A stretch of 64,000 nucleotides of DNA from Candidatus Fermentibacterota bacterium (GTDB taxonomy: Bacteria > Fermentibacterota > Fermentibacteria > Fermentibacterales > JCC-6). The notes beneath the pieces are model-generated. The model was not told where the DNA came from and did no database searches. It saw only the letters and a program-made list of their open reading frames with translations. This document shows positions 1 to 64,000 of this stretch, piece by piece (position 1 is the first letter of the stretch; every line of letters starts with the position of its first letter). The position numbers and the translations under genes were made by a program. The stretch covers positions 1 through 64,000 of the forward strand of contig WJMA01000054.1 of the NCBI GenBank assembly GCA_014728175.1, given 5' to 3'.

Positions 1-220
1 GGAACGAGAACTCATCATCTTCCATGGTGAGTACGTTATACCATCCAACTACCTGTCTCCTGTCCTCTTCACTAGAATAAATTTTGCGGTTATGCTCCGA
101 AACTCGGATTAGCGCGATGTCGGATATGCTACGAAGCAGTACCGGATCTGGAGGTGAATCGCTCCTCCGGGGCTTTTCCCCGATTGGGGAGAGGTCGAAA
201 TCCAGTTTCCTATTGTCCAT
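1..220 (-). CDS. Hypothetical protein, 3' end beyond window edge
   Basis: Reverse strand reads MDNRKLDFDLSPIGEKPRRSDSPPDPVLLRSISDIALIRVSEHNRKIYSSEEDRRQVVGWYNVLTMEDDEFSF with no stop to the window start; not in the supplied ORF list because it is truncated. Confidence 0.45.
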   Translation of the reverse strand, partial: MDNRKLDFDLSPIGEKPRRSDSPPDPVLLRSISDIALIRVSEHNRKIYSSEEDRRQVVGWYNVLTMEDDEFSF

Positions 221-249
221 CGGAATACGATTAGAACTCCCTGTACCGA

Positions 250-1560
250 TCAGAGATTTTCCACTATATGGTGGATCGAATTGATGGCGTAGAGCGGAAT
301 ATTGATCAGCCAGTCCTCCTCCCTGTATCCAGAAAGTGATGCACGAAGGGCTTTTGGAGGAGCGAATCTTTCGAAATAGCTCTTAAGGCTTTTGGACTGA
401 AGATTTTCCGCAGCCTTGACTTCAAGTGGAAGAACATTCCCGTGCTGCTGAAGCACGAAATCGACCTCAGCGCTACTGCTGCGTCCACTCCAGTAGTACG
501 GCTCCCTGTCTCCAGAAACGATCAGCTGCTGAAGAACGAACTGTTCAGTCAGTGCTCCCTTGAATTCGCTGAACAGGCTGTTACCCTCCAGCACACTGTT
601 CTGGTCTATGTCGGTCATGGCGCACAGAAGGCCCACATCGGGAGCGAACAGCTTGAAGGCTTTCTGATCGAGATACGCCGCAAGAGGGATGCCCGGTTTT
701 GTTATCCGGCTGACTCTGTGTGAAAGACCACAGTCTATCAACCACTGGATTGCCAGCTCATACTCCCTTGCTCGTGCTCCTTTTCTGACCAGTCCGTAGA
801 TGAATTTTTTGTTTTCCCTGGCCAGCTGCGCCGGCAGGCTGTTCCATACGCCCCTTATCCTCGGTATAAGCGGATGGGGAACATGCTTGGAGAAATCCTG
901 TTCGTATGCGGTCAGAAGCTGTTTCTGAATATCCCTTGCCAGCGAGAAATCAGGATTTGACCTGAACTCCTTTACAACTCCGGGCATTCCGCCTATGAAG
1001 TAGTACCGCTTCAGAAGTTCGGTCAGCTTTTCGGAGAATACCTTCAGCATCTTGAAATCAGGTCCGGTTACAATCTCGTAGAGAGAGTCTTTTTCCAGCG
1101 CCAGCAGGAATTCCGGGAAGGACATGGGGTGAAGGTCGAGGAACTGAACCTTTCCCACAGGGAAGGACATTTCAGAATGGAGTGTTACACCCAGCATCGA
1201 ACCTGCGGCCATGATATGATACTCTGGAGCATTCTCATGGAAGTACTTTAGGGAAGACAGCGCCTCGGGGGATTCCTGGATCTCGTCAAGTACCACCAGC
1301 GTTTCTTCAGGCGCAATTCTGAAGCCGGCCTCCACCTGCAGGCCAAGCAGAATACGCTGAACATCGAAATCCATTTGAAAGAGCTTCTGCATCTCAGGAT
1401 TACTCTCTAGATTGATATAGGCCAGCGAATCGTAGTAGCGGCTGCCGAATGTCCGCATGAGCCATGTCTTGCCCGTTTGCCTTGCTCCACGGATGATAAG
1501 CGGCTTTCGAAGAGTGGAGGCCTTCCATTCCTTTAGTTTTTCCATCGTTTCTCTATACAT
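250..1560 (-). CDS. AAA family ATPase with DUF4143-type C-terminal region
   Basis: Walker A-like IIRGARQTGKTWLMR, Walker B-like TLVVLDEIQE, C-terminal YYWSGRSSSAEVDFVLQQHGNVLPLEVKAAEN typical of DUF4143 ATPases; GGGAGG upstream of the ATG. Confidence 0.9.
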   Translation of the reverse strand: MYRETMEKLKEWKASTLRKPLIIRGARQTGKTWLMRTFGSRYYDSLAYINLESNPEMQKLFQMDFDVQRILLGLQVEAGFRIAPEETLVVLDEIQESPEALSSLKYFHENAPEYHIMAAGSMLGVTLHSEMSFPVGKVQFLDLHPMSFPEFLLALEKDSLYEIVTGPDFKMLKVFSEKLTELLKRYYFIGGMPGVVKEFRSNPDFSLARDIQKQLLTAYEQDFSKHVPHPLIPRIRGVWNSLPAQLARENKKFIYGLVRKGARAREYELAIQWLIDCGLSHRVSRITKPGIPLAAYLDQKAFKLFAPDVGLLCAMTDIDQNSVLEGNSLFSEFKGALTEQFVLQQLIVSGDREPYYWSGRSSSAEVDFVLQQHGNVLPLEVKAAENLQSKSLKSYFERFAPPKALRASLSGYREEDWLINIPLYAINSIHHIVENL

Positions 1561-1742
1561 CCTAATACCTCCCGTTTACTGAAGATACGGCATGGTTATC
1601 ACAAATGTCAAACAACATATGTGCAAAATATCACAAAAAACGTATGAGTTTTGTGTATTTCTCACATTTTGCGCAGGAGATCTGCGGAATCAGGAAGCTA
1701 TTCGCTTAATTCCCTCTCCAGGAGGTATTCCAGCAGGACGTC

Positions 1743-2188
1743 TTAGATGTCGCTCTGTATGAACAGGGAATCACCTGGACGGTACCAGCCGGTGAGGCGG
1801 TAGAAGGCGGCAGCCGCCGGGTCGTCTATGGGCTGTCCCGCCTGGGCCTCGTCAAGGTACTCCAGACGCGCAGGTAAGCACCCTCTTTCTCCTCCATGCC
1901 GGCGTAGCTTCTCACGTGCCTGGGGACCCAGGAGTAGTTCAGGGTGAAGCGGGGGAGGAATTCGTAGCAGCCGGCTTCCCTTACCCGGTCCATGTCCCGC
2001 TCCAGGTCCTGCTGGACCTGTTCCAGGACTTCCAGTTGCTCTCGGTCCTGGGAGGTGAATTCCTGGCGCTCGTAGTTGTGGGCGGCTGGGAATATAGCCA
2101 ATAGGAAACTGGATTTCCGGCGCTCGATCAACCCAGCCTCTTTAGTTTCCTCTGCGCTGTCTTGGATAACGTTTCCCATGTAGATCAA
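1743..2188 (-). pseudogene. Hypothetical gene, apparently frameshifted
   Basis: ORF 1826..2188 loses its frame near 1860-1890; the alternate frame continues as RLEYLDEAQAGQPIDDPAAAAFYRLTGWYRPGDSLFIQSDI* to 1743. Confidence 0.4.
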
Positions 2189-2284
2189 GATACCCAGGCG
2201 GCCCTAACCGGTCAACGAACCCGACAGTCCCGCTTCGGCCGAACCGTCTCCCACAGAAACATACAGCCCAGCCATCGAGATTCA

Positions 2285-2680
2285 TCATCCAATCGCCATC
2301 TCCGAGACGTCATCCTGCCAGGAAACGTAGTCGGCGTCGGGTTCGCAGACCAGCTCGGGTGGCTGGGGCGGAGGCCTGGGTTTCTCCCACAGGTCGAGAT
2401 GCTCGAGGATTCGCCTTACAACCGAAGGCTGCTCTATGAAGGAGATGACCTTCATGCGGCTTCCGCATTCCGGACACTTCAGGGCGTCGATGTCCCTGTC
2501 CGAAATATGCGGCTCTGCTCGCTGCTTTCGACGACAGTATCCGAGCATTGAAAGCGAGAGAATATCTATAGATTGCTCAACAATTTGCAGAGCGCGCCGA
2601 AACGCATCGTCCAATTTCCCAGAATCCCGTATTACCGCATAGGTATCTGAATAAGAGAAAAAGTCCAAGCGGGGATGCAT
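2285..2680 (-). pseudogene. C-terminal remnant of an IS91-like transposase
   Basis: DALKCPECGSRMKVISFIEQPSVVRRILEHLDLWEKPRPPPQPPELV resembles the C-terminal zinc-ribbon tail of IS91-family transposases; the catalytic part is absent. Confidence 0.55.
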
Positions 2681-2772
2681 ATTTCGCCGAAATAGCGGAG
2701 ATCCTTTGGGGAATGTTGTAGCGAAACCTAGTGCGTCTTAGCTTATCAAATTAGACGAAATCGACTCCAAGG

Positions 2773-3359
2773 ATGCTAAAACGGCCAGTAATATCTGAGG
2801 ATATGACTAGCTCTTGCACTGGCGCGAGTGGCTCGAGGAAAACCACACATCGGTGCCCGAGGTCTGGATAGTCTTCTACAAGAAACATACCGCCCTGCCG
2901 AGTCTCTCCTACGACGATGCCGTAAAGGAAACTCTTTGTTTCGGTTGGATAGACAGCATCATCAAGCGCTTGGACGAGCAAAGGTACGTAAGGAAGTTCA
3001 CTCCCAGAAAAGCCGGCAGCAACTGGTCGGAGATCAACAAGGCCCGTGCCAGGAAGATGATAGATGCCGTCAGGATGACCGACACTGGCCTGAAGGCAAT
3101 CGAGTAGGCGAAGCGGTCGGGCGAGTGGGATCGCAAGCATGAGCCGCCGCGGATACCTACGGATGCGATGCCCGAAGAGCTTAAGGAAGCTTTTTCGAAG
3201 CATCCGAAAGCCAGAGAGGGATTCGAATCGCTCGCTCCCTCCTACCGAAGGAAGTATTTGATGTGGATCGCCTCGGCCAAGAGACCCGAAACCAGAAAGC
3301 GTCGCACCCGTGAAGCCGTCGAGAAGTTGAAAAGCGGCGAGAAGCTGGGCTTGAGGTAA
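2773..3359 (+). pseudogene. YdeI/OmpD-associated family protein, interrupted by an in-frame TAG and a 5' frameshift
   Basis: HWREWLEENHTSVPEVWIVFYKKHTALPSLSYDDAVKETLCFGWIDSIIKRLDEQRYVRKFTPRKAGSNWSEINKARARKMIDAVRMTDTGLKAIE*AKRSGEWDRKHEPPRIP...LAPSYRRKYLMWIASAKRPETRKRRTREAVEKLKSGEKLGLR; the single stop at 3105-3107 is in frame. Confidence 0.75.
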
Positions 3360-3410
3360 AGTTCGCTAGCAGATGACCCTCTTTAGAAGCTCAATTCAAG
3401 GGGGTACGTT

Positions 3411-3626
3411 GTGAAGGCAAGCGCATTCTGGATCATCGGTGTTCTCCAAAGCGTAGCACTGGGCTTCGTAGTCTACCTGGTTTTCAGAGGATTGAACATG
3501 ATAAACGGCAGCTCAGTGATAGGAGCCGATACCCAGCTGGCTCTCAGCATAGCACTGCCGCTGTTCCTGCTTCTGACGGAGTATTCTATGTGGGCGGGAG
3601 GCACTTGGCAGGGGCGTTCCGGATAA
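3411..3626 (+). CDS. Small hypothetical membrane protein
   Basis: 71 aa with two hydrophobic segments; AAGGGGG precedes the GTG start. Confidence 0.4.
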   Translation: MKASAFWIIGVLQSVALGFVVYLVFRGLNMINGSSVIGADTQLALSIALPLFLLLTEYSMWAGGTWQGRSG

Positions 3627-3689
3627 GGGTATTTGAAGAGGGCAGGTCATGTGCAGTTTAATTGGCGATTAACATTCCCCCGTCCCCAT

Positions 3690-4766
3690 TTAGGTGGCGA
3701 TTACCTTGCTGGTGTATTTGTTGTTCATCAGGCGGACCAGGCCGGAGTAACCCATGCGGAACCAAATGCTATCGCCCAGCTTGAGGGTGGTGCCTTCTTC
3801 GCCAACGTTCAGCACGGTCAGGTCGCTGCTGGCTCCCGCCAGCCGGTAGTCCGGGTTAACGGGCCTGAGCGAGCTTACCTCGGTATCCAGTTCTCCGACT
3901 GTGACCAGCGCCCGATAGCCTCGCTGCCCCGGCAAGTGATCGGACTCTTCCTCCGAGTTGAAGGGAACCAGCTCTTCCAGGGTCTCCCCACTGGGCATCA
4001 GGCTCTTCTCCTTGATCTCCACGATCTCCGCCTCCAGCAGGAAACCGTCGTCGCGAAGACCCCTCATAATTCCGCCGTTTATCAGGTCGGTTCCCAGGAG
4101 AATGGCCTCCCCCACTCTATAGTGGTTGATCTGGGAAGGAACCGTTCCCTGCAGCAGGAAGGGCAGGGTAGCACTGGAGCCGGCGGATACCAAAGGCAGC
4201 TTGCGATCGAACTTTAGCTCCAAGAGTTCCCGGTACAAAACCAGCTGCATCAGCTGGTCGGCGGAGGGAACGGTGCCCGAGATGCATCCCAGGTTGGAGC
4301 CTATTCCCAGTATCTCTATGTTGGGCAGGTGGAAGATGTCCTCGTAAAGCCTGACCAGGGAGCCGGGGAGTATCCCCTCCCGTAAGTCTCCCAGCTCCAC
4401 CATGAGTACTACCTTGTGGATCTTGTCCTGCTTCTCCGCCTCGGCGTTTAGGTTCTTTACGATCTTCAGCTCGGTATTCAGGGAAACGTCGCTGTAGGCG
4501 ACTACCTCGGACAACTCCTTGGTATGGGGCGGCCGCAGGAACCAACGCTCGAACTCCATCCCGCTCTCGGTAACCAGCTTCAGGTTGTCCAACCTGGAAT
4601 CACCCATGGACTCCACTCCGGCTTCCTTCAGAACACGGATGGATTCCAGGTGACCGCAGAGAGCCTTCGTTACCACCGTAAGCGAGGATCCGTACCGCTC
4701 CACCCAGCCTTTAACAGCCTGGTAATTCTTCCGTAGTGCCTCGGGGCTTATAATTACCCTGTTCAC
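3690..4766 (-). CDS. Alanine/ornithine racemase-like PLP-dependent enzyme
   Basis: N-terminal VIISPEALRKNYQAVKGWVERYGSSLTVVTKALCGH with PLP-lysine context; VSAGSSATLPFLL and HYRVGEAILLGTD blocks. Confidence 0.85.
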   Translation of the reverse strand: MNRVIISPEALRKNYQAVKGWVERYGSSLTVVTKALCGHLESIRVLKEAGVESMGDSRLDNLKLVTESGMEFERWFLRPPHTKELSEVVAYSDVSLNTELKIVKNLNAEAEKQDKIHKVVLMVELGDLREGILPGSLVRLYEDIFHLPNIEILGIGSNLGCISGTVPSADQLMQLVLYRELLELKFDRKLPLVSAGSSATLPFLLQGTVPSQINHYRVGEAILLGTDLINGGIMRGLRDDGFLLEAEIVEIKEKSLMPSGETLEELVPFNSEEESDHLPGQRGYRALVTVGELDTEVSSLRPVNPDYRLAGASSDLTVLNVGEEGTTLKLGDSIWFRMGYSGLVRLMNNKYTSKVIAT

Positions 4767-5320
4767 TTGGCGTACCTCATCTCGGTGTACTTGGCCGTGA
4801 ATCCAATGCGCTCGTAAAGCCTCTTGGCCGGATTGTCGTGTTCAACGTGCAGTTTGACGTCACCCTGGGCCTCATCCAGGGCGCGCTTGATTATTCTTCC
4901 ACCCAGGCCCTTGCCCCGCATGTCAGGTCTGATCGCAACGAAGAGCAAAACGTTCTCCGGAATGTAGCCCTTCATTCCGGTGTTGAGCATTACTACAACG
5001 CCTATCGGCTCATTGTCGAGCTCCGCCAGGAGGACGAAGCCTCCCTTGCCCGGCTCCTCGGAGAGAGCGTAATCCAAACCGTCGAAGATCTGCCCCATGG
5101 GATCCTCGTAGGGTTTCAAGCTCTCATGCAGGAAACGAGCAAGGTCTTTGACATCGATATGCTCTTCCAGCTGGGCTCTATTCCTGCAGATAGTGGTATC
5201 GATAGCTATCTCCTGATCTGGCATCATCTCTATCCCGCTAAATTGTGTTGCCACGTGAGCTGTCATTTGCGGCAACCAAGGCCAGCACTTTAATAAGGAG
5301 GTTAAGGGCCGTTGTGTCAA
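4763..5320 (-). CDS. GNAT family N-acetyltransferase
   Basis: LLFVAIRPDMRGKGLGGRIIKRALDEA...HVEHDNPAKRLYERIGFTAKYTEMRY; overlaps the racemase start; true start may be internal. Confidence 0.85.
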   Translation of the reverse strand: MTQRPLTSLLKCWPWLPQMTAHVATQFSGIEMMPDQEIAIDTTICRNRAQLEEHIDVKDLARFLHESLKPYEDPMGQIFDGLDYALSEEPGKGGFVLLAELDNEPIGVVVMLNTGMKGYIPENVLLFVAIRPDMRGKGLGGRIIKRALDEAQGDVKLHVEHDNPAKRLYERIGFTAKYTEMRYAK

Positions 5321-5468
5321 GCCCGAAGGCCAAATCGCTCGAGAAGCTAGAGGGCGTTCCTAAACCTTTTGAACCTTTAGCCGAAATACGTCAAGTAATT
5401 ATCGTTGGGTGGGTTGGATGAACAAATCCTTAACTTTTTAGTTCTTTATAAACATCCCTACCAGGGGT

Positions 5469-5639
5469 TTAGAACAGCGTTTTGACGCTGCCCCAGGTTT
5501 TAGTGGTGAGGTCGGTTCCCTGGGGTTCACCATGGGCCCTGATCAGGTAGTCGCAGGCATTCGGACCATAAATGGTCCAGGGTTCCCAAGTATTTAGGTC
5601 ATCCGAGTAAAAGCTATGTGCGGTAATGTAGGGATTCAT
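5469..5639 (-). pseudogene. Probable C-terminal fragment of a secreted protein
   Basis: Reverse strand gives MNPYITAHSFYSDDLNTWEPWTIYGPNACDYLIRAHGEPQGTDLTTKTWGSVKTLF*, 56 aa; domain-tail-like with no clear gene upstream. Confidence 0.35.
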
Positions 5640-5797
5640 AAGGCCAAAGATGCTGATTCGCAGGCGAATCGTAGGGGAATATTTTCCTATCGTGGGATAT
5701 TTTACTAAGCTCTGGGCTCGATATGGAAGGGTAGCAGGATCGTACCGTTTGGGTTCTGTCGGGGGAGGGTTTTTTTAGTTTTTTGAAAAACATCCCG

Positions 5798-6586
5798 CTA
5801 GTGGGGGATGGGGCGGGAGATGCCGTTGCGGAGCCAGAATTTGAACAGGCTGGCCAGGTGTTGGATGCCCCGCTTGGAGGTGAGGCGTCTGGACGACCGC
5901 TGGTAACAGTGGGTGACCACGGTGTCGTAGACGTAGGCCACTCTCTGGCCGTGCTTCCAGACCCGGAAGGCCCACTCCACGTCCTCGAAGCCAAAGAAGT
6001 AGCCGTCGTAGAAACCGCCTATGCGGTCGATGGTGCTTCTTCTCATGCAGAACGCCGCCCCGCAGACCCAGTCCACGTACCTGGTGGTCTGGTGGTCCCA
6101 GTCCATCATCAGGTGGCGCTGGGAGACTTTCCTGCCCCAAGCCGTCTTGCCCAATGGGGTTCTCCTGGCAAGGATCGCCGACAGGGTGTAGAACCTACGG
6201 GCGTTGGGCTGAAGCGTACCGTCCGGGTTGAGCACCCTGCATCCGGCCAGGCCGACGTCCTCGTTTTCGTCCATGAAGGTTCGGAGCCGGTCCAGGCAGC
6301 CGGGGTGAACTTTGGCGTCGTCGTCCAGATGGAAGACGTACCTGCCTTGGGCGGCCTCGATACCCTGGTTGCGGGCCCTGGCCACGCCCAGGTTTTCGTC
6401 GTTCAGGATGGTGGTCACTCCGCCCAGGGTCGACAGGTACTCCCGGGTGCCGTCCGTAGAGCCGTTGTCTACAACTACCAGCTCGACGTTGCTCTTCACC
6501 GGGTTGCCCATGACCGATTCCAGGCAGGTGCGAAGAAACCCCTCCTGGTTCCAGGTGATCACCACCACGCTCAGGTCGACCGTCAT
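5798..6586 (-). CDS. Glycosyltransferase family 2 (rhamnosyltransferase-like)
   Basis: MTVDLSVVVITWNQEGFLRTCLESVMGN...ELVVVDNGSTDGTREYL...YVFHLDDDAKV; start set at the internal M overlapping the upstream stop. Confidence 0.92.
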   Translation of the reverse strand: MTVDLSVVVITWNQEGFLRTCLESVMGNPVKSNVELVVVDNGSTDGTREYLSTLGGVTTILNDENLGVARARNQGIEAAQGRYVFHLDDDAKVHPGCLDRLRTFMDENEDVGLAGCRVLNPDGTLQPNARRFYTLSAILARRTPLGKTAWGRKVSQRHLMMDWDHQTTRYVDWVCGAAFCMRRSTIDRIGGFYDGYFFGFEDVEWAFRVWKHGQRVAYVYDTVVTHCYQRSSRRLTSKRGIQHLASLFKFWLRNGISRPIPH

Positions 6587-8016
6587 GGGGCCAACTTCTT
6601 CCACATGGCCTTGATCCCTCTGATCAGATAGGAGGGCGAGGAGATGCGCCCCAGGTTTCGCAGGATGAACCGGGGCGAAAGGAAGAACTTCCTGTTGGCC
6701 CTCCTCACCTCCCGCTCCAGGGTCTGCTTGGACAGGTGGGGAAGGCAAACGGTCGACTCCCTCTGCACGTCCACCGGGTAGTAGTCACCCTTCACGAAGT
6801 AGCTCCTCTCCAGGGCCGTCTGATAGCTTACGGTCCCGGGAAAGGGATTGCATATGCCGAACATGATGGAGTCCGGGCGCATCCTTATAGCTTCATCGAC
6901 CGTATGGCGGAGGCTGTCCAGGGTCTCCAGGGGGCTGGAGCCCAGCAGTATATTCAGCTTGGCCCTTATCCCGGCGCGCTTCAGGCAGGCAATACCCTGA
7001 TGGATCTCCTCCACCTCGATGTTCTTGTTGATGTCGTCCAGGACCTCCTGGTCCAGTGACTCCACCCCCACGTCTACGTAGCTGCAACCGGCGGCCGCCA
7101 TCTCCCGGGCCAACTGGTCGTCTACGCTGTCCGGGCGGGACAGGCATCCCCAGACCATGCCCAGGCCGGACAGGCCCCTGCAGATCTCCATGACCCTTTG
7201 TTTGTCGATGGTGAACTCGTCGTCTATGAAAGAGATGCGGGCATAACCATCCTCCGAGAGCTCCCTTAGCTCTTCCAGTACGTCCGAGGCGCTCCTGGCC
7301 CTCCATGGAGGTTTGGTTCCCTTGGCCCGCCTGCACTCTATCTCCCGGGAGAAGCTGAGGGAGTTGGGTACGCAGTAGACGCACTGATAGGGACAGCCTC
7401 GGCTGGTCAGCACCGCGGTGTAGGCTCCCCTGCCTCCGCTGGATCTGAACTTGGGATTGTAGTAAAGGCCCCTGTCCAGCAGGTGCCGGGCCGGATGGGG
7501 CAGGAAGTCCAGGTCCACGATCAGCTCGGCGGGGACGTGGGTGGGCCCTCCGGCGCGAAGGTAGCTGGCTCCGGGGACCTTTTCGGGATGGTCGGGATCT
7601 TCCAGGAGGTCGGCCAGGGCCAGGTCCGGCTCTCCCCTGATGGCAAAGGATCTCCCGTCGTCGAGGAACTCGTTCGTGTAGTAGGTCGGAGCGGGGCCTA
7701 TGGAGACGATGACGCTTTCGGGCGATACCTCTCTCAGCTTCCTTCGCACCTCCGCGTCCAGCTCCCTGGACAGGTTGACCGAGTACAGGACGTAGGCTTG
7801 GTACGGGTTCTCCCGCAGGTGGGCCTGGATGTCGCTTTCGGTCAGGCCGGCGGACGGAGCGTCGATGTAGCGCACCTCATGGCCCCGCCCTTCCAGCACG
7901 GCCGCCGCGGTCAGCAGAAAGATGTTGGGAATCGGGTAGTGCCCGTAGGTGCATCCGAAGACCCTCTCGGGCACTCTTCCCCCACCGGTGGGCGGGTCCA
8001 GAAAGAGTATCCTCAA
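6583..8016 (-). CDS. Cobalamin-binding radical SAM protein
   Basis: SRGCPYQCVYC (CxxxCxxC) preceded by an N-terminal B12-binding-like Rossmann region; SFIDDEFT. Confidence 0.93.
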   Translation of the reverse strand: MRILFLDPPTGGGRVPERVFGCTYGHYPIPNIFLLTAAAVLEGRGHEVRYIDAPSAGLTESDIQAHLRENPYQAYVLYSVNLSRELDAEVRRKLREVSPESVIVSIGPAPTYYTNEFLDDGRSFAIRGEPDLALADLLEDPDHPEKVPGASYLRAGGPTHVPAELIVDLDFLPHPARHLLDRGLYYNPKFRSSGGRGAYTAVLTSRGCPYQCVYCVPNSLSFSREIECRRAKGTKPPWRARSASDVLEELRELSEDGYARISFIDDEFTIDKQRVMEICRGLSGLGMVWGCLSRPDSVDDQLAREMAAAGCSYVDVGVESLDQEVLDDINKNIEVEEIHQGIACLKRAGIRAKLNILLGSSPLETLDSLRHTVDEAIRMRPDSIMFGICNPFPGTVSYQTALERSYFVKGDYYPVDVQRESTVCLPHLSKQTLEREVRRANRKFFLSPRFILRNLGRISSPSYLIRGIKAMWKKLAP

Positions 8017-8066
8017 TAGAGCCTCCCGGAAGGCCCCGAAAAGGAGCCGGTTTCGGAAAAGAGCGT

Positions 8067-8112
8067 ACCAATCAGTTGGTTGGCATCCATCATAAGTCTA
8101 TATTCGGAATAT
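8067..8112. promoter_or_regulatory. Two short palindromes between divergent genes
   Basis: ACCAATCAGTTGGT (8067-8080) and ATATTCGGAATAT (8100-8112) lie between divergent genes at 8016(-) and 8118(+). Confidence 0.3.
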
Positions 8113-8117
8113 GAGCC

Positions 8118-9584
8118 ATGGCAACATCTGAGACAAACTCCGGGAGTAGCGAAGACAAGGGCACCGGCGGCTTACGGCCCTTCCCATTGCTGATGGCCGG
8201 CGGCGACGTCCTGGTAGTCATCTCCATCTTCCTTCTGGGCTACTGGATCAGGCACGAGGTGCTGGCCGATGTCCTGTTCCGGTGGTTCGGCATGGACCCG
8301 GGCTTCCGCCTCTCCCTATGGAACTACTTCGTATCGGGTGCTGTGATGGGCGTCATCGAGGTGATGATGCTCCAGGCCTTCGGTGTCTACAGGCAGCATT
8401 ACGGCCTGGCTCACATAGAGGAGATGGCCTGGATACTCAGATCGTCCTTCATAGCGGTGGTGGTGACCTTCGCCTTCACCTTCGCCACCCGGCAACTCTA
8501 CTTCTCCAGATTCGTCCTGCTGTTCGCCCTTCCCGCCTCCTCCGTGTCGGTGGCCGTGTGGCACTGGATCGTACACAGGCTTTACAGGACGGTTGCCCGG
8601 AGGTCCGGAAGGACGGTCAAAGTGGCCATCTACGGAACGGGCCCCCTGGCCCGGGACGTCGGCAGGTTCATGGAAACCAAGGCCTCCATACCCTACGAGA
8701 TAGTGGGTATGATCCCCGGTTACGACGAGGAGGACCCCACCGGGGACGCTGTAACCCGGGAGAACCTGTTCGACTGGCTGCGGCAGAGGTCGGTTACCGA
8801 GCTCATACTGGCCGACCCCAGGGCACCCAAGGAGCATGTGGCGGACCTGATTTACAGATGCGAGGAACATGGCTTCAGCTACAAGCTGGTCGCCGACGTT
8901 TTCGCGTTGGTCAGGCTTACGACCAGGATCACCCACATGGGCGGGACCACCATGATCGAGTCGGTGCCCTCTCCCCTGAGCGGCCCCCGAAGGATCCCCA
9001 AGAGGATAATGGACCTGGTTCTGTCCGGGGTGTTGATAGTGCTCCTCTCCCCCCTGCTGGCACTGATATCCCTGGCCATCATTCTGGACACGGGTTTCCC
9101 GGTGCTTTACAGGCAGACCAGGCTGGGCAAGAACAACGCCCGCTTCACGCTGCTCAAGTTCCGGTCCATGAGAAAGGGCGCCGACAAGGAAAGAGACACT
9201 CTGGAGGACCTGAACGAAGCCTCCGGACCGCTTTTCAAGATGAAAGATGACCCCCGGATCACCCGGGTGGGAAGGGCGATCCGGAGGTTCAGCCTGGACG
9301 AGCTCGCCCAGATTTTCAACGTGATCTCGGGGAAAATGAGCCTGGTCGGTCCCCGTCCCCCCCTCCCCGGGGAGGTGCAGAGGTACTCGCAGCGGCATCT
9401 GAAGAGGCTGCAGGTCCTGCCGGGCATAACCGGGGTCTGGCAGATCTCCGGCAGGAGCAACCTCAACTTCGACGAGATGATCAAGCTCGATCTGTACTAC
9501 GTTGACAACTGGTCGATTTGGATGGATCTGTCGATACTTCTGTTAACCGTACCCGCCGTACTGACCGCTAGAGGGGCGTACTGA
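8118..9584 (+). CDS. Exopolysaccharide biosynthesis polyprenyl glycosylphosphotransferase (WbaP/WcaJ type)
   Basis: N-terminal TM region, then KRIMDLVLSGVLIVLLSPLLALISLAI...KFRSMRKGADKER...FSLDELAQIFNVISGKMSLVGPRPPLP...LPGITGVWQISGRSNLNFDEMIKLDLYYV. Confidence 0.95.
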   Translation: MATSETNSGSSEDKGTGGLRPFPLLMAGGDVLVVISIFLLGYWIRHEVLADVLFRWFGMDPGFRLSLWNYFVSGAVMGVIEVMMLQAFGVYRQHYGLAHIEEMAWILRSSFIAVVVTFAFTFATRQLYFSRFVLLFALPASSVSVAVWHWIVHRLYRTVARRSGRTVKVAIYGTGPLARDVGRFMETKASIPYEIVGMIPGYDEEDPTGDAVTRENLFDWLRQRSVTELILADPRAPKEHVADLIYRCEEHGFSYKLVADVFALVRLTTRITHMGGTTMIESVPSPLSGPRRIPKRIMDLVLSGVLIVLLSPLLALISLAIILDTGFPVLYRQTRLGKNNARFTLLKFRSMRKGADKERDTLEDLNEASGPLFKMKDDPRITRVGRAIRRFSLDELAQIFNVISGKMSLVGPRPPLPGEVQRYSQRHLKRLQVLPGITGVWQISGRSNLNFDEMIKLDLYYVDNWSIWMDLSILLLTVPAVLTARGAY

Positions 9585-9793
9585 TTACCGGGTCGGCTTG
9601 CAGCCCCATGGCTATGGTCTTATGCTTAGCCGATCGAGCCGGCTGGTCGGCTGCGGTGGTACGTCTCATCGGAAGCCGGTCGACTCCTGGCCCCATGAAC
9701 ATGAAACCGTAACCTCTTTCGAACAGGTAAAATACGACTTGCGTTGATCATAATGCGAAAACCACCTCGATGGCTCGGGAAGGGAGGAACGAA

Positions 9794-10129
9794 TTGGCAT
9801 TGCAGGAGATTCAGGGAAAACAGATAAGCGAGGTTACCTCGGCTTCAGACAGGATATCCGTGGTCGATTTCAGCGCCGACTGGTGCGGCCCCTGCAAGAT
9901 GATACACCCGGTCCTGGAAAAGCTCTCGGACGAGATGAAGGACAAGGTGGATTTCTATACGGTGGACGTCGACGAGAGCCAGCAGGAAGCCAACAATTTC
10001 GGGATCCGGGGAGTGCCCACCATGATCGTTTTTCTGGACGGCAAGGAAATCGACAGGATGGTGGGCTTCCGGGACGCCAACTCTCTGAAATCGAGCCTCG
10101 AGTCCCTGGCCACGGCGAAGCTGGACTAG
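9794..10129 (+). CDS. Thioredoxin
   Basis: VVDFSADWCGPCKMIHPVLEKLS...FGIRGVPTMIVFLDGKEIDRMVGF; TTG start after GGGAGG preferred over the ATG at 9770. Confidence 0.9.
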   Translation: MALQEIQGKQISEVTSASDRISVVDFSADWCGPCKMIHPVLEKLSDEMKDKVDFYTVDVDESQQEANNFGIRGVPTMIVFLDGKEIDRMVGFRDANSLKSSLESLATAKLD

Positions 10130-10135
10130 CATCGG

Positions 10136-11113
10136 ATGAGCCGGCTTTTCGTACCGGATCCGCCCGGAGAGGAAACCGGATCGACCGAGGCTGACGTGGT
10201 AATCGTAGGTGGAGGCCCGGCCGGCCTCACCGCGGCCATATACACCTCCAGGGAAACCCTGGGAACCATCCTGCTGGAACAGAGGCAGTGCGGCGGGCTT
10301 CCCCTGACCACGGACATCGTGGAGAACTACCCTGGCTTCCCGGAGGGCATCACCGGAAGCGATCTGGTGGCAAGGATGAAGGACCAGGCATCCCGGTTCG
10401 GAACCGAGATAGTAGAATTCGGAGAGGTGGAGCGAACCGACCGGGAGAATGACCGGATCGTAGTCGCGGGCTCCGGGCGCGAGTACCAGGCCGGGGCGGT
10501 CGTTGTAGCCTCCGGAAGCGTTCCCAAGAAACTCGACGTTCCCGGAGAGGAGGAGTTTGTCGGCAAAGGTGTCTCCTACTGTGCAGTTTGCGACGGCCCG
10601 TTCTACAAGGACCGGGACGTGGCGGTGATTGGCTGCGGGAACTCCGGGCTGCAGGAGGGGATGTTCCTTCTGGATTACGTGAGGAGCGTTACCTTCGTGG
10701 AGTTCCTTCCGGAGATGACCGGGGCGAAAATACTGCAGGACAGGCTTCGTAAGAGAGAGGGAACCACTTTTCTGCTCAACCACGCTCTCACCGCGATCGA
10801 GGGTGAGGACTTCGTGGAATCGATAACCGTCCGGGACAGAGAGACCGGAGAAGAACGCAAGGTCGAGGTTTCGGGGGTGTTCATATACGCGGGCTTCCAG
10901 CCCAACACCGCTTTTCTGCAGGGAGTAGCGGAGCTGAGCAGCGATGGTTACGTACGGACCGATGAGGAGATGAGAACCTCCGCCCCGGGGATATTCGCGG
11001 CCGGGGACGTGCGGGTGAAGAAGATACGCCAGATAACCACCGCCTGCTCCGACGGGACGATCGCGGCGCTTTCCGCCAGCGAGTACCTGCGGGATGGAAG
11101 ATCGAAAGGATAA
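10136..11113 (+). CDS. Thioredoxin reductase-like FAD/NAD(P)-dependent oxidoreductase
   Basis: VVIVGGGPAGLTAAIYTSRE, YCAVCDGPFY redox CxxC, APGIFAAGDVRVKKIRQITTACSDGTIAA. Confidence 0.9.
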   Translation: MSRLFVPDPPGEETGSTEADVVIVGGGPAGLTAAIYTSRETLGTILLEQRQCGGLPLTTDIVENYPGFPEGITGSDLVARMKDQASRFGTEIVEFGEVERTDRENDRIVVAGSGREYQAGAVVVASGSVPKKLDVPGEEEFVGKGVSYCAVCDGPFYKDRDVAVIGCGNSGLQEGMFLLDYVRSVTFVEFLPEMTGAKILQDRLRKREGTTFLLNHALTAIEGEDFVESITVRDRETGEERKVEVSGVFIYAGFQPNTAFLQGVAELSSDGYVRTDEEMRTSAPGIFAAGDVRVKKIRQITTACSDGTIAALSASEYLRDGRSKG

Positions 11114-11122
11114 GAAACTACG

Positions 11123-11821
11123 ATGGCCCTTCTTTCAGAGCGCGACGCACAGGTAGTCAGGGAACAGCTGAGCCAATTGCAGAAGAAGATAGAGATCAGG
11201 GCCTACCTTCAGAAGATCAACTGCGACAGTTGCCCGGACGCGGAGGCCATCCTCAAAGAGCTCTCGGGGCTATCGGACATGTTGGAGGTCAGGCTTCTCA
11301 ATCCCCAGATAGAGGGTGAGGAAGCCGAAGCCGACTCGGTGGACAGAGTACCCACCATAGTCGTATCCGACGGCGAGAACTCCCGGGCGAGGTTCATAGG
11401 CACACCGTCCGGCTACGAGTTCAGCTCGCTTCTGGCCACCATTATCGAAACGGGAACGGAAAAGACCAGTCTGAACGAGAAGAGTGCCGATTTCCTGGGT
11501 GGTCTGGAGGACGACCTGGACATAAAAGTCTTCGTAACCCCCAACTGCCCCTACTGTCCGGGCTCGGCCGTATTGGCACACCGAATGGCCATAGCCAGCC
11601 CCAGGGTGACCTCCGAGGTGATAGAGGCCAACGAGTTCATGGACCTCTCCGGGAAATACGAGGTACGCGGAGTGCCCAGAACGGTGGTGAACGACAGGAT
11701 ATTCGTGGAAGGGGCCCTTCCGGAGGATCAGATGATCGAGGCGCTGGACAAGGCCCTGGCCGAAGGCTCGGAGGAACAGGTGAACCTTATGGAGCTTCTA
11801 CAGGCCGACCAAGGCGAGTAA
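11123..11821 (+). CDS. PDO-like double thioredoxin-fold protein disulfide oxidoreductase
   Basis: Two thioredoxin-fold halves with CDSC and CPYC motifs (INCDSCPDAEA; TPNCPYCPGSAVLAHR) and a VRGVPRTVVNDR cis-Pro block. Confidence 0.8.
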   Translation: MALLSERDAQVVREQLSQLQKKIEIRAYLQKINCDSCPDAEAILKELSGLSDMLEVRLLNPQIEGEEAEADSVDRVPTIVVSDGENSRARFIGTPSGYEFSSLLATIIETGTEKTSLNEKSADFLGGLEDDLDIKVFVTPNCPYCPGSAVLAHRMAIASPRVTSEVIEANEFMDLSGKYEVRGVPRTVVNDRIFVEGALPEDQMIEALDKALAEGSEEQVNLMELLQADQGE

Positions 11822-11840
11822 GGGTCGGGAAGGGGTTATC

Positions 11841-12617
11841 GTGACCTCGATCATTCTGGCCCTGCTTATCGGCTCCTGCGAGTTCCCGATGGACGCCACC
11901 GGTTCATTGTCCGGATACAGCTTCTTCCAGCAGGACGAAGCCCACTTCGTTTACGGCCGGATACACAACACCACCCGCATCCTGCGATGCGGTCGATTTT
12001 CCACCCTGGTCGGCATGGACTTCACTACCTACATGGGCAAGAACCTCAACAACCCGGAGATGAAGTTCAATATCTACGGGGGCCACTGGAACCTTTCGCT
12101 GGAGCTTCAGTGGGCCTTCTCGGAGATGCTGCTGGCTCGCCTCTACACCGACCACGAGTGCTTCCACAACATAGACATGCCCGACACCTCCTCGGAGTAC
12201 ATGAACAACGTCAAGCTGGGAGTGGCATGGGAGGAAGGCCCGGCCTGGGCGCCGGTGGACGGGGCGGTGGCCCTGCTTCCCGTAAGATGGCCATCGGGCT
12301 GGTTCTCGGTGGGGACCTATCTGCCCAAGGGTGCCTCGTTCCAGAAGGGGCATGACTTCCGGTGGTCCTACCACCTGGGTCTGGACGTCCCTCTGGCGGA
12401 GTGGCGTTCCCTACGGGCGGGTTCCAGGTACGACTGGGACGTCTTTTTCACCGAAAGCAGGGATGGCTCCAGCCGTCACAGGCTGGAGGTCTACACCGGA
12501 TACAGGGCTGGAGAGAGATCGTGGTTCGAGCTTTTCTACGCCGCCTGGCCGCGGGACACCCAGCCGTTCCGCAGGCTGAACGGCAGAACCTGCTGGGGAA
12601 TCAGGTTCACCTGGTAG
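11841..12617 (+). CDS. Hypothetical secreted/outer-membrane beta-barrel-like protein
   Basis: N-terminal hydrophobic segment; alternating aromatic strands ending in a terminal aromatic residue (WGIRFTW*); GTG start. Confidence 0.6.
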   Translation: MTSIILALLIGSCEFPMDATGSLSGYSFFQQDEAHFVYGRIHNTTRILRCGRFSTLVGMDFTTYMGKNLNNPEMKFNIYGGHWNLSLELQWAFSEMLLARLYTDHECFHNIDMPDTSSEYMNNVKLGVAWEEGPAWAPVDGAVALLPVRWPSGWFSVGTYLPKGASFQKGHDFRWSYHLGLDVPLAEWRSLRAGSRYDWDVFFTESRDGSSRHRLEVYTGYRAGERSWFELFYAAWPRDTQPFRRLNGRTCWGIRFTW

Positions 12618-12623
12618 AGCCGG

Positions 12624-13892
12624 TCAGGACAGCTCCACATCCCTTATTACCATCGGCGGGACCTGGAACCATCCCTTTCTCTCCGGCACGCCCAGCCAGG
12701 AGATCCTTTCGAACAGTTCCAAAGGGTTCCAGTTCCACCGGAAATCCTTCAGGGGCCTCCGGATCCGCCCTCCCTCTACCTCGAAGACACCGTCCCGGGT
12801 CATCCCGGTCAGGGTAAGGGTCTTCTCGTCCACGAGCCGTATGTACCAGAAACGCCTTACCAAAACGCCCGAGCCCAGCCCTGCGAGACCGTTTTCGTAC
12901 GGCTCCTCCGAGCCTTCCACGTAGAAGCATCTGGGGCTGGATATAGGCTTCCTGCCGCTCTCCTTCGCCCAGTATCGGCTGCAGAGCATGTTCCTGAGCA
13001 CCCCGTGCCCTATCCAAATGAGATCGGTGCATGGAAGGCCCTCGTCATCGAATGGGCGGCCCTTCACCGGCCCGTCCAGCCGGCTGGACAGGGTTAGCTT
13101 CTCTCCGGTCACCCGCTTCCCATCCATACCTTCTAACACCGTGATTCCCTCGTCAGCCAATCGGGCGTTCAGGGAGTAGATGACGTAATAGAGGAGGTCC
13201 CCTACGGCTTGGGGCTCGAGTATCAGATCGGCGCTGCCCTCTCTCGGCTCGGCCGGATCCTTCGCCAGATCCGCTTCCTCCAAGACTTCTTCCACCGCAT
13301 TGCCTACCGGAAGATCACTCCAGGCGTTGCTACGAAGGGCCCTGTAGCTGGAGGCTTCTCCGGCATCCATTGTGAGGCGGAACTCGGCTCCGGTTTTGCG
13401 GTGGAAGGCCATGTTCCCCGTAGAGGTCGCCACAGCCGTACGGTCGTAGGAAGCCTCCGCGACCCCGGCCGCTTCCATGTCTCTACCGGCGGCGGACTCC
13501 ACGGCTGTTTTAGCCGCATCGGCCCTGGCCTCCAGCAGCATCCCGGCGGTAACCTCGTCCCAGTCGTCTATCGATCGGTACTCCTGGCCTCCCTCCACGG
13601 GAGGCACGTACTCAGGATCCTCCGGAGCGGTGTTAAGAAGGCTCTCCCCGTGCGCGACCAGCTCGGCCAGGGCCTCGGTGTCGATGCAGTGCGTGGTCAG
13701 CTGGATGTGTCTAAGGTCCTTTCCCAGCCGCATACACAGCTTGCGCTGGAAGGAGTCCATGTTCTGGGTGAGCCTGTTCTGACCGAACCTGACCGTTGCG
13801 CTGCGGCTCTCGCTGAGCCTCAGTGTGGTGTCGGGCACCGTTACCTTTTGCAGGACTTTCTCCAGAAGCTCGAACATCTCCTGCCGGTTCAT
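12624..13892 (-). CDS. TldD/PmbA family protein, TldE-like subunit (pair 1)
   Basis: Family-like architecture without the HExxxH; directly overlaps TldD-like 13889..15328. Confidence 0.8.
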   Translation of the reverse strand: MNRQEMFELLEKVLQKVTVPDTTLRLSESRSATVRFGQNRLTQNMDSFQRKLCMRLGKDLRHIQLTTHCIDTEALAELVAHGESLLNTAPEDPEYVPPVEGGQEYRSIDDWDEVTAGMLLEARADAAKTAVESAAGRDMEAAGVAEASYDRTAVATSTGNMAFHRKTGAEFRLTMDAGEASSYRALRSNAWSDLPVGNAVEEVLEEADLAKDPAEPREGSADLILEPQAVGDLLYYVIYSLNARLADEGITVLEGMDGKRVTGEKLTLSSRLDGPVKGRPFDDEGLPCTDLIWIGHGVLRNMLCSRYWAKESGRKPISSPRCFYVEGSEEPYENGLAGLGSGVLVRRFWYIRLVDEKTLTLTGMTRDGVFEVEGGRIRRPLKDFRWNWNPLELFERISWLGVPERKGWFQVPPMVIRDVELS

Positions 13893-15328
13893 CTTCCGCC
13901 CCTAACCTCGATGCCCCTGAATCGGGCGGTACTGCTGCCGTGAGTCATCCGGGCGGCCTGTACGGGCTCGCCCTTCCCGCAGGTGAGCAGACCCATGGTC
14001 CTAAAGCTCCTCTCGTCGGCAACTCCGTCGCACGATCTCCAGAAATCCGGTGTGGTCGACCGGTATATGACCTTTTTGAGTGGGCGGACCTTCTTGCCGT
14101 TGCGTATCTCCCAGAAGAAGTCGCCTCCGAACTGGAAGTTGAGCCTCCTCTGGTCTATGCTGTACGATCCCCTGCCCTCGATGTAGATACCGTGTTTGGT
14201 GTCCGATATCAGATCGTCCTCCGACACCGGTTCGCTCGAAGGCACCATGTACAGGTTCGGCTGACGGTTGATCTGAAAGTGCGAGAAGTCCTGCGCCCGG
14301 CAGCACCCTCTGCTGCTCTTCCTCCCTATGAGAGCCGCGGTCTCCCTTACCGATCCGAACTCCTGGAACACGCCTTCCTTGACTACGTGCCACTTCTGGC
14401 CGGGAACCCCGTCGTCGTCCCACCCCCAGGAGGCCAGGCCGTAGGGAATCGTGTTGTCGGCCAATAGGTTCACCAGCGGCGATCCGTACCGGAAGTTTCC
14501 CTGGTCGGATATACTCAGAAACGTCCTACCGGCCATGTTGGCCTCCCAACCTACGGCCCTATCGCTCTCGGTGGGATGTCCAACCGACTCATGCATGGTC
14601 AGGCTGAGGTTGGTGCCGCCCAGAATCAGGTCCATGGTCCCCGTGGGCCCCTCCTCCGCCTTTACCTTCATTACCGCTTCCTCGGCTATTCTTCCGGCCA
14701 ACCCGGGGATGCCCATGTCCTCGATCCACTCGAATCCCGCCACCCGGGCGCCGCAGTGCAGGTTCCGGCTCTGGGCGTCGCCCCGGTCCACGGCGTTGGC
14801 GTGCAGGAATGGGTAGCTGAATATCAATGTGGAGGAGACCAGAGATCCCTCCGTGCTGGCGAATATTCTGTTGTTGCGCTCGAACCACAGGCTGGCGTAA
14901 CTCATGGTGACCTCACTGGGGGCGTGCAGGTTCTCGGCCGCTCTGGTCAGCAGATCCAGCTTTCTTTCCCTGGGAACCTCGAAGGGATCCTGACGGTACG
15001 GGCCGTCGTAATGGCCCTCCTGGGGCTCCAACGGGCAAAGGTCTACCGAAGGCCCGGAGACCCTGGCTCCGCTACGGGCGACATCCACCGCCCTTTTCAC
15101 CACCGAGTCCGTCTCGGAAGCACTCAGGCCGGAGCAGGAGGCGAATCCCCACCGGCCACCCACGATGGCCCTGACTCCCAGGCCCTCCGTGTTCTGAAGT
15201 GAAGCCTCTCTGGGCCTACCGTTCCGGAAGGCCAGATACTCGGTATTGGTGGTCTCCAGCCTTACGTCACCGTACTCGGCGCCCAGGTCCTCCAACCTCT
15301 CGATAGCCCTCTGCGCAAGCTCTCTCAT
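13889..15328 (-). CDS. TldD-like metalloprotease (pair 1)
   Basis: LTMHESVGHPTESDRAVG catalytic HExxxH motif; IYIEGRGSYSIDQRRLNFQFGGDFFWEIRNGKKVRPLKKVIYRS. Confidence 0.9.
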   Translation of the reverse strand: MRELAQRAIERLEDLGAEYGDVRLETTNTEYLAFRNGRPREASLQNTEGLGVRAIVGGRWGFASCSGLSASETDSVVKRAVDVARSGARVSGPSVDLCPLEPQEGHYDGPYRQDPFEVPRERKLDLLTRAAENLHAPSEVTMSYASLWFERNNRIFASTEGSLVSSTLIFSYPFLHANAVDRGDAQSRNLHCGARVAGFEWIEDMGIPGLAGRIAEEAVMKVKAEEGPTGTMDLILGGTNLSLTMHESVGHPTESDRAVGWEANMAGRTFLSISDQGNFRYGSPLVNLLADNTIPYGLASWGWDDDGVPGQKWHVVKEGVFQEFGSVRETAALIGRKSSRGCCRAQDFSHFQINRQPNLYMVPSSEPVSEDDLISDTKHGIYIEGRGSYSIDQRRLNFQFGGDFFWEIRNGKKVRPLKKVIYRSTTPDFWRSCDGVADERSFRTMGLLTCGKGEPVQAARMTHGSSTARFRGIEVRGGR

Positions 15329-15783
15329 CTACTCTCCCCCTCACCCTCGGTCACCTCGGTGCAGGAGGCGTCCCGAACAAGCTTCACTATCTCCGTGCTG
15401 AAGCCGGGCCTGCCGCTAAGCGACCTGTTGACGAACACGGAAACGGCGATACCCACGACCAGCCCCGCCCCCGCTCCCGCGGCCCTCCGGAGCGGGGTTC
15501 CGGCCGGACCCGCGAAGTAACCTAGAAGCATCAGCGCCACCGGGAGAAGAAAGGTGGTGGCTATTACCATCAGAGCGTAGGATGGCTTCAGCTCCACCTC
15601 CACGATGTCACCCTTCACAGCGCCCGCTTTGTTTTCCACCCAGCTCTCCAGTTTTCCTTCCGTCCGCGGGGATAGAGCCCTGCAGAACTCCCGGTTCCCG
15701 CATGCGCCGCAGGACTCGGTCCCTCCCATCGATACCAGGGCCCGGTCAGCCTCGGTCCGCAGCACGACGCCGGTCTGCCTCAA
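15325..15783 (-). CDS. RseC/MucC-like SoxR-reducing system protein
   Basis: N-terminal Cys cluster CGACGNREFC followed by two TM helices, typical RseC layout. Confidence 0.8.
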   Translation of the reverse strand: MRQTGVVLRTEADRALVSMGGTESCGACGNREFCRALSPRTEGKLESWVENKAGAVKGDIVEVELKPSYALMVIATTFLLPVALMLLGYFAGPAGTPLRRAAGAGAGLVVGIAVSVFVNRSLSGRPGFSTEIVKLVRDASCTEVTEGEGESR

Positions 15784-15804
15784 CCTTTCTCCCTCCTTAC
15801 GGAG

Positions 15805-17622
15805 TCACAACGACAGAAGCTTCAGAGCCGGAGACGGTTTTTCGCCCGGAAGCACCAGCCTGGCCAGGTAAACCCCGGCCGGCAGCCTCCGCCCCGAGTC
15901 GTCCCGCCTCCGCCAGGTCACTTCGGTCGTCCCCGGGCTCGACACGCTTACCTCCAGTCTGCGGACCCGCCGCCCGCAGGCGTCGAAGATGTCCACGAAT
16001 CCCTCGCTGGGCCCGTCCAGTACTAGTCTCAGCTCCACGCTCTCCCGGAAGGGATTGGGAAAAGCCCCGGCGAATCCGGTGGCTGGGCCCGGGGGAGATT
16101 CCTGGGACGACCCCGGGTCGGGATGAATCCACAGGCAGGTTATCGAGGCCTTGGGGAAGGTCCAGCTGAAACTGGTCGAGCCTCCCGATATCTCTCCCTG
16201 GTAGGAAATCCCCGAGGTTCCGTTCCAGGGAGCGCCCATGGGTTGGTCGTTGGTTATCTGCCAGACTTCGGCGGTTCCGTCCGAAAGGTAGCCCGATAGC
16301 TCTATGGTAGCGGCGTAGGAGGAGTCGAGGTCCTTGTTGATCGCCATCAGCGACAGCGTCCAGTCATCGTACCTGGAGGCGTAAACCTCCAATCCGTAGC
16401 CGCCGGCGGACTGATCGCAGGACGCTTCCACCACCGTTTCCCCGAACCGCCGGGAGTAGAGCTTCAGCGCCCAGGCGGACGCTCTCATGGAGAGGGTATC
16501 GGTTCTGATAGCCCCGAACAGCGGCAGGGCCTGCTCCTCGGGGTCGCCCTCCGCTATGGAGTACTGCCCCGCCACCGGTACGCCGCACTTGGACATATGG
16601 CCGATGCAGTCCGCCACGTAGAGGCCGTCCAGGTAGTTCCACCAGACGGGATCCTCGACCATGATCATCAGGTTGTACTCCATGACCCATACCGGTATGT
16701 CGTTGCCGCCACTGTATTTATCGACGGAGTCTACAACGGACGGATACCATTCCTCCATCGGGGGAAGGGTGCCGTATCCGCTGGTGGGCGCGGAGAGCCA
16801 GTGCCTGTAGGACGCGCTGTCAGAGCTCCAGGTGATAACCGGGTAGTTGTGGATGTCCATCCAGTCTATCCGGTCGCAGTTGGACCCTATCACCGGCTCC
16901 AACCAGGTCATGTCCCCAGCCAGCGAGAGACCGCAGATGCTTATGGGAATGGGCGACCGGACGCGCATGGAATCCACGTAGGTTCCCACCAGCTGCGCGA
17001 AGTCCTCCGCGGTGGCGAAGACGGAGTCGTCCGAAGCCCAGTCCTCGAAGGGGATTCCGAAGTGCCTGTAGAAGGTCCAGTATCCCCAGGGAGGAACCGG
17101 GAACGCCTCCCCCGCTATGTCCGGCTCGTTTCCGATGCTCCAGTAGGTGACGTTGTACGGCTCGGGATGTCCTCTGGACGCCCGTATCGATCCCATCGCG
17201 GTAGTGGTGTCTCCGTTGCAGTACTCGACCATGCGGGCGGCCTTGCCGGGATCGTTCAGCTGGTAGTTGACGGTCAGGATGGGGCTGATCCCGTTCTTCT
17301 CGCACAACTGAAGCATGTCGTCCAGGCTGCTCTCCAGGGTGTCCACGAAGAAGAGGTTGCCTATGTCGACGTAGAACAATCCGTTGTAATCGTTGCCTTC
17401 CCAATCGTAGTACTCCGCGGCAATGCCCCCCATCCTCAGCATCTCCACGCCCGTCTCCCCCACCAAACTGTCCAGGCCCTCCCAGGTCATGTTCTGGCTC
17501 ATCTCGTCGCCGGAGCTCGCCAAAAGCCTGTCGAAGGTCCCCACCTCCTGCGAGGCGTCAACCGTTATCTCGGCCGGAATGGAGGCGAGGGATGCGGCCG
17601 CAAACAGCGGTAGAAGAATCAT
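15805..17622 (-). CDS. Secreted clan-A glycoside hydrolase (GH39/GH51-like) with FlgD/Por-like C-terminal domain
   Basis: Signal peptide MILLPLFAAASLASIPA; acid/base WSIGNEPDI; nucleophile-like VWVMEYN; C-terminus PNPFRESVELRLVLDGPSEGFVDIFDACGRRVRRLE...LPAGVYLARLVLPGE. Confidence 0.8.
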   Translation of the reverse strand: MILLPLFAAASLASIPAEITVDASQEVGTFDRLLASSGDEMSQNMTWEGLDSLVGETGVEMLRMGGIAAEYYDWEGNDYNGLFYVDIGNLFFVDTLESSLDDMLQLCEKNGISPILTVNYQLNDPGKAARMVEYCNGDTTTAMGSIRASRGHPEPYNVTYWSIGNEPDIAGEAFPVPPWGYWTFYRHFGIPFEDWASDDSVFATAEDFAQLVGTYVDSMRVRSPIPISICGLSLAGDMTWLEPVIGSNCDRIDWMDIHNYPVITWSSDSASYRHWLSAPTSGYGTLPPMEEWYPSVVDSVDKYSGGNDIPVWVMEYNLMIMVEDPVWWNYLDGLYVADCIGHMSKCGVPVAGQYSIAEGDPEEQALPLFGAIRTDTLSMRASAWALKLYSRRFGETVVEASCDQSAGGYGLEVYASRYDDWTLSLMAINKDLDSSYAATIELSGYLSDGTAEVWQITNDQPMGAPWNGTSGISYQGEISGGSTSFSWTFPKASITCLWIHPDPGSSQESPPGPATGFAGAFPNPFRESVELRLVLDGPSEGFVDIFDACGRRVRRLEVSVSSPGTTEVTWRRRDDSGRRLPAGVYLARLVLPGEKPSPALKLLSL

Positions 17623-17714
17623 CGCTCCTCCCCAAGGTCGGTAGTTGGCAAACCGGGTAGAACTGGTTCCGGATGAAGATAGGTTCTCCAATAGGCCGCA
17701 GGCAACCATACCCT

Positions 17715-18170
17715 CTAGAGCTTGCTCCAGCGGCGGTAATGGTCCTTGCTGGTGAGCAGCCTCCAGGTCATTACGAAGAACCTGAGATCGCCGGGATAGC
17801 TCAGGCAGTCCATGCCCAGATGCAACAGCATCCCCGCGAAGCATCCGATTACGAAGTTAGAACCGGTCAGCAGGGCGATCGCCCCCAGGAGGACCAATAG
17901 CTCCACGCTGTGAAGCACCGGGAAGGCGACGCTCCTGGGGATACCCCGGCGAAAGCCGTGCTTGCTTTCCAGCTGCTCCAGGTTGTGGGTGATTGTATGC
18001 AAGGTGGCCCGGAGACCCCGGGGATAGCCCATGGCCCAGTACTGTCCGACATGGTCCAGGTCCAGCAGGCCGCTGGTCGCCACGACTCCCAAACCCATTC
18101 GCCAGTCTGCCAGAACCGTTGCTACGGCGGCACCTGCGGCTCCCGCCGCCATGTGATAGCCGACCCGCAT
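17715..18170 (-). CDS. YdjM/DUF457-like membrane-bound metal-dependent hydrolase
   Basis: Small multi-TM protein with DLDHVGQYW and LLHLGMDCLSYPGD blocks. Confidence 0.6.
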   Translation of the reverse strand: MRVGYHMAAGAAGAAVATVLADWRMGLGVVATSGLLDLDHVGQYWAMGYPRGLRATLHTITHNLEQLESKHGFRRGIPRSVAFPVLHSVELLVLLGAIALLTGSNFVIGCFAGMLLHLGMDCLSYPGDLRFFVMTWRLLTSKDHYRRWSKL

Positions 18171-18256
18171 TCGTTACCCCCAAGGCATGGTTTTAGATGA
18201 GAGTAGTAGTTAGGTTTCACCTCTCTACCAATAGGCCAACAAAGGAAGGAAACAAC

Positions 18257-19399
18257 ATGACCGTTCCCTTTCTCGATCTCAAGGCCCAATACGAGCAAAT
18301 CGAGAAGGACATACGCAGGGAGATAGATGAGGTCCTGAAAACCACCGGCTTCGTGCTGGGGCCCAAGGTGGAAGCCTTCGAGAACAGCATGGCCGAGCTC
18401 TGCGGCACCAAGCACTGCGTGGCGGTGAACAGCGGTACGGCGGCCGTTCACTCCATCCTATGGGCATCGGACATGCCTCCGGGCAGCGGAGTAATCGTTC
18501 CCCCCAACACCTTCACCGCCACTGTCGAGCCGGTGATCCTGGCCGGCCACGTCCCCGTGTTCGTAGACGTGGAGGAGGAATACTACACTCTTTCCCCCGA
18601 AAAAGTGCGCGACTATCTGGAGAGCTCCGGTTCCCCGGGGAACGTGGTTGATCCGAAATCTGGGGCCACGGTGAGAGCGATTCTGTCGGTCGACCTCTAC
18701 GGCCAACCCGCCAACAACCATGCCCTGGAGGAGATAGCCGACGAATACGGGCTCATCCTGCTGGAGGACGCCTGTCAAGCGCACGGGGCGGAGCTATCCG
18801 GACGAAGGGCCGGCAGCTTCGGTCAGGCCGCGGCCTTCAGCTTCTACCCCGGGAAGAACCTGGGCGCCTTCGGGGAGGGCGGCGCGGTGACCACCGACTC
18901 GGACCAGATGGCCGAGAAGGTCCGGATGATACGTGACCACGGATCGCGTGAGAAGTACTACTACGAGAGAATCGGCCACAACTACAGGATGGCAGCGTTC
19001 CAGGGGGCCGTGCTGGGCGTGAAGATAAAGCACATAAAGAGCTGGAATTACAGAAGGGCCGAGGCGGCCGCCAGGTACGACCAGCTGCTGCGGGACCTGC
19101 CCGTGAAGACACCTTCGGTCCGCGAGGGCGCCCTACACGTGTTCCACCTGTACACCGTCCACATCCCGGAGAGGGACGGGTTGAGGGAGTACCTGTCCGA
19201 AAGGGGCATCGCGTCGGGACTGCATTATCCGATTCCCCTTCATCTGCAGAAGGCCTACCGGCATCTAGGCTACGAGGAAGGTGACTTCCCGGTCACGGAG
19301 TACAACAGCGTAAGCAACATCACCCTTCCCATCTTCCCGGAGATAACGCCAGAACAACAGCAAGAGGTCGCCGACGGCATCAGGGGGTACTTCGGGTAG
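18257..19399 (+). CDS. DegT/DnrJ/EryC1/StrS family aminotransferase
   Basis: MTVPFLDLKAQYEQ; LLEDACQAHGAEL; FSFYPGKNLGAFGEGGAVTT PLP lysine; RDHG. Confidence 0.96.
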   Translation: MTVPFLDLKAQYEQIEKDIRREIDEVLKTTGFVLGPKVEAFENSMAELCGTKHCVAVNSGTAAVHSILWASDMPPGSGVIVPPNTFTATVEPVILAGHVPVFVDVEEEYYTLSPEKVRDYLESSGSPGNVVDPKSGATVRAILSVDLYGQPANNHALEEIADEYGLILLEDACQAHGAELSGRRAGSFGQAAAFSFYPGKNLGAFGEGGAVTTDSDQMAEKVRMIRDHGSREKYYYERIGHNYRMAAFQGAVLGVKIKHIKSWNYRRAEAAARYDQLLRDLPVKTPSVREGALHVFHLYTVHIPERDGLREYLSERGIASGLHYPIPLHLQKAYRHLGYEEGDFPVTEYNSVSNITLPIFPEITPEQQQEVADGIRGYFG

Positions 19400-19430
19400 T
19401 TCGGAAGCGTCGCAGGTTATCAAATCAACG

Positions 19431-19463
19431 AAGCCCCGGTCATTCCAGCCGGGGCTTTTTCTT
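19431..19463 (+). terminator. Rho-independent terminator
   Basis: AAGCCCCGG-tcattccag-CCGGGGCTT followed by TTTCTT; perfect 9-bp stem. Confidence 0.9.
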
Positions 19464-19756
19464 AGGGCATTTACCTGGCAATTCCCAACAACCAGGATGA
19501 CTGGATAGACGGCACCAGGTATAACCACCTAAGCATGGCAGCCTGCTATAGAGTGGGCAATTACCCACCCGAAGAGGTTGACGTTCTCGTTGGGTGGACC
19601 AACAGTCAGAATGAAGATGAAGATATATGGTTAGAGGATGCGCTTAGGAATGATTACGATGAGATCCGTGTTGACTTGTCAGAGGAATTCGAAGGAGAAA
19701 CCCTGAAGGACCTCTGGCTGCATTTCAAGTGTAGGGGTGACTGCCCATACGCATAG
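19464..19756 (+). pseudogene. Possibly 5'-truncated hypothetical protein
   Basis: Frame open from TAG after the terminator: GIYLAIPNNQDDWIDGTRYNHLSMAACYRVGNYPPEEVDVLVGW...FKCRGDCPYA*; no good start before the internal ATG at 19535. Confidence 0.35.
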
Positions 19757-19784
19757 GCTGGGTAAAACTGGAAGAGGACTGGTT

Positions 19785-21623
19785 GTGAGACTGGCTGTAG
19801 TCTTTTGGCTCATGTCCCTGGCTACTGGTTCCGCTTCCTTCGCCGAGGAAGTTGGGCAGCACACCTGGACGGGGGGCCCGGGAGTCCCGGGCCCCGTGAC
19901 CTCCTGGGACTCGCTCTTCAGCAACAGCATACAGATGAACTACTCCGGCTGTCCGAGTAACTTGCTGCTGGGGATTGGAAAGACGCAGAATCTTGTCTTT
20001 TCGGGAATCGGGGGATGCATCTTCGCCTTCCCTGCCGACATGGACGGCGATGGGGACTTGGACGTGTTATCCTCCTTCGGAGATCCCTTCGGAACCTATC
20101 CAGTCATCTGGTTTGAGAATGAAGGCCTGGGAACCGGTTGGCACAGGCACTACATAGAGTGGGATTATCCTAGAGTCAGCTGTGCCTACCCCGGTGACTT
20201 AGATGGCGACGGTGATATGGATGTGGTTGGCGCAAATGGCTCTTCAGCAAACAGGGGTTTGGAATGGTGGCGCAACGAGGACGGCGTGGGCGATGCCTGG
20301 AGCAGGTTCGACATAGAGAATGGTGTCGGAGCTGGTTTCGTCTGCTTTGCCGATATTAATGGAGACGAGTATTTGGATGTTGTAGCACAGGACAGGGCAT
20401 CAAGAGAACTCGCCTGGTGGGAGAGCACCACCTGGCCGCCGGACTCGCAGTGGGTGAGTAACGTCATATCAAGCGAGATTGAGAATACCTATGAGCTATG
20501 CGTGCTAGATTTCGAAGAGGACAGTGACATGGATATACTTGTGGCTGACAACTATTACAGTGGCTTAATCCTCGTAGAGAACCTCGATGGCTCAGGCAGT
20601 TCATGGGAAGAGCACGTGGTAAGCGGAAGGTGCCAGTGGCGCTCAGTTCACGCGGCGGACATAGATGGAGATGGTGACTTCGATGTAGTTGCCTGCAACG
20701 ACCAGGAAATAGGACAGCCGAGCCTTGGACTGTACTGGTACGAGAACCTCGATGGTCAGGGAGAGAACTGGGAAGAGCACATTGTGTCATACGAGGTAAG
20801 CGAAGCCAGAGCGGTGTACGCTGAGGATTTCACCAACGATGGGTACATCGACATTGCCTTCATTTAGCATGTCAGCCCCAACGGTCCGCATCTGTACGAG
20901 AATCTCGATGGATCCGGTGAGCAGTGGGCGGAGCACTTACTGGGCGGTCTTGGTTTGGGCTACGACGCAGATGCCGCCGATTTCGACGAGGACGGGCTGA
21001 CGGACATCCTTGCTGTAGGATACACGAGCATCTACTGGTACTCTGTCAGCCGCTTCGACAACGGCTGGCTTGAATCTTCGATATTGGACGTGCGTGGTTA
21101 TCCCCAGTGGGACTCGCTTACATGGATCGCTACTGAGCCTTCCGGAACGGACATGTACTTCAGGGTTCGCAGCTCCAACGATCCCGAAGAGTTGGGTGCC
21201 TGGTCGGATCGCATCCAGTCCCAGGGAAGCCTAGCGGGTTACATGGACAGCACACATCGGTTCATGCAGTACCGGGTACATATGGAGTCACCTGAACGTT
21301 CCGGTACACCCTTTATCGATCGGGTCGTCTTCTACTACAGCAACCTGGGAGTGGAGGAGGAAGAGGAAGGTTCCTTCCTCCTGCAGGTTGTTCCCAATCC
21401 GTCCGCCGGTTCCGCCACGGTGAAGTTCGAACTGCTTGAAGAATCAGTAGTCGAGTTGGGCATCTACGACCTGGCCGGGCGGCTGGTTCGAATCCCCGCT
21501 GAAGGCCCCCACTCCTCAGGGCTTCATGAGATCGTCGTCAGCGATCTGCCTTCAGGTGTCTACGTCGCCAGGGTGCGGGCGGGCAGGCAGCTTGCTTCCG
21601 AGCGCTTCGTGGTGGTGAGGTAA
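19785..21623 (+). pseudogene. Secreted FG-GAP/VCBS-repeat protein with Por-like C-terminal domain, interrupted by one in-frame TAG
   Basis: Repeats such as DMDGDGDLDVL, DLDGDGDMDVV, DINGDEYLDVV, DIDGDGDFDVV; TAG at 20865-20867, then the same frame continues HVSPNGPHLYENLDGSGEQW...DFDEDGLTDILAVGY to the tail NPSAGSATVKFELL...LPSGVYVARVRAGRQ. Confidence 0.8.
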
Positions 21624-21727
21624 AGGCAGAGCCACCAAGCCTCTAGACCAGCTTATCTTTCAGCAGGATGGTTTTTTAGACCCTTCTCTATATCCCCTCG
21701 GGCGATTCGGACTAGCAAAGGCCTGCT

Positions 21728-22099
21728 CTAGCGATTGTAAACGAAAGTGTGCTCCAGTATCCAGAGAGCGACGGTCTCCGAGGGGACGTCCCGCTGCAGC
21801 TGAGACAGAGCGTTGAACATGTCCTCTCTCCGCAGAACCAGGCAGGCGGTCGGGATGTACACCCGGAGCTCCATCACCGGCCAACCGGCGACCACGCTGT
21901 CCGCGTAGAGGAAGAACGCGCCGCCGTAGTGCTTCAGGAGCGAGTCGCCTTCCGATAGAGACCCGCTCATGTGGACCAACAGCACGGTATCGGCGGCGGA
22001 CGCCGAGTCGGCGGGTATGCCCCCGGAGCGGAGGTCGTCCAGAAAACTCGGCCAGGCCAGGGCGGTCAGCATAATTGCGATGATTATCGAGGATCTCAC
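21728..22099 (-). CDS. Hypothetical small secreted protein
   Basis: GTG start preceded by AAGGGAG; N-terminal VRSSIIIAIMLTALAWP. Confidence 0.45.
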   Translation of the reverse strand: MRSSIIIAIMLTALAWPSFLDDLRSGGIPADSASAADTVLLVHMSGSLSEGDSLLKHYGGAFFLYADSVVAGWPVMELRVYIPTACLVLRREDMFNALSQLQRDVPSETVALWILEHTFVYNR

Positions 22100-22259
22100 C
22101 CGGCTTCTCCCTTGCTGATCGAATCGGCTCTGGCGCTCGTGCACCCGCTGATACAGCAATGTCAACCAATAACACAGCCCCAGAAGCATGGGAAGTGCCG
22201 TACGCGCTACAAGCCGCTGCTTGTTGAGACAATCCCCTTCTGGTTCTATATTCGTTGCT

Positions 22260-22745
22260 ATGGCATCGAAGACGGTTCTCTCGATCTTGATTTTGATGGC
22301 GACGCTTGCCGGGAGCTCGGGGAGAAACGAGCTCGTGGGACTCGCAGAAAGCCTGCAGAGCATAGATCGTGAGGTTTGTGGACTACTGGACGCGTACCTG
22401 GAGGCGGTACCCGAGTGCCCTCCGAGGGAAGACACGCCGATCCGGTTGTGGCAGCTAGATATGGCCTGGTTGAGAGTGAACTCCGTGCTGGCCGAGCAAC
22501 TACCTTCGATAAGGGCTCCGGGCAGAGGGGACATCGATTCGCTGTGTGCGGAATACAGGACGGCATGCGTCAGGCTGGTGGACCATTATCAAAGCATCAT
22601 GCAGGCATACCACGCCGACGTCCTGCCGGACAGCATCAGTGCGGTAGAGTTGGAGATCGGGCTTCTCGAGCTGGACAGCAGTTACATCTTGGTAGAGAAC
22701 CAACTGTGCAGGCTTATCGCAGAAGCGGAAGAGGGTCAGGAATGA
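22260..22745 (+). CDS. Hypothetical small secreted protein
   Basis: [21 protein letters not shown] signal; overlaps the pdxS start by ATGA. Confidence 0.5.
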
Positions 22746-23632
22746 GCAATAGAGAAACAGGGACGTTCGAGGTTAAGAGCGGTCACGCCCAGATGCTGAA
22801 GGGCGGAGTGATAATGGATGTGGTTACTCCCGATCAGGCGATCATCGCCGCCGAAGCCGGAGCGGTTGCGGTGATGGCTCTGGAGAGGGTACCCGCAGAC
22901 ATCAGGGCCCACGGGGGCGTGGCCAGAATGTCGGACCCGGAGGTGCTCGCCGCCATACAGGAAGCGGTTACCATTCCGGTGATGGCCAAGTGCCGTATCG
23001 GTCATTTCGTCGAGGCCCAGGTCCTGCAGGCCCTGGAGGTGGACTTCGTGGACGAGTCGGAGGTCCTTACCCCCGCCGACGAGAGCAACCACGTGAACAA
23101 GTGGGATTTCGAGATACCCTTCGTATGCGGAGCAACCAGTCTGGGAGAGGCTCTTCGCAGGATCGGGGAGGGGGCGGCGATGATACGAACCAAGGGCGAG
23201 GCCGGCACCGGCAACGTGGTGGAGGCCGTAAGACACGCCCGCTCCGTCCTCGACGACATAAGGAGGCTTCAGTCCACTCCCCCAGAGGAGCTGATGACCA
23301 CGGCCAAGAACATGGGAGCCCCCCACCACCTGGTTGAGTACGTGCACGAGCACGGCAAGCTGCCGGTGGTCAACTTCGCCGCCGGAGGTATAGCCACCCC
23401 CGCCGACGCGGCCATGATGATGCAGCTGGGCATGGACGGGGTTTTCGTGGGAAGCGGTATCTTCAAGAGCGGCAATCCAGAGAAGAGAGCCAAGGCCATA
23501 GTGCAGGCGGTAAGCCAGTACGACCGGCCCGAGGTCATCGCCGAGGTTTCCAAGGGCCTGGGAGTTGCGATGGTCGGCATCAACATCTCCGAGATACCTC
23601 CCGAGGAGAGAATGGCTGAGAGAGGCTGGTAG
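22742..23632 (+). CDS. pdxS: Pyridoxal 5'-phosphate synthase subunit PdxS
   Basis: [36 protein letters not shown]-like block; [54 protein letters not shown]. Confidence 0.98.
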
Positions 23633-24222
23633 TGCCGGTAGAGGTGGGCGTTCTGGCTCTCCAGGGCGGTGTGGAGGAGCACATGGCCTCCCTCCGTCGA
23701 CTGGGTGTGACGCCGATTCCGGTCAGGCGGCCGGAGGACCTGGAGCAATCAGGATCAATCATTCTTCCCGGAGGCGAGTCCACCACGCTCATCAGGCTGA
23801 TGCAGCGATGGGAACTGGTCGAGCCCGTTCGCCGCATGGCCCGAGCCGGAGCCTCCATATGGGGAACCTGCGCCGGCGCGGTCCTGCTGTGCAAGAAGGT
23901 GACCGAGCAAGAGCACGATCTGCGGCAGGAATGTCTCAACATCGTGGACGTGCACGCGGTAAGGAATAGGTTCGGCCGCCAGAGGTACAGCTTCCGAGAG
24001 GACCTGGCGGTCAAGGGCCTAGACGAAGCCTTCTCGGGTATCTTCATAAGGGCGCCCCTATTCGAGCCCCTGGACGAAAATATAGAAGTGCTCTCCCGGG
24101 TCGAGGAGGGAGCGGTTTTCCTCAAACAGGGAAACGTATGGCTCTCCTCGTTTCACCCCGAGCTGTCCGGAGACGATAGGATACACGAGCTCTTTCTCAG
24201 GGAATCGGGAATTGACTTTTAG
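23632..24222 (+). CDS. pdxT: Pyridoxal 5'-phosphate synthase glutaminase subunit PdxT
   Basis: VGVLALQGGVEEHMASL; IILPGGESTTLIRL; WGTCAGAVLL; SSFHPELSGDDRIHELFL; GTG start. Confidence 0.96.
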   Translation: MPVEVGVLALQGGVEEHMASLRRLGVTPIPVRRPEDLEQSGSIILPGGESTTLIRLMQRWELVEPVRRMARAGASIWGTCAGAVLLCKKVTEQEHDLRQECLNIVDVHAVRNRFGRQRYSFREDLAVKGLDEAFSGIFIRAPLFEPLDENIEVLSRVEEGAVFLKQGNVWLSSFHPELSGDDRIHELFLRESGIDF

Positions 24223-25078
24223 GGCCGACATCCGGTGCGTGGATTGCTTCGACAAGGGGCTGTGGTCGTTCGTAGAGAGGGGCGGCCTGGACGAGCAACG
24301 TTCCAGGGAAGTTTTCGAGCGGGCGAGGAACATGGTTCTGCCCCGTTTGAAGAGCTACCCTCCACCTATCGCCGGCGCTACGGCGTACGTGTTCCTGCGG
24401 GAGACTTTCCAGGGTAGGGACATATTTGCGAGGGACAAGAGGATCTTCACTTCCTCGCTTCTGGAGGAGCTTCCCCGCATTAGCGCAAATTTACGCAAAC
24501 ACTCCGCGCCTGAGAGCGAGGCCCTCAAGGCCTCAGCATGGGGCAACATGCTGGACGTAGGTCAGGGAAAGCCTCTTCCCGATCTCCAGGAACTGACGGA
24601 GTTACTCTACCGACCCATGCGCATGGACGACGTACGATCTTTCCTCGAGAAGCTGTCCGGAGCGAGTACTCTTCTGATACTGGGGGACAACGCGGGAGAA
24701 ACGGTCCTGGACCGCCTCTTTCTGGAGATCGCCCGACCCCGGGCGGACGTGTACTACACGGTAAGGCCTCAACCGGTGATGAACGACGCAACGGGTAAGG
24801 ATGCCCGGCACGCAAGCCTCCATAGGTTCTCTACGCTGGTCAACACCGGTCTTGACGCCCCCACGGTTCATCCCGATCTGGTCGACGACAAGCTCAGGAA
24901 CCTATTTAAGTCCGCGGACCTGATTCTCTCAAAGGGTCAGGGCAACCTCGAGGGATTGATGGGAATACGTGACCCCAGGCTATACTTCTCCTTCGTGGTC
25001 AAGTGTCCCCTGATGTCCGAGGTTACGGGATTTCCCGAGGGCCAGGCCGTATTCGCATCTAGTATGGAATTAGGTTAG
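24212..25078 (+). CDS. DUF89/ARMT1-like damage-control phosphatase family protein
   Basis: RCVDCFDK; LLILGDNAGETVLDRLFLE; TVRPQPVMNDAT; LILSKGQGNLEGLMG. Confidence 0.85.
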   Translation: MTFRADIRCVDCFDKGLWSFVERGGLDEQRSREVFERARNMVLPRLKSYPPPIAGATAYVFLRETFQGRDIFARDKRIFTSSLLEELPRISANLRKHSAPESEALKASAWGNMLDVGQGKPLPDLQELTELLYRPMRMDDVRSFLEKLSGASTLLILGDNAGETVLDRLFLEIARPRADVYYTVRPQPVMNDATGKDARHASLHRFSTLVNTGLDAPTVHPDLVDDKLRNLFKSADLILSKGQGNLEGLMGIRDPRLYFSFVVKCPLMSEVTGFPEGQAVFASSMELG

Positions 25079-25089
25079 CGGAGGTCGGA

Positions 25090-25497
25090 ATGCCCATTTA
25101 CGAGTACTACTGCAGCAAGTGCAACATGATTTACCAGTTTCTGGTCCGCAGGATGGACGAGGAACCCAGCCCCGAGTGCCCCAAGTGCGGCTCCGAAGAG
25201 CTGGAGCGAGTCATGAGCACTTTCTCCACCACCCGGAAATCGACCGGAGATATATCCGACATGGTGGACGACCCGGAGCTGGCTGGCATCGACGAGGACG
25301 ATCCCAGGTCGATGGCCAGGGCCATAAGGCACATGGCTGACGAGATGGGCGAGGATCTGGGACCCGAGCTGGAGGAAGCCATATCCAGGCTGGAGGCCGG
25401 CGAGGACCCCGAAAAGATCGAGCGGGAGCTGGAGGAGGCCGGCTTCGGAGAGGAGATGGGAGCTCCCGGCCGGGATCCAGGATTGTACGAAGCCTGA
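25090..25497 (+). CDS. FmdB family zinc-ribbon protein
   Basis: MPIYEYYCSKCNMIYQFLV...SPECPKCGSEELERVMSTF. Confidence 0.9.
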   Translation: MPIYEYYCSKCNMIYQFLVRRMDEEPSPECPKCGSEELERVMSTFSTTRKSTGDISDMVDDPELAGIDEDDPRSMARAIRHMADEMGEDLGPELEEAISRLEAGEDPEKIERELEEAGFGEEMGAPGRDPGLYEA

Positions 25498-25745
25498 CCG
25501 ACACATTGCTGTACCCTCTGCGTCAAACTGACTCAAGGCGAATGGCCGCCGGCAGATCGCGGCCAAGTGTTCGTCGTTGCCTTAGCTCGTAATGCATAAA
25601 ATGACAGCCAGTTAAGTTCTTCATTCGTATCGCTGCAACGATGGCAAGACGTATGCTTACTGTATAGGCAGGTTCGTAAAAAACTCCCTGCGCAACCGCG
25701 CCGGGGTGAGCTTAACCGTAAGAAAGCCAGTGAAAGGAGTCCATG

Positions 25746-26045
25746 ATGGCGAAGAAGAACGTTCGCCCTATCTTCGATAGGGTACTCGTCAAGCGTCAGG
25801 ATCCGGGGGAAGAGATAAAGGGCGGCATAGTAATCCCTGACACCGCCAAGGAGAAGCCTTTGGAAGGTACCGTGATCGCCACGGGCAAGGGCAAGAGGAA
25901 CGAGGCCGGAGACGACTTTCTGAAACCCGTGGTAAAGAAGGGGGACAGAGTCCTCATAGGCAAGTACTCCGGCACCGACGTGAAGATCGAAGGTGAAGAG
26001 TACGTGATTGTTCGAGAAGACGACATTCTCGCCGTAGTGGAATAG
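25746..26045 (+). CDS. groES: Co-chaperonin GroES
   Basis: [75 protein letters not shown]. Confidence 0.98.
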
Positions 26046-27695
<1,650 letters not shown>

Positions 27696-27713
27696 ACCGC
27701 AACCGCGGGCAAA

Positions 27714-27752
27714 AAGGAAAGGGCTGAAGCTTCCCGCTTCGGCCTTTTCCTT
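27714..27752. terminator. Likely bidirectional terminator between groEL and the AgmX-like gene
   Basis: AAGGAAAGGGCTGAAGC-ttccc-GCTTCGGCCTTTTCCTT, long stem between convergent genes. Confidence 0.8.
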
Positions 27753-27761
27753 ACCGGACGT

Positions 27762-29627
27762 TTATTCCGGAGGTACCAAGTTGAAGGGGACGGTCATCGG
27801 AAGATTGGCCGTCTGCTCGGGAGCAGGGCCGAAGTTAACCGCCGCTATCGCCGCCCGGATCGTGGGCTTCAGACCCGACAGATCCGAGGGAGCCTGCACG
27901 TTTACGTTGGTGACCGAGCCGCTGGGAGTAATATCGAAGTGCAGGGTGATCCGACCGCCCGCAGTAGGATTGCTGCGAAGCAGGTTCTCGTATGCGGTCT
28001 GAACCCTCATCTTGATTACGTTGACCCTGCGGCGGATGCTGGTCAGGTCACGGTAACCCAGATCCAGGGCCTCGCCCGAACCCGAAACGTTGAAGGATAC
28101 GCTGGCCGCCCTGTGTACCGCCTCCACCTCGCTCTCCGAGACGGTCTCGGCTACGTCGGCCACTCCTCCGCCGGCACCGACCAGGTTGTCTATTCCCCCC
28201 GAGCCACCTCCACCGGACCCGGCCAGTATTCCCTGCCCGGACTCGCCGGAGGCCAGCCCCAGACCGGAAGATGCGGCGGACTGCAGATCGGTAACTATTC
28301 CGGCGCCTCCACCGGACGATCCCGTTCCATAGGCGGCGAATCCAATACTGCTGAGCACGTTGTCGGCAGCCTCCTGTCCGGCCGCTACACCGGCCGGGCC
28401 CGCTCCGCCGCCTCCAGGCGGCCCACCGCCTCCGGAAACCTCGCCCATGGTCTCCCCGGTGGGTACGTCGGAGATAATCTCCTCCGCCACGGCCTCACCG
28501 GTCTGGGCGGGGGTTTGATCGGCCAAACTCGCAACACGGGCAGTGGGAGCCCTTCTAAGCATCTCCGACTTGCTTACCTCGGTCACCATTACGATTCGGT
28601 CCAGGACCGCACCCGTAAGCAGGGCTATGGCCAGACCTACTCCGATGATCACCTGGAAGCGGCTGGACTCTTCCTTCTGGCCCCTGAAGACAATGCCGTC
28701 GTGGGGACGAACAGCGAAGTTCCTCCATTCGTAGCGGGACGGCTTGAATTTCTCCCGGACGACCTTCTTTGGCTTCTCCTCTTTCTTCTCCGGAGGCTTG
28801 GCGAAGGTGAATGCTATCTCGGTGTCGCCGACCTTGAACACGCCGGTCACGTTCTTGTCTAACTCCCAGGTGTAGGGCTCGCCCGGAGCTTCCTGCTTCA
28901 GGAGGTTGCGCTCTATGAGGGTATCGAACGGAATTATGTTGCCCTTGACCTCCACCCCGCCCTTGATTGGCGGCACCAGGCGCAGGAGGTACTTGCCGTC
29001 AATGGGTTCCAACAGGGTGTGTATCCGGGGCAGGTCGGGATTTTCCACGCTCACCGTGTTGTACGCAGCGTTGCCGATGGTCATTATTCCCGCGTTGGGG
29101 AACATCTCCTTCCGCATGCCCCCGGTTCTCTCCACTATGATCTTAAGCACGCGGTCGTCTTTGGCCGGCGCCGCCTCCGGCTTCTTCTCCTTTACCTTCG
29201 CCGGAGCCGGCTTGGGCTTAGGCTTGGTCTTGGGCGGGGTTATGAAGCCGAAATGGATCACGAACGGACCGACGCTGATCTGGCCCTGGTCGCCCTGCTT
29301 AATGTTTAGCAAGAAGTAGCCCTCGTCGTCGCGGGGGAAGATTCCCATGCCCTTGAGGTCGGCGAAGTTGAGCTTGGAGCCGTCGGAGGATTCGATCTTG
29401 GCCTCCATCGACTCCTCCAGCCGGAGCACCCACACTCCGCGCGCGTCTCCGGGCGATATGAGGACCATGCTGTCGGGCAGGCCGGCTCCCTCGGCGACTA
29501 TGTCGTTGTTGTAGCCGCTTCCCAACCTTACGGGATCCTTGCCGGGGATCAGCTTGTTGACTACCTTGCCCTCGCGCATGACCGCTACGGCAAGAACTCT
29601 CTTCTCTGCAGGTGTGGCAACCATCAC
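27762..29627 (-). CDS. AgmX/PglI-like TonB-type protein with FHA-like N-terminal regions
   Basis: Two FHA-like blocks (PVRLGSGYNNDIV; IMTIGNAAYNTVSV), one TM (FQVIIGVGLAIALLTGAVL), Gly-rich linker, and C-terminal GRITLHFDITPSGSVTNVNVQAPSDLSGLKPTIRAAIAAVNF. Confidence 0.75.
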   Translation of the reverse strand: MMVATPAEKRVLAVAVMREGKVVNKLIPGKDPVRLGSGYNNDIVAEGAGLPDSMVLISPGDARGVWVLRLEESMEAKIESSDGSKLNFADLKGMGIFPRDDEGYFLLNIKQGDQGQISVGPFVIHFGFITPPKTKPKPKPAPAKVKEKKPEAAPAKDDRVLKIIVERTGGMRKEMFPNAGIMTIGNAAYNTVSVENPDLPRIHTLLEPIDGKYLLRLVPPIKGGVEVKGNIIPFDTLIERNLLKQEAPGEPYTWELDKNVTGVFKVGDTEIAFTFAKPPEKKEEKPKKVVREKFKPSRYEWRNFAVRPHDGIVFRGQKEESSRFQVIIGVGLAIALLTGAVLDRIVMVTEVSKSEMLRRAPTARVASLADQTPAQTGEAVAEEIISDVPTGETMGEVSGGGGPPGGGGAGPAGVAAGQEAADNVLSSIGFAAYGTGSSGGGAGIVTDLQSAASSGLGLASGESGQGILAGSGGGGSGGIDNLVGAGGGVADVAETVSESEVEAVHRAASVSFNVSGSGEALDLGYRDLTSIRRRVNVIKMRVQTAYENLLRSNPTAGGRITLHFDITPSGSVTNVNVQAPSDLSGLKPTIRAAIAAVNFGPAPEQTANLPMTVPFNLVPPE

Positions 29628-30154
29628 TGCTCACCTTCCGCTTTGATCACTTCCAGGTTCTGCAGGCTGAATCCGGCCTCGGAGCTGCTGGCCATGACCC
29701 TCTGCAGTAGGATGGCCGGTATGGCCACGTCTCCCTGGATGTTGATCTTCATGTCCTCTTCGGTGATGGTACCTTTCATCCGCCTATTGTATTCCATATG
29801 GTCCGACAGCCGGCTGGTGAGGGCCGGAATGGATCCCCCGGTGGACAGGAGCTCGTCGTTTACCGCGACTATAGGATCGCCGTCAACCACTATGGCCTCT
29901 TTGTTGACCTGGATCTCGAGCTTCATCTCCACCTTCTGCTCCACCGAAGCCTTGGGTAGGGTGAGAGCGTCACTGATCGTTATTATCTGTCCCTCGGCGC
30001 TGTAGCTCTTCAGAAGAAACACCACCAATATGGTGAACATGTCTATCATGGAGGTGAGGTTCAGCTCTACCTTCTTGTCCGCCCCTCGGAATATCGCCTT
30101 GCTCTTCCTGTAGCCCATAAGAAGGGGCAATTTCCTTTTGGTAGGAGCGCTCAT
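29624..30154 (-). CDS. ExbD/TolR-like biopolymer transport protein
   Basis: ADKKVELNLTSMIDMFTILVVFLLKSYSAEG: single TM with the conserved Asp. Confidence 0.8.
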   Translation of the reverse strand: MSAPTKRKLPLLMGYRKSKAIFRGADKKVELNLTSMIDMFTILVVFLLKSYSAEGQIITISDALTLPKASVEQKVEMKLEIQVNKEAIVVDGDPIVAVNDELLSTGGSIPALTSRLSDHMEYNRRMKGTITEEDMKINIQGDVAIPAILLQRVMASSSEAGFSLQNLEVIKAEGEQ

Positions 30155-30167
30155 CGTTCCCTCATCC

Positions 30168-30719
30168 TCACTGTTGCGCGGCCCTGTTTACGGTGGCCGC
30201 CGGGGCCACCTGAAGACCGGGCTCGTCGAATCCGGCATCCGCGCATACGTCTATGGTCCTGATTATGTTGTCGTACCTGGTTTCCTCCACCGTCAAAATG
30301 GTGATCTTGCTGAAGTCTATGCTCGGATATGCCCTGGACAGCTCGTTGTAAACGTCGTTTATCTTCACCGCCAAAGAGTCGAAATCGTAGGTCAGGACCT
30401 CGCCCTCCGGCCTCTGTTCCCTAAAGGTGTAACAGACGTGCATGGTTCCGGCGGTGGTACCAATGAACATCTCCTGGCTGGTCATGATGACCTTGGGTTG
30501 AAGCCTTTCCTCCTCGCTTCTGGCCAGGTTGGTGGTGGCACCTGTCGCGCCTTGCCGTATTCCCTGGGTCGGGGCCATGGTTATGGTCGCTATCTCCAGG
30601 AAGGAAGCACTTAGCAGGAGGAAGGGAATGATGACGCAGAAGAGGTTCATCACCGGAAGCAGATCCAGTTGGGGAGGATGCTTCTTCCGGTGGCTCCTCT
30701 TGCTGGCAGCTTGCGCCAT
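30168..30719 (-). CDS. Second ExbD/TolR-like protein
   Basis: HPPQLDLLPVMNLFCVIIPFLLLSASFLEIATITM; Asp replaced by N in the TM position, neighbouring ExbB and ExbD. Confidence 0.7.
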   Translation of the reverse strand: MAQAASKRSHRKKHPPQLDLLPVMNLFCVIIPFLLLSASFLEIATITMAPTQGIRQGATGATTNLARSEEERLQPKVIMTSQEMFIGTTAGTMHVCYTFREQRPEGEVLTYDFDSLAVKINDVYNELSRAYPSIDFSKITILTVEETRYDNIIRTIDVCADAGFDEPGLQVAPAATVNRAAQQ

Positions 30720-31609
30720 CAGCTCTCCTTTCTCGCCTGAGCGAGCATGTTGATGACCATGACGGAGTAGCGGTCGATGTCATCGATCAGCCTGTCCGTC
30801 TTGGAGGTTATGAAGGAGTAGCCTATAAGCATGGGGATGGCCGAGATCAGTCCGAAGGCGGTGGTATGCATCGCCTGGGAGATACCGTTGGCCAGAAGGG
30901 TGCTCTTGGTCTCGGGGTCGGCATGAGCCACGGCGCTGAACGCCATGATCAGTCCGAATATCGTACCCAGGAGGCCCACCATGGTGGAGACGTTGGCCAG
31001 CATCGCCAGGTAAGGCGTCCGGGCATTCAGCCTGGGCAACTCGGCCAGCGCCATCTCGTCCACCGCGTTCTGGATGTCGCGCTCGGTTCCCCTGTAGTTC
31101 CGAAGCGCCGCTTCTATAATCCGGGCCAGCGGCGCGTCCTTCTGGGAGGCGGTAGCTATCGCTCCCTCGATGCTGCCCTTCCGTATTAGCTCGGCTATCC
31201 TGGCCATGAAGTTCTCGGGCTTCACGTTGGCCACGAAGAAGAGGAAGATGAACCGTTCGATGAAAATGGCAATGCCGGCCACCAGGAAGACCAGGATGAC
31301 CCACATCGCCTGCCTGCCCTTGCGGAAGAACTCGGCCACGGAGGCGAAGAAGCCCTGGTCCCCCACCTCGGCCTCTTCCTGAACTGCGGCCGTATCCAGA
31401 GGAGCGACGGCGGCCAGTGTGTCCTCTTCCTCACCGGGCTCTGCTATCGCCGACGTATCCGCGGCCAGGCTGTCCGCCGCCGTGGTATCCGCCGCCGCAC
31501 TGTCTGCAGCCATGCTGTCGGCGCCCGCCGGCTGGGCAAAGCACGCGTCGGGCATAACGAGCCCCAATACCAGTAGCATGACGAAAGGAATCAAGATTCG
31601 ACGCATCAA
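30719..31609 (-). CDS. MotA/TolQ/ExbB proton channel family protein with signal peptide and Ala/Asp-rich extension
   Basis: LAMLANVSTMVGLLGTIFGLIMAFSAVAHADPETKSTLLANGISQAMHTTAFGLISAIPMLIGYSFI is a canonical MotA/ExbB block. Confidence 0.92.
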   Translation of the reverse strand: MMRRILIPFVMLLVLGLVMPDACFAQPAGADSMAADSAAADTTAADSLAADTSAIAEPGEEEDTLAAVAPLDTAAVQEEAEVGDQGFFASVAEFFRKGRQAMWVILVFLVAGIAIFIERFIFLFFVANVKPENFMARIAELIRKGSIEGAIATASQKDAPLARIIEAALRNYRGTERDIQNAVDEMALAELPRLNARTPYLAMLANVSTMVGLLGTIFGLIMAFSAVAHADPETKSTLLANGISQAMHTTAFGLISAIPMLIGYSFITSKTDRLIDDIDRYSVMVINMLAQARKES

Positions 31610-31633
31610 GTCTCTCCTCTCATACGGAATTCT

Positions 31634-32116
31634 CTATCTGCCCCCCAGATCCAGGATGACGTTCGCCACCAGGTCGAGGCCGGCTATCACGCCGAATATC
31701 AGCCCCTGTTCCTCGTTGTCGGAGCTGTAGCTGTAGCCGGAAGCTCCGGCGAACGCAGCCACCGATCCGTACCTGACCCACCAAGGAAGTATATGCACAT
31801 GCTCACCCGAACCGAAAGTAGGCTCTCCCGCGAACGCTCCGGGATATATAGGGCTGACTACGTCCTCCAGGAAGCTTCGCTCCAAAAGAACGTTGCTGAG
31901 GTTGGGGGTGGTCTTGAGCATCAGGAATATGGCCTGTGGGGTCCGCAACTCGCCCCGGATGGTTATCTCCTCCAGTATTAGCCGGCCCTCTTCGTCGAAC
32001 TCGGCCTCCTGTGAGTAGGAGACGCTCCAGGCCAGAATCAACAGAGCGGTCAGCAATATCGGCAGGAAGGCACGACCTTCGTTTCGACCCCTTGCTAGAA
32101 CGGCCACAGAAAACAC
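31634..32116 (-). CDS. Hypothetical secreted protein
   Basis: Hydrophobic N-terminus (LPILLTALLILAWSVSYSQEAEFDEEG); lies inside a tightly packed co-oriented cluster. Confidence 0.55.
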   Translation of the reverse strand: MFSVAVLARGRNEGRAFLPILLTALLILAWSVSYSQEAEFDEEGRLILEEITIRGELRTPQAIFLMLKTTPNLSNVLLERSFLEDVVSPIYPGAFAGEPTFGSGEHVHILPWWVRYGSVAAFAGASGYSYSSDNEEQGLIFGVIAGLDLVANVILDLGGR

Positions 32117-35100
32117 CCCCCGCCCTCGCCTTCTTCCTCCTCGTACTCCGAAGGCTGCTCCTCTACTTCCTCACCGACCTGCTCGGGCTCTTCTTCCTCC
32201 TCCTCGGAGGGAGGCTGCTCCGTCTCGGGCTCCTCTGCGGCCTCGAAGCCCTCCTCGGTTTCCTCACCCTCTTCCGGCGCACCCTCCGTAGGCTCACCCG
32301 TGGTCGGTGCAGCCTCCTCGGTTTCGCTCACGTATCCTATCTCCGCCGGCATGCCGGGAGCAATGAGATCCAGGTGCTCCGCCGCCTTTTCCACCCATTC
32401 GTTGTCTATTCCAGAGGATACGGCCTTTTCCAGGGCGGTGCGGTAGACTTGCTGCGCCTGTTGCATCTTCGGTTCGTAGAAACGCGAATAGAGACTGTTG
32501 TAGAATTCGTCGACGGCGTTGGGATCGTCAGCTATCTCCGCCGGGGGATCCATGAAGGCGATAGCGTTTGCGAAGTCCTCGTAGAGCTCTCCCGCCCTTA
32601 CGCAGGCGGCCATGAAGTACACGTCGTTGCGATACTCCAAAGCCTTGCCGTACCATCTCTCGGCCTCCTGCATCAGCTGGGTCTTCCTCTGGGCCGTCTC
32701 GGTGGTGACTTCCAGGGCGTCGTAATCCTCGTAAGCCATCTCACCCAGGTAGAAGGCCGACTGAGCGGGGAAGAACGGATCGCCCGACCGGTGCTGATCG
32801 TAGACCTCTATGCAGTCCTGGAACATGTTTCTGGCCCTGGAGAAGGAACCCATGTCATACAGGTGCTTGCCGTACCTGCCGTAAACGTGGACCATCATAT
32901 CCGCCGAGCCGGTCCGCTCGGAGATGATCCTGTCGTACACGTTCACGGCCAGGTCCATCCTCTCGGCTTCCTCGTAGGCGACCGCGGCACTGTAGAGCGC
33001 CCTGCCCATGTCCTGGTAATTGGGGAACATGGAGTACGCCTCCAGGTAGGTGTCTCCGGCCATCTCGTTCCGACCCAGCTCTCTGGCCATATATGCGGCC
33101 CGGAGCATCCCCTTCGGGGCCAGCTCACTCTCGGGATATAGCTGCGCCAGGTCGCGGAAGACCCGTATGGCGTCCTCGATCGCTCCGGCCTTCCCGAAGG
33201 TCTCCCCCGCATCGTACAGGGCGTTGGGGGCTATTTCCGATTCGGGGTGATTCCTGGCCGATTCCTCGTACCTCTGGGCCGCGGCTATGAGACTGGAGGT
33301 ATCCTCGGACTCCGCCAAGGAGGAAGCATCGCGATAAGCGGCGGTGGCAGCCAGCAGCTCCACGTCCTCGCCCAGGTCTTCCCCGGTTCTGGCGGCGGTT
33401 TCCGAAGCGCGACTGTACCACTCCTCCGCATCGGAGTACATCTCTTCGGCCTCGTACGCCGCGGCTATGAACCTGGCCGACCTGGCCGCATAATCGCAAT
33501 TGGGGTACTGGTTGTACACGGTCGTGTACAGCTCTCTGGCCTGGTTGTACTTCTTGGCGTTGTACAGGTTGCCGGCGACCCCAAACAGGAACTGGGGCGC
33601 GTTCTCGCCCTGGGGGAAGCTTTCCACGTAGAAGTTGGTGGCCTCGATCTGTTTCTGCCTGACCTCCGCGCTGTCTATCCCCGGCTGCTCGTCGTAAGCG
33701 ATGAAATAGGAGCTCCAGGCATTGTTGGCCGCGTCCTCCCTGCGCTGCGAGGAAATACTGTCCCTGGCCACCGCCATGTAGGTGTCGCCGGCCTCCACGT
33801 AGTTGCCCAGAGCGTAGTAGGCGTCACCCAGCAGGAAACGGAAGTCGTAAGTGCTGCGGGAATCGCCGTACTCCTGCAGATATATCTCTATTCTGTCGGT
33901 CAACGACTCGTAGTAGGGGCGGGCCTGGGCCGGGGACTCCTTGGCCATCTCCACCGCCTGGTTGTGATAGAAGGCTATCGCCTGTTCCAGAGACGATCCC
34001 CTCAGGGAGTCTATAGCGGCCATGGACGCTTCCTCACCCACCTCCTGGGCCCACTCGCTCTGCTCCCCGTACTCGTCCACCAGGGCCTCTCTGGCCACCG
34101 CCGCCTGCTCGTGGTCGCCCATGCCCTCGTAGCAGACCGCTATGCGGGCCTGGAAGAAGGGAGCTCTCTGGTGATTCGGATGCCTGTTCAGCAAAGCCTC
34201 GTAGGAATCGATCGCGTCCGACCAGTAACCCTGCTCCCTGTAGAAGTCGGCCATATGCTTCAGCACCTCGAAGCTTACCTCCCGGTCACCGAAATCGTCG
34301 AGGAAGCTGGTGGCCATACTTACCGGGGGGCCCTTCTTCTGCTCCATGAAGTCGTGGGCTATGTACTCTACGGCCTCGTCCACCATGGCCCCGCCCCGGC
34401 GAGAGACGCCTAAAGAATCCATCAGCTGGCTGTCCTTTATCAGATAACCGAAGGTCGCGGCAGATTTCAGGTAATTGTTCAGCATGTACTCGGTCCAGGC
34501 CAGCTTGTACACACCGAGCTGGAAATGGTCGGGGTCCATTCCCGGGTAGTCCAGAACGTGCCGGTAGTACGCCCGGGCGCTGTCGAACTCGAAGCTGTCG
34601 AAGTAGTAATCGCCGGTCCTGATGTACGTTTCGGGTGCCAGCTCGCTGTTCGGCCACCTCTCCAGAAGGGTCTTGTACTTGCTTACCGCCTCCGTGGGGT
34701 CTCCCATCACGCTGAGGCAGTATCCGAGTGAGTAGAGCGCTACGTCCTCCACCTCGCTTCCGGGGTAGTTGGTCAGTACCCGCTGGTAAAGCTCGACCGA
34801 CCGCGAGTAATCCTCGGGAACGTAACCCTCCGCCTGGTCGAGCCGATCGAGGTAGTTGGCCTTGTCTATGTCGTAGTATAGCTGCGCCAGCCGCACCAGG
34901 ACGTCCGGGATGAACCTGGAGTCCGGAAAGCTGGCCATGTACTCCTCGAAGTAGGTGGCCGACTCCAGGGCCGCCTGTTGTATTCTGGCCTGCAGGGCCC
35001 TGGACTCCTCCTGTCGCTGCTGTATCAGAATCTCAGCCATGGTGGTGTCTTTCTGGGTGTAGGCCTCGTCGATCCTCTGGGCGTACATCCTTCCCAGGTA

Positions 35101-36612
35101 AGCGAGGGAGTCACGCTTCAGCTCCCTCTCCATGTACTTGGCGATGGCTATGCCGTAATTGGTTTCCTGTACCCAGTCGTGCTCCTGGGTCAGGCCGCTC
35201 TCGAACTGGGATGCCAGGTCCTGCAGGGCCAGGTGGATCCTGTTGACCTCCTCCTCCAGTCGCTGCAGCCGCTGTAGGTCTTGCGAGCTGCCCCTGCTCT
35301 CGGCGATGCGCTCTACCTCGTCAACGCTGACTGCCAGGGCCTTCGTGGACTCCCTGCTTCGGCTGATCAGCACGTTCAATTCTCTACGCAGGCTCTCCTG
35401 GTCTATGTCGACAGGCATGGCCAGCTCCGACTCCAGGTTGCTCATCTCCACGAAGAGCTGCCGCAGCTGGGCCTCCTCCTCCTCGATCAGCTCGACCAGC
35501 TCCAGATCTCCCTGGGTGTAGGCCTCTTCCTTCAGCTCGGCCAGACCCAGACGGATGCGTTCCAGTCGTTCCCGCTCGGCCTCGTACTGCTCGTTGGGAG
35601 ATGATCCGCCCGACAGCAGGATGTCGTAGTAGTCCTCACCGCTCAGGTTCTCGCGGAGAAGCCTCTCGTACTTGTGAATGGCTATGTCCAGATCTTCGGC
35701 TCCCAGGGCGCAGTTGGCCATCGCCAGCTCGAACTCGGATCGGAGATCGGACCCCGGAACCTCCTCCAGTACTCTCTCCGCGAGATTGTAGGCGTCCTGG
35801 TAGCTCTCCTGACGCATCAGCGTCCAGACCTTGCCCAACATGGCCACGTCGTAGTAGGAGCTGAAGGGAGATATCTTGTCGTAGTACTCAAGGGCCTCCT
35901 CGTACCTTCCCTCCTCCTCAACCAGGAGCTGGGCCAGCGCGATCCGGGCCCGGTCGGCAAGATCGGTTTCCTTCTTGCTGAAACCGGCATTCTCTATAAG
36001 GTCGATGAGAACCTGCCTGGCCATGTCGATGTTGCCTTCCTCGACGTAGCCGACTGCCTTCAGATACCGGCCTAGCTTCGCGTAGTCCGACCCCGGGGAC
36101 ACGTCGTCGAGCATCTGCCTGGACCGCTCGAACTGCCCGAGATTGTGGTGACAGAGAGCGCTTACGATCAGCGACAGGTCCAGGTGCTCGAAACCCGGAG
36201 ACTCCTCCCTAAGTCGTGTTCCGTACTCCAAGGCCTGGTCGAAGCTCTGGAGCTGGAACTCTATGAGCTCCAGTCTGAACAGGGACCTATCGTAATATCT
36301 GGAATCGGGGAAGCTCTCGACGACGGACTTGAAGGCGTCTCTAGCCCACACTATCGACCCGGAGGTGTACAGCTGCTCACCCAGCTCGAAGGCGCTCTGG
36401 GCACTGGCCATTATGGCCCTCTGGCGGCGCAGCTGAACCAGCTCCGCCTCTATCCTGGTGAGTCTTTGCTCCTCCCTGGCGATCTGCTCCTCGAGGTTGC
36501 GACGCTCCTGACGGGCCCTCTCCAGAAGAATGCTTACATCTTCGTCCTCCTGGGCGGCAACGGGAAGGACAACGGCCATCGCCAGCATAACCAGCAGACA
36601 GGATCTAACCAT
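32095..36612 (-). CDS. Very large TPR-repeat protein (about 1,500 aa), probably periplasmic or surface-associated
   Basis: Signal peptide; N-terminal coiled coil ERARQERRNLEEQIAREEQRLTRIEAELVQLRRQR; many TPR-like segments; acidic Glu-rich C-terminus. Confidence 0.85.
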   Translation of the reverse strand: MVRSCLLVMLAMAVVLPVAAQEDEDVSILLERARQERRNLEEQIAREEQRLTRIEAELVQLRRQRAIMASAQSAFELGEQLYTSGSIVWARDAFKSVVESFPDSRYYDRSLFRLELIEFQLQSFDQALEYGTRLREESPGFEHLDLSLIVSALCHHNLGQFERSRQMLDDVSPGSDYAKLGRYLKAVGYVEEGNIDMARQVLIDLIENAGFSKKETDLADRARIALAQLLVEEEGRYEEALEYYDKISPFSSYYDVAMLGKVWTLMRQESYQDAYNLAERVLEEVPGSDLRSEFELAMANCALGAEDLDIAIHKYERLLRENLSGEDYYDILLSGGSSPNEQYEAERERLERIRLGLAELKEEAYTQGDLELVELIEEEEAQLRQLFVEMSNLESELAMPVDIDQESLRRELNVLISRSRESTKALAVSVDEVERIAESRGSSQDLQRLQRLEEEVNRIHLALQDLASQFESGLTQEHDWVQETNYGIAIAKYMERELKRDSLAYLGRMYAQRIDEAYTQKDTTMAEILIQQRQEESRALQARIQQAALESATYFEEYMASFPDSRFIPDVLVRLAQLYYDIDKANYLDRLDQAEGYVPEDYSRSVELYQRVLTNYPGSEVEDVALYSLGYCLSVMGDPTEAVSKYKTLLERWPNSELAPETYIRTGDYYFDSFEFDSARAYYRHVLDYPGMDPDHFQLGVYKLAWTEYMLNNYLKSAATFGYLIKDSQLMDSLGVSRRGGAMVDEAVEYIAHDFMEQKKGPPVSMATSFLDDFGDREVSFEVLKHMADFYREQGYWSDAIDSYEALLNRHPNHQRAPFFQARIAVCYEGMGDHEQAAVAREALVDEYGEQSEWAQEVGEEASMAAIDSLRGSSLEQAIAFYHNQAVEMAKESPAQARPYYESLTDRIEIYLQEYGDSRSTYDFRFLLGDAYYALGNYVEAGDTYMAVARDSISSQRREDAANNAWSSYFIAYDEQPGIDSAEVRQKQIEATNFYVESFPQGENAPQFLFGVAGNLYNAKKYNQARELYTTVYNQYPNCDYAARSARFIAAAYEAEEMYSDAEEWYSRASETAARTGEDLGEDVELLAATAAYRDASSLAESEDTSSLIAAAQRYEESARNHPESEIAPNALYDAGETFGKAGAIEDAIRVFRDLAQLYPESELAPKGMLRAAYMARELGRNEMAGDTYLEAYSMFPNYQDMGRALYSAAVAYEEAERMDLAVNVYDRIISERTGSADMMVHVYGRYGKHLYDMGSFSRARNMFQDCIEVYDQHRSGDPFFPAQSAFYLGEMAYEDYDALEVTTETAQRKTQLMQEAERWYGKALEYRNDVYFMAACVRAGELYEDFANAIAFMDPPAEIADDPNAVDEFYNSLYSRFYEPKMQQAQQVYRTALEKAVSSGIDNEWVEKAAEHLDLIAPGMPAEIGYVSETEEAAPTTGEPTEGAPEEGEETEEGFEAAEEPETEQPPSEEEEEEPEQVGEEVEEQPSEYEEEEGEGGGCFLWPF

Positions 36613-36623
36613 ACGGTATGCCC

Positions 36624-37559
36624 TCAGTCACCTTCCTCGAGCAGGTCTCGAAGCCTCTGAAGCTCGGACTCGGCCGCTCTGCGTCTGTCCTCCAGCTCCT
36701 GCAATCGCTGACGGGCTCGCTCGATGCGCTGCCTTTCCCTCTCCAACTCCATCCGGCGGGCTCCGATCAGTGGTCCGAACTGGGAACGCAAACCCAGGGA
36801 GAATTTGGAGTTCTGCATCACGTCCTGTCGGTTCTGGTTCTCCGGAGGGAATACGGCCATCTCCAGCTCGGCCCATGCGAGCTGCAAGGTAAAGTACCTG
36901 CTTATCTCGTAGCTAGCCCCGAAGTTGAGATCGCGGCCATCCTGCTCCAGCCCTACCGTGATGACCTCGTTCGGGTAGTAGACCAACGAACCGAAAAGCC
37001 CGTGGGCTATCGAGCTGCCTATGCCCAACGCCCCGCTGTCAATCACCCCTACGAATCTGCCTATGCCCATGCCCAGGCTGGCGGTGGCGGGTAAACCCAC
37101 GATGTACCTAAGATCTTTGGACAATACACCGTAGGCGGACCAGTTCTGGGAATGAGCGTAAGAGTAGTACTCTCCGTCGACCTTGAAATGCTCTATGTAT
37201 TCCTCGCCGGAGATGTTCTCCAGCCCGATGGCAAAGGCGGGTACGTCTATCCCTTCCTGGAGTATCCTTACCTTTACGTTTCCACATACACCGCCGTCCC
37301 CGAGGTAGCTGACGCCTATCTGCCCGTAGTTGAACAGGCCTACGTCCAGATGCCCGGTAACCATAAAGTCGCTGTCGGAGGATCCGGAGGAGTCCTCAAC
37401 GGTGTAGGCCGAAGCTCCCAACTCGACCTCGACCTCGGTGTGATCGAGGATGTAAGCGTCCGGCGAATCGAATACGCCGCTCCTGGCGAAGGGCAGCGAG
37501 CCGGCCCAGGCGGAGCAGGAAACAACCAATAAAATAACAGCGATTTTATGCATACTCAA
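36624..37559 (-). CDS. Hypothetical outer-membrane-like protein with C-terminal coiled coil
   Basis: Signal peptide MHKIAVILLVVSCSAWAG; beta-rich middle; C-terminal ELERERQRIERARQRLQELEDRRRAAESELQRLRDLLEE. Confidence 0.6.
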   Translation of the reverse strand: MSMHKIAVILLVVSCSAWAGSLPFARSGVFDSPDAYILDHTEVEVELGASAYTVEDSSGSSDSDFMVTGHLDVGLFNYGQIGVSYLGDGGVCGNVKVRILQEGIDVPAFAIGLENISGEEYIEHFKVDGEYYSYAHSQNWSAYGVLSKDLRYIVGLPATASLGMGIGRFVGVIDSGALGIGSSIAHGLFGSLVYYPNEVITVGLEQDGRDLNFGASYEISRYFTLQLAWAELEMAVFPPENQNRQDVMQNSKFSLGLRSQFGPLIGARRMELERERQRIERARQRLQELEDRRRAAESELQRLRDLLEEGD

Positions 37560-37712
37560 GCCTCCCGAACGAGGATTGACCTCTCGTCGTTTTCGGCTAA
37601 TCGGCCCTTTACCTTATCAATTATTCGGTGCACCGTATGATCGGTCAACCTTAAAGGCACCGCCTTCCCGAGCTTCGCCCGCAGTTGACTTGTAACGTTT
37701 TCATCTCGTAGT

Positions 37713-40592
37713 ATGCCCTTTCAGCACACTTTGGTTCCAACCCTGTGTGGAGGTTGGTTGTTGCTCGCGGCTTTCGTGGCGATGCTACTGGCCATCGAGA
37801 CAGCTCAGCCCACATGGGAGATCGACATCCAGGCGACACCGGTTGGGGGTCCCCTTCTCGCTCCCCTTTCCAGCGGAGGTATGGTCACCTTCATACCTCT
37901 GGGAGATAGAGGATTAGGTGGTTGGGACGAGAACGGCGCTCCCCTGGAGGGATTTCCCCTGTCGGCGGGCGTCGGTGTCAACTGCAGGCCGGCCGTACTT
38001 ACCCGGGACGGCGGTTCAGCCCTCCTATGCTACGCGGACAAGAGCGGCTATTTGCATCTTTCGGAAACGACGGGCCGGGAGCTACCCGGCTGGCCGGTAG
38101 ATCTCGGTGCACCTCCGGTCACCGGTGTATCCGTCCTGGACCTGGATGAGGACGGCCGTTTCGAGATATCCCTGGGAACCAGCGATTCCAGGGTCCATTT
38201 GCTGGACGAGTCCGGACGCGAGCTGTCGGGTTGGCCCCTGGAGCTCGAAGGTAACCTTCTATGGCATCCTGTGGAGGCGATTCTGGGGGGCGAGGAGGGA
38301 AGGGGTCTGGTTCTCTCCCTGGCCAACTGCTACATCTACCTGGTGAGCAAGGAGGGGCGGGTACTGCCGGGATGGCCCGTAAATGTGGGCTTCGCCGCCG
38401 GCTGCAATCCCGTTGCCACCGATGTGGATGCCAACGGATTGACGGACGTGGTCTTTGCCGCCCAGAACCGAAGGGTCTACGCAGTCGACGTTATGGGCGA
38501 TCAGGTCGACAACTGGCCCTTCATTATGGACGACCGTCCCGTGAGGGGCTCGGTCGCCATAGGCCCTCTGGGGACCGGAATGTCCCTCCCGCAGGTGGCT
38601 CTTGCTACCCGCGACAGCCTGGTGTACCTGTTGAACAACGACGCCAGCCTGGCCGGCACTTGGCGGTGGCCCAACAGGCCCTCTGGTCAACCCACCTCAC
38701 CCATCATAGTCAACACCGGTCGAAGCAGAGGCGTTTTGGTGGGGTGTGACGACGGATACGTCTACTGTTGGGATGACGAGGGCAGGACGGTGGACGGTTT
38801 CCCCCTAGAGCACTGTCAGAAGATATTGCACTCTCCCGCGGCGGGAGACGTCACGGGAGACGGCAACCTGGAGGTGGTCGTGGTGGGGATGCACGGGTTG
38901 CTCAAGGCCTACAGTATCTCCGACAGCGGCTCCAGGCCCGGCCCCTGGCCGCAGTTGCTCTCCGACCATCGCAACAGCGGGAACTACGGTGCCACTTACC
39001 TACCCACTGCCCTACCCGGGGAGGTGACTGGAGAACAGAGCGGCCGGGTGAAGATCGGGTTCAGCGTAGAGGGCGGCAACTACGATGATCTGATAGTCGC
39101 CTACTCCATCGACGCGGGTTACGGCTGGAACCCGACCTCCAACTATACGCTGCAAGGAGATACCCTGATCTGGGACACCGGGGAGGATCTCTCCTCGGCA
39201 GACCTACCGGAGTGCAAGGTCAGAGTAACGCCCGTATCGGGCGATGAGCCGGGCATAGCCGGCACGACCAACATATTCCGGGTGGACAACAACGTACCTC
39301 CCACGCTCTACCTGGAGCAACCCGAGAGACTGGAAGATGGTCGGTACAGGATCTACTACGCGGTGGAGGACCCGGAGGCGGATATAATCCAGCTTCAGGC
39401 GCAATACTCCACGCCCGGCGGGATCTGGCGCAACGCCGATCTGTCAGGCAGTACCTTGGAGATAGAGCCATGGCTGTACGGGGAACCCGTCACCTGGATC
39501 CCCGGAGACGACGCGCTGGACCTGCCGCCCGACAGTCTATCCCTGCGGGTACGGGCGGCCGACTCGGACCCCGGACCATGGGACGTCCTGGAAACCCTTT
39601 CCGGGCAGGCGGGGCGCAGACTAACCGGGCAGATTCTTCCTCCCACGTCCGAGGTGGGAGGAATGGTTACCCTGGGCGTCAGGCTGACCGACCCGGGGGA
39701 CGATACCCTGGAGGTCAGCTACCAGTACTCGGTGGATGGCGGGGAAACCTGGAAGCCGGCCACGGTTACCGAACCGGAGGCGGGAGCACCCAGAACGTAC
39801 GACTTCGAGATCGTCTGGAACTCCGAGCGTGACGAGCCGGGCGTGGACCTGACCGACGTTCGCTTCCGGGCCATACCCGAAGACTTCGCCCGGGGAGTGG
39901 CGGTTCCCTCCTCCCCGTTCAGCGTCGACAACAACATCTCTCCCCGTATACGGGTGAAGTCCCCCGAAAGGTTCGACGTATTCCGCGGTCTGGTCCCGGT
40001 CAGATTCGAGGCATCCGACCGGGAGGGCGATGACCTGTGGATGGCCGTTGAGTACAGGTTGCACGGAAGCGAGCAATGGCTGGCCGCCGAGGGCTTGCGC
40101 AGCAGCGGGCCCTATCCGGAGCCTTCGTACGAATCGGTGGTGGATTGGAACAGCAGCGTCGACCTGCCCGGCGCTCGTGAGGTGGAGATAGACATGAGAT
40201 TCCTGGCCATCGACGGCGACACCACCCGGTCTCGGGTGATAGGTCCCATAGTTCTCAGGAACAACTCCCTCCCCGCCGTTCTTCAGGCGTCGGTGGCCGA
40301 AGTAGATCGAATCGGGGGGACGGTGGAGGTGGTCTTCGAGCTGGGAGACCCCGAGCAGAGGACCATCGACCTGGTCGCAGCCTACAGCACGGACAACGGC
40401 AGGACCTGGCAACCGGCCGACGTCTCGGGTAATCTCCGCGGTTTGGCAGGCAGGAGCTACCAGGGCTCTCTACTGTGGCGGTACGGGTCCCACCTGGGCA
40501 GGGGGGTCAGCTCGGCGTGGTTGAGGTTGACACCGGACGCCGGATCGGTGATCGGGTCGCCCCGAACGCTGGAGCTCTCCGACCTTAGGTAG
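37713..40592 (+). CDS. Large secreted FG-GAP/PQQ-like beta-propeller protein
   Basis: N-terminal signal; repeated GWP blocks (LPGWPVDLGAPPVTGVSVLDLDEDGRFEISLGTSDSRVHLLDESGRELSGWPLEL) then Ig-like repeats (VDNNVPPTLYL, VSYQYSVDGGETWKPATV). Confidence 0.8.
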   Translation: MPFQHTLVPTLCGGWLLLAAFVAMLLAIETAQPTWEIDIQATPVGGPLLAPLSSGGMVTFIPLGDRGLGGWDENGAPLEGFPLSAGVGVNCRPAVLTRDGGSALLCYADKSGYLHLSETTGRELPGWPVDLGAPPVTGVSVLDLDEDGRFEISLGTSDSRVHLLDESGRELSGWPLELEGNLLWHPVEAILGGEEGRGLVLSLANCYIYLVSKEGRVLPGWPVNVGFAAGCNPVATDVDANGLTDVVFAAQNRRVYAVDVMGDQVDNWPFIMDDRPVRGSVAIGPLGTGMSLPQVALATRDSLVYLLNNDASLAGTWRWPNRPSGQPTSPIIVNTGRSRGVLVGCDDGYVYCWDDEGRTVDGFPLEHCQKILHSPAAGDVTGDGNLEVVVVGMHGLLKAYSISDSGSRPGPWPQLLSDHRNSGNYGATYLPTALPGEVTGEQSGRVKIGFSVEGGNYDDLIVAYSIDAGYGWNPTSNYTLQGDTLIWDTGEDLSSADLPECKVRVTPVSGDEPGIAGTTNIFRVDNNVPPTLYLEQPERLEDGRYRIYYAVEDPEADIIQLQAQYSTPGGIWRNADLSGSTLEIEPWLYGEPVTWIPGDDALDLPPDSLSLRVRAADSDPGPWDVLETLSGQAGRRLTGQILPPTSEVGGMVTLGVRLTDPGDDTLEVSYQYSVDGGETWKPATVTEPEAGAPRTYDFEIVWNSERDEPGVDLTDVRFRAIPEDFARGVAVPSSPFSVDNNISPRIRVKSPERFDVFRGLVPVRFEASDREGDDLWMAVEYRLHGSEQWLAAEGLRSSGPYPEPSYESVVDWNSSVDLPGAREVEIDMRFLAIDGDTTRSRVIGPIVLRNNSLPAVLQASVAEVDRIGGTVEVVFELGDPEQRTIDLVAAYSTDNGRTWQPADVSGNLRGLAGRSYQGSLLWRYGSHLGRGVSSAWLRLTPDAGSVIGSPRTLELSDLR

Positions 40593-40595
40593 AGC

Positions 40596-41924
40596 TCATT
40601 CTCCCCCACCGGCCAGCTCGGACTTGCCGCCCGTGCGCATGAGGGTCAGCGGCGCCACCCCCCTGGCCCCAGAAGCCATCCTGCCCGCCAGCCCTCTGAT
40701 GTCCCATTGGGCGGCGGCGTCTTCCCTCAGACGGGAGAAGTGGTACAGCTCTCGGGCATTCATCTCCACCACCACCCGTCGGCGGTGCGCGTTGGTCAAG
40801 GCGTAGGCCCCCACCGGATGCCCGGCAAGCTCCCACAGCTCCGCAGATGAGGCTTCCGCCCGCCGAAGCATGTCTTCCAGGCCGGACGAGACGAAACTGG
40901 GCGGAACGGTGATCCCGGCGGAAGGCTCGTACCTGGAAACCAGAAGGGTACACATCCTGTGCCTTTTCAGCTGGGCGTAGGCGGTGGCCGAGAGACAGAG
41001 ATCGAACGTGTACCGAGCCAGCTCCCACTCCCTGGGGGGAAGATCGTGGGGGCCCAACGAGTCCAGAATAATTGCGAACATGCCTCGTGCATCGGCGGCA
41101 TCGAGCTTCCGCCACCTGTCCCTGCACCGCTCCAGGCTGCCGCCTTCCCGGGAGCGCACCAGCAGAGGTCCCACCACCCCGTCATCGTCCGCCCTGACCA
41201 GCTCCACCTCGTCGGCGAGCGACTTCCCGGCCGGCGGATGGCTCCATGACATCCGATCGACCTCCGTAGGATCCAGGTGCCTTAGAAGGGAGGGCGTCAC
41301 CTCTCTGGCCGCATTCAGCAACCCTTCCGAGAGTGCTCTCGCCTCCCCCAGAGGGTGCCCGGAGAGCTTGCGTATCATGTGCTCCAGCTCTCTGGCGTTG
41401 AGGGACATGCCCATCTGGCAGGTAGTGGCGAGGGGAAGCAGGTATCTGGCGTCCTCCTTGGCCCTTCCCTCCGAAAGACCATCGTCCAGGAGCTTTTCCA
41501 TCGCAGACCCGTAGAGCTCGAACAACCGTCGGACGTGCCGGGAGAACGGCTCGGCCAACTCCGTTTCTTCCAACTCGGGAGGAACCGCCCAATCCTCGGC
41601 CATCCTGACGTAACGCTGCGACTTCTCGGTAAAGCTGGCCAGCCGGAAGGACTGCAGAGCCTCCCCCACCAACCTGCTCAATCCCAGAACGTCGAAGTTG
41701 AAGAAGGCGTGCTCAGCGACCGACCCGTGTCCGTAGTCGAAGACTATCCTCCGGTTGGAGGACCTGGCTGCCCCCAGGTCGGAGGCCGCCTGGGCCCGAA
41801 GCTCCCCCACCGGTCTGGGGTCTCGGCTGATCCTAGCGTAGGCCGCGGATATGGTTTCCGGGGTGTCGCAACCGTGCTCCATGTCCGTATTGTAGCCGGC
41901 CAGCCTAACCTTCACCTCACTCAC
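40596..41924 (-). CDS. ThyX-like protein with two ThyX-type halves
   Basis: N half FDYGHGSVAEHAFFNFDVLGLSRLVGEALQSFRLASFTEKSQRY; C half FDLCLSATAYAQLKRHRMCTLLVSRYEPSAGITVPP. GTG start overlaps the upstream TGA. Confidence 0.75.
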   Translation of the reverse strand: MSEVKVRLAGYNTDMEHGCDTPETISAAYARISRDPRPVGELRAQAASDLGAARSSNRRIVFDYGHGSVAEHAFFNFDVLGLSRLVGEALQSFRLASFTEKSQRYVRMAEDWAVPPELEETELAEPFSRHVRRLFELYGSAMEKLLDDGLSEGRAKEDARYLLPLATTCQMGMSLNARELEHMIRKLSGHPLGEARALSEGLLNAAREVTPSLLRHLDPTEVDRMSWSHPPAGKSLADEVELVRADDDGVVGPLLVRSREGGSLERCRDRWRKLDAADARGMFAIILDSLGPHDLPPREWELARYTFDLCLSATAYAQLKRHRMCTLLVSRYEPSAGITVPPSFVSSGLEDMLRRAEASSAELWELAGHPVGAYALTNAHRRRVVVEMNARELYHFSRLREDAAAQWDIRGLAGRMASGARGVAPLTLMRTGGKSELAGGGE

Positions 41925-43102
41925 CTTCTCCCTCCCGACCCGGCGCACCCGGCCAGGGCTTTCGCCAGGGGATGCTCGAAGGGCAACCGCTCGAAGAGCA
42001 GCCGGGAGAGCTCTCTTAGGGCCGGTACGTCGGCGGGAGCCGACAGGGCATGCAGCGCGATCCCCAAGAACCTGGAAACGTCGAGAACGTAAGGGAGCAG
42101 GTCGTAACCCCCGCTCAGGTGGGGAAGCCGGTCCTGAAGCTCTCTCAGGTTCCCGCGCATCTTCCGCAGCCGCTCCGGAAGGCCGCGGGGAACCTCTCCG
42201 GTAATGGCTCCCACCATCTCTTCCAGCAGGCTCTCACCACCCGGACCGCATTCCCAGGGAAGGTAGTGGAACATCCTCAGCACCCTCCAGCCTTCTTCAT
42301 GCCCCTCGAACTCTGGCGGGGCGGCGGCCGCAGCTCCACACTCGGCAAGCATGGAGTAAACGGCATGAAGCGCAACCGGAAAGCACGACGAGGGGTTCAA
42401 CAGGTAGCCGTACCCTTCGCTTATCCTCCCCCGGACGTCTCCCATGTATATTCTGCGCAGGCAGTAGTCGTCGGCCAGGAGGTTGTCCCACGCGGCTACC
42501 CGGTGGCCCAGCAGCCTCTCTCCGTATTCCATGTCGGCAGGACCCAGGCTTCTGGAAACCACCTCCCCGCCCGTCCACAGCAGGGTCGCTTCCTCGGGTA
42601 TCGCCCCGGACAGCTCCTCCGTATAGCCCTCGTCCAGTTGCTTTTGGAACTCCGCGCAGTACACGGACGGACATACCAGAAGCGGCAGGTCGAAACGCTC
42701 CCCCATCCTCACCACCAGCCCGGACTGCGTTCCGGCAAGTTCGGGCCGCAGGGGCTCATCCAGGTCATCGAACAGCAGGGCGAGTCCTCCGGCCCCCTCT
42801 CTTACCGCCCTTTCGGCTTTACTTAGAACCCGGCGGTGATCATTGTTGCCGAAGCCCAACGGGCTGATCCCGAAGATGAATCTCACTCCAAGATCCGCCG
42901 AGCGGGCGATAGCTTCGGCTATGCTTTTCCATTGCCCGTCGGGATATGGCCGGCGCCATCGGATCCTGTGCCAGGGGTCGTTCTTCGGGGCGTACAGGTA
43001 AGCGGCATCGTCGAACCCGGAGATGGACTCGATCAGCCTCAGTCGCTGGTCGGGATCGAAGGGCTTGCCATAAAAGCCTTCTACAATACCCCTTAGAGCC
43101 AT
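41921..43102 (-). CDS. GH84-like beta-N-acetylglucosaminidase
   Basis: RGIVEGFYGKPFD; YLYAPKNDPWHRIRWRRPYP; LLFDDLDEP catalytic acid pair. Confidence 0.85.
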   Translation of the reverse strand: MALRGIVEGFYGKPFDPDQRLRLIESISGFDDAAYLYAPKNDPWHRIRWRRPYPDGQWKSIAEAIARSADLGVRFIFGISPLGFGNNDHRRVLSKAERAVREGAGGLALLFDDLDEPLRPELAGTQSGLVVRMGERFDLPLLVCPSVYCAEFQKQLDEGYTEELSGAIPEEATLLWTGGEVVSRSLGPADMEYGERLLGHRVAAWDNLLADDYCLRRIYMGDVRGRISEGYGYLLNPSSCFPVALHAVYSMLAECGAAAAAPPEFEGHEEGWRVLRMFHYLPWECGPGGESLLEEMVGAITGEVPRGLPERLRKMRGNLRELQDRLPHLSGGYDLLPYVLDVSRFLGIALHALSAPADVPALRELSRLLFERLPFEHPLAKALAGCAGSGGRR

Positions 43103-43212
43103 CTCAACCAATCCGGGACGGTTTTTGTTGACTTGCAGAACGAGGTTACCTAGCTTCCTGCCCAAATCGATGATCGAATGTGGACGATTTTCAAATATGG
43201 AGGTTTTACGGG

Positions 43213-44925
43213 ATGGCAGCCAGGATCGTTGAGTGCGTTCCCAACATATCCGAAGGTAGAGATCAGAGCATAATAGACGAAGTGGTGAAGGCCGCCGACT
43301 CGATCGACGGAACCATGATTCTGGACGTCGACCCCGGGGCCGCGACCAACAGGACGGTAATCACCTTCGCAGGCGACCCCGACTCGGTAAGGGATTCCGC
43401 CTTCCTTCTGATAAAGGCCGCTTCCGAGCTGATCGACATGAGAGAGCACAGCGGAGAGCATCCCCGGCACGGCGCCACCGACGTATGCCCCTTCGTCCCC
43501 GTCTCCGGGGTAAGCATGGACGAATGCGTGCAGCTGGCCAAAGAGCTGGGAGAACGGGTGGGAGAGGAGCTCTCTCTACCGGTCTATCTCTACGAGAAGG
43601 CGGCGACCAAGCCGGAGTGGGAGAAGCTGCCCAACATCCGCGAGGGTGAGTACGAGGCGCTTCCCGACAAGCTGGGCAAGAAGGAGTGGAAGCCCGATTT
43701 CGGCCCCAACGAATGGAACGACCTGGCGGCCCGCACCGGCGTGGTAACCATAGGCGCCCGGAACTTCCTGATAGCCTACAACGTGAACATCAACAGCAAG
43801 GACAAGTCCTTGGCCAGGGACGTCGGCCTCACCATCAGGGACAAGGGCAGGGTCAGGCGAACCCCCAAATGGAAATTCGTGCGGGACGAGGACGGCAACA
43901 AGGTCCGCCAGCCGGGAAGGCTGGAGTGTTGCAAGGCTACCGGATGGTTCATAGACGAGTACGACACCGCCCAGGTTACCATGAACCTTACCGACATCTC
44001 GGTCACCCCTCTCCACATCGCATACGAGGTGACCAAGGAGGAGGTGGAGAAGCTGGGCGCCAGGGTAACCGGGTCCGAGGTGGTCGGCCTGGTTCCCCTC
44101 TCCTCGATGCTGGAGGCCGGCAGGTACTACCTGGAGAAGCAGAACGAGGCTTTGATGGGCCTGGGAAAGATGGCCAAGACCACGGGTGTCCCGGAGAAAG
44201 AGCTGGTGGAGATCGCCATTCGATCCATGGGGCTGAGGGAGGTCGCCCCCTTCAACCCGGAGGAGAAGATCATAGAGTACATGGTGGCGGACAAATCCGT
44301 GGACCTGTCCGGAATGACCTGCCAAGACTTCGTGGACGAGCTGTCCGTAGACTCTCCGGCTCCGGGCGGGGGATCTGCCGCCGCCCTGATCGGCTCGATA
44401 GCCGCGGCCCTGGACTCGATGGTGGTCAACCTGACCGTAAGGAAGAGGAACTTCCGCGATAGTTGGCCCGAGATGCTGGAGCTCGCACCCCGGGCCCAGG
44501 AGATAAAGGAGGCGCTGGTCGACGCGATCGACGAGGATACCAGGGCTTTCAACAGGATGGTGGCCGCCATGAGGCAGGACTCGGGGGTGCAGGAGGCCAT
44601 CAAGGGAGCCATAGAGGTCCCCCTGGGCGTTCTGAGGAACTGCCCCGAGATCTGTCGGATGGCCGCCGTGCTGGAAGAGAAGGGCTTCCAGGATTCGGTC
44701 TCCGACGCCGGAGTGGCAGCGGCGGCGGCCCGGGCGGCGGCAGTAGGAGCTTACTACAACGTAATCATCAACCTGGAGAGCATAGAGGACGAGAACTACA
44801 GCAAAGCCACCATGGAGAAGGCGGAGGAGATGCTTCGTGAGGTTGAGCAGGCATCTGGGGAGGTGTTCGAAAAGGTCCGGAAAAAGCTTCTGAGCAAGGT
44901 GGAGGGAGCAGAGACCAATGATTGA
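43213..44925 (+). CDS. ftcD: Bifunctional glutamate formimidoyltransferase/formimidoyltetrahydrofolate cyclodeaminase
   Basis: RIVECVPNISEGRDQSIIDEVV; HPRHGATDVCPFVPV; C-terminal cyclodeaminase region DELSVDSPAPGGGSAAALIGSIAAAL. Confidence 0.95.
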   Translation: MAARIVECVPNISEGRDQSIIDEVVKAADSIDGTMILDVDPGAATNRTVITFAGDPDSVRDSAFLLIKAASELIDMREHSGEHPRHGATDVCPFVPVSGVSMDECVQLAKELGERVGEELSLPVYLYEKAATKPEWEKLPNIREGEYEALPDKLGKKEWKPDFGPNEWNDLAARTGVVTIGARNFLIAYNVNINSKDKSLARDVGLTIRDKGRVRRTPKWKFVRDEDGNKVRQPGRLECCKATGWFIDEYDTAQVTMNLTDISVTPLHIAYEVTKEEVEKLGARVTGSEVVGLVPLSSMLEAGRYYLEKQNEALMGLGKMAKTTGVPEKELVEIAIRSMGLREVAPFNPEEKIIEYMVADKSVDLSGMTCQDFVDELSVDSPAPGGGSAAALIGSIAAALDSMVVNLTVRKRNFRDSWPEMLELAPRAQEIKEALVDAIDEDTRAFNRMVAAMRQDSGVQEAIKGAIEVPLGVLRNCPEICRMAAVLEEKGFQDSVSDAGVAAAAARAAAVGAYYNVIINLESIEDENYSKATMEKAEEMLREVEQASGEVFEKVRKKLLSKVEGAETND

Positions 44926-46837
44926 TCGTTCCCTGTTCCGACCCGAGGAGCTATCCGAAGAGGCAGCCGGAGAGCTAGATGAGCTCTGCCGCCTGGGACG
45001 AGGAGACGTATTGAGGATGACCACCCTGGCCGGAAGCGGCCATCCGGGCGGGTCGATGTCCTCCATCGAGATATTCGCCCTGCTCTGGACTCAGGCCAAC
45101 GTGGACCCGAGCAGACCCCTGATGAAGGACAGGGACCGGATCGTGGTCAGCCATGGACACACCAGCCCGGGAGTCTACTCCATCCTGGGCAGGCTGGGCT
45201 TCTTCGACCTGCGGGAAGCGGTGGTCACCTTCAGGAAGGCCGGAAGCCCTTTCGAGGGGCACATCGAGCGCTCCGTGCCGGGCGTGGAGATGACCACCGG
45301 CAACCTGGGTCAAGGCATAAGCAGTGCATGCGGAATGGCTCTGGCCGATAGGGTCAACGGCCTGGGCAATCATGTGTGGGTGGTCAGCGGCGACGGAGAG
45401 AACGAAAAGGGCCAGGTGTCGGAGGCCAGGCGCTTCGCCAAGAAGTACCGGCTGGGAAACCTTACCGTGGTGGTGGACCTCAACGGGTTGCAGATAACAG
45501 GCGCCACCGACGAGGTGATGCCCTTCGACATCGCCGCGGAGTACGAAGCGGCGGGATGGAAGGTGATCGAGGTCGATGGACACCACCTCGGGCAGCTCTA
45601 CAGGGCCCTCAAGCCACCACGAGATACCACGACCCCCAGAGTCGTATTGGCCCGGACGGTGATGGGTAAGGGGGTATCCTTCATGGAGAACGACGAGACC
45701 TACCATGGGAAGGCCCTTAGCAGAGATCAGGCCTCGCAGGCCCTCTCCGAGCTGGGACTTGAGGACGATCTGGACAGCCTGGCCCGGGAGAGAGACGACT
45801 GGACCGAGTTCACCCCGTACGAGGTCCCGCCCACGTTCGAATTGATGAAAGAGCCCCAACGGCCGAGGGACTACGGGGCGGACCATTTGGGCGACAATCG
45901 CGGTGCCTGGGGCAACGCCCTGTTGGATCTTTGTGAGGCCAATCCAGACTCGCTGCCTTTGGTTTTCGACTGCGACCTGACCGGCTCGGTCAGAACCTCC
46001 ACCTTCGCCAGGGAGAACTCGGACCACTTCGTTCAATGCGGCATAATGGAGCACCATGCCGCTTCCGCGGCCGGTGGGGCGTCCCTCGCGGACGTACCCG
46101 TATTCTGGGCGGACTTCGGCGTATTCGCCGCCGATGAAACCTTCAACCAGCACCGGCTGAACGACATCAACCTGACCAACCTGAAGGTAATTGCGACCCA
46201 CTGCGGGTTGGACGTGGGGCAGGACGGCAAGACCCACCACTGCGTCCAGTACCTGGGACTGCTGGCCAACCTTAGGCACTACACAGCTTTCGTACCGGCC
46301 GACCCCAACCAGACCGACCGGGCCGTAAGGTACGCCGCCGCCAACCCCGGCAATTTTTTCTTAGCCATGGGGAGAGCGAAGACGCCCGTAATCACCCGGG
46401 AGGACGGCACTCCCTTCTTCGGAGGGAGCTATTCCTTCGATCCCTTTACACCGAATCTCCTCAGGGAGGGTACGGACGTAGTCATTCTTACCATGGGGGG
46501 AATGTGCCACCGGGCCCTGGAGGTGAGAACGCTGCTTCGGTCGAAGGGGATAAGTACGGCCGTCTACTCGGTGCACGCTCCGCTGGACATCCCCGCAGGT
46601 TTCGCGGGCGAGCTGGAAGGGTACGACCTGGTCGTATCCTACGAGGACCACCATTCGGAAACGGGGCTGGGATGCAGAGTATCGCTGGCCGCATCCTCGG
46701 AGAACGTCCAGTTGAGGCTCTTGCGGTTGGGAGTGACTGACTACGGTCTTTCGGGTGCTCCGGACGACCTCTACCGGCTGCAGGGCCTTACCCCGAACCG
46801 GGCGGCGGCGGAAATAGAAGAAGTGCTCAGCTCTTGA
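44918..46837 (+). CDS. tkt: Transketolase (full length)
   Basis: TLAGSGHPGGSMSSIEIF; VVSHGHTSPGVYS; TGNLGQGISSACGMAL; C-terminal pyrimidine-binding and transketolase-C regions. Confidence 0.93.
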   Translation: MIDRSLFRPEELSEEAAGELDELCRLGRGDVLRMTTLAGSGHPGGSMSSIEIFALLWTQANVDPSRPLMKDRDRIVVSHGHTSPGVYSILGRLGFFDLREAVVTFRKAGSPFEGHIERSVPGVEMTTGNLGQGISSACGMALADRVNGLGNHVWVVSGDGENEKGQVSEARRFAKKYRLGNLTVVVDLNGLQITGATDEVMPFDIAAEYEAAGWKVIEVDGHHLGQLYRALKPPRDTTTPRVVLARTVMGKGVSFMENDETYHGKALSRDQASQALSELGLEDDLDSLARERDDWTEFTPYEVPPTFELMKEPQRPRDYGADHLGDNRGAWGNALLDLCEANPDSLPLVFDCDLTGSVRTSTFARENSDHFVQCGIMEHHAASAAGGASLADVPVFWADFGVFAADETFNQHRLNDINLTNLKVIATHCGLDVGQDGKTHHCVQYLGLLANLRHYTAFVPADPNQTDRAVRYAAANPGNFFLAMGRAKTPVITREDGTPFFGGSYSFDPFTPNLLREGTDVVILTMGGMCHRALEVRTLLRSKGISTAVYSVHAPLDIPAGFAGELEGYDLVVSYEDHHSETGLGCRVSLAASSENVQLRLLRLGVTDYGLSGAPDDLYRLQGLTPNRAAAEIEEVLSS

Positions 46838-47182
46838 GAAAGCCCAGGATCATCCTGCAGTAGGTGGTTCGGCCTGACAGGAGTTCCCAGAAGCCGGCCA
46901 TGAACTTGTCGTCTTCCGACAGCCGACGCAAACCTCCCGTCCCCGGGGAAAGATCCATCCGTACCCCCAATCCACCATTCCGAAGTGGATCTGAAGCCCG
47001 TGCTCCATGCGGGGAGAATCCGGAACGAAGGCTTCGATACCGATACCCGGATCGCTCAGGGGATTGCCGGTCAACCTTCTCCGAACCAGGCTTCCGGCTC
47101 CGTCGGCTCCGGCCTCCGCCAGCCTCCAGGCGCAGCTGGACCCCGCAGGGCCGGCTCCACAGACCGCAGCGTCATAGACGAC
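46827..47182 (-). pseudogene. Decayed geranylgeranyl-reductase-like FAD protein
   Basis: FAD motif YDAAVCGAGPAGSSCAWRLAEAGA joined directly to late-family MEHGLQIHFGMVDWGYGWIFPRG; alternate frame supplies the tail GGLRRLSEDDKFMAGFWELLSGRTTYCRMILGFLKS*. Confidence 0.7.
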
Positions 47183-47326
47183 AGGGCGGATGCTCGCCCC
47201 CCTCCCGAGGTCGTTGTTGTATATTTGCCCGACGTCGGGCAGGGGGAACATTGTTCCAATCCAAGACCTGTACAAGTGTCAACGCCATAGGTAGAGCCTT
47301 GGAAACCGGAAGGGAGCGGATCCTAC

Positions 47327-48346
47327 TTGAGCATCGAGCCTTCTTCGGTACTGACCTCCATTCTCTACCGGGCGGCCGCCGTGGCCTCCTCCCTGGCCAG
47401 GTCCGGACGGGCCGCCGGAAGGCTGGCTCGATTCCTGGCCCTCACCAGGGTGCTTCACAACAGGCTGACCGGCGGTTCCACCAATGACCTGATCAGGGGG
47501 CATCTGCGACGGATATTCCCCGAGCTGGACTCCGAGGGATTGGAGTCCGTGATCAAGGGCTACTGGACCAAGCATCAGAAGAACCTGGTCGCCCTGTTCC
47601 ATACCCGCAGGCTGGGCCGGGACGACATGCCCCGGGTGGTCCGCTGGCGCAACAGACAGCTTCTGGATGACGCCCTGGAAAGAGGCAAAGGCGTTCTGCT
47701 TCTGGTTCCCCACTACGGAGACGAGCGCACCCTCCATATCCTGCTGGCCATGCATGGCTACCCCATGCACGCGATCTCCAGCAGATACCTGGATCAACCC
47801 GCCTTCGTCCGGCAAGCCAAGTTAATGGTGGCCAGGGAATGGCACCATGTGGCCTTCCCAGACCAGAGCCCTCGCTGGATGTACCGGGCTCTGGGCCGGG
47901 GAGAGATCATTCACATAGCGCCGACGGCCTACGGCGGTCCCGGGGGAACCTGGATAGAAAGCTTCGGGTTGCCCATACTCACATCCTCGACCCCGTACAG
48001 GCTTCACAAGCGTACCGGTTGCTCCCTGCTGGTGGGAACCAACACCCAGCTTCCCCGAATGCGCTACCAGATAGAGCTCGAGCGCCTGGAGCAACCCGAG
48101 GACAGCCGCCATCTGAACCGACTGACCGCCGAGATAGCCGAGAGCAAGGCCCGGGAGCAGCCCCAACAGTACGAATGGCTGCATCTGGTCATACGTCACA
48201 GGGAAACCAACACCATACGCAGGCTGGGCTACGTACCCAGGCGGGAGCAAGTGCTGGAGGCCGAGGCCATCCCGGAGGACAGCTCTCCGGGCAACATCGC
48301 CTCCATGGAGGAGGTGCTGCGGGCTCTAAGGCATCCCGAGAACTAG
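47327..48346 (+). CDS. Lysophospholipid/lipid A-type acyltransferase
   Basis: Hydrophobic N-terminus, LLLVPHYGDERTLHIL (HxxxxD/E-like), FPDQSPRWMYRALGRGEIIHIAPTAYGG; TTG start. Confidence 0.65.
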   Translation: MSIEPSSVLTSILYRAAAVASSLARSGRAAGRLARFLALTRVLHNRLTGGSTNDLIRGHLRRIFPELDSEGLESVIKGYWTKHQKNLVALFHTRRLGRDDMPRVVRWRNRQLLDDALERGKGVLLLVPHYGDERTLHILLAMHGYPMHAISSRYLDQPAFVRQAKLMVAREWHHVAFPDQSPRWMYRALGRGEIIHIAPTAYGGPGGTWIESFGLPILTSSTPYRLHKRTGCSLLVGTNTQLPRMRYQIELERLEQPEDSRHLNRLTAEIAESKAREQPQQYEWLHLVIRHRETNTIRRLGYVPRREQVLEAEAIPEDSSPGNIASMEEVLRALRHPEN

Positions 48347-49716
48347 AACGACTCGGCGCAGTCGGTTATCTTTACCCCCTCGATTACCGCGTAGGAGGGT
48401 ACGGCCATCGCCACCGGGGCCCTTCTGGCGTAGGTGCTGGATCCGTTCTCCGAGACCTCCGTCGAAGACAGGGTTCTTACGTTGTTCAGAACGTTCTGGA
48501 AGCTGTCGGTTATCCGGGTGGAAAATATGGGAGATACGATCTCGCCGTTCTCCACCAGCAGCGCGTTGAACCTGCTGCTGCCCGTGAATATGCCCCGGGA
48601 TATGCTGGGCATGTTCATGTAGTGCAGCGCCGGAATCCACAGCACCCTGGGCTCGTCCGCAACTGCCTGGAGAGGATCCCCGGGGCCGTCACCCGTACCG
48701 ATCACCATGCTGGGTGACCTGGTATGGTGGCCGGTGGGCTCCTTTCCGAACCTGGCCGCGCTGGAGATATCGTACATCAGGTTCTTGAACACGCCCTTCT
48801 CGATGAGGGGGAAGGATTTTCTTGTCTTGCCGGCCAGATCGAATCCGAACCGGAAGGTGTTCTCGTTCCCGGGGTCGTCGATCACGGTCAGGTTGTCGCC
48901 GACTATCCTTTCGCCGGGTTTCCGGTCGGAGGTCCAGCCCTGGTTCTCCTCCCACATTCTGCCGTTCATGCCGGTGAAGACGGCGAACGACACGATCTCG
49001 GAGAGAGCCCCGCTGCCCAGGACGACGGTGTACTCACCTTCGTCCACCCGGAAGCCCCGGTTGTTCCTGAAGACCGGAAGAAGGGAGGTCAGACGCCGGA
49101 CCGTATCGTCGACGGAGAACTGGTCGAAGCGCCATCCGGTCTGATCGTCCCTCAGCTCCCAACTCCCGTCCGGATCCTTCAGGACCACGCTGAACAGCTG
49201 GTCGGTGCCTACGTGGTAGGCCTCACGCTCGTTGGCCGTGCTAACCATGTAGATCTCGGTTACCCCGCTGGACCAGGACCCGGAGTAGTTGTAGCGGTCC
49301 CCGGTACGGGAGAATATCTCCGCGTAGGCCTCGGCCTTCTCCGCGGGGTCCAGATTCGCCAGGGCGGAATCGAACTGGGGGGACTCGTCCATATCGTCCT
49401 CCACGGTCTCCGAGAGAGGCTGGTAGCTCTTCTCGGCGGCCATGGCAGCCTTCTTCACCGCTACGTCCAGCGCCTCTCTGGCCGTATCCGGATCGTCGAG
49501 CTCGACCAGGTGGGTATGGGTTCCCTCCCGGCGTCCGTCCACCACCCGCAGGTCCAATCTGGTCAGCTCCTCGGAGGTGTTGAGCGAGACGGAGCTGTTC
49601 CCTATTCTCATCAGATGGCTCTTCTCGCGGTGGATAGTGAACGAGGCCGAGACGCCCTTTTCGGCCGCCTCGTCCCGCACCTTCTTGAGCAGCTCTCTGG
49701 TCTTTTGGTCCAACAT
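48343..49716 (-). CDS. TldD/PmbA family protein, TldE-like subunit (pair 2)
   Basis: PmbA-type architecture; directly downstream of a TldD-like gene. Confidence 0.85.
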   Translation of the reverse strand: MLDQKTRELLKKVRDEAAEKGVSASFTIHREKSHLMRIGNSSVSLNTSEELTRLDLRVVDGRREGTHTHLVELDDPDTAREALDVAVKKAAMAAEKSYQPLSETVEDDMDESPQFDSALANLDPAEKAEAYAEIFSRTGDRYNYSGSWSSGVTEIYMVSTANEREAYHVGTDQLFSVVLKDPDGSWELRDDQTGWRFDQFSVDDTVRRLTSLLPVFRNNRGFRVDEGEYTVVLGSGALSEIVSFAVFTGMNGRMWEENQGWTSDRKPGERIVGDNLTVIDDPGNENTFRFGFDLAGKTRKSFPLIEKGVFKNLMYDISSAARFGKEPTGHHTRSPSMVIGTGDGPGDPLQAVADEPRVLWIPALHYMNMPSISRGIFTGSSRFNALLVENGEIVSPIFSTRITDSFQNVLNNVRTLSSTEVSENGSSTYARRAPVAMAVPSYAVIEGVKITDCAESF

Positions 49717-49719
49717 CGC

Positions 49720-51204
49720 TTACCCCCTCTCCCCGGTAACGACGTCGTCGAACCTCATCACCGGTACGCCGTGACCGATCTCCATGGTCTGGTTCGGCTC
49801 GCCCTTACCGCAGTTGTTGACCTGTTCCACCCGCCAAGTGGAGCGGCCGCCCACGGCGGAGAGGGAGTTGTAGAACTCGAGGGTGTGACCCTGGTAGGTG
49901 GGGTTCTTGAGAATCCGGGTCCTCTTGCCGTTCTTGATCTCCCACGCTATCTCGCAGCCGAAGTGAAAATGCTCCCGGTTGGAGCCTATCGACCAGGAGG
50001 TGGGGTTGTCTAAGATAACCCCGTCCTCGGTCGCCTCCACTATGTCCCGCAGCGAACCGTCGTCGCCCGGCTCTACGTTGATGTTGGTCATCCTGTCTAT
50101 GGGCGCCCTGTAGAAGGAGGAAGCCCTGGCCACCCCGCCGCTTCCCTCGAAGACCTTGCGGCCGGCCCTTTCGTTGGCCTCCCGTACCATCGCCCTGGAG
50201 GTGAGGGCGTTGACCAGGATGCCCTTGTCTATAAGAAGGTAATTCTTCTCGGGCGTGCCCTCGTCGTCAAAACCGAAGCTGCCCGGAGAGTTGGCGACCC
50301 CTCCGTAGGAGCTCGCGTTCAGCTTCTCGCTTCCGTAGCGGAGCTCGCCGAATGAGCCCAGGTCCACGAAGGACCCGCCGGCGTAGCTGAGCTCGTAGCC
50401 CAGTATCCGGTCCAGCTCCAGGGGATGCCCGATCGTCTCGTGAACCTGAAGGTGCCCCTGTCCGGGAAGCAGGATCACCGACCGTTTTCCATACTCCAGC
50501 TCGTCGGCCTTGAGGAGCTGACTCAGCTCGGTCTTGATCCTCTCGGTATGCGATGAGAACAGCTCCGGTCTGATCATCAGCTCCCAACCTCTGGTTCCGT
50601 CGCCCGTGGTGAACAGGGAATGGCTTCGACGCTGCATCCTGCCGTCCTCATCCATGCCCATTATCATCATGGCTCCGAAAACGTTGCAGAGATGCTTGTC
50701 TATTCTGGAGCCCTCGCTGTTCCAGAACCGCACCCTTCTCTCCTGGAAACCGGCCCTCAGCATCCGGCGCTGGATCCAGTCCTCCTCCAGCTCCCGGTCT
50801 ATACGCTGCAGGAAATCGAGCTTGTCTTTCAGGCTGACCTCGAACGGGGATACCTTCATGGGAGATTCGTAGGAGCCTTTCTGGGGACTTTGGGTACCCA
50901 TGTCCAGCGGAATACGGACCAGTGTGGACGCGGTCTTGGCATTTCGAACCGCCCTGCGGAAGGTCTCCTCGATGGAGCCCAGGTCGCTGCTGGCAGCAAA
51001 ACCCCACGCCCCCCCCCACAGAACCCTCACTCCGAGACCACTCTCGGTTCCGGTGTCGTTGGCCTCCAGGTTGCCGTCGTACAACAATAGGAACTCACTC
51101 TTATCCTTGCTGTAGAACCTTACGTCACAGTAGTCCGCGTCCTCGGCCAGAGCATGGTCGATACCGGACTCGACCTGCCTCTGTACCTCCGGGTGATCAG
51201 ACAT
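49720..51204 (-). CDS. TldD-like metalloprotease (pair 2)
   Basis: LQVHETIGHPLELDR catalytic HExxxH; GLGVRVLWGGAWGFAASSDL; CEIAWEIKNGKRTRILKNPTYQG. Confidence 0.92.
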   Translation of the reverse strand: MSDHPEVQRQVESGIDHALAEDADYCDVRFYSKDKSEFLLLYDGNLEANDTGTESGLGVRVLWGGAWGFAASSDLGSIEETFRRAVRNAKTASTLVRIPLDMGTQSPQKGSYESPMKVSPFEVSLKDKLDFLQRIDRELEEDWIQRRMLRAGFQERRVRFWNSEGSRIDKHLCNVFGAMMIMGMDEDGRMQRRSHSLFTTGDGTRGWELMIRPELFSSHTERIKTELSQLLKADELEYGKRSVILLPGQGHLQVHETIGHPLELDRILGYELSYAGGSFVDLGSFGELRYGSEKLNASSYGGVANSPGSFGFDDEGTPEKNYLLIDKGILVNALTSRAMVREANERAGRKVFEGSGGVARASSFYRAPIDRMTNINVEPGDDGSLRDIVEATEDGVILDNPTSWSIGSNREHFHFGCEIAWEIKNGKRTRILKNPTYQGHTLEFYNSLSAVGGRSTWRVEQVNNCGKGEPNQTMEIGHGVPVMRFDDVVTGERG

Positions 51205-51445
51205 CGTGCCTCCGTTTCATATCATTGCAGGTCCGGGTGGCCTTCGATTCGATGGATAACGCCAATCAAGAATAGTTGAACAGTCAATCGATGTAAATAG
51301 TAACTCCGTATAATGTTATTCGACAATTGTTTAGTCGCGTAACTGCCACGTACCGCACCTCAGGTTGCGGAATTTGCCTCCGGCTATGAGATTAGTTCCC
51401 GACAGGCTTTCCCATCCATGCCCAAGGCGGAAGGGACCGAAGGGT

Positions 51446-52474
51446 ATGACCTCGGAAGGACCCATCACCACGGTGCTTTTCCTCTGGGCCCCGGAGGGCG
51501 GAACCAGGCGGTACTTCGAGGAACGCCTGGGAGGGATCGAGAACCTGGAGCTCGTAATCCCCGAAACCGATCACCATGGACGTGACCATCCCTTACTGGG
51601 CCGGGCCCAGGTGATCGTAGGTTACAGGCCCAGTCCGGAGCAGCTCCTCTCGGCTGCAAGACTGAAGCTGCTGGTAAACCCCTGGTCGGGTGTACAGCAT
51701 CTTCTTCCGGTACTGGAGGAAGCCGGCCTTCTGGGAAGCCTGAAGCTTGCCAACTGCCATGGCAACGCACCGGCCGCCGCTCAGCACACCATGGCGCTTC
51801 TGCTTTGCCTGGCCAACCGTCTGATTCAGCATCACGGATGGATGGTGGAGGGTAGATGGCGAACAGGCGACGACGACGCGGAGACGGTTTCGCTCAGAGG
51901 CAGGAAGGTAGGCCTTTTGGGATTCGGCCATATCAACCGTAGGGTGTACGACCTGCTCCGACCCTGGGAGGTGGAGGTCCACGTTTTCAGGCGAAGCTGG
52001 GAGGGCGAGTCCGACCGGCCCGTCCCCGCACCTCTTCGCTACCGGCCGCCCGACCTGCACCGCTTTCTGAAGGCCGTCAACATCCTGGTGACCGCACTGC
52101 CGCTAACCGGAGAGACCGAGGGGATGATAGGGCCCGGGGAGCTCGGTCTACTGGGAGAGGACGGCCTGCTGGTCAACGTGGGCAGAGGCGGCGTGGTTGA
52201 TGAGAAAGGTCTGTACAATGCGCTGCGGGAGGGAACGATAGGGGGAGCGGCCATCGACGTTTGGTACAACTACCGGCCGGTTCCCGACAAGGAAGGGAGA
52301 TTGCACCCCACCGACTTTCCCTTCCACCGGCTGCCCAACGTGGTGCTCTCTCCCCACCGGGCGTCTTCGCCCAGAGGTGACCCCCGCCGCTTCGCGGACG
52401 TGGTGAGAATCGTCCGCAGCTTCCACGAAGGGTCGGAGATTCCCAACCTGGTAGATCCGGACAGGGGCTACTGA
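51446..52474 (+). CDS. D-2-hydroxyacid dehydrogenase family protein
   Basis: RGRKVGLLGFGHINRRVYDLL; NILVTALPLTGETEGMIGPGELGLLGEDGLLVNVGRGGVVDEKGLYNAL. Confidence 0.9.
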   Translation: MTSEGPITTVLFLWAPEGGTRRYFEERLGGIENLELVIPETDHHGRDHPLLGRAQVIVGYRPSPEQLLSAARLKLLVNPWSGVQHLLPVLEEAGLLGSLKLANCHGNAPAAAQHTMALLLCLANRLIQHHGWMVEGRWRTGDDDAETVSLRGRKVGLLGFGHINRRVYDLLRPWEVEVHVFRRSWEGESDRPVPAPLRYRPPDLHRFLKAVNILVTALPLTGETEGMIGPGELGLLGEDGLLVNVGRGGVVDEKGLYNALREGTIGGAAIDVWYNYRPVPDKEGRLHPTDFPFHRLPNVVLSPHRASSPRGDPRRFADVVRIVRSFHEGSEIPNLVDPDRGY

Positions 52475-53517
52475 GACCGCGGTTCCCGGGCCTCTATGAC
52501 CCTGTACCCATCCTTCTCGGAAAGAGTCCGGATGCGGCCGAAGAACCTGCGCAGAATTCGTAACGCCGGGGAGGAGACGCCGACCACTACGACCAGCCTT
52601 CCCGAGCCGGTCAGATGATCCGGCGCACCCCGAACCAGCTCCTCGAAGGCAGCCGAGGTGTACTCGTAGCCCCTGTGAAAGGGAGGGTTGGACACGATCA
52701 GATCGAACCTTCCCTCCACCTCCGAGTAGGCGTCCGACGCGAAAACCTTATCGGGTTGTAGGTTGTTGGCCTGCATGGTCAGCCGGGCGGATAGCACCGC
52801 GGCCACGCTAGAGTCCATCGATTCGACCGATCCTCCGGAGCATCCGATCCCCAGGTAGGCCCCCACCACCCCCGAGCCACATCCCCAGTCCAGGGCCCGA
52901 CGGAACCTGTGGGTCCTCAGAGTTTCCAGCAACAGCCCGGTCCCCGGGTCCAGCCTGCCGTGGCTGAACACTCCCGGCAGTGATACCACCTCCACCTCCC
53001 TCTCTCCTATGCGGGCCCGGTGAGTCTTTTTCCATTCGATGTTCTCCGGCGAGGAGGCCACCTCGGCACTGTGGGCGATGCAGTGCCTGGCTCTGACCGT
53101 TCCGGTCACCGGTCCCACCAGCCGGACCAGATCCCGGGCGGCGGGCATTATGCTGCTGCGCTTCCGTCCCAGAACCAGGACCCGGGTGTTCGAGCCGGAC
53201 ACCCCGCGGACCGACCACATGAGGTACCTCGCAAGCTCCCGGGCTTTGGGAAGGAAAAGCAGGCAGGTGTGGTAGGGGGTATCGGAGGGCGGGCACTCCA
53301 TCGAGAAACGTACCTCGACTCCCTGCGGGCATCGCTCCCGATCCCGCAGGTAGTAGGCGTAATCGTGGTGATGAACGGAAAGCTGGGAGAACCACTGCTG
53401 CAGACGATCGTGAAAGCCCGGCCCGGGGGGCAGCACCAGCAGTCCCTTCCGGGCGTCACGGTCTCCCAGGGCCACTTTTGATGCCTGTAGAAGGCGGCTC
53501 TGCAATCGGGTGGTCAA
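52468..53517 (-). CDS. RsmC/RlmG-like class I SAM-dependent methyltransferase
   Basis: ALDWGCGSGVVGAYLG; FDLIVSNPPFHRGYEYT. Confidence 0.88.
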   Translation of the reverse strand: MTTRLQSRLLQASKVALGDRDARKGLLVLPPGPGFHDRLQQWFSQLSVHHHDYAYYLRDRERCPQGVEVRFSMECPPSDTPYHTCLLFLPKARELARYLMWSVRGVSGSNTRVLVLGRKRSSIMPAARDLVRLVGPVTGTVRARHCIAHSAEVASSPENIEWKKTHRARIGEREVEVVSLPGVFSHGRLDPGTGLLLETLRTHRFRRALDWGCGSGVVGAYLGIGCSGGSVESMDSSVAAVLSARLTMQANNLQPDKVFASDAYSEVEGRFDLIVSNPPFHRGYEYTSAAFEELVRGAPDHLTGSGRLVVVVGVSSPALRILRRFFGRIRTLSEKDGYRVIEAREPRSQ

Positions 53518-53524
53518 GGATGTC

Positions 53525-53872
53525 TCACTCGATAAGCGGAACCACGCAGATGAAGCGAAGCGTTCCGTTCCCGGCGTTGACGAAGCCGTGCCTTTCGCCG
53601 GGAGGGACGTAAAGCGTGCTTCCCGGGCCTATCCTTCTCTCGCCGGTCTCGCTCTCGGCCACTCCTTCGCCCTCCAGAACGAAAACCTCGTGCTCCCATT
53701 CGTGAACGTGGTTGGGGGTCCTTCCTCCGGCTCCCACCTCGAACAGCCGCATCGCGAAGTTGGGCGTTCCCTCGTCAGGGCCGGCGAGCACCCGTTTGGT
53801 TACGCTCCGGGCGCCCTCCATGTCCACATCTATACCGGGCACGTCCGTGTAATGCCTGCAAACCATGACCAA
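53525..53872 (-). CDS. Cupin domain protein
   Basis: GGRTPNHVHEWEHEVFVLEGEGVAESETGERRIGPGSTLYVPPGERHGFVNAGN. Confidence 0.95.
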   Translation of the reverse strand: MVMVCRHYTDVPGIDVDMEGARSVTKRVLAGPDEGTPNFAMRLFEVGAGGRTPNHVHEWEHEVFVLEGEGVAESETGERRIGPGSTLYVPPGERHGFVNAGNGTLRFICVVPLIE

Positions 53873-53898
53873 CCTCCCAGAGACTGTTTCGCTTTTGA

Positions 53899-54720
53899 TT
53901 ATCGGTCCGGTCGCCCACCAGGACCTACTCGGTCGGGGGAACCCTCCAAGGTATCGGAGCGGAGGAATTCCACCTCACCCAGACCGGTATTCAGCTGTAG
54001 CACCACTACGGCGTCTTCGGGGTCGCCGCCTGCGGAAACCCACCCTCCGTTCTCCAGAGGGGAGAAATCGGTCGACCTCAGACCGCTCAGGACCTGGTCG
54101 GACCGCAGGACGACCGTCAGCTCCGGGGGCAGGGCTACGACCAGCTCACCCACCCCGCAGGTGATCTCCGCGCTCATGACCTTCTTCCATTCTCCCCCGA
54201 GATCGAGGAAGCAATTCCCCGAGCCGAACTCGATCTGGAGATGCTGCAGGTTAAGGCCCGCGGGATGAATGGCGCAACTGCCCGAGCCCAGGTTTACTGA
54301 TAGCCTGGTCGGTACGGAGCCCCCCATGGTGAGGTCCCACTCGTTGTGGGTCTCTCCCAGGACCAGGTCGGTTACCCGCCCCTGTCTGAGAACCAGCTTG
54401 CCGCTTCCCCTTTGCACAGCGTAGTTGAGGTAGGGTTCCCAACCCTCTACGTTGAATCGGAACTTGCAGTTCAGAAGGCTGTCCGCACCTCCCTCGATCG
54501 AAAGATCTCCGGAGTGCATCTCCATGATGACCGAAACCGAGTCGGCATCACGGTAACCCACCACACTGGATATCGTTCGCATCTCACCGGGTTGTACGCA
54601 GGAGAGCGTGGCAGCGCAGAGCAAGGCCGTTATCGCGACCTGCGCACCGAAGCTTCCGCGGATCCAGATGGATTGGCTCTGCCCAGATATCAAGTCCATT
54701 TCCCCCCTGCAGGCCACCAC
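53899..54720 (-). CDS. Lipoprotein with toast-rack/DUF2154-like beta domain
   Basis: ALLCAATLSC lipobox; repetitive beta-rich LSVNLGSGSCAIHPAGLNLQHLQIEFGSGNCFLDLGG. Confidence 0.65.
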   Translation of the reverse strand: MVACRGEMDLISGQSQSIWIRGSFGAQVAITALLCAATLSCVQPGEMRTISSVVGYRDADSVSVIMEMHSGDLSIEGGADSLLNCKFRFNVEGWEPYLNYAVQRGSGKLVLRQGRVTDLVLGETHNEWDLTMGGSVPTRLSVNLGSGSCAIHPAGLNLQHLQIEFGSGNCFLDLGGEWKKVMSAEITCGVGELVVALPPELTVVLRSDQVLSGLRSTDFSPLENGGWVSAGGDPEDAVVVLQLNTGLGEVEFLRSDTLEGSPDRVGPGGRPDR

Positions 54721-54846
54721 ATGATAATGCCGGATCTACAGGTCAAGCTACCCACGTCTCCAGCCCCTCTGGCAGATCGAACCGACCCGTCGTATCTTTT
54801 TCCTTCCATCGATGGGCGTAGAGCTTACCCGAGGAGAAGTTCCGGA

Positions 54847-55359
54847 GTGACGACCTACAAGAGCTCCCTGGCCCCGCTGGGATTGCCTCTAGTGCATGTG
54901 AGTCTGGGCGGTCGGGCTACAGGCCAGGGAAGGGGTATCGCCTTGGGATGGATAGCCGTGGGTGATACGGCGTTCGGGGTGATCTTCGCATCCGGAGGCA
55001 TAGCTATGGGGGGGATAGCATTCGGCGGGTTGAGCCTGGGAATGCTTTCGCTGGGGGGCGTTGCTCTAGGAGGATTTTCATTCGGTGGAATGGCAATCGG
55101 TTACGTTGCCATGGGAGGTCTGGCGATCGCCTACCAGATGGCGGTGGGCGGGGCGGCTCTAGCAGGTAAGCTGGCCGTGGGAGGAGCGGCCGACGCCCTT
55201 TCGGGGGAAGGCCGAGCGATAATCGGGGACCTGGAGGACCTGACCCTCCTGGCCGACAACGTCCGCACCGCACTTCACGATACCACGTTCTACTTGTCCG
55301 CCGTTTTCCCCCTGGTTCCTTTGCTATACGCTTCCCGCCGGGAGGACGAGACGATCTGA
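54847..55359 (+). CDS. Glycine-rich pentad-repeat protein
   Basis: GIALGWIAVGDTAFGVIFASGGIAMGGIAFGGLSLGMLSLGGVALGGFSFGGMAIGYVAMGG; GTG at 54847 preceded by GAGGAG, or ATG at 54721/54727. Confidence 0.7.
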   Translation: MTTYKSSLAPLGLPLVHVSLGGRATGQGRGIALGWIAVGDTAFGVIFASGGIAMGGIAFGGLSLGMLSLGGVALGGFSFGGMAIGYVAMGGLAIAYQMAVGGAALAGKLAVGGAADALSGEGRAIIGDLEDLTLLADNVRTALHDTTFYLSAVFPLVPLLYASRREDETI

Positions 55360-55374
55360 GCCGCCCTCCCCTCC

Positions 55375-58098
55375 TCAATTCGTAGACAAGCTGTCAGCCC
55401 TCTCGAACAGGGCCTTGGCCTCCTCCGTTCTTCCTATACCCATGGTGGCCCTGGCCAGCGCCCGGGTGGCCGCCGCGCTAAGAGGTTCCTTCCGTAAAGC
55501 CATCTCCGCATGCCGGCGGGCGCTGTCCCACATGTCCAGGGCAGACTCGAACAACGAGAGATCTGTCAGAAGTGATGCCGACGGCCGGGACCCCGGAACC
55601 GCAACCGCCCGCTTCAGGAGCCTCCAGGCCAAGGCGCTCTCGCCCCGTCCCAGGAGTATCCTCGAGGACTGATGTAGCGACTCCGAGAGTCTGTGGGCCG
55701 CCACCAGGAACCCCGGTGCGGTGTCGACGGCCGCCTTCAGGAGCTCTGCCTCCCGGGAGAGGTTCATGCCGGCCCTGGCCGCAACCGCCCTGTGGAAGAG
55801 CTCCGCAGCCACCCAAGTCCGGTCGAAGACCGGTCCCAGGGTGTCCGCTCCCGGAGGCGGCTCTCTCAGCTCCAGAATGCTCTCCAGGTTCTTTTCGGAG
55901 AGCCCCTGCCGGAATACGGCGGCCGGTGCGGTGTACTCCAGCACCGGTCTGTCGTCGCTAACAACCGGGGCATCGGCGGCAAACGCCCTCATCCGCTCTG
56001 GGCCCATAACGTAACAGGCCAGGAAACGCTCCGGAGCGTCCAGGCCGAAACGCCGAAGATCCTCGGCGACCCTTTCTTCCTGCAACCCCTCGAATACCCG
56101 GGTGGGATCCATCGTCCAGTTCTTTCCTCCCACCAGCATGGCGTCCCTGCCCAGTACCCACATGGTGGAGCGGGGAAACACTTCCAGGAAGGTGGAAACC
56201 ACCATTCGGCAGTCGCCCGGAGACATGTCGTAAAGGGGAAGCCACTGGGCCATCACCCCTCCACTGCGGAGCCTGTCACGGCACAATTGGTAGTATTCCA
56301 GGGAGTACAGCGACACCACTCCGGCCAGCGCCGGATGCATCGGCTCCTCGGTTATAACGTCGTACCGGGTTCGGGTGCCCAGCAGGTGGTTGCGACCATC
56401 CTCCACGATCACCCTGACCCTGGGGTCGGAAAGCGCGTCGTGGTTGTAGCGGGAGAACAGCGATGCCGCTTCCACCACGGTGGAGCTTATCTCCACGCAG
56501 TCCACCAGACGAACCTCCCCGAACCTGCATGCGGTGCCCACGGTGATGCCCGTTCCGAAGCAGATAACCGAAACGTTCTCCGGGTTGGGATGCAGCAGCA
56601 TGGGGAAGTAGGCCATCAGCCTGTTCTTCAGGCAGCCCTCGGGGGTGGTGGTAGAGGCCTGGCTGTCCCTTATGACCAGTCGCAGCGAGGAGGGGGCGTC
56701 CCTGCTCTGGGTTACCAGGACCTCCCCCTCGGGGGTGTCCTCCCTGAACACCACCCTCCGGTCCGGGTCCACCCGGCCCGAATCGAGGCGGAGGAAGGTG
56801 GCGCCCGCGCAAACCAGGAGCGCGATGACAGCGACCATCCTCAGTCTACGCCCCCTGGTGAGGATGGACCAGCCTGCGAGCAAGACCAGGGAGAGCAGAA
56901 GCAGCGAGAGCCTCCTGCCCGCCAGGGGCAGCAGCAGGAAGGAAGCGGCGACGGATCCCACCAGGGCACCCAGGGTGTTGGCGGCGGCGAATCTTCCCAC
57001 TCCTCCCCCCGACCTCTCCGGCCGGGGGCTGTACATCTTGGAAAGCGAAGGGAACAACATGCCCGAGGACAGAGTGACCGGCAGCAGGATCAGAAAGACG
57101 GGAACGTATCTTAGCAGAAGGGCTGCGGGTAGGCTGGCAGGGCCGATCACGCTCTCGACCATGTCGGCCCCGGTACGGATGTAGACGCCGGTTAGGGGCA
57201 ACCAGGCCGCCATCACCAGGAGGAGCACCGGTGACCTCCGTCCCGCCGGAACCTCCGATCGCCCGGCCCACCAGGAGCCCAGGGCTATGCCTACCAGCAC
57301 CGCCGCCAGCATGGTGGAAACGGCGTAGATGTTGTTGTAGATGCCACTCACCAGGCCCGTGGTCCACATGACCTCCGCGGCCAGAACCGCCATCCCCACC
57401 AGGAACCCGGCGACCAACGGAGCCCTGGGCCCTCTTTCCCGGTAGGTCTCGGGACCGGCGACGGAAGCAACCTTTACCCTTCGAAATCGAACCAGCAGGG
57501 AGACCACGCCGGCCACCGCACTCAGGGCCATCCCCACGGTCAGGGTTCGCAGCAGACCAAAACGGGGAACCATTACGAATCCGGCGGCCAGGGTACCGAC
57601 GACGGCTCCGGCGGTGTTCCATCCGTACAGGGATGCAACGCTTCGGCCGACTCCCTTTTGTTCGGCCAGCGACCGGGTCAGCACGGGCAGCGTTCCCCCC
57701 ATCATGAAGGTGGGAATGCCCATCACCGCCACCGCCGCCATGAATCTGGCCAGAACCAGCAAAGGACCGCTACCCAGCGATCTGTACGCTGAGGAAAACA
57801 GCGGTTCCAAAAACTGGGGAAGAACGAACGCTGCCAGCGCGGAGACCATGGTCCCGAACTGCAGCAGCGCGTAGATCCTTACCGGCCTGGCTCCCCGCCT
57901 GTCCGCCAGGGGACCCAGAAGCCGGCTTCCCAGAGCCATTCCCCCCATGAAAGCGGCCAGAACAGCCGAAAGGGCCTGGCTGGTCCCACCCAGAAGCAAG
58001 GACAGGCGACGGAACCAGACCACCTCGTAGACCAGGCCGGCCGCTCCGGAGAGGAACAGAGTGAGGTACAGGAGGTGAGCCCGGGCCCTGACGATCAT
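55375..58098 (-). CDS. Fused MFS-type membrane/spermidine synthase-like/TPR protein
   Basis: N-terminal TM region LYLTLFLSGAAGLVYEVVWFRRLSLLLGGTSQALSAVLAAFMGGMALGS; spermidine synthase block VRLVDCVEISSTVVEAASLF...RVIVEDGRNHLL; TPR-like C-terminus. Confidence 0.9.
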   Translation of the reverse strand: MIVRARAHLLYLTLFLSGAAGLVYEVVWFRRLSLLLGGTSQALSAVLAAFMGGMALGSRLLGPLADRRGARPVRIYALLQFGTMVSALAAFVLPQFLEPLFSSAYRSLGSGPLLVLARFMAAVAVMGIPTFMMGGTLPVLTRSLAEQKGVGRSVASLYGWNTAGAVVGTLAAGFVMVPRFGLLRTLTVGMALSAVAGVVSLLVRFRRVKVASVAGPETYRERGPRAPLVAGFLVGMAVLAAEVMWTTGLVSGIYNNIYAVSTMLAAVLVGIALGSWWAGRSEVPAGRRSPVLLLVMAAWLPLTGVYIRTGADMVESVIGPASLPAALLLRYVPVFLILLPVTLSSGMLFPSLSKMYSPRPERSGGGVGRFAAANTLGALVGSVAASFLLLPLAGRRLSLLLLSLVLLAGWSILTRGRRLRMVAVIALLVCAGATFLRLDSGRVDPDRRVVFREDTPEGEVLVTQSRDAPSSLRLVIRDSQASTTTPEGCLKNRLMAYFPMLLHPNPENVSVICFGTGITVGTACRFGEVRLVDCVEISSTVVEAASLFSRYNHDALSDPRVRVIVEDGRNHLLGTRTRYDVITEEPMHPALAGVVSLYSLEYYQLCRDRLRSGGVMAQWLPLYDMSPGDCRMVVSTFLEVFPRSTMWVLGRDAMLVGGKNWTMDPTRVFEGLQEERVAEDLRRFGLDAPERFLACYVMGPERMRAFAADAPVVSDDRPVLEYTAPAAVFRQGLSEKNLESILELREPPPGADTLGPVFDRTWVAAELFHRAVAARAGMNLSREAELLKAAVDTAPGFLVAAHRLSESLHQSSRILLGRGESALAWRLLKRAVAVPGSRPSASLLTDLSLFESALDMWDSARRHAEMALRKEPLSAAATRALARATMGIGRTEEAKALFERADSLSTN

Positions 58099-58169
58099 GA
58101 TCAGGCCTTTCCATTTCGGCTACGACCGAGGAACCGCTTCGAAAGGTAAGTGATCGAATGAGAAATCTA

Positions 58170-59579
58170 TCAGGTGGCCGGTTCTTTGGGCAGCCCCGCC
58201 CGACCACCCCTTTCAGCTCTTTCTATCACCGCCCGTTTCCATGTTCCTCTGGAGAACCAGACCGCCGCGGCGGCTGCGGTAACCGTATTGGATACCAGCA
58301 TGGCCAGCCAAATACCGCTGGGTCCCATTCCCAGCGCCCGGGCAAACAGAAGCGCTCCGGGAAGCCTCACCAGCCACAGTCGAGACATGTTCAGAACCAT
58401 CACCGGCAGGGTGTGCCCCGATCCCTGGAAGGCACCGGTCAAAACCATGAAGACCCCGAACACCAACACGGAGGGAGAAACGAACCGGAATACTTCCCTG
58501 CCATGGCTTATCACCTGGGGGTCGTCGATAAAAATCTTGGATATGTCAGCGCCGAACAGAAACATAAGAATGGTTGCGGGCAGGAAGAAGGAGAGGATCA
58601 TGCCCAGGGCCAGACGGACGGTTCTGGACGCCCGTTGGGTAGCGCCCGCTCCCAGGTTCTGTCCCACCGACGCCCCGGTGGCCTGGGCCAGCCCGTGCCC
58701 GGGTATCACGGCCATGTGGACTATCCTGTTGGCTATGCCGAAGGCAGCGGTCACCGCGGATCCGAACGAGTTGACTATGCCTATCAGGACGGTGAAGCCG
58801 AGGGAGGTGCCGGACCTGCCCAGGCCCACGGGGAGACCCACCCGGAATACCTTGGCGATTGTCGGGCCGTGGGGGACCAGATGCCGGGCCTTCAACCCGA
58901 ATCCGCCGCGGATGCTGAACATGTCGGCCAGTCCCAGCGCTGTGGCCAGGGCTCGGGCTATGCAGGTAGCCAGGGCGGCTCCCGCCACCTCCATCCTGGG
59001 GAACGGCCCCAGGCCGAAGATGAGGACGGGGTCCAGAATCACGTTGACCAAAACTGCGATCAGGTTCACCCTGAGAGGCCTTACCGTATGGCCTATTCCG
59101 GTGAAGATCGCCCTGTAGGCGAAGAATCCGAACATGAAAGGCAGCCCGGCGGCGATGATCCGGAAGTAGGAAAGGGTGTAGGCGAAGGAATCGGCCGGGG
59201 TCCCCAGCAGGCCCAGCACGGGCCGGGCCAGTACGATGGCGGTTACGGAGATGAGAACGGCCCCCATCTCCATGAGCATCATGGTCTGTCCGCCGGACCT
59301 GCGCATCATGCGAAGGTTTCCGGCGCCCCTGTACTGGGAGACCAACGCGGTTCCACCCACGCTCAGCCCCATCCCCAGGGACATCGCGACGAACACCACG
59401 TTCATGGTAACCGTGGGGGCGACCAGAGCGGTCCTGCCCAGCTTGCCCAGCCAGTAGGTATCGGCGAGGTTGTACAGCGTCTGGAGAAGGGAGGAGAGCA
59501 TCAGCGGCCAGGCCACCCGGGCTATTCCACCTCCCAGTGGCCCACTGGTCAGATCTATTCCCCCGGCGCGTCCCGACAT
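58170..59579 (-). CDS. MATE family efflux transporter
   Basis: DLTSGPLGGGIARVAWPLMLSSLLQTLYNLADTYWLGKLG and repeated TM halves. Confidence 0.94.
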   Translation of the reverse strand: MSGRAGGIDLTSGPLGGGIARVAWPLMLSSLLQTLYNLADTYWLGKLGRTALVAPTVTMNVVFVAMSLGMGLSVGGTALVSQYRGAGNLRMMRRSGGQTMMLMEMGAVLISVTAIVLARPVLGLLGTPADSFAYTLSYFRIIAAGLPFMFGFFAYRAIFTGIGHTVRPLRVNLIAVLVNVILDPVLIFGLGPFPRMEVAGAALATCIARALATALGLADMFSIRGGFGLKARHLVPHGPTIAKVFRVGLPVGLGRSGTSLGFTVLIGIVNSFGSAVTAAFGIANRIVHMAVIPGHGLAQATGASVGQNLGAGATQRASRTVRLALGMILSFFLPATILMFLFGADISKIFIDDPQVISHGREVFRFVSPSVLVFGVFMVLTGAFQGSGHTLPVMVLNMSRLWLVRLPGALLFARALGMGPSGIWLAMLVSNTVTAAAAAVWFSRGTWKRAVIERAERGGRAGLPKEPAT

Positions 59580-59773
59580 TCCAGATTCCTTCAACCCGAT
59601 CGTCCCCGATTTCAGGAAGATTCGAACATACAAGATATTCTGCCGAAACGAAGCTCCCCGACTTCGGGTTGTAAGGCTCCGAGCCAATGATTATCGTGGA
59701 GGCTCGGACCCCGCAGTCCCAGCCGTATCGGGTGCGTAACCGGAGAATCCCGGAGAAAGGAAGCGCTGAACAG

Positions 59774-60232
59774 ATGGAAAGATGGAAGAGCTTCTCGGCG
59801 GCCCTGGATTTCGCAATAGCCAGGGAGGAAGAGTCACACGACTTCTACGTAGATCTGGCCGGCAGGATGGAGCACAAGGCTATGGCGGAGGTATTCGAGC
59901 AGTTCGCTAGAGAGGAGCTCGGGCACAAGAAAAGGCTGGAAACCGTTAAATCCGGAGGCGATGTGCCGCAAACCGATTCCGAGACGATCCAAAACCTGGC
60001 CATCGCCGACTACGTTGTAGACGTCGAGCCCACCCCGGACATGGACTACGGCGATGCACTGGTTCTGGCCATGAAAAAGGAGAAGGCGGCGTTCAGGCTC
60101 TACAACGACCTGGCGGCGAACGTCCGTAATCCCGAGCTGGCCGATCTGTTCCTGATGCTGGCTCAGGAAGAGGCCAAGCACAAACTGAGATTCGAGCTGG
60201 AGTACGACGACGCCGTACTGTCGGAGAACTGA
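59774..60232 (+). CDS. Ferritin-like/rubrerythrin-like protein
   Basis: ALDFAIAREEESHDFYVDLAGRMEHKAMAEVFEQFAREELGHKKRLE ... LAQEEAKHKLRFE. Confidence 0.9.
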   Translation: MERWKSFSAALDFAIAREEESHDFYVDLAGRMEHKAMAEVFEQFAREELGHKKRLETVKSGGDVPQTDSETIQNLAIADYVVDVEPTPDMDYGDALVLAMKKEKAAFRLYNDLAANVRNPELADLFLMLAQEEAKHKLRFELEYDDAVLSEN

Positions 60233-60385
60233 CCGCTTCCCGGAGCTCGGCTCCCGCGGATGCCGACGGTGGTTTCCTTGCCGACCGATGACTGGAGAAA
60301 GCGTTTTTCCTAGAATTACATTTCCGTTCTTGCGGGACGAGGACCCTAACCGTCCGATGACGGCTGCTGTTCGAAGGGGGCGCTC

Positions 60386-63154
60386 TTGGGCCTGACCATT
60401 CCCGGATACAGCCCGGTGAGGAAGCTTTTGGCCGACCATCTCGGCGTTCTTTACCTGGCCGTAAAGAAGTCGGACGGATCACACGTGGAGATCCGGATAC
60501 TCCGACAGGGACTGTTCGAATCGGTGGAGATCAGGCAGCAGTTCCTGGAGAGAGTGGACAGCCTCGCCGAGCTCAGTCATCCGGGCATCATCTCCCTCCT
60601 GGATCACTTCGAGCAGGACGGAAGGCTGATCCTGGCCTACGAGCATTTCCGAAGCCGGCCCTTCTCCGACTTCCTGGCCGAGAATCCCGGGCCCATTCCT
60701 GCCAGCAGGGCCGTAGAGCTGATGCTGCATGCTTTGGAGCCGGTGGATTTCGCCAACCAGCAGGGTATAATCCATGGTCAGATCGACCCTCTCCACGTAC
60801 TGATCGACGAGTACGACCACATCAAGGTGCGGGAGTTCGGCCTGGTAGACTCCACCGGAAAGCTGGGCCTTTCGCACAAGGGCGTCACCGGAAGCAGCCT
60901 GGTCTACGTCGCACCGGAAAGGCTGCTGGAAAAGGGAGTCAATCACCGCAGCGACGTCTACTCCCTGGGCATGCTTCTGTACAGGCTGCTCACCGGCAGG
61001 TTCCCCTATCCCATAGATTCGGGAAGGCCCGAGGAGATCCTGGCCAGCGTAAAGAAAAAGAGGTATCGCCCGCCCGCCGATTTCGTGGAGATCATGCCCG
61101 CAGAGCTGTCCAAGGCCGTCTCCCGGGCCATAGCCAAGAAGCCCTCCAAACGTCTGGCCTCGACGTCCGAGCTGAGGGACCTTCTGCAACCCTTCCTCAA
61201 AACGGAGGAGGCGGTGGGGGAAAAGGCCCCCGAGGCTCCGCCGGAGAAACCCAAGGCCGCAAAACGACGGAAGCCGGCGGTTGCCAAAAGGCAGGCCAAG
61301 GCTAAAGACCTGGTGGAGGATGCCAGGCTCATGATCGAGCAGGACAGGTCTCGGAACGCGGTTCTCATCGCCAGGAAAGTGTTCGATATATGGCCCCTTT
61401 GCCCGGGATTGGCCGAGATCATCTCCCAGCTGGAGCAGGTTCCGGAGGGAGAAGAGGAACTGGAAGAGGCGGCCGGCGAGGTCTTCGAGGACATCTTCGA
61501 GAAGGAGCTGGGAGAGGAGGTGGACGACGCCGAGTCCCTGCTGGCAACCACCTGGGCACCCTCCGATCCCGAGCGGGAGCACGAGCTGATCTCCAAGATA
61601 CGTATGCATATGCAGCAGAACAATTTTAGGGCTGCAGCGGAGAGCGCCAGCTCGGCCCACAGGGAGTTTCCCAACAACCCGATCATATCCGAGCTCAACA
61701 TCCGTCTGGACAAGCTCTTCCATCCCGAGAAGTACCGGGTCTCGTCGAAGCCTGAGAGCCGATCCAGCACAGTCCCCGGACCGGTGGCCAGAAGAGAGGA
61801 AATAGTCCGGGAGCCTGCCCCCTCCAAGTCCTGGATAGTCAAGGCCCGGGTGGCCGGCCTGAGCGTGCTCGGCGCGCTGATACTGGCGGGCCTTTACCTG
61901 TTCGTCATAAAGCCCAATCTGCTGAATCGGGGTGGGCCTCCCACGGACCAAGGTCCGGAGCCACAACCGCCGCAACCCTACACGGTTTCCATGTGGGTGA
62001 CGGGCCCGGAGTCTGCGCAGGTCTCCGTCGATGGCCAGCGCATAAGGCCGAACGAGAGGGGCGAGTATCGACTGAGAGGTACGGAGTACGGAGAGCTGGA
62101 CATCCAGGTCTACGCCGACAGCTTCGAGACGCTGAGCCGCAGGCTTCAAGTCGGAGAGGGCACTCAGTTGCGGGATACGCTTCACCCACAGCCACTGGGA
62201 ACCGGCACAGTCGAGGTTTCTCTGGACGTCCTAATGCCGGAGGACGAACCCCGGCCGGAGGAGGGTGAGGTAAGCTATTACGTGGACGGGGAGCAAGTGG
62301 AAGAGATGCCGGTGGAAATATCCACGGGCACGCACGTATTCAGGGCCGATCTGGAGGGCTACCGCTCGGTTCCCGAGACTCTATCCATCAGACGTACCGG
62401 TAGCCTTCGGCAGGAGCTCGCTCTCAGCCCGCTACGCTCCGCGGAGATCCGCCTGGCCATAGAAGAAGATCTGGAAGGCCGGGCCGACTTCTACGTCGAC
62501 GGATACAGGGTTGGATCCAACCGCAGGCGTATCACCCATACCGCCTCCTACGGAAACCACACCCTGACCGTCAGGATGGAGGGGAGGGAGGCGTGGGTGA
62601 GGAACATAGACCTCGGGTGGCGTGGTTACTCGGCCATGGTCAGCCCCGCCTCCGCCATAGAACCGGGAAGGCTGCTGATAGCTCCGGAGCCGTGGGCCGA
62701 GGTTTTCATAGACGGGCGCAGCTTCGGAGAGACCCCCATGCCTCCGCTGGAGCTGTCGCCCGGCAGCTACGCAGTAAGACTTGCCAATCCCGACTACCAG
62801 GACCAGGTCCATAACATCGTTATACGCGAGGGGCAGGACACCGCCATTCGATACACCGCCCCTCAGAGGCAGGAGGAGGTCGTACCTCCCGAGGTGATCT
62901 CCCGCACCCAACCCGAGTACCCCAGCGAAGCCCTGGCCCGGGAAGACCTCTCCGGACTGGTGACCCTGTACGTAACCGTATCGGAGGATGGTTCGGTATC
63001 GGACGCAACCGTGGCTCACGACGGCGTCGGATACGGCTTCGCCCAGGCCGCCGTGGAAGCCGTCTACGACTGGCGGTTCCAGCCCGCTACCCAGGGCGGT
63101 GAGCCCGTGGAGGCAACCAAGGCGGTCACCATAACCTACAATCCGCCGGATTGA
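60386..63154 (+). CDS. Protein kinase-like (predicted pseudokinase) - TM - PEGA - TonB C-terminal fusion
   Basis: Kinase-like fold with HGQIDPLHVLID, VREFGLVD, YVAPERLL, SDVYSLGMLLYRLLTGRFPY; TM WIVKARVAGLSVLGALILAGLYLFVI; PEGA-like PEPWAEVFIDGRSFGETPMPPLELSPGSYAVRL; TonB-C PEYPSEALAREDLSGLVTLYVTVSEDGSVSDATV...AVYDWRFQPATQGGEPV. Confidence 0.88.
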   Translation: MGLTIPGYSPVRKLLADHLGVLYLAVKKSDGSHVEIRILRQGLFESVEIRQQFLERVDSLAELSHPGIISLLDHFEQDGRLILAYEHFRSRPFSDFLAENPGPIPASRAVELMLHALEPVDFANQQGIIHGQIDPLHVLIDEYDHIKVREFGLVDSTGKLGLSHKGVTGSSLVYVAPERLLEKGVNHRSDVYSLGMLLYRLLTGRFPYPIDSGRPEEILASVKKKRYRPPADFVEIMPAELSKAVSRAIAKKPSKRLASTSELRDLLQPFLKTEEAVGEKAPEAPPEKPKAAKRRKPAVAKRQAKAKDLVEDARLMIEQDRSRNAVLIARKVFDIWPLCPGLAEIISQLEQVPEGEEELEEAAGEVFEDIFEKELGEEVDDAESLLATTWAPSDPEREHELISKIRMHMQQNNFRAAAESASSAHREFPNNPIISELNIRLDKLFHPEKYRVSSKPESRSSTVPGPVARREEIVREPAPSKSWIVKARVAGLSVLGALILAGLYLFVIKPNLLNRGGPPTDQGPEPQPPQPYTVSMWVTGPESAQVSVDGQRIRPNERGEYRLRGTEYGELDIQVYADSFETLSRRLQVGEGTQLRDTLHPQPLGTGTVEVSLDVLMPEDEPRPEEGEVSYYVDGEQVEEMPVEISTGTHVFRADLEGYRSVPETLSIRRTGSLRQELALSPLRSAEIRLAIEEDLEGRADFYVDGYRVGSNRRRITHTASYGNHTLTVRMEGREAWVRNIDLGWRGYSAMVSPASAIEPGRLLIAPEPWAEVFIDGRSFGETPMPPLELSPGSYAVRLANPDYQDQVHNIVIREGQDTAIRYTAPQRQEEVVPPEVISRTQPEYPSEALAREDLSGLVTLYVTVSEDGSVSDATVAHDGVGYGFAQAAVEAVYDWRFQPATQGGEPVEATKAVTITYNPPD

Positions 63155-64000
63155 CCGGACCCCGAAAACTCCCCCCGCTCGACCTTATCCGGATAAATGA
63201 CCAGAACCGTGCCGTCGGAGTCCTGGGTTACGAATATCCTTCCCTCTCCGTCCACAACAACATCCTCCAGGGTACCGAACCCGGAGGCGAAGGGCTGGAA
63301 TCGGCCGTCTCCCGATACGATGCTCAACCTGCCACTTCCTCCCCCGACGTCCTCCTCGACCAACAACATGGGAAAGTCTCCACCCGGCTGAAAGCATAGG
63401 CCCTCGCAGGATACCGGGCCCCGGCAGAAACCGTCGGTCTGCCCGGTACGGGGGTCTATTGACACCACCGCGTCCCAGGTGCTCACCCCCGAAGCCTCGT
63501 TGCATACGTAAAGAAGCCCGTCGGGACCAATTGCCAAACCGGAGTAGCTGCGCACGTACCGGCCATACGCCAGAGTATCGACCAAACCTTCCGGCCTAAA
63601 CGCGGTCACCCAGGTCCTGTACCCGAGCGGCAGGGCGGACAGCTGCACCGTCGATTGGGAAACGTAAACCGTCCCATCGGATGACACGGCCACGCCCTCC
63701 GGAGCGCTCAGGCGGTCGGCAAGCACGGAAACCTCACCGGACTCGCTCACCCTCAGGAGTCGTCCGTCACCGACGTCCTCGACCACGTAGAGGTTGCCCT
63801 TCCCGTCGATGCACACCCCTTCGGGATGGTCCAGGTCCTCCACCAGAACCCGGGCTCCGTCGGGCTCCAGGAGCAATACCCTTCCGGCCAGCTCCTCGCA
63901 AACCACCAGCCTGCCTTCGTTGGAGAGAGCCAGTCCATCCGGGCCATCCAGGCCGGTCCAGTAGATGCGGACCCTGTACCCCTCGGGCGGCTGCAGCGAG
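63136..64000 (-). CDS. NHL/SMP-30-type beta-propeller protein, 5' end beyond window
   Basis: Repeats DHPEGVCIDGKGNLYVVEDVGDGRLLRVSESG, APEGVAVSSDGTVYVSQ; frame stays open to the right edge. Confidence 0.85.
   Translation of the reverse strand, partial: SLQPPEGYRVRIYWTGLDGPDGLALSNEGRLVVCEELAGRVLLLEPDGARVLVEDLDHPEGVCIDGKGNLYVVEDVGDGRLLRVSESGEVSVLADRLSAPEGVAVSSDGTVYVSQSTVQLSALPLGYRTWVTAFRPEGLVDTLAYGRYVRSYSGLAIGPDGLLYVCNEASGVSTWDAVVSIDPRTGQTDGFCRGPVSCEGLCFQPGGDFPMLLVEEDVGGGSGRLSIVSGDGRFQPFASGFGTLEDVVVDGEGRIFVTQDSDGTVLVIYPDKVERGEFSGSGQSGGL

Follow-up and report, generated by a model that had tools for sequence, protein, structure and literature searches.

A predicted pseudokinase on a conserved PEGA and TonB_C arm in Candidatus Fermentibacterota: a putative envelope docking protein

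Described systems of comparable layout

YukC/EssB is a membrane pseudokinase that was found by measurement not to bind ATP and whose cytoplasmic domain docks the ATPase YukB (PMC9600267). The protein described here shares with it a cytoplasmic pseudokinase with degraded catalytic motifs, one transmembrane (TM) helix and a domain beyond the membrane (PMC9600267). However, YukC/EssB contains neither PEGA nor TonB_C domains and is part of the Gram-positive type VIIb secretion machine, and it was absent among the best 50 Foldseek and the best 60 phmmer matches of our protein. PpkA of the Serratia type VI secretion system likewise combines a kinase, a TM segment and a periplasmic domain, and a chain of the RtkS-PpkA structure resembles the tip of our protein, but the kinase of PpkA is active and it lacks a PEGA stalk. 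GltG of Myxococcus, finally, joins a cytoplasmic FHA docking domain via one TM helix to a TonB_C domain (PMC3169522, PMC5349195). Both GltG and GltJ of the Myxococcus Agl-Glt gliding machine have the order of a cytoplasmic signalling or docking domain, one TM helix, a periplasmic segment and TonB_C in common with our protein. Different from our protein, GltG carries FHA instead of a kinase and works with AglRQS, and the N-terminal FHA domain of the GltG model NF033760 is missing from our protein, which has the kinase in its place.

The window, by which we mean the whole analysed stretch of 64,000 nucleotides, also holds an operon resembling an Agl-Glt gliding motor (27762-36612, reverse strand). 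It includes a GltG-like gene that is distinct from the pseudokinase gene (27762-29627) and encodes 621 aa with a TonB_C domain; this protein matches NF033760 with 1.2e-16, which is below the curated cutoff, has an AgmX/PglI tail domain above cutoff and contains no detectable FHA. The rest of the operon encodes two ExbD-type proteins, one MotA/ExbB protein and a 1505-aa TPR protein.

The gene studied here is a single open reading frame of 922 codons that occupies exactly the interval given in the original prediction (60386-63154, forward strand) and encodes the domains foreseen there. Its TTG start is immediately preceded by the purine-rich GAAGGGGG. Its features are as follows.

60386..63154 (+): whole gene, 922 aa, TTG start; pseudokinase, TPR-like linker, TM helix, four PEGA-like domains, TonB_C
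60386..61195 (+): pseudokinase domain, residues 1-270 (Pfam Pkinase, AlphaFold, Foldseek)
60494..60496 (+): Arg37 replacing the ATP-anchoring beta3 Lys, VEIR for VAIK (kinase alignments)
60773..60796 (+): catalytic loop HGQIDPLH, residues 130-137, for HRDxKPxN (kinase alignments)
60833..60841 (+): EFG, residues 150-152, for DFG, with Asp replaced by Glu150 (kinase alignments)
61256..61735 (+): TPR-like helices, residues 291-350 and 395-450 (alignment with relatives, AlphaFold, TPR matches in relatives)
61829..61909 (+): single TM helix, residues 482-508 (hydropathy, AlphaFold)
61979..62824 (+): periplasmic stalk, four PEGA-like beta domains (Pfam, AlphaFold, Foldseek)
62891..63142 (+): TonB_C domain, residues 836-919 (Pfam, Foldseek, phmmer)

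The fusion is known from one metagenome-assembled genome (MAG), a 96% complete draft of 2.6 Mb in 67 contigs which is the sole genome of genus g1. A recent foreign insertion or an assembly chimera is not supported, as the gene lies inside a 148-kb contig and its third-position GC content is even across kinase, linker and arm (0.75-0.79, the same as in its neighbours). No partner gene is encoded adjoining it. It lies beside a rubrerythrin gene, and the relatives do not share this locus: none of its neighbours was found within ~1.5 kb of the rubrerythrin homologues in 18 other genomes.

The pseudokinase domain

The N-terminal domain has the bilobal protein kinase fold of the PF00069 family. Pfam Pkinase matches residues 19-261 with 9.9e-27 (PF00069, 94.4 bits at a cutoff of 31.7), AlphaFold models the domain with a pLDDT of 89.4 and a pTM of 0.88, and its best Foldseek matches are PknB, Stk1 and PknA (TM-score 0.74-0.83). 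It falls outside the PASTA kinases, as the PknB/Stk1 model NF033483 scores 144 bits against a cutoff of 450 and a profile scan detected no PASTA domain in the protein.

The catalytic set of the family is absent, as shown by an alignment to PknB together with 20 further kinase-like domains of bacteria and by a second one to 21 kinases encoded on viral contigs. The beta3 Lys, the alphaC Glu, the HRD Asp, the loop Asn and the DFG Asp are replaced by R37, R56, Q132, H137 and E150, respectively, the catalytic loop Lys is replaced by Asp134, and the glycine loop is broken; the 21 aligned kinases have K, D, K, N and D, with hardly any variation, at positions 37, 132, 134, 137 and 150. Four of these changes, namely VEIR for the VAIK-like motif, HGQ for HRD, EFG for DFG and a degenerate glycine loop, had been read correctly from the sequence beforehand. 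That reading did not include the replaced alphaC Glu, loop Lys and loop Asn, the TPR-like helices at residues ~290-450, the division of the stalk into four beta domains or the phylum-wide family of the arm, the last three of which are described below. Intact K/D/D residues or other catalytic motifs at shifted positions were ruled out by the alignment to 21 kinases, so the call of a pseudokinase stands. The residues that keep the fold, in contrast, are retained (A-P-E 176-178, Asp190 of the F-helix and Arg256).

By these alignments the domain lacks every residue needed for catalysis and is predicted to be incapable of acting as a conventional kinase. Having lost VAIK, HRD and DFG altogether on a kinase fold, it qualifies as a bacterial pseudokinase, among which a class with divergence in all three motifs has been defined (PMC12599244). 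The nucleotide-binding role that had been considered for the domain is unlikely as well, because the glycine loop, the beta3 Lys, the alphaC Glu, the loop Asn and the DFG Asp are all replaced, and YukC, which has comparable losses, does not bind ATP (PMC9600267). In the kinase tree the pseudokinase sits on a branch of 3.11 changes per site, compared to a median of 1.46 over all rows, as would be expected once catalysis no longer constrains the sequence.

A six-frame search of the 2.6 Mb host genome (96% complete) revealed no second PF00069 domain, and the cutoff of this family is passed in only 6 of 42 genomes of the order, in one of them only with neighbours in frame. Nor was an FHA domain detected anywhere in the host genome, and although the comparison with YukC might suggest a partner of this type, we do not claim one.

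Another genome of the same order (G036, family f2; L111:4383-5186) encodes a standalone kinase-like protein of 267 aa, in which VAIK reads VAIR and HRD reads HGD. Its start aligns with the TTG of the window gene, where it reads MGLEFTNY from an ATG as opposed to (L)GLTIPGY, and it is a possible relative of the pseudokinase before fusion. In the tree, a sister relation of the two is only suggested (support 86/41, long branches). The conserved arm was not found in G036, an 80%-complete genome.

The arm and its parent family

The linker that follows the pseudokinase contains two blocks of TPR-like helices (AlphaFold pLDDT over 90). A hydropathy scan finds exactly one TM segment (490-508), which AlphaFold extends to a helix of residues 482-508 and whose hydrophobic core is free of charged residues and of His; the TM segments across the relatives are aliphatic. 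Beyond the membrane, four PEGA-like beta domains (residues 532-616, 630-692, 700-752 and 761-813) form the stalk, for which Foldseek returns pilin and adhesin stalk structures. Thus the single TM helix, the PEGA stalk and the TonB_C domain of the original prediction are confirmed by hydropathy, Pfam, AlphaFold and Foldseek, with Pfam matching both PEGA (1.2e-16, three stretches) and, at the C-terminus, TonB_C (1.3e-13, residues 842-919). The tip resembles the C-terminal domains of TonB in the structures 1u07, 2gsk and 6i97 (Foldseek, target TM-score 0.74-0.80). In a phmmer comparison with solved TonB C-terminal domains it matches TonB2 with 3.2e-7, whereas two parental tips, tested in the same way as slightly shorter queries, match more weakly (1e-4 to 3e-4). 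At residues 842-846 the tip reads QPEYP, which is absent from all 30 aligned relatives and resembles the stretch QPQYP in TonB of E. coli.

The family to which the arm belongs consists of kinase-less proteins, ~680-800 aa long, in which TPR repeats at the N-terminus are followed by one TM helix, PEGA domains and TonB_C. Almost all genomes of the order have a member, that of the host lying at C63, and every named relative belongs to Candidatus Fermentibacterota (Hyd24-12, Fermentibacter, Aegiribacteria and Sabulitectum). The gene order at the parent locus is fixed, with a reverse-strand TPR gene first, then recG, the parent gene, hsp20 and lon. An alignment-based search detected the arm in 32/32 named Fermentibacterota loci, and recG and lon in 30 loci each, the exceptions running off contig ends; hsp20 was undetected in a few of these loci. 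Wherever the flanks of a Fermentibacterota locus are intact (L112:5181-7592 and L059-L090), the TPR-TM-PEGA-TonB_C gene has recG on one side and hsp20-lon on the other. We found no published name for this protein. A search of the named genomes with the window protein as single query matched no close relative.

The window protein is 34-43% identical to members of this family over up to ~640 aa (E values down to 9e-136), with homology in the linker, the TM helix, the stalk and the tip. The TPR-like helices of its linker are inherited from the parent family. Like the recG-hsp20-lon protein it has a single TM helix, a PEGA stalk and a TonB_C tip on a homologous arm. The recG-hsp20-lon protein differs, however, in that it carries N-terminal TPR repeats, has no kinase and resides at a fixed locus. 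A kinase domain is found in none of the 32 named relatives, whose matches to the window protein start at residue 279 or later. Moreover, the window gene does not lie between recG and hsp20-lon. This slot is occupied in the host by the kinase-less C63 copy, and the window gene is an extra, strongly diverged homologue elsewhere in the genome, with a pseudokinase in place of the first TPR repeats.

The divergence is unevenly spread along the arm. The window copy has a branch length of 1.32 in the arm tree and keeps 55 of the 72 arm positions that are invariant in its relatives. These comprise 33 of 37 in the stalk (PEGA domains and linker to the tip) as opposed to 22 of 35 in TonB_C, so that four invariants are lost from the stalk and 13 from the tip. 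A conserved stalk with a rebuilt tip and a rebuilt cytoplasmic end is the pattern that a protein still at work would show after a change of partners. A tip taken from the separate TonB of the host is rejected, as the tip of the window protein shares 40-54% identity with its own family but only 37% with the C52 TonB. The arm tree places the window copy near family f3 (support 98/88), but a grouping with the paralogue of the host itself is not rejected (p-AU 0.24), so that the arm may have arisen by duplication within this lineage, by an old duplication or by transfer from f3.

A proposed docking function and its alternatives

We propose, with a probability of about 57%, that the window protein is anchored in the inner membrane, spans the periplasm and acts in docking or tethering, with a non-catalytic pseudokinase on the conserved Fermentibacterota arm, the kinase fold probably serving as the docking handle of this arm. 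An extra copy of the arm, comprising the TPR-like linker, the TM helix, the PEGA stalk and the TonB_C tip, would have exchanged its first TPR repeats for a kinase domain, which as a rigid surface for protein-protein docking would take on the partner-binding role of the lost repeats. The TM helix could thereby couple a new cytoplasmic partner mechanically to stalk and tip, and the partner would be held at a membrane site set by these periplasmic elements, with the tip contacting an outer-membrane or periplasmic protein or the peptidoglycan.

The computed results are the architecture, the kinase fold, the loss of all its catalytic residues, the descent of the arm from its family, the location at a separate locus and the lack of a second PF00069 kinase in the genome search; from these we infer the docking function, the partners and the direction of signalling. 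Docking is favoured because the catalytic residues are lost but the fold residues are kept in what is modelled as a confident kinase fold, because the replaced part is TPR and thus a protein-binding module, and because the domain is the only PF00069 protein of a 96%-complete genome. It is further favoured because the parent arm is conserved at a fixed locus, in the host too, with the window copy at another, because the invariants of the stalk are kept while the tip is re-specialised, and because YukC/EssB provides a measured precedent. Then again, the gene comes from a single MAG and has no partner gene beside it, and the very long branches of both arm (1.32) and kinase (3.11) could mean relaxed constraint on a gene that is nearing loss; despite these branches its reading frame is fully open.

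The main rival to docking is a sensor that works from the outside in. The tip would receive a periplasmic protein or an envelope-stress signal and alter the state or the dimerisation of the pseudokinase, which would then relay the signal to a partner, much as in Serratia PpkA-RtkS although without phosphorylation. RtkS binds the periplasmic domain of the TM kinase PpkA directly (PMC6082577). In the crystal structure 9k1u of RtkS-PpkA, a chain of 76-77 residues, by its length presumably the PpkA periplasmic domain, matches the TonB_C tip (Foldseek E 2.1e-4), and an intact kinase occurs in the identical kinase-TM-PEGA-TonB_C order in another genome. However, phosphorylation is not available to a dead kinase as a means of relay, and the search of the host genome detected no further PF00069 kinase that it could regulate, and we regard a sensor of this kind as rather unlikely.

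Could the arm instead be a TonB-type energy transducer that is driven by ExbB/ExbD and gated by the pseudokinase, as was originally predicted? The host genome does encode five ExbD-type proteins and four receptors with a Plug domain, and the tip is TonB-like in structure and carries QPEYP. Energy transducers of the TonB type, however, have an N-terminal TM anchor with polar residues or His and are linked to exbB/exbD, and the window protein shares with them the TonB_C domain but neither of these traits. Its TM helix lacks His, Ser-His and any other charged residue for coupling, and begins only at residue 482, with 480 residues in the cytoplasm ahead of it. There is no exbB/exbD next to the gene, the nearest ExbB/ExbD genes in the window being ~29-31 kb away in the GltG-like operon, and a separate TonB lies next to ExbD at C52. 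Position and composition of the TM helix and the lack of exbB/exbD beside the gene thus leave TonB-like energy coupling unsupported, and we consider it improbable, although the tip may still bind an outer-membrane partner.

There is similarly little chance that the gene is a decaying chimera, in which a duplicated arm was accidentally fused to a kinase fragment and now drifts without function. The long branches, the occurrence in a single genome and the loss of the catalytic residues would fit such a history, but the frame is open over 922 codons, the stalk invariants are nearly all kept, GC content at third positions equals that of the neighbours (0.75-0.79), and the pseudokinase retains its fold residues and is modelled at high confidence. 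An unconventional active enzyme, be it of the AMPylating or glutamylating type known from the altered-motif pseudokinase-fold enzymes SelO and SidJ or a weak kinase, is very improbable, since SelO keeps the Lys and the metal-binding motif (WHLK, DYG; PMC12599244), all of which are replaced in the window protein.

The gene constitutes a clean natural experiment, in which a protein found throughout a phylum's envelopes retains its stalk and exchanges a TPR docking module for a dead kinase. That this exchange is seen in a genome without another detected PF00069 kinase argues that a kinase fold can be taken up for its binding surface alone. The protein also joins two poorly understood groups, the bacterial pseudokinases and the non-canonical TonB_C proteins.

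The original prediction had named no described example of such a fusion, and the literature agrees: we found no description of a kinase/PEGA/TonB_C class in open-access publications, and neither PEGA nor TonB is mentioned in a review of the pseudokinase families of bacteria from 2025 (PMC12599244). Similar but undescribed architectures do exist, though. In a small survey of TonB_C matches in 18 genomes of other lineages we detected a kinase domain in 2 of the 15 longer frames that were checked, a lower bound, as the longest frame of the stretch was for a few of them not the TonB_C frame. The two come from distant, unrelated genomes. One (L208) has a kinase with all catalytic residues followed by a TM helix, PEGA (just below the curated cutoff) and TonB_C, and the other (L214) has a kinase that keeps the Lys and DFG but reads HLN for HRD, followed by a TM helix, TPR repeats and TonB_C. 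Their likeness to the window protein is one of overall domain order. The kinase-TonB_C class looks both recurrent and undescribed, and its occurrence in other bacteria opens it to study in laboratory strains. Tentatively, a kinase fold joined by a TM helix to PEGA/TonB_C might represent a recurrent class of Gram-negative envelope transducers of several origins, in which the kinase of some lineages is dead and serves docking alone, making them a double-membrane counterpart of YukC/EssB.

Elsewhere in the window, positions 55375-58098 (reverse strand) encode a 907-aa membrane protein in which the same frame continues, as judged by eye, into a domain resembling the spermidine synthase type and a C-terminal repeat region.
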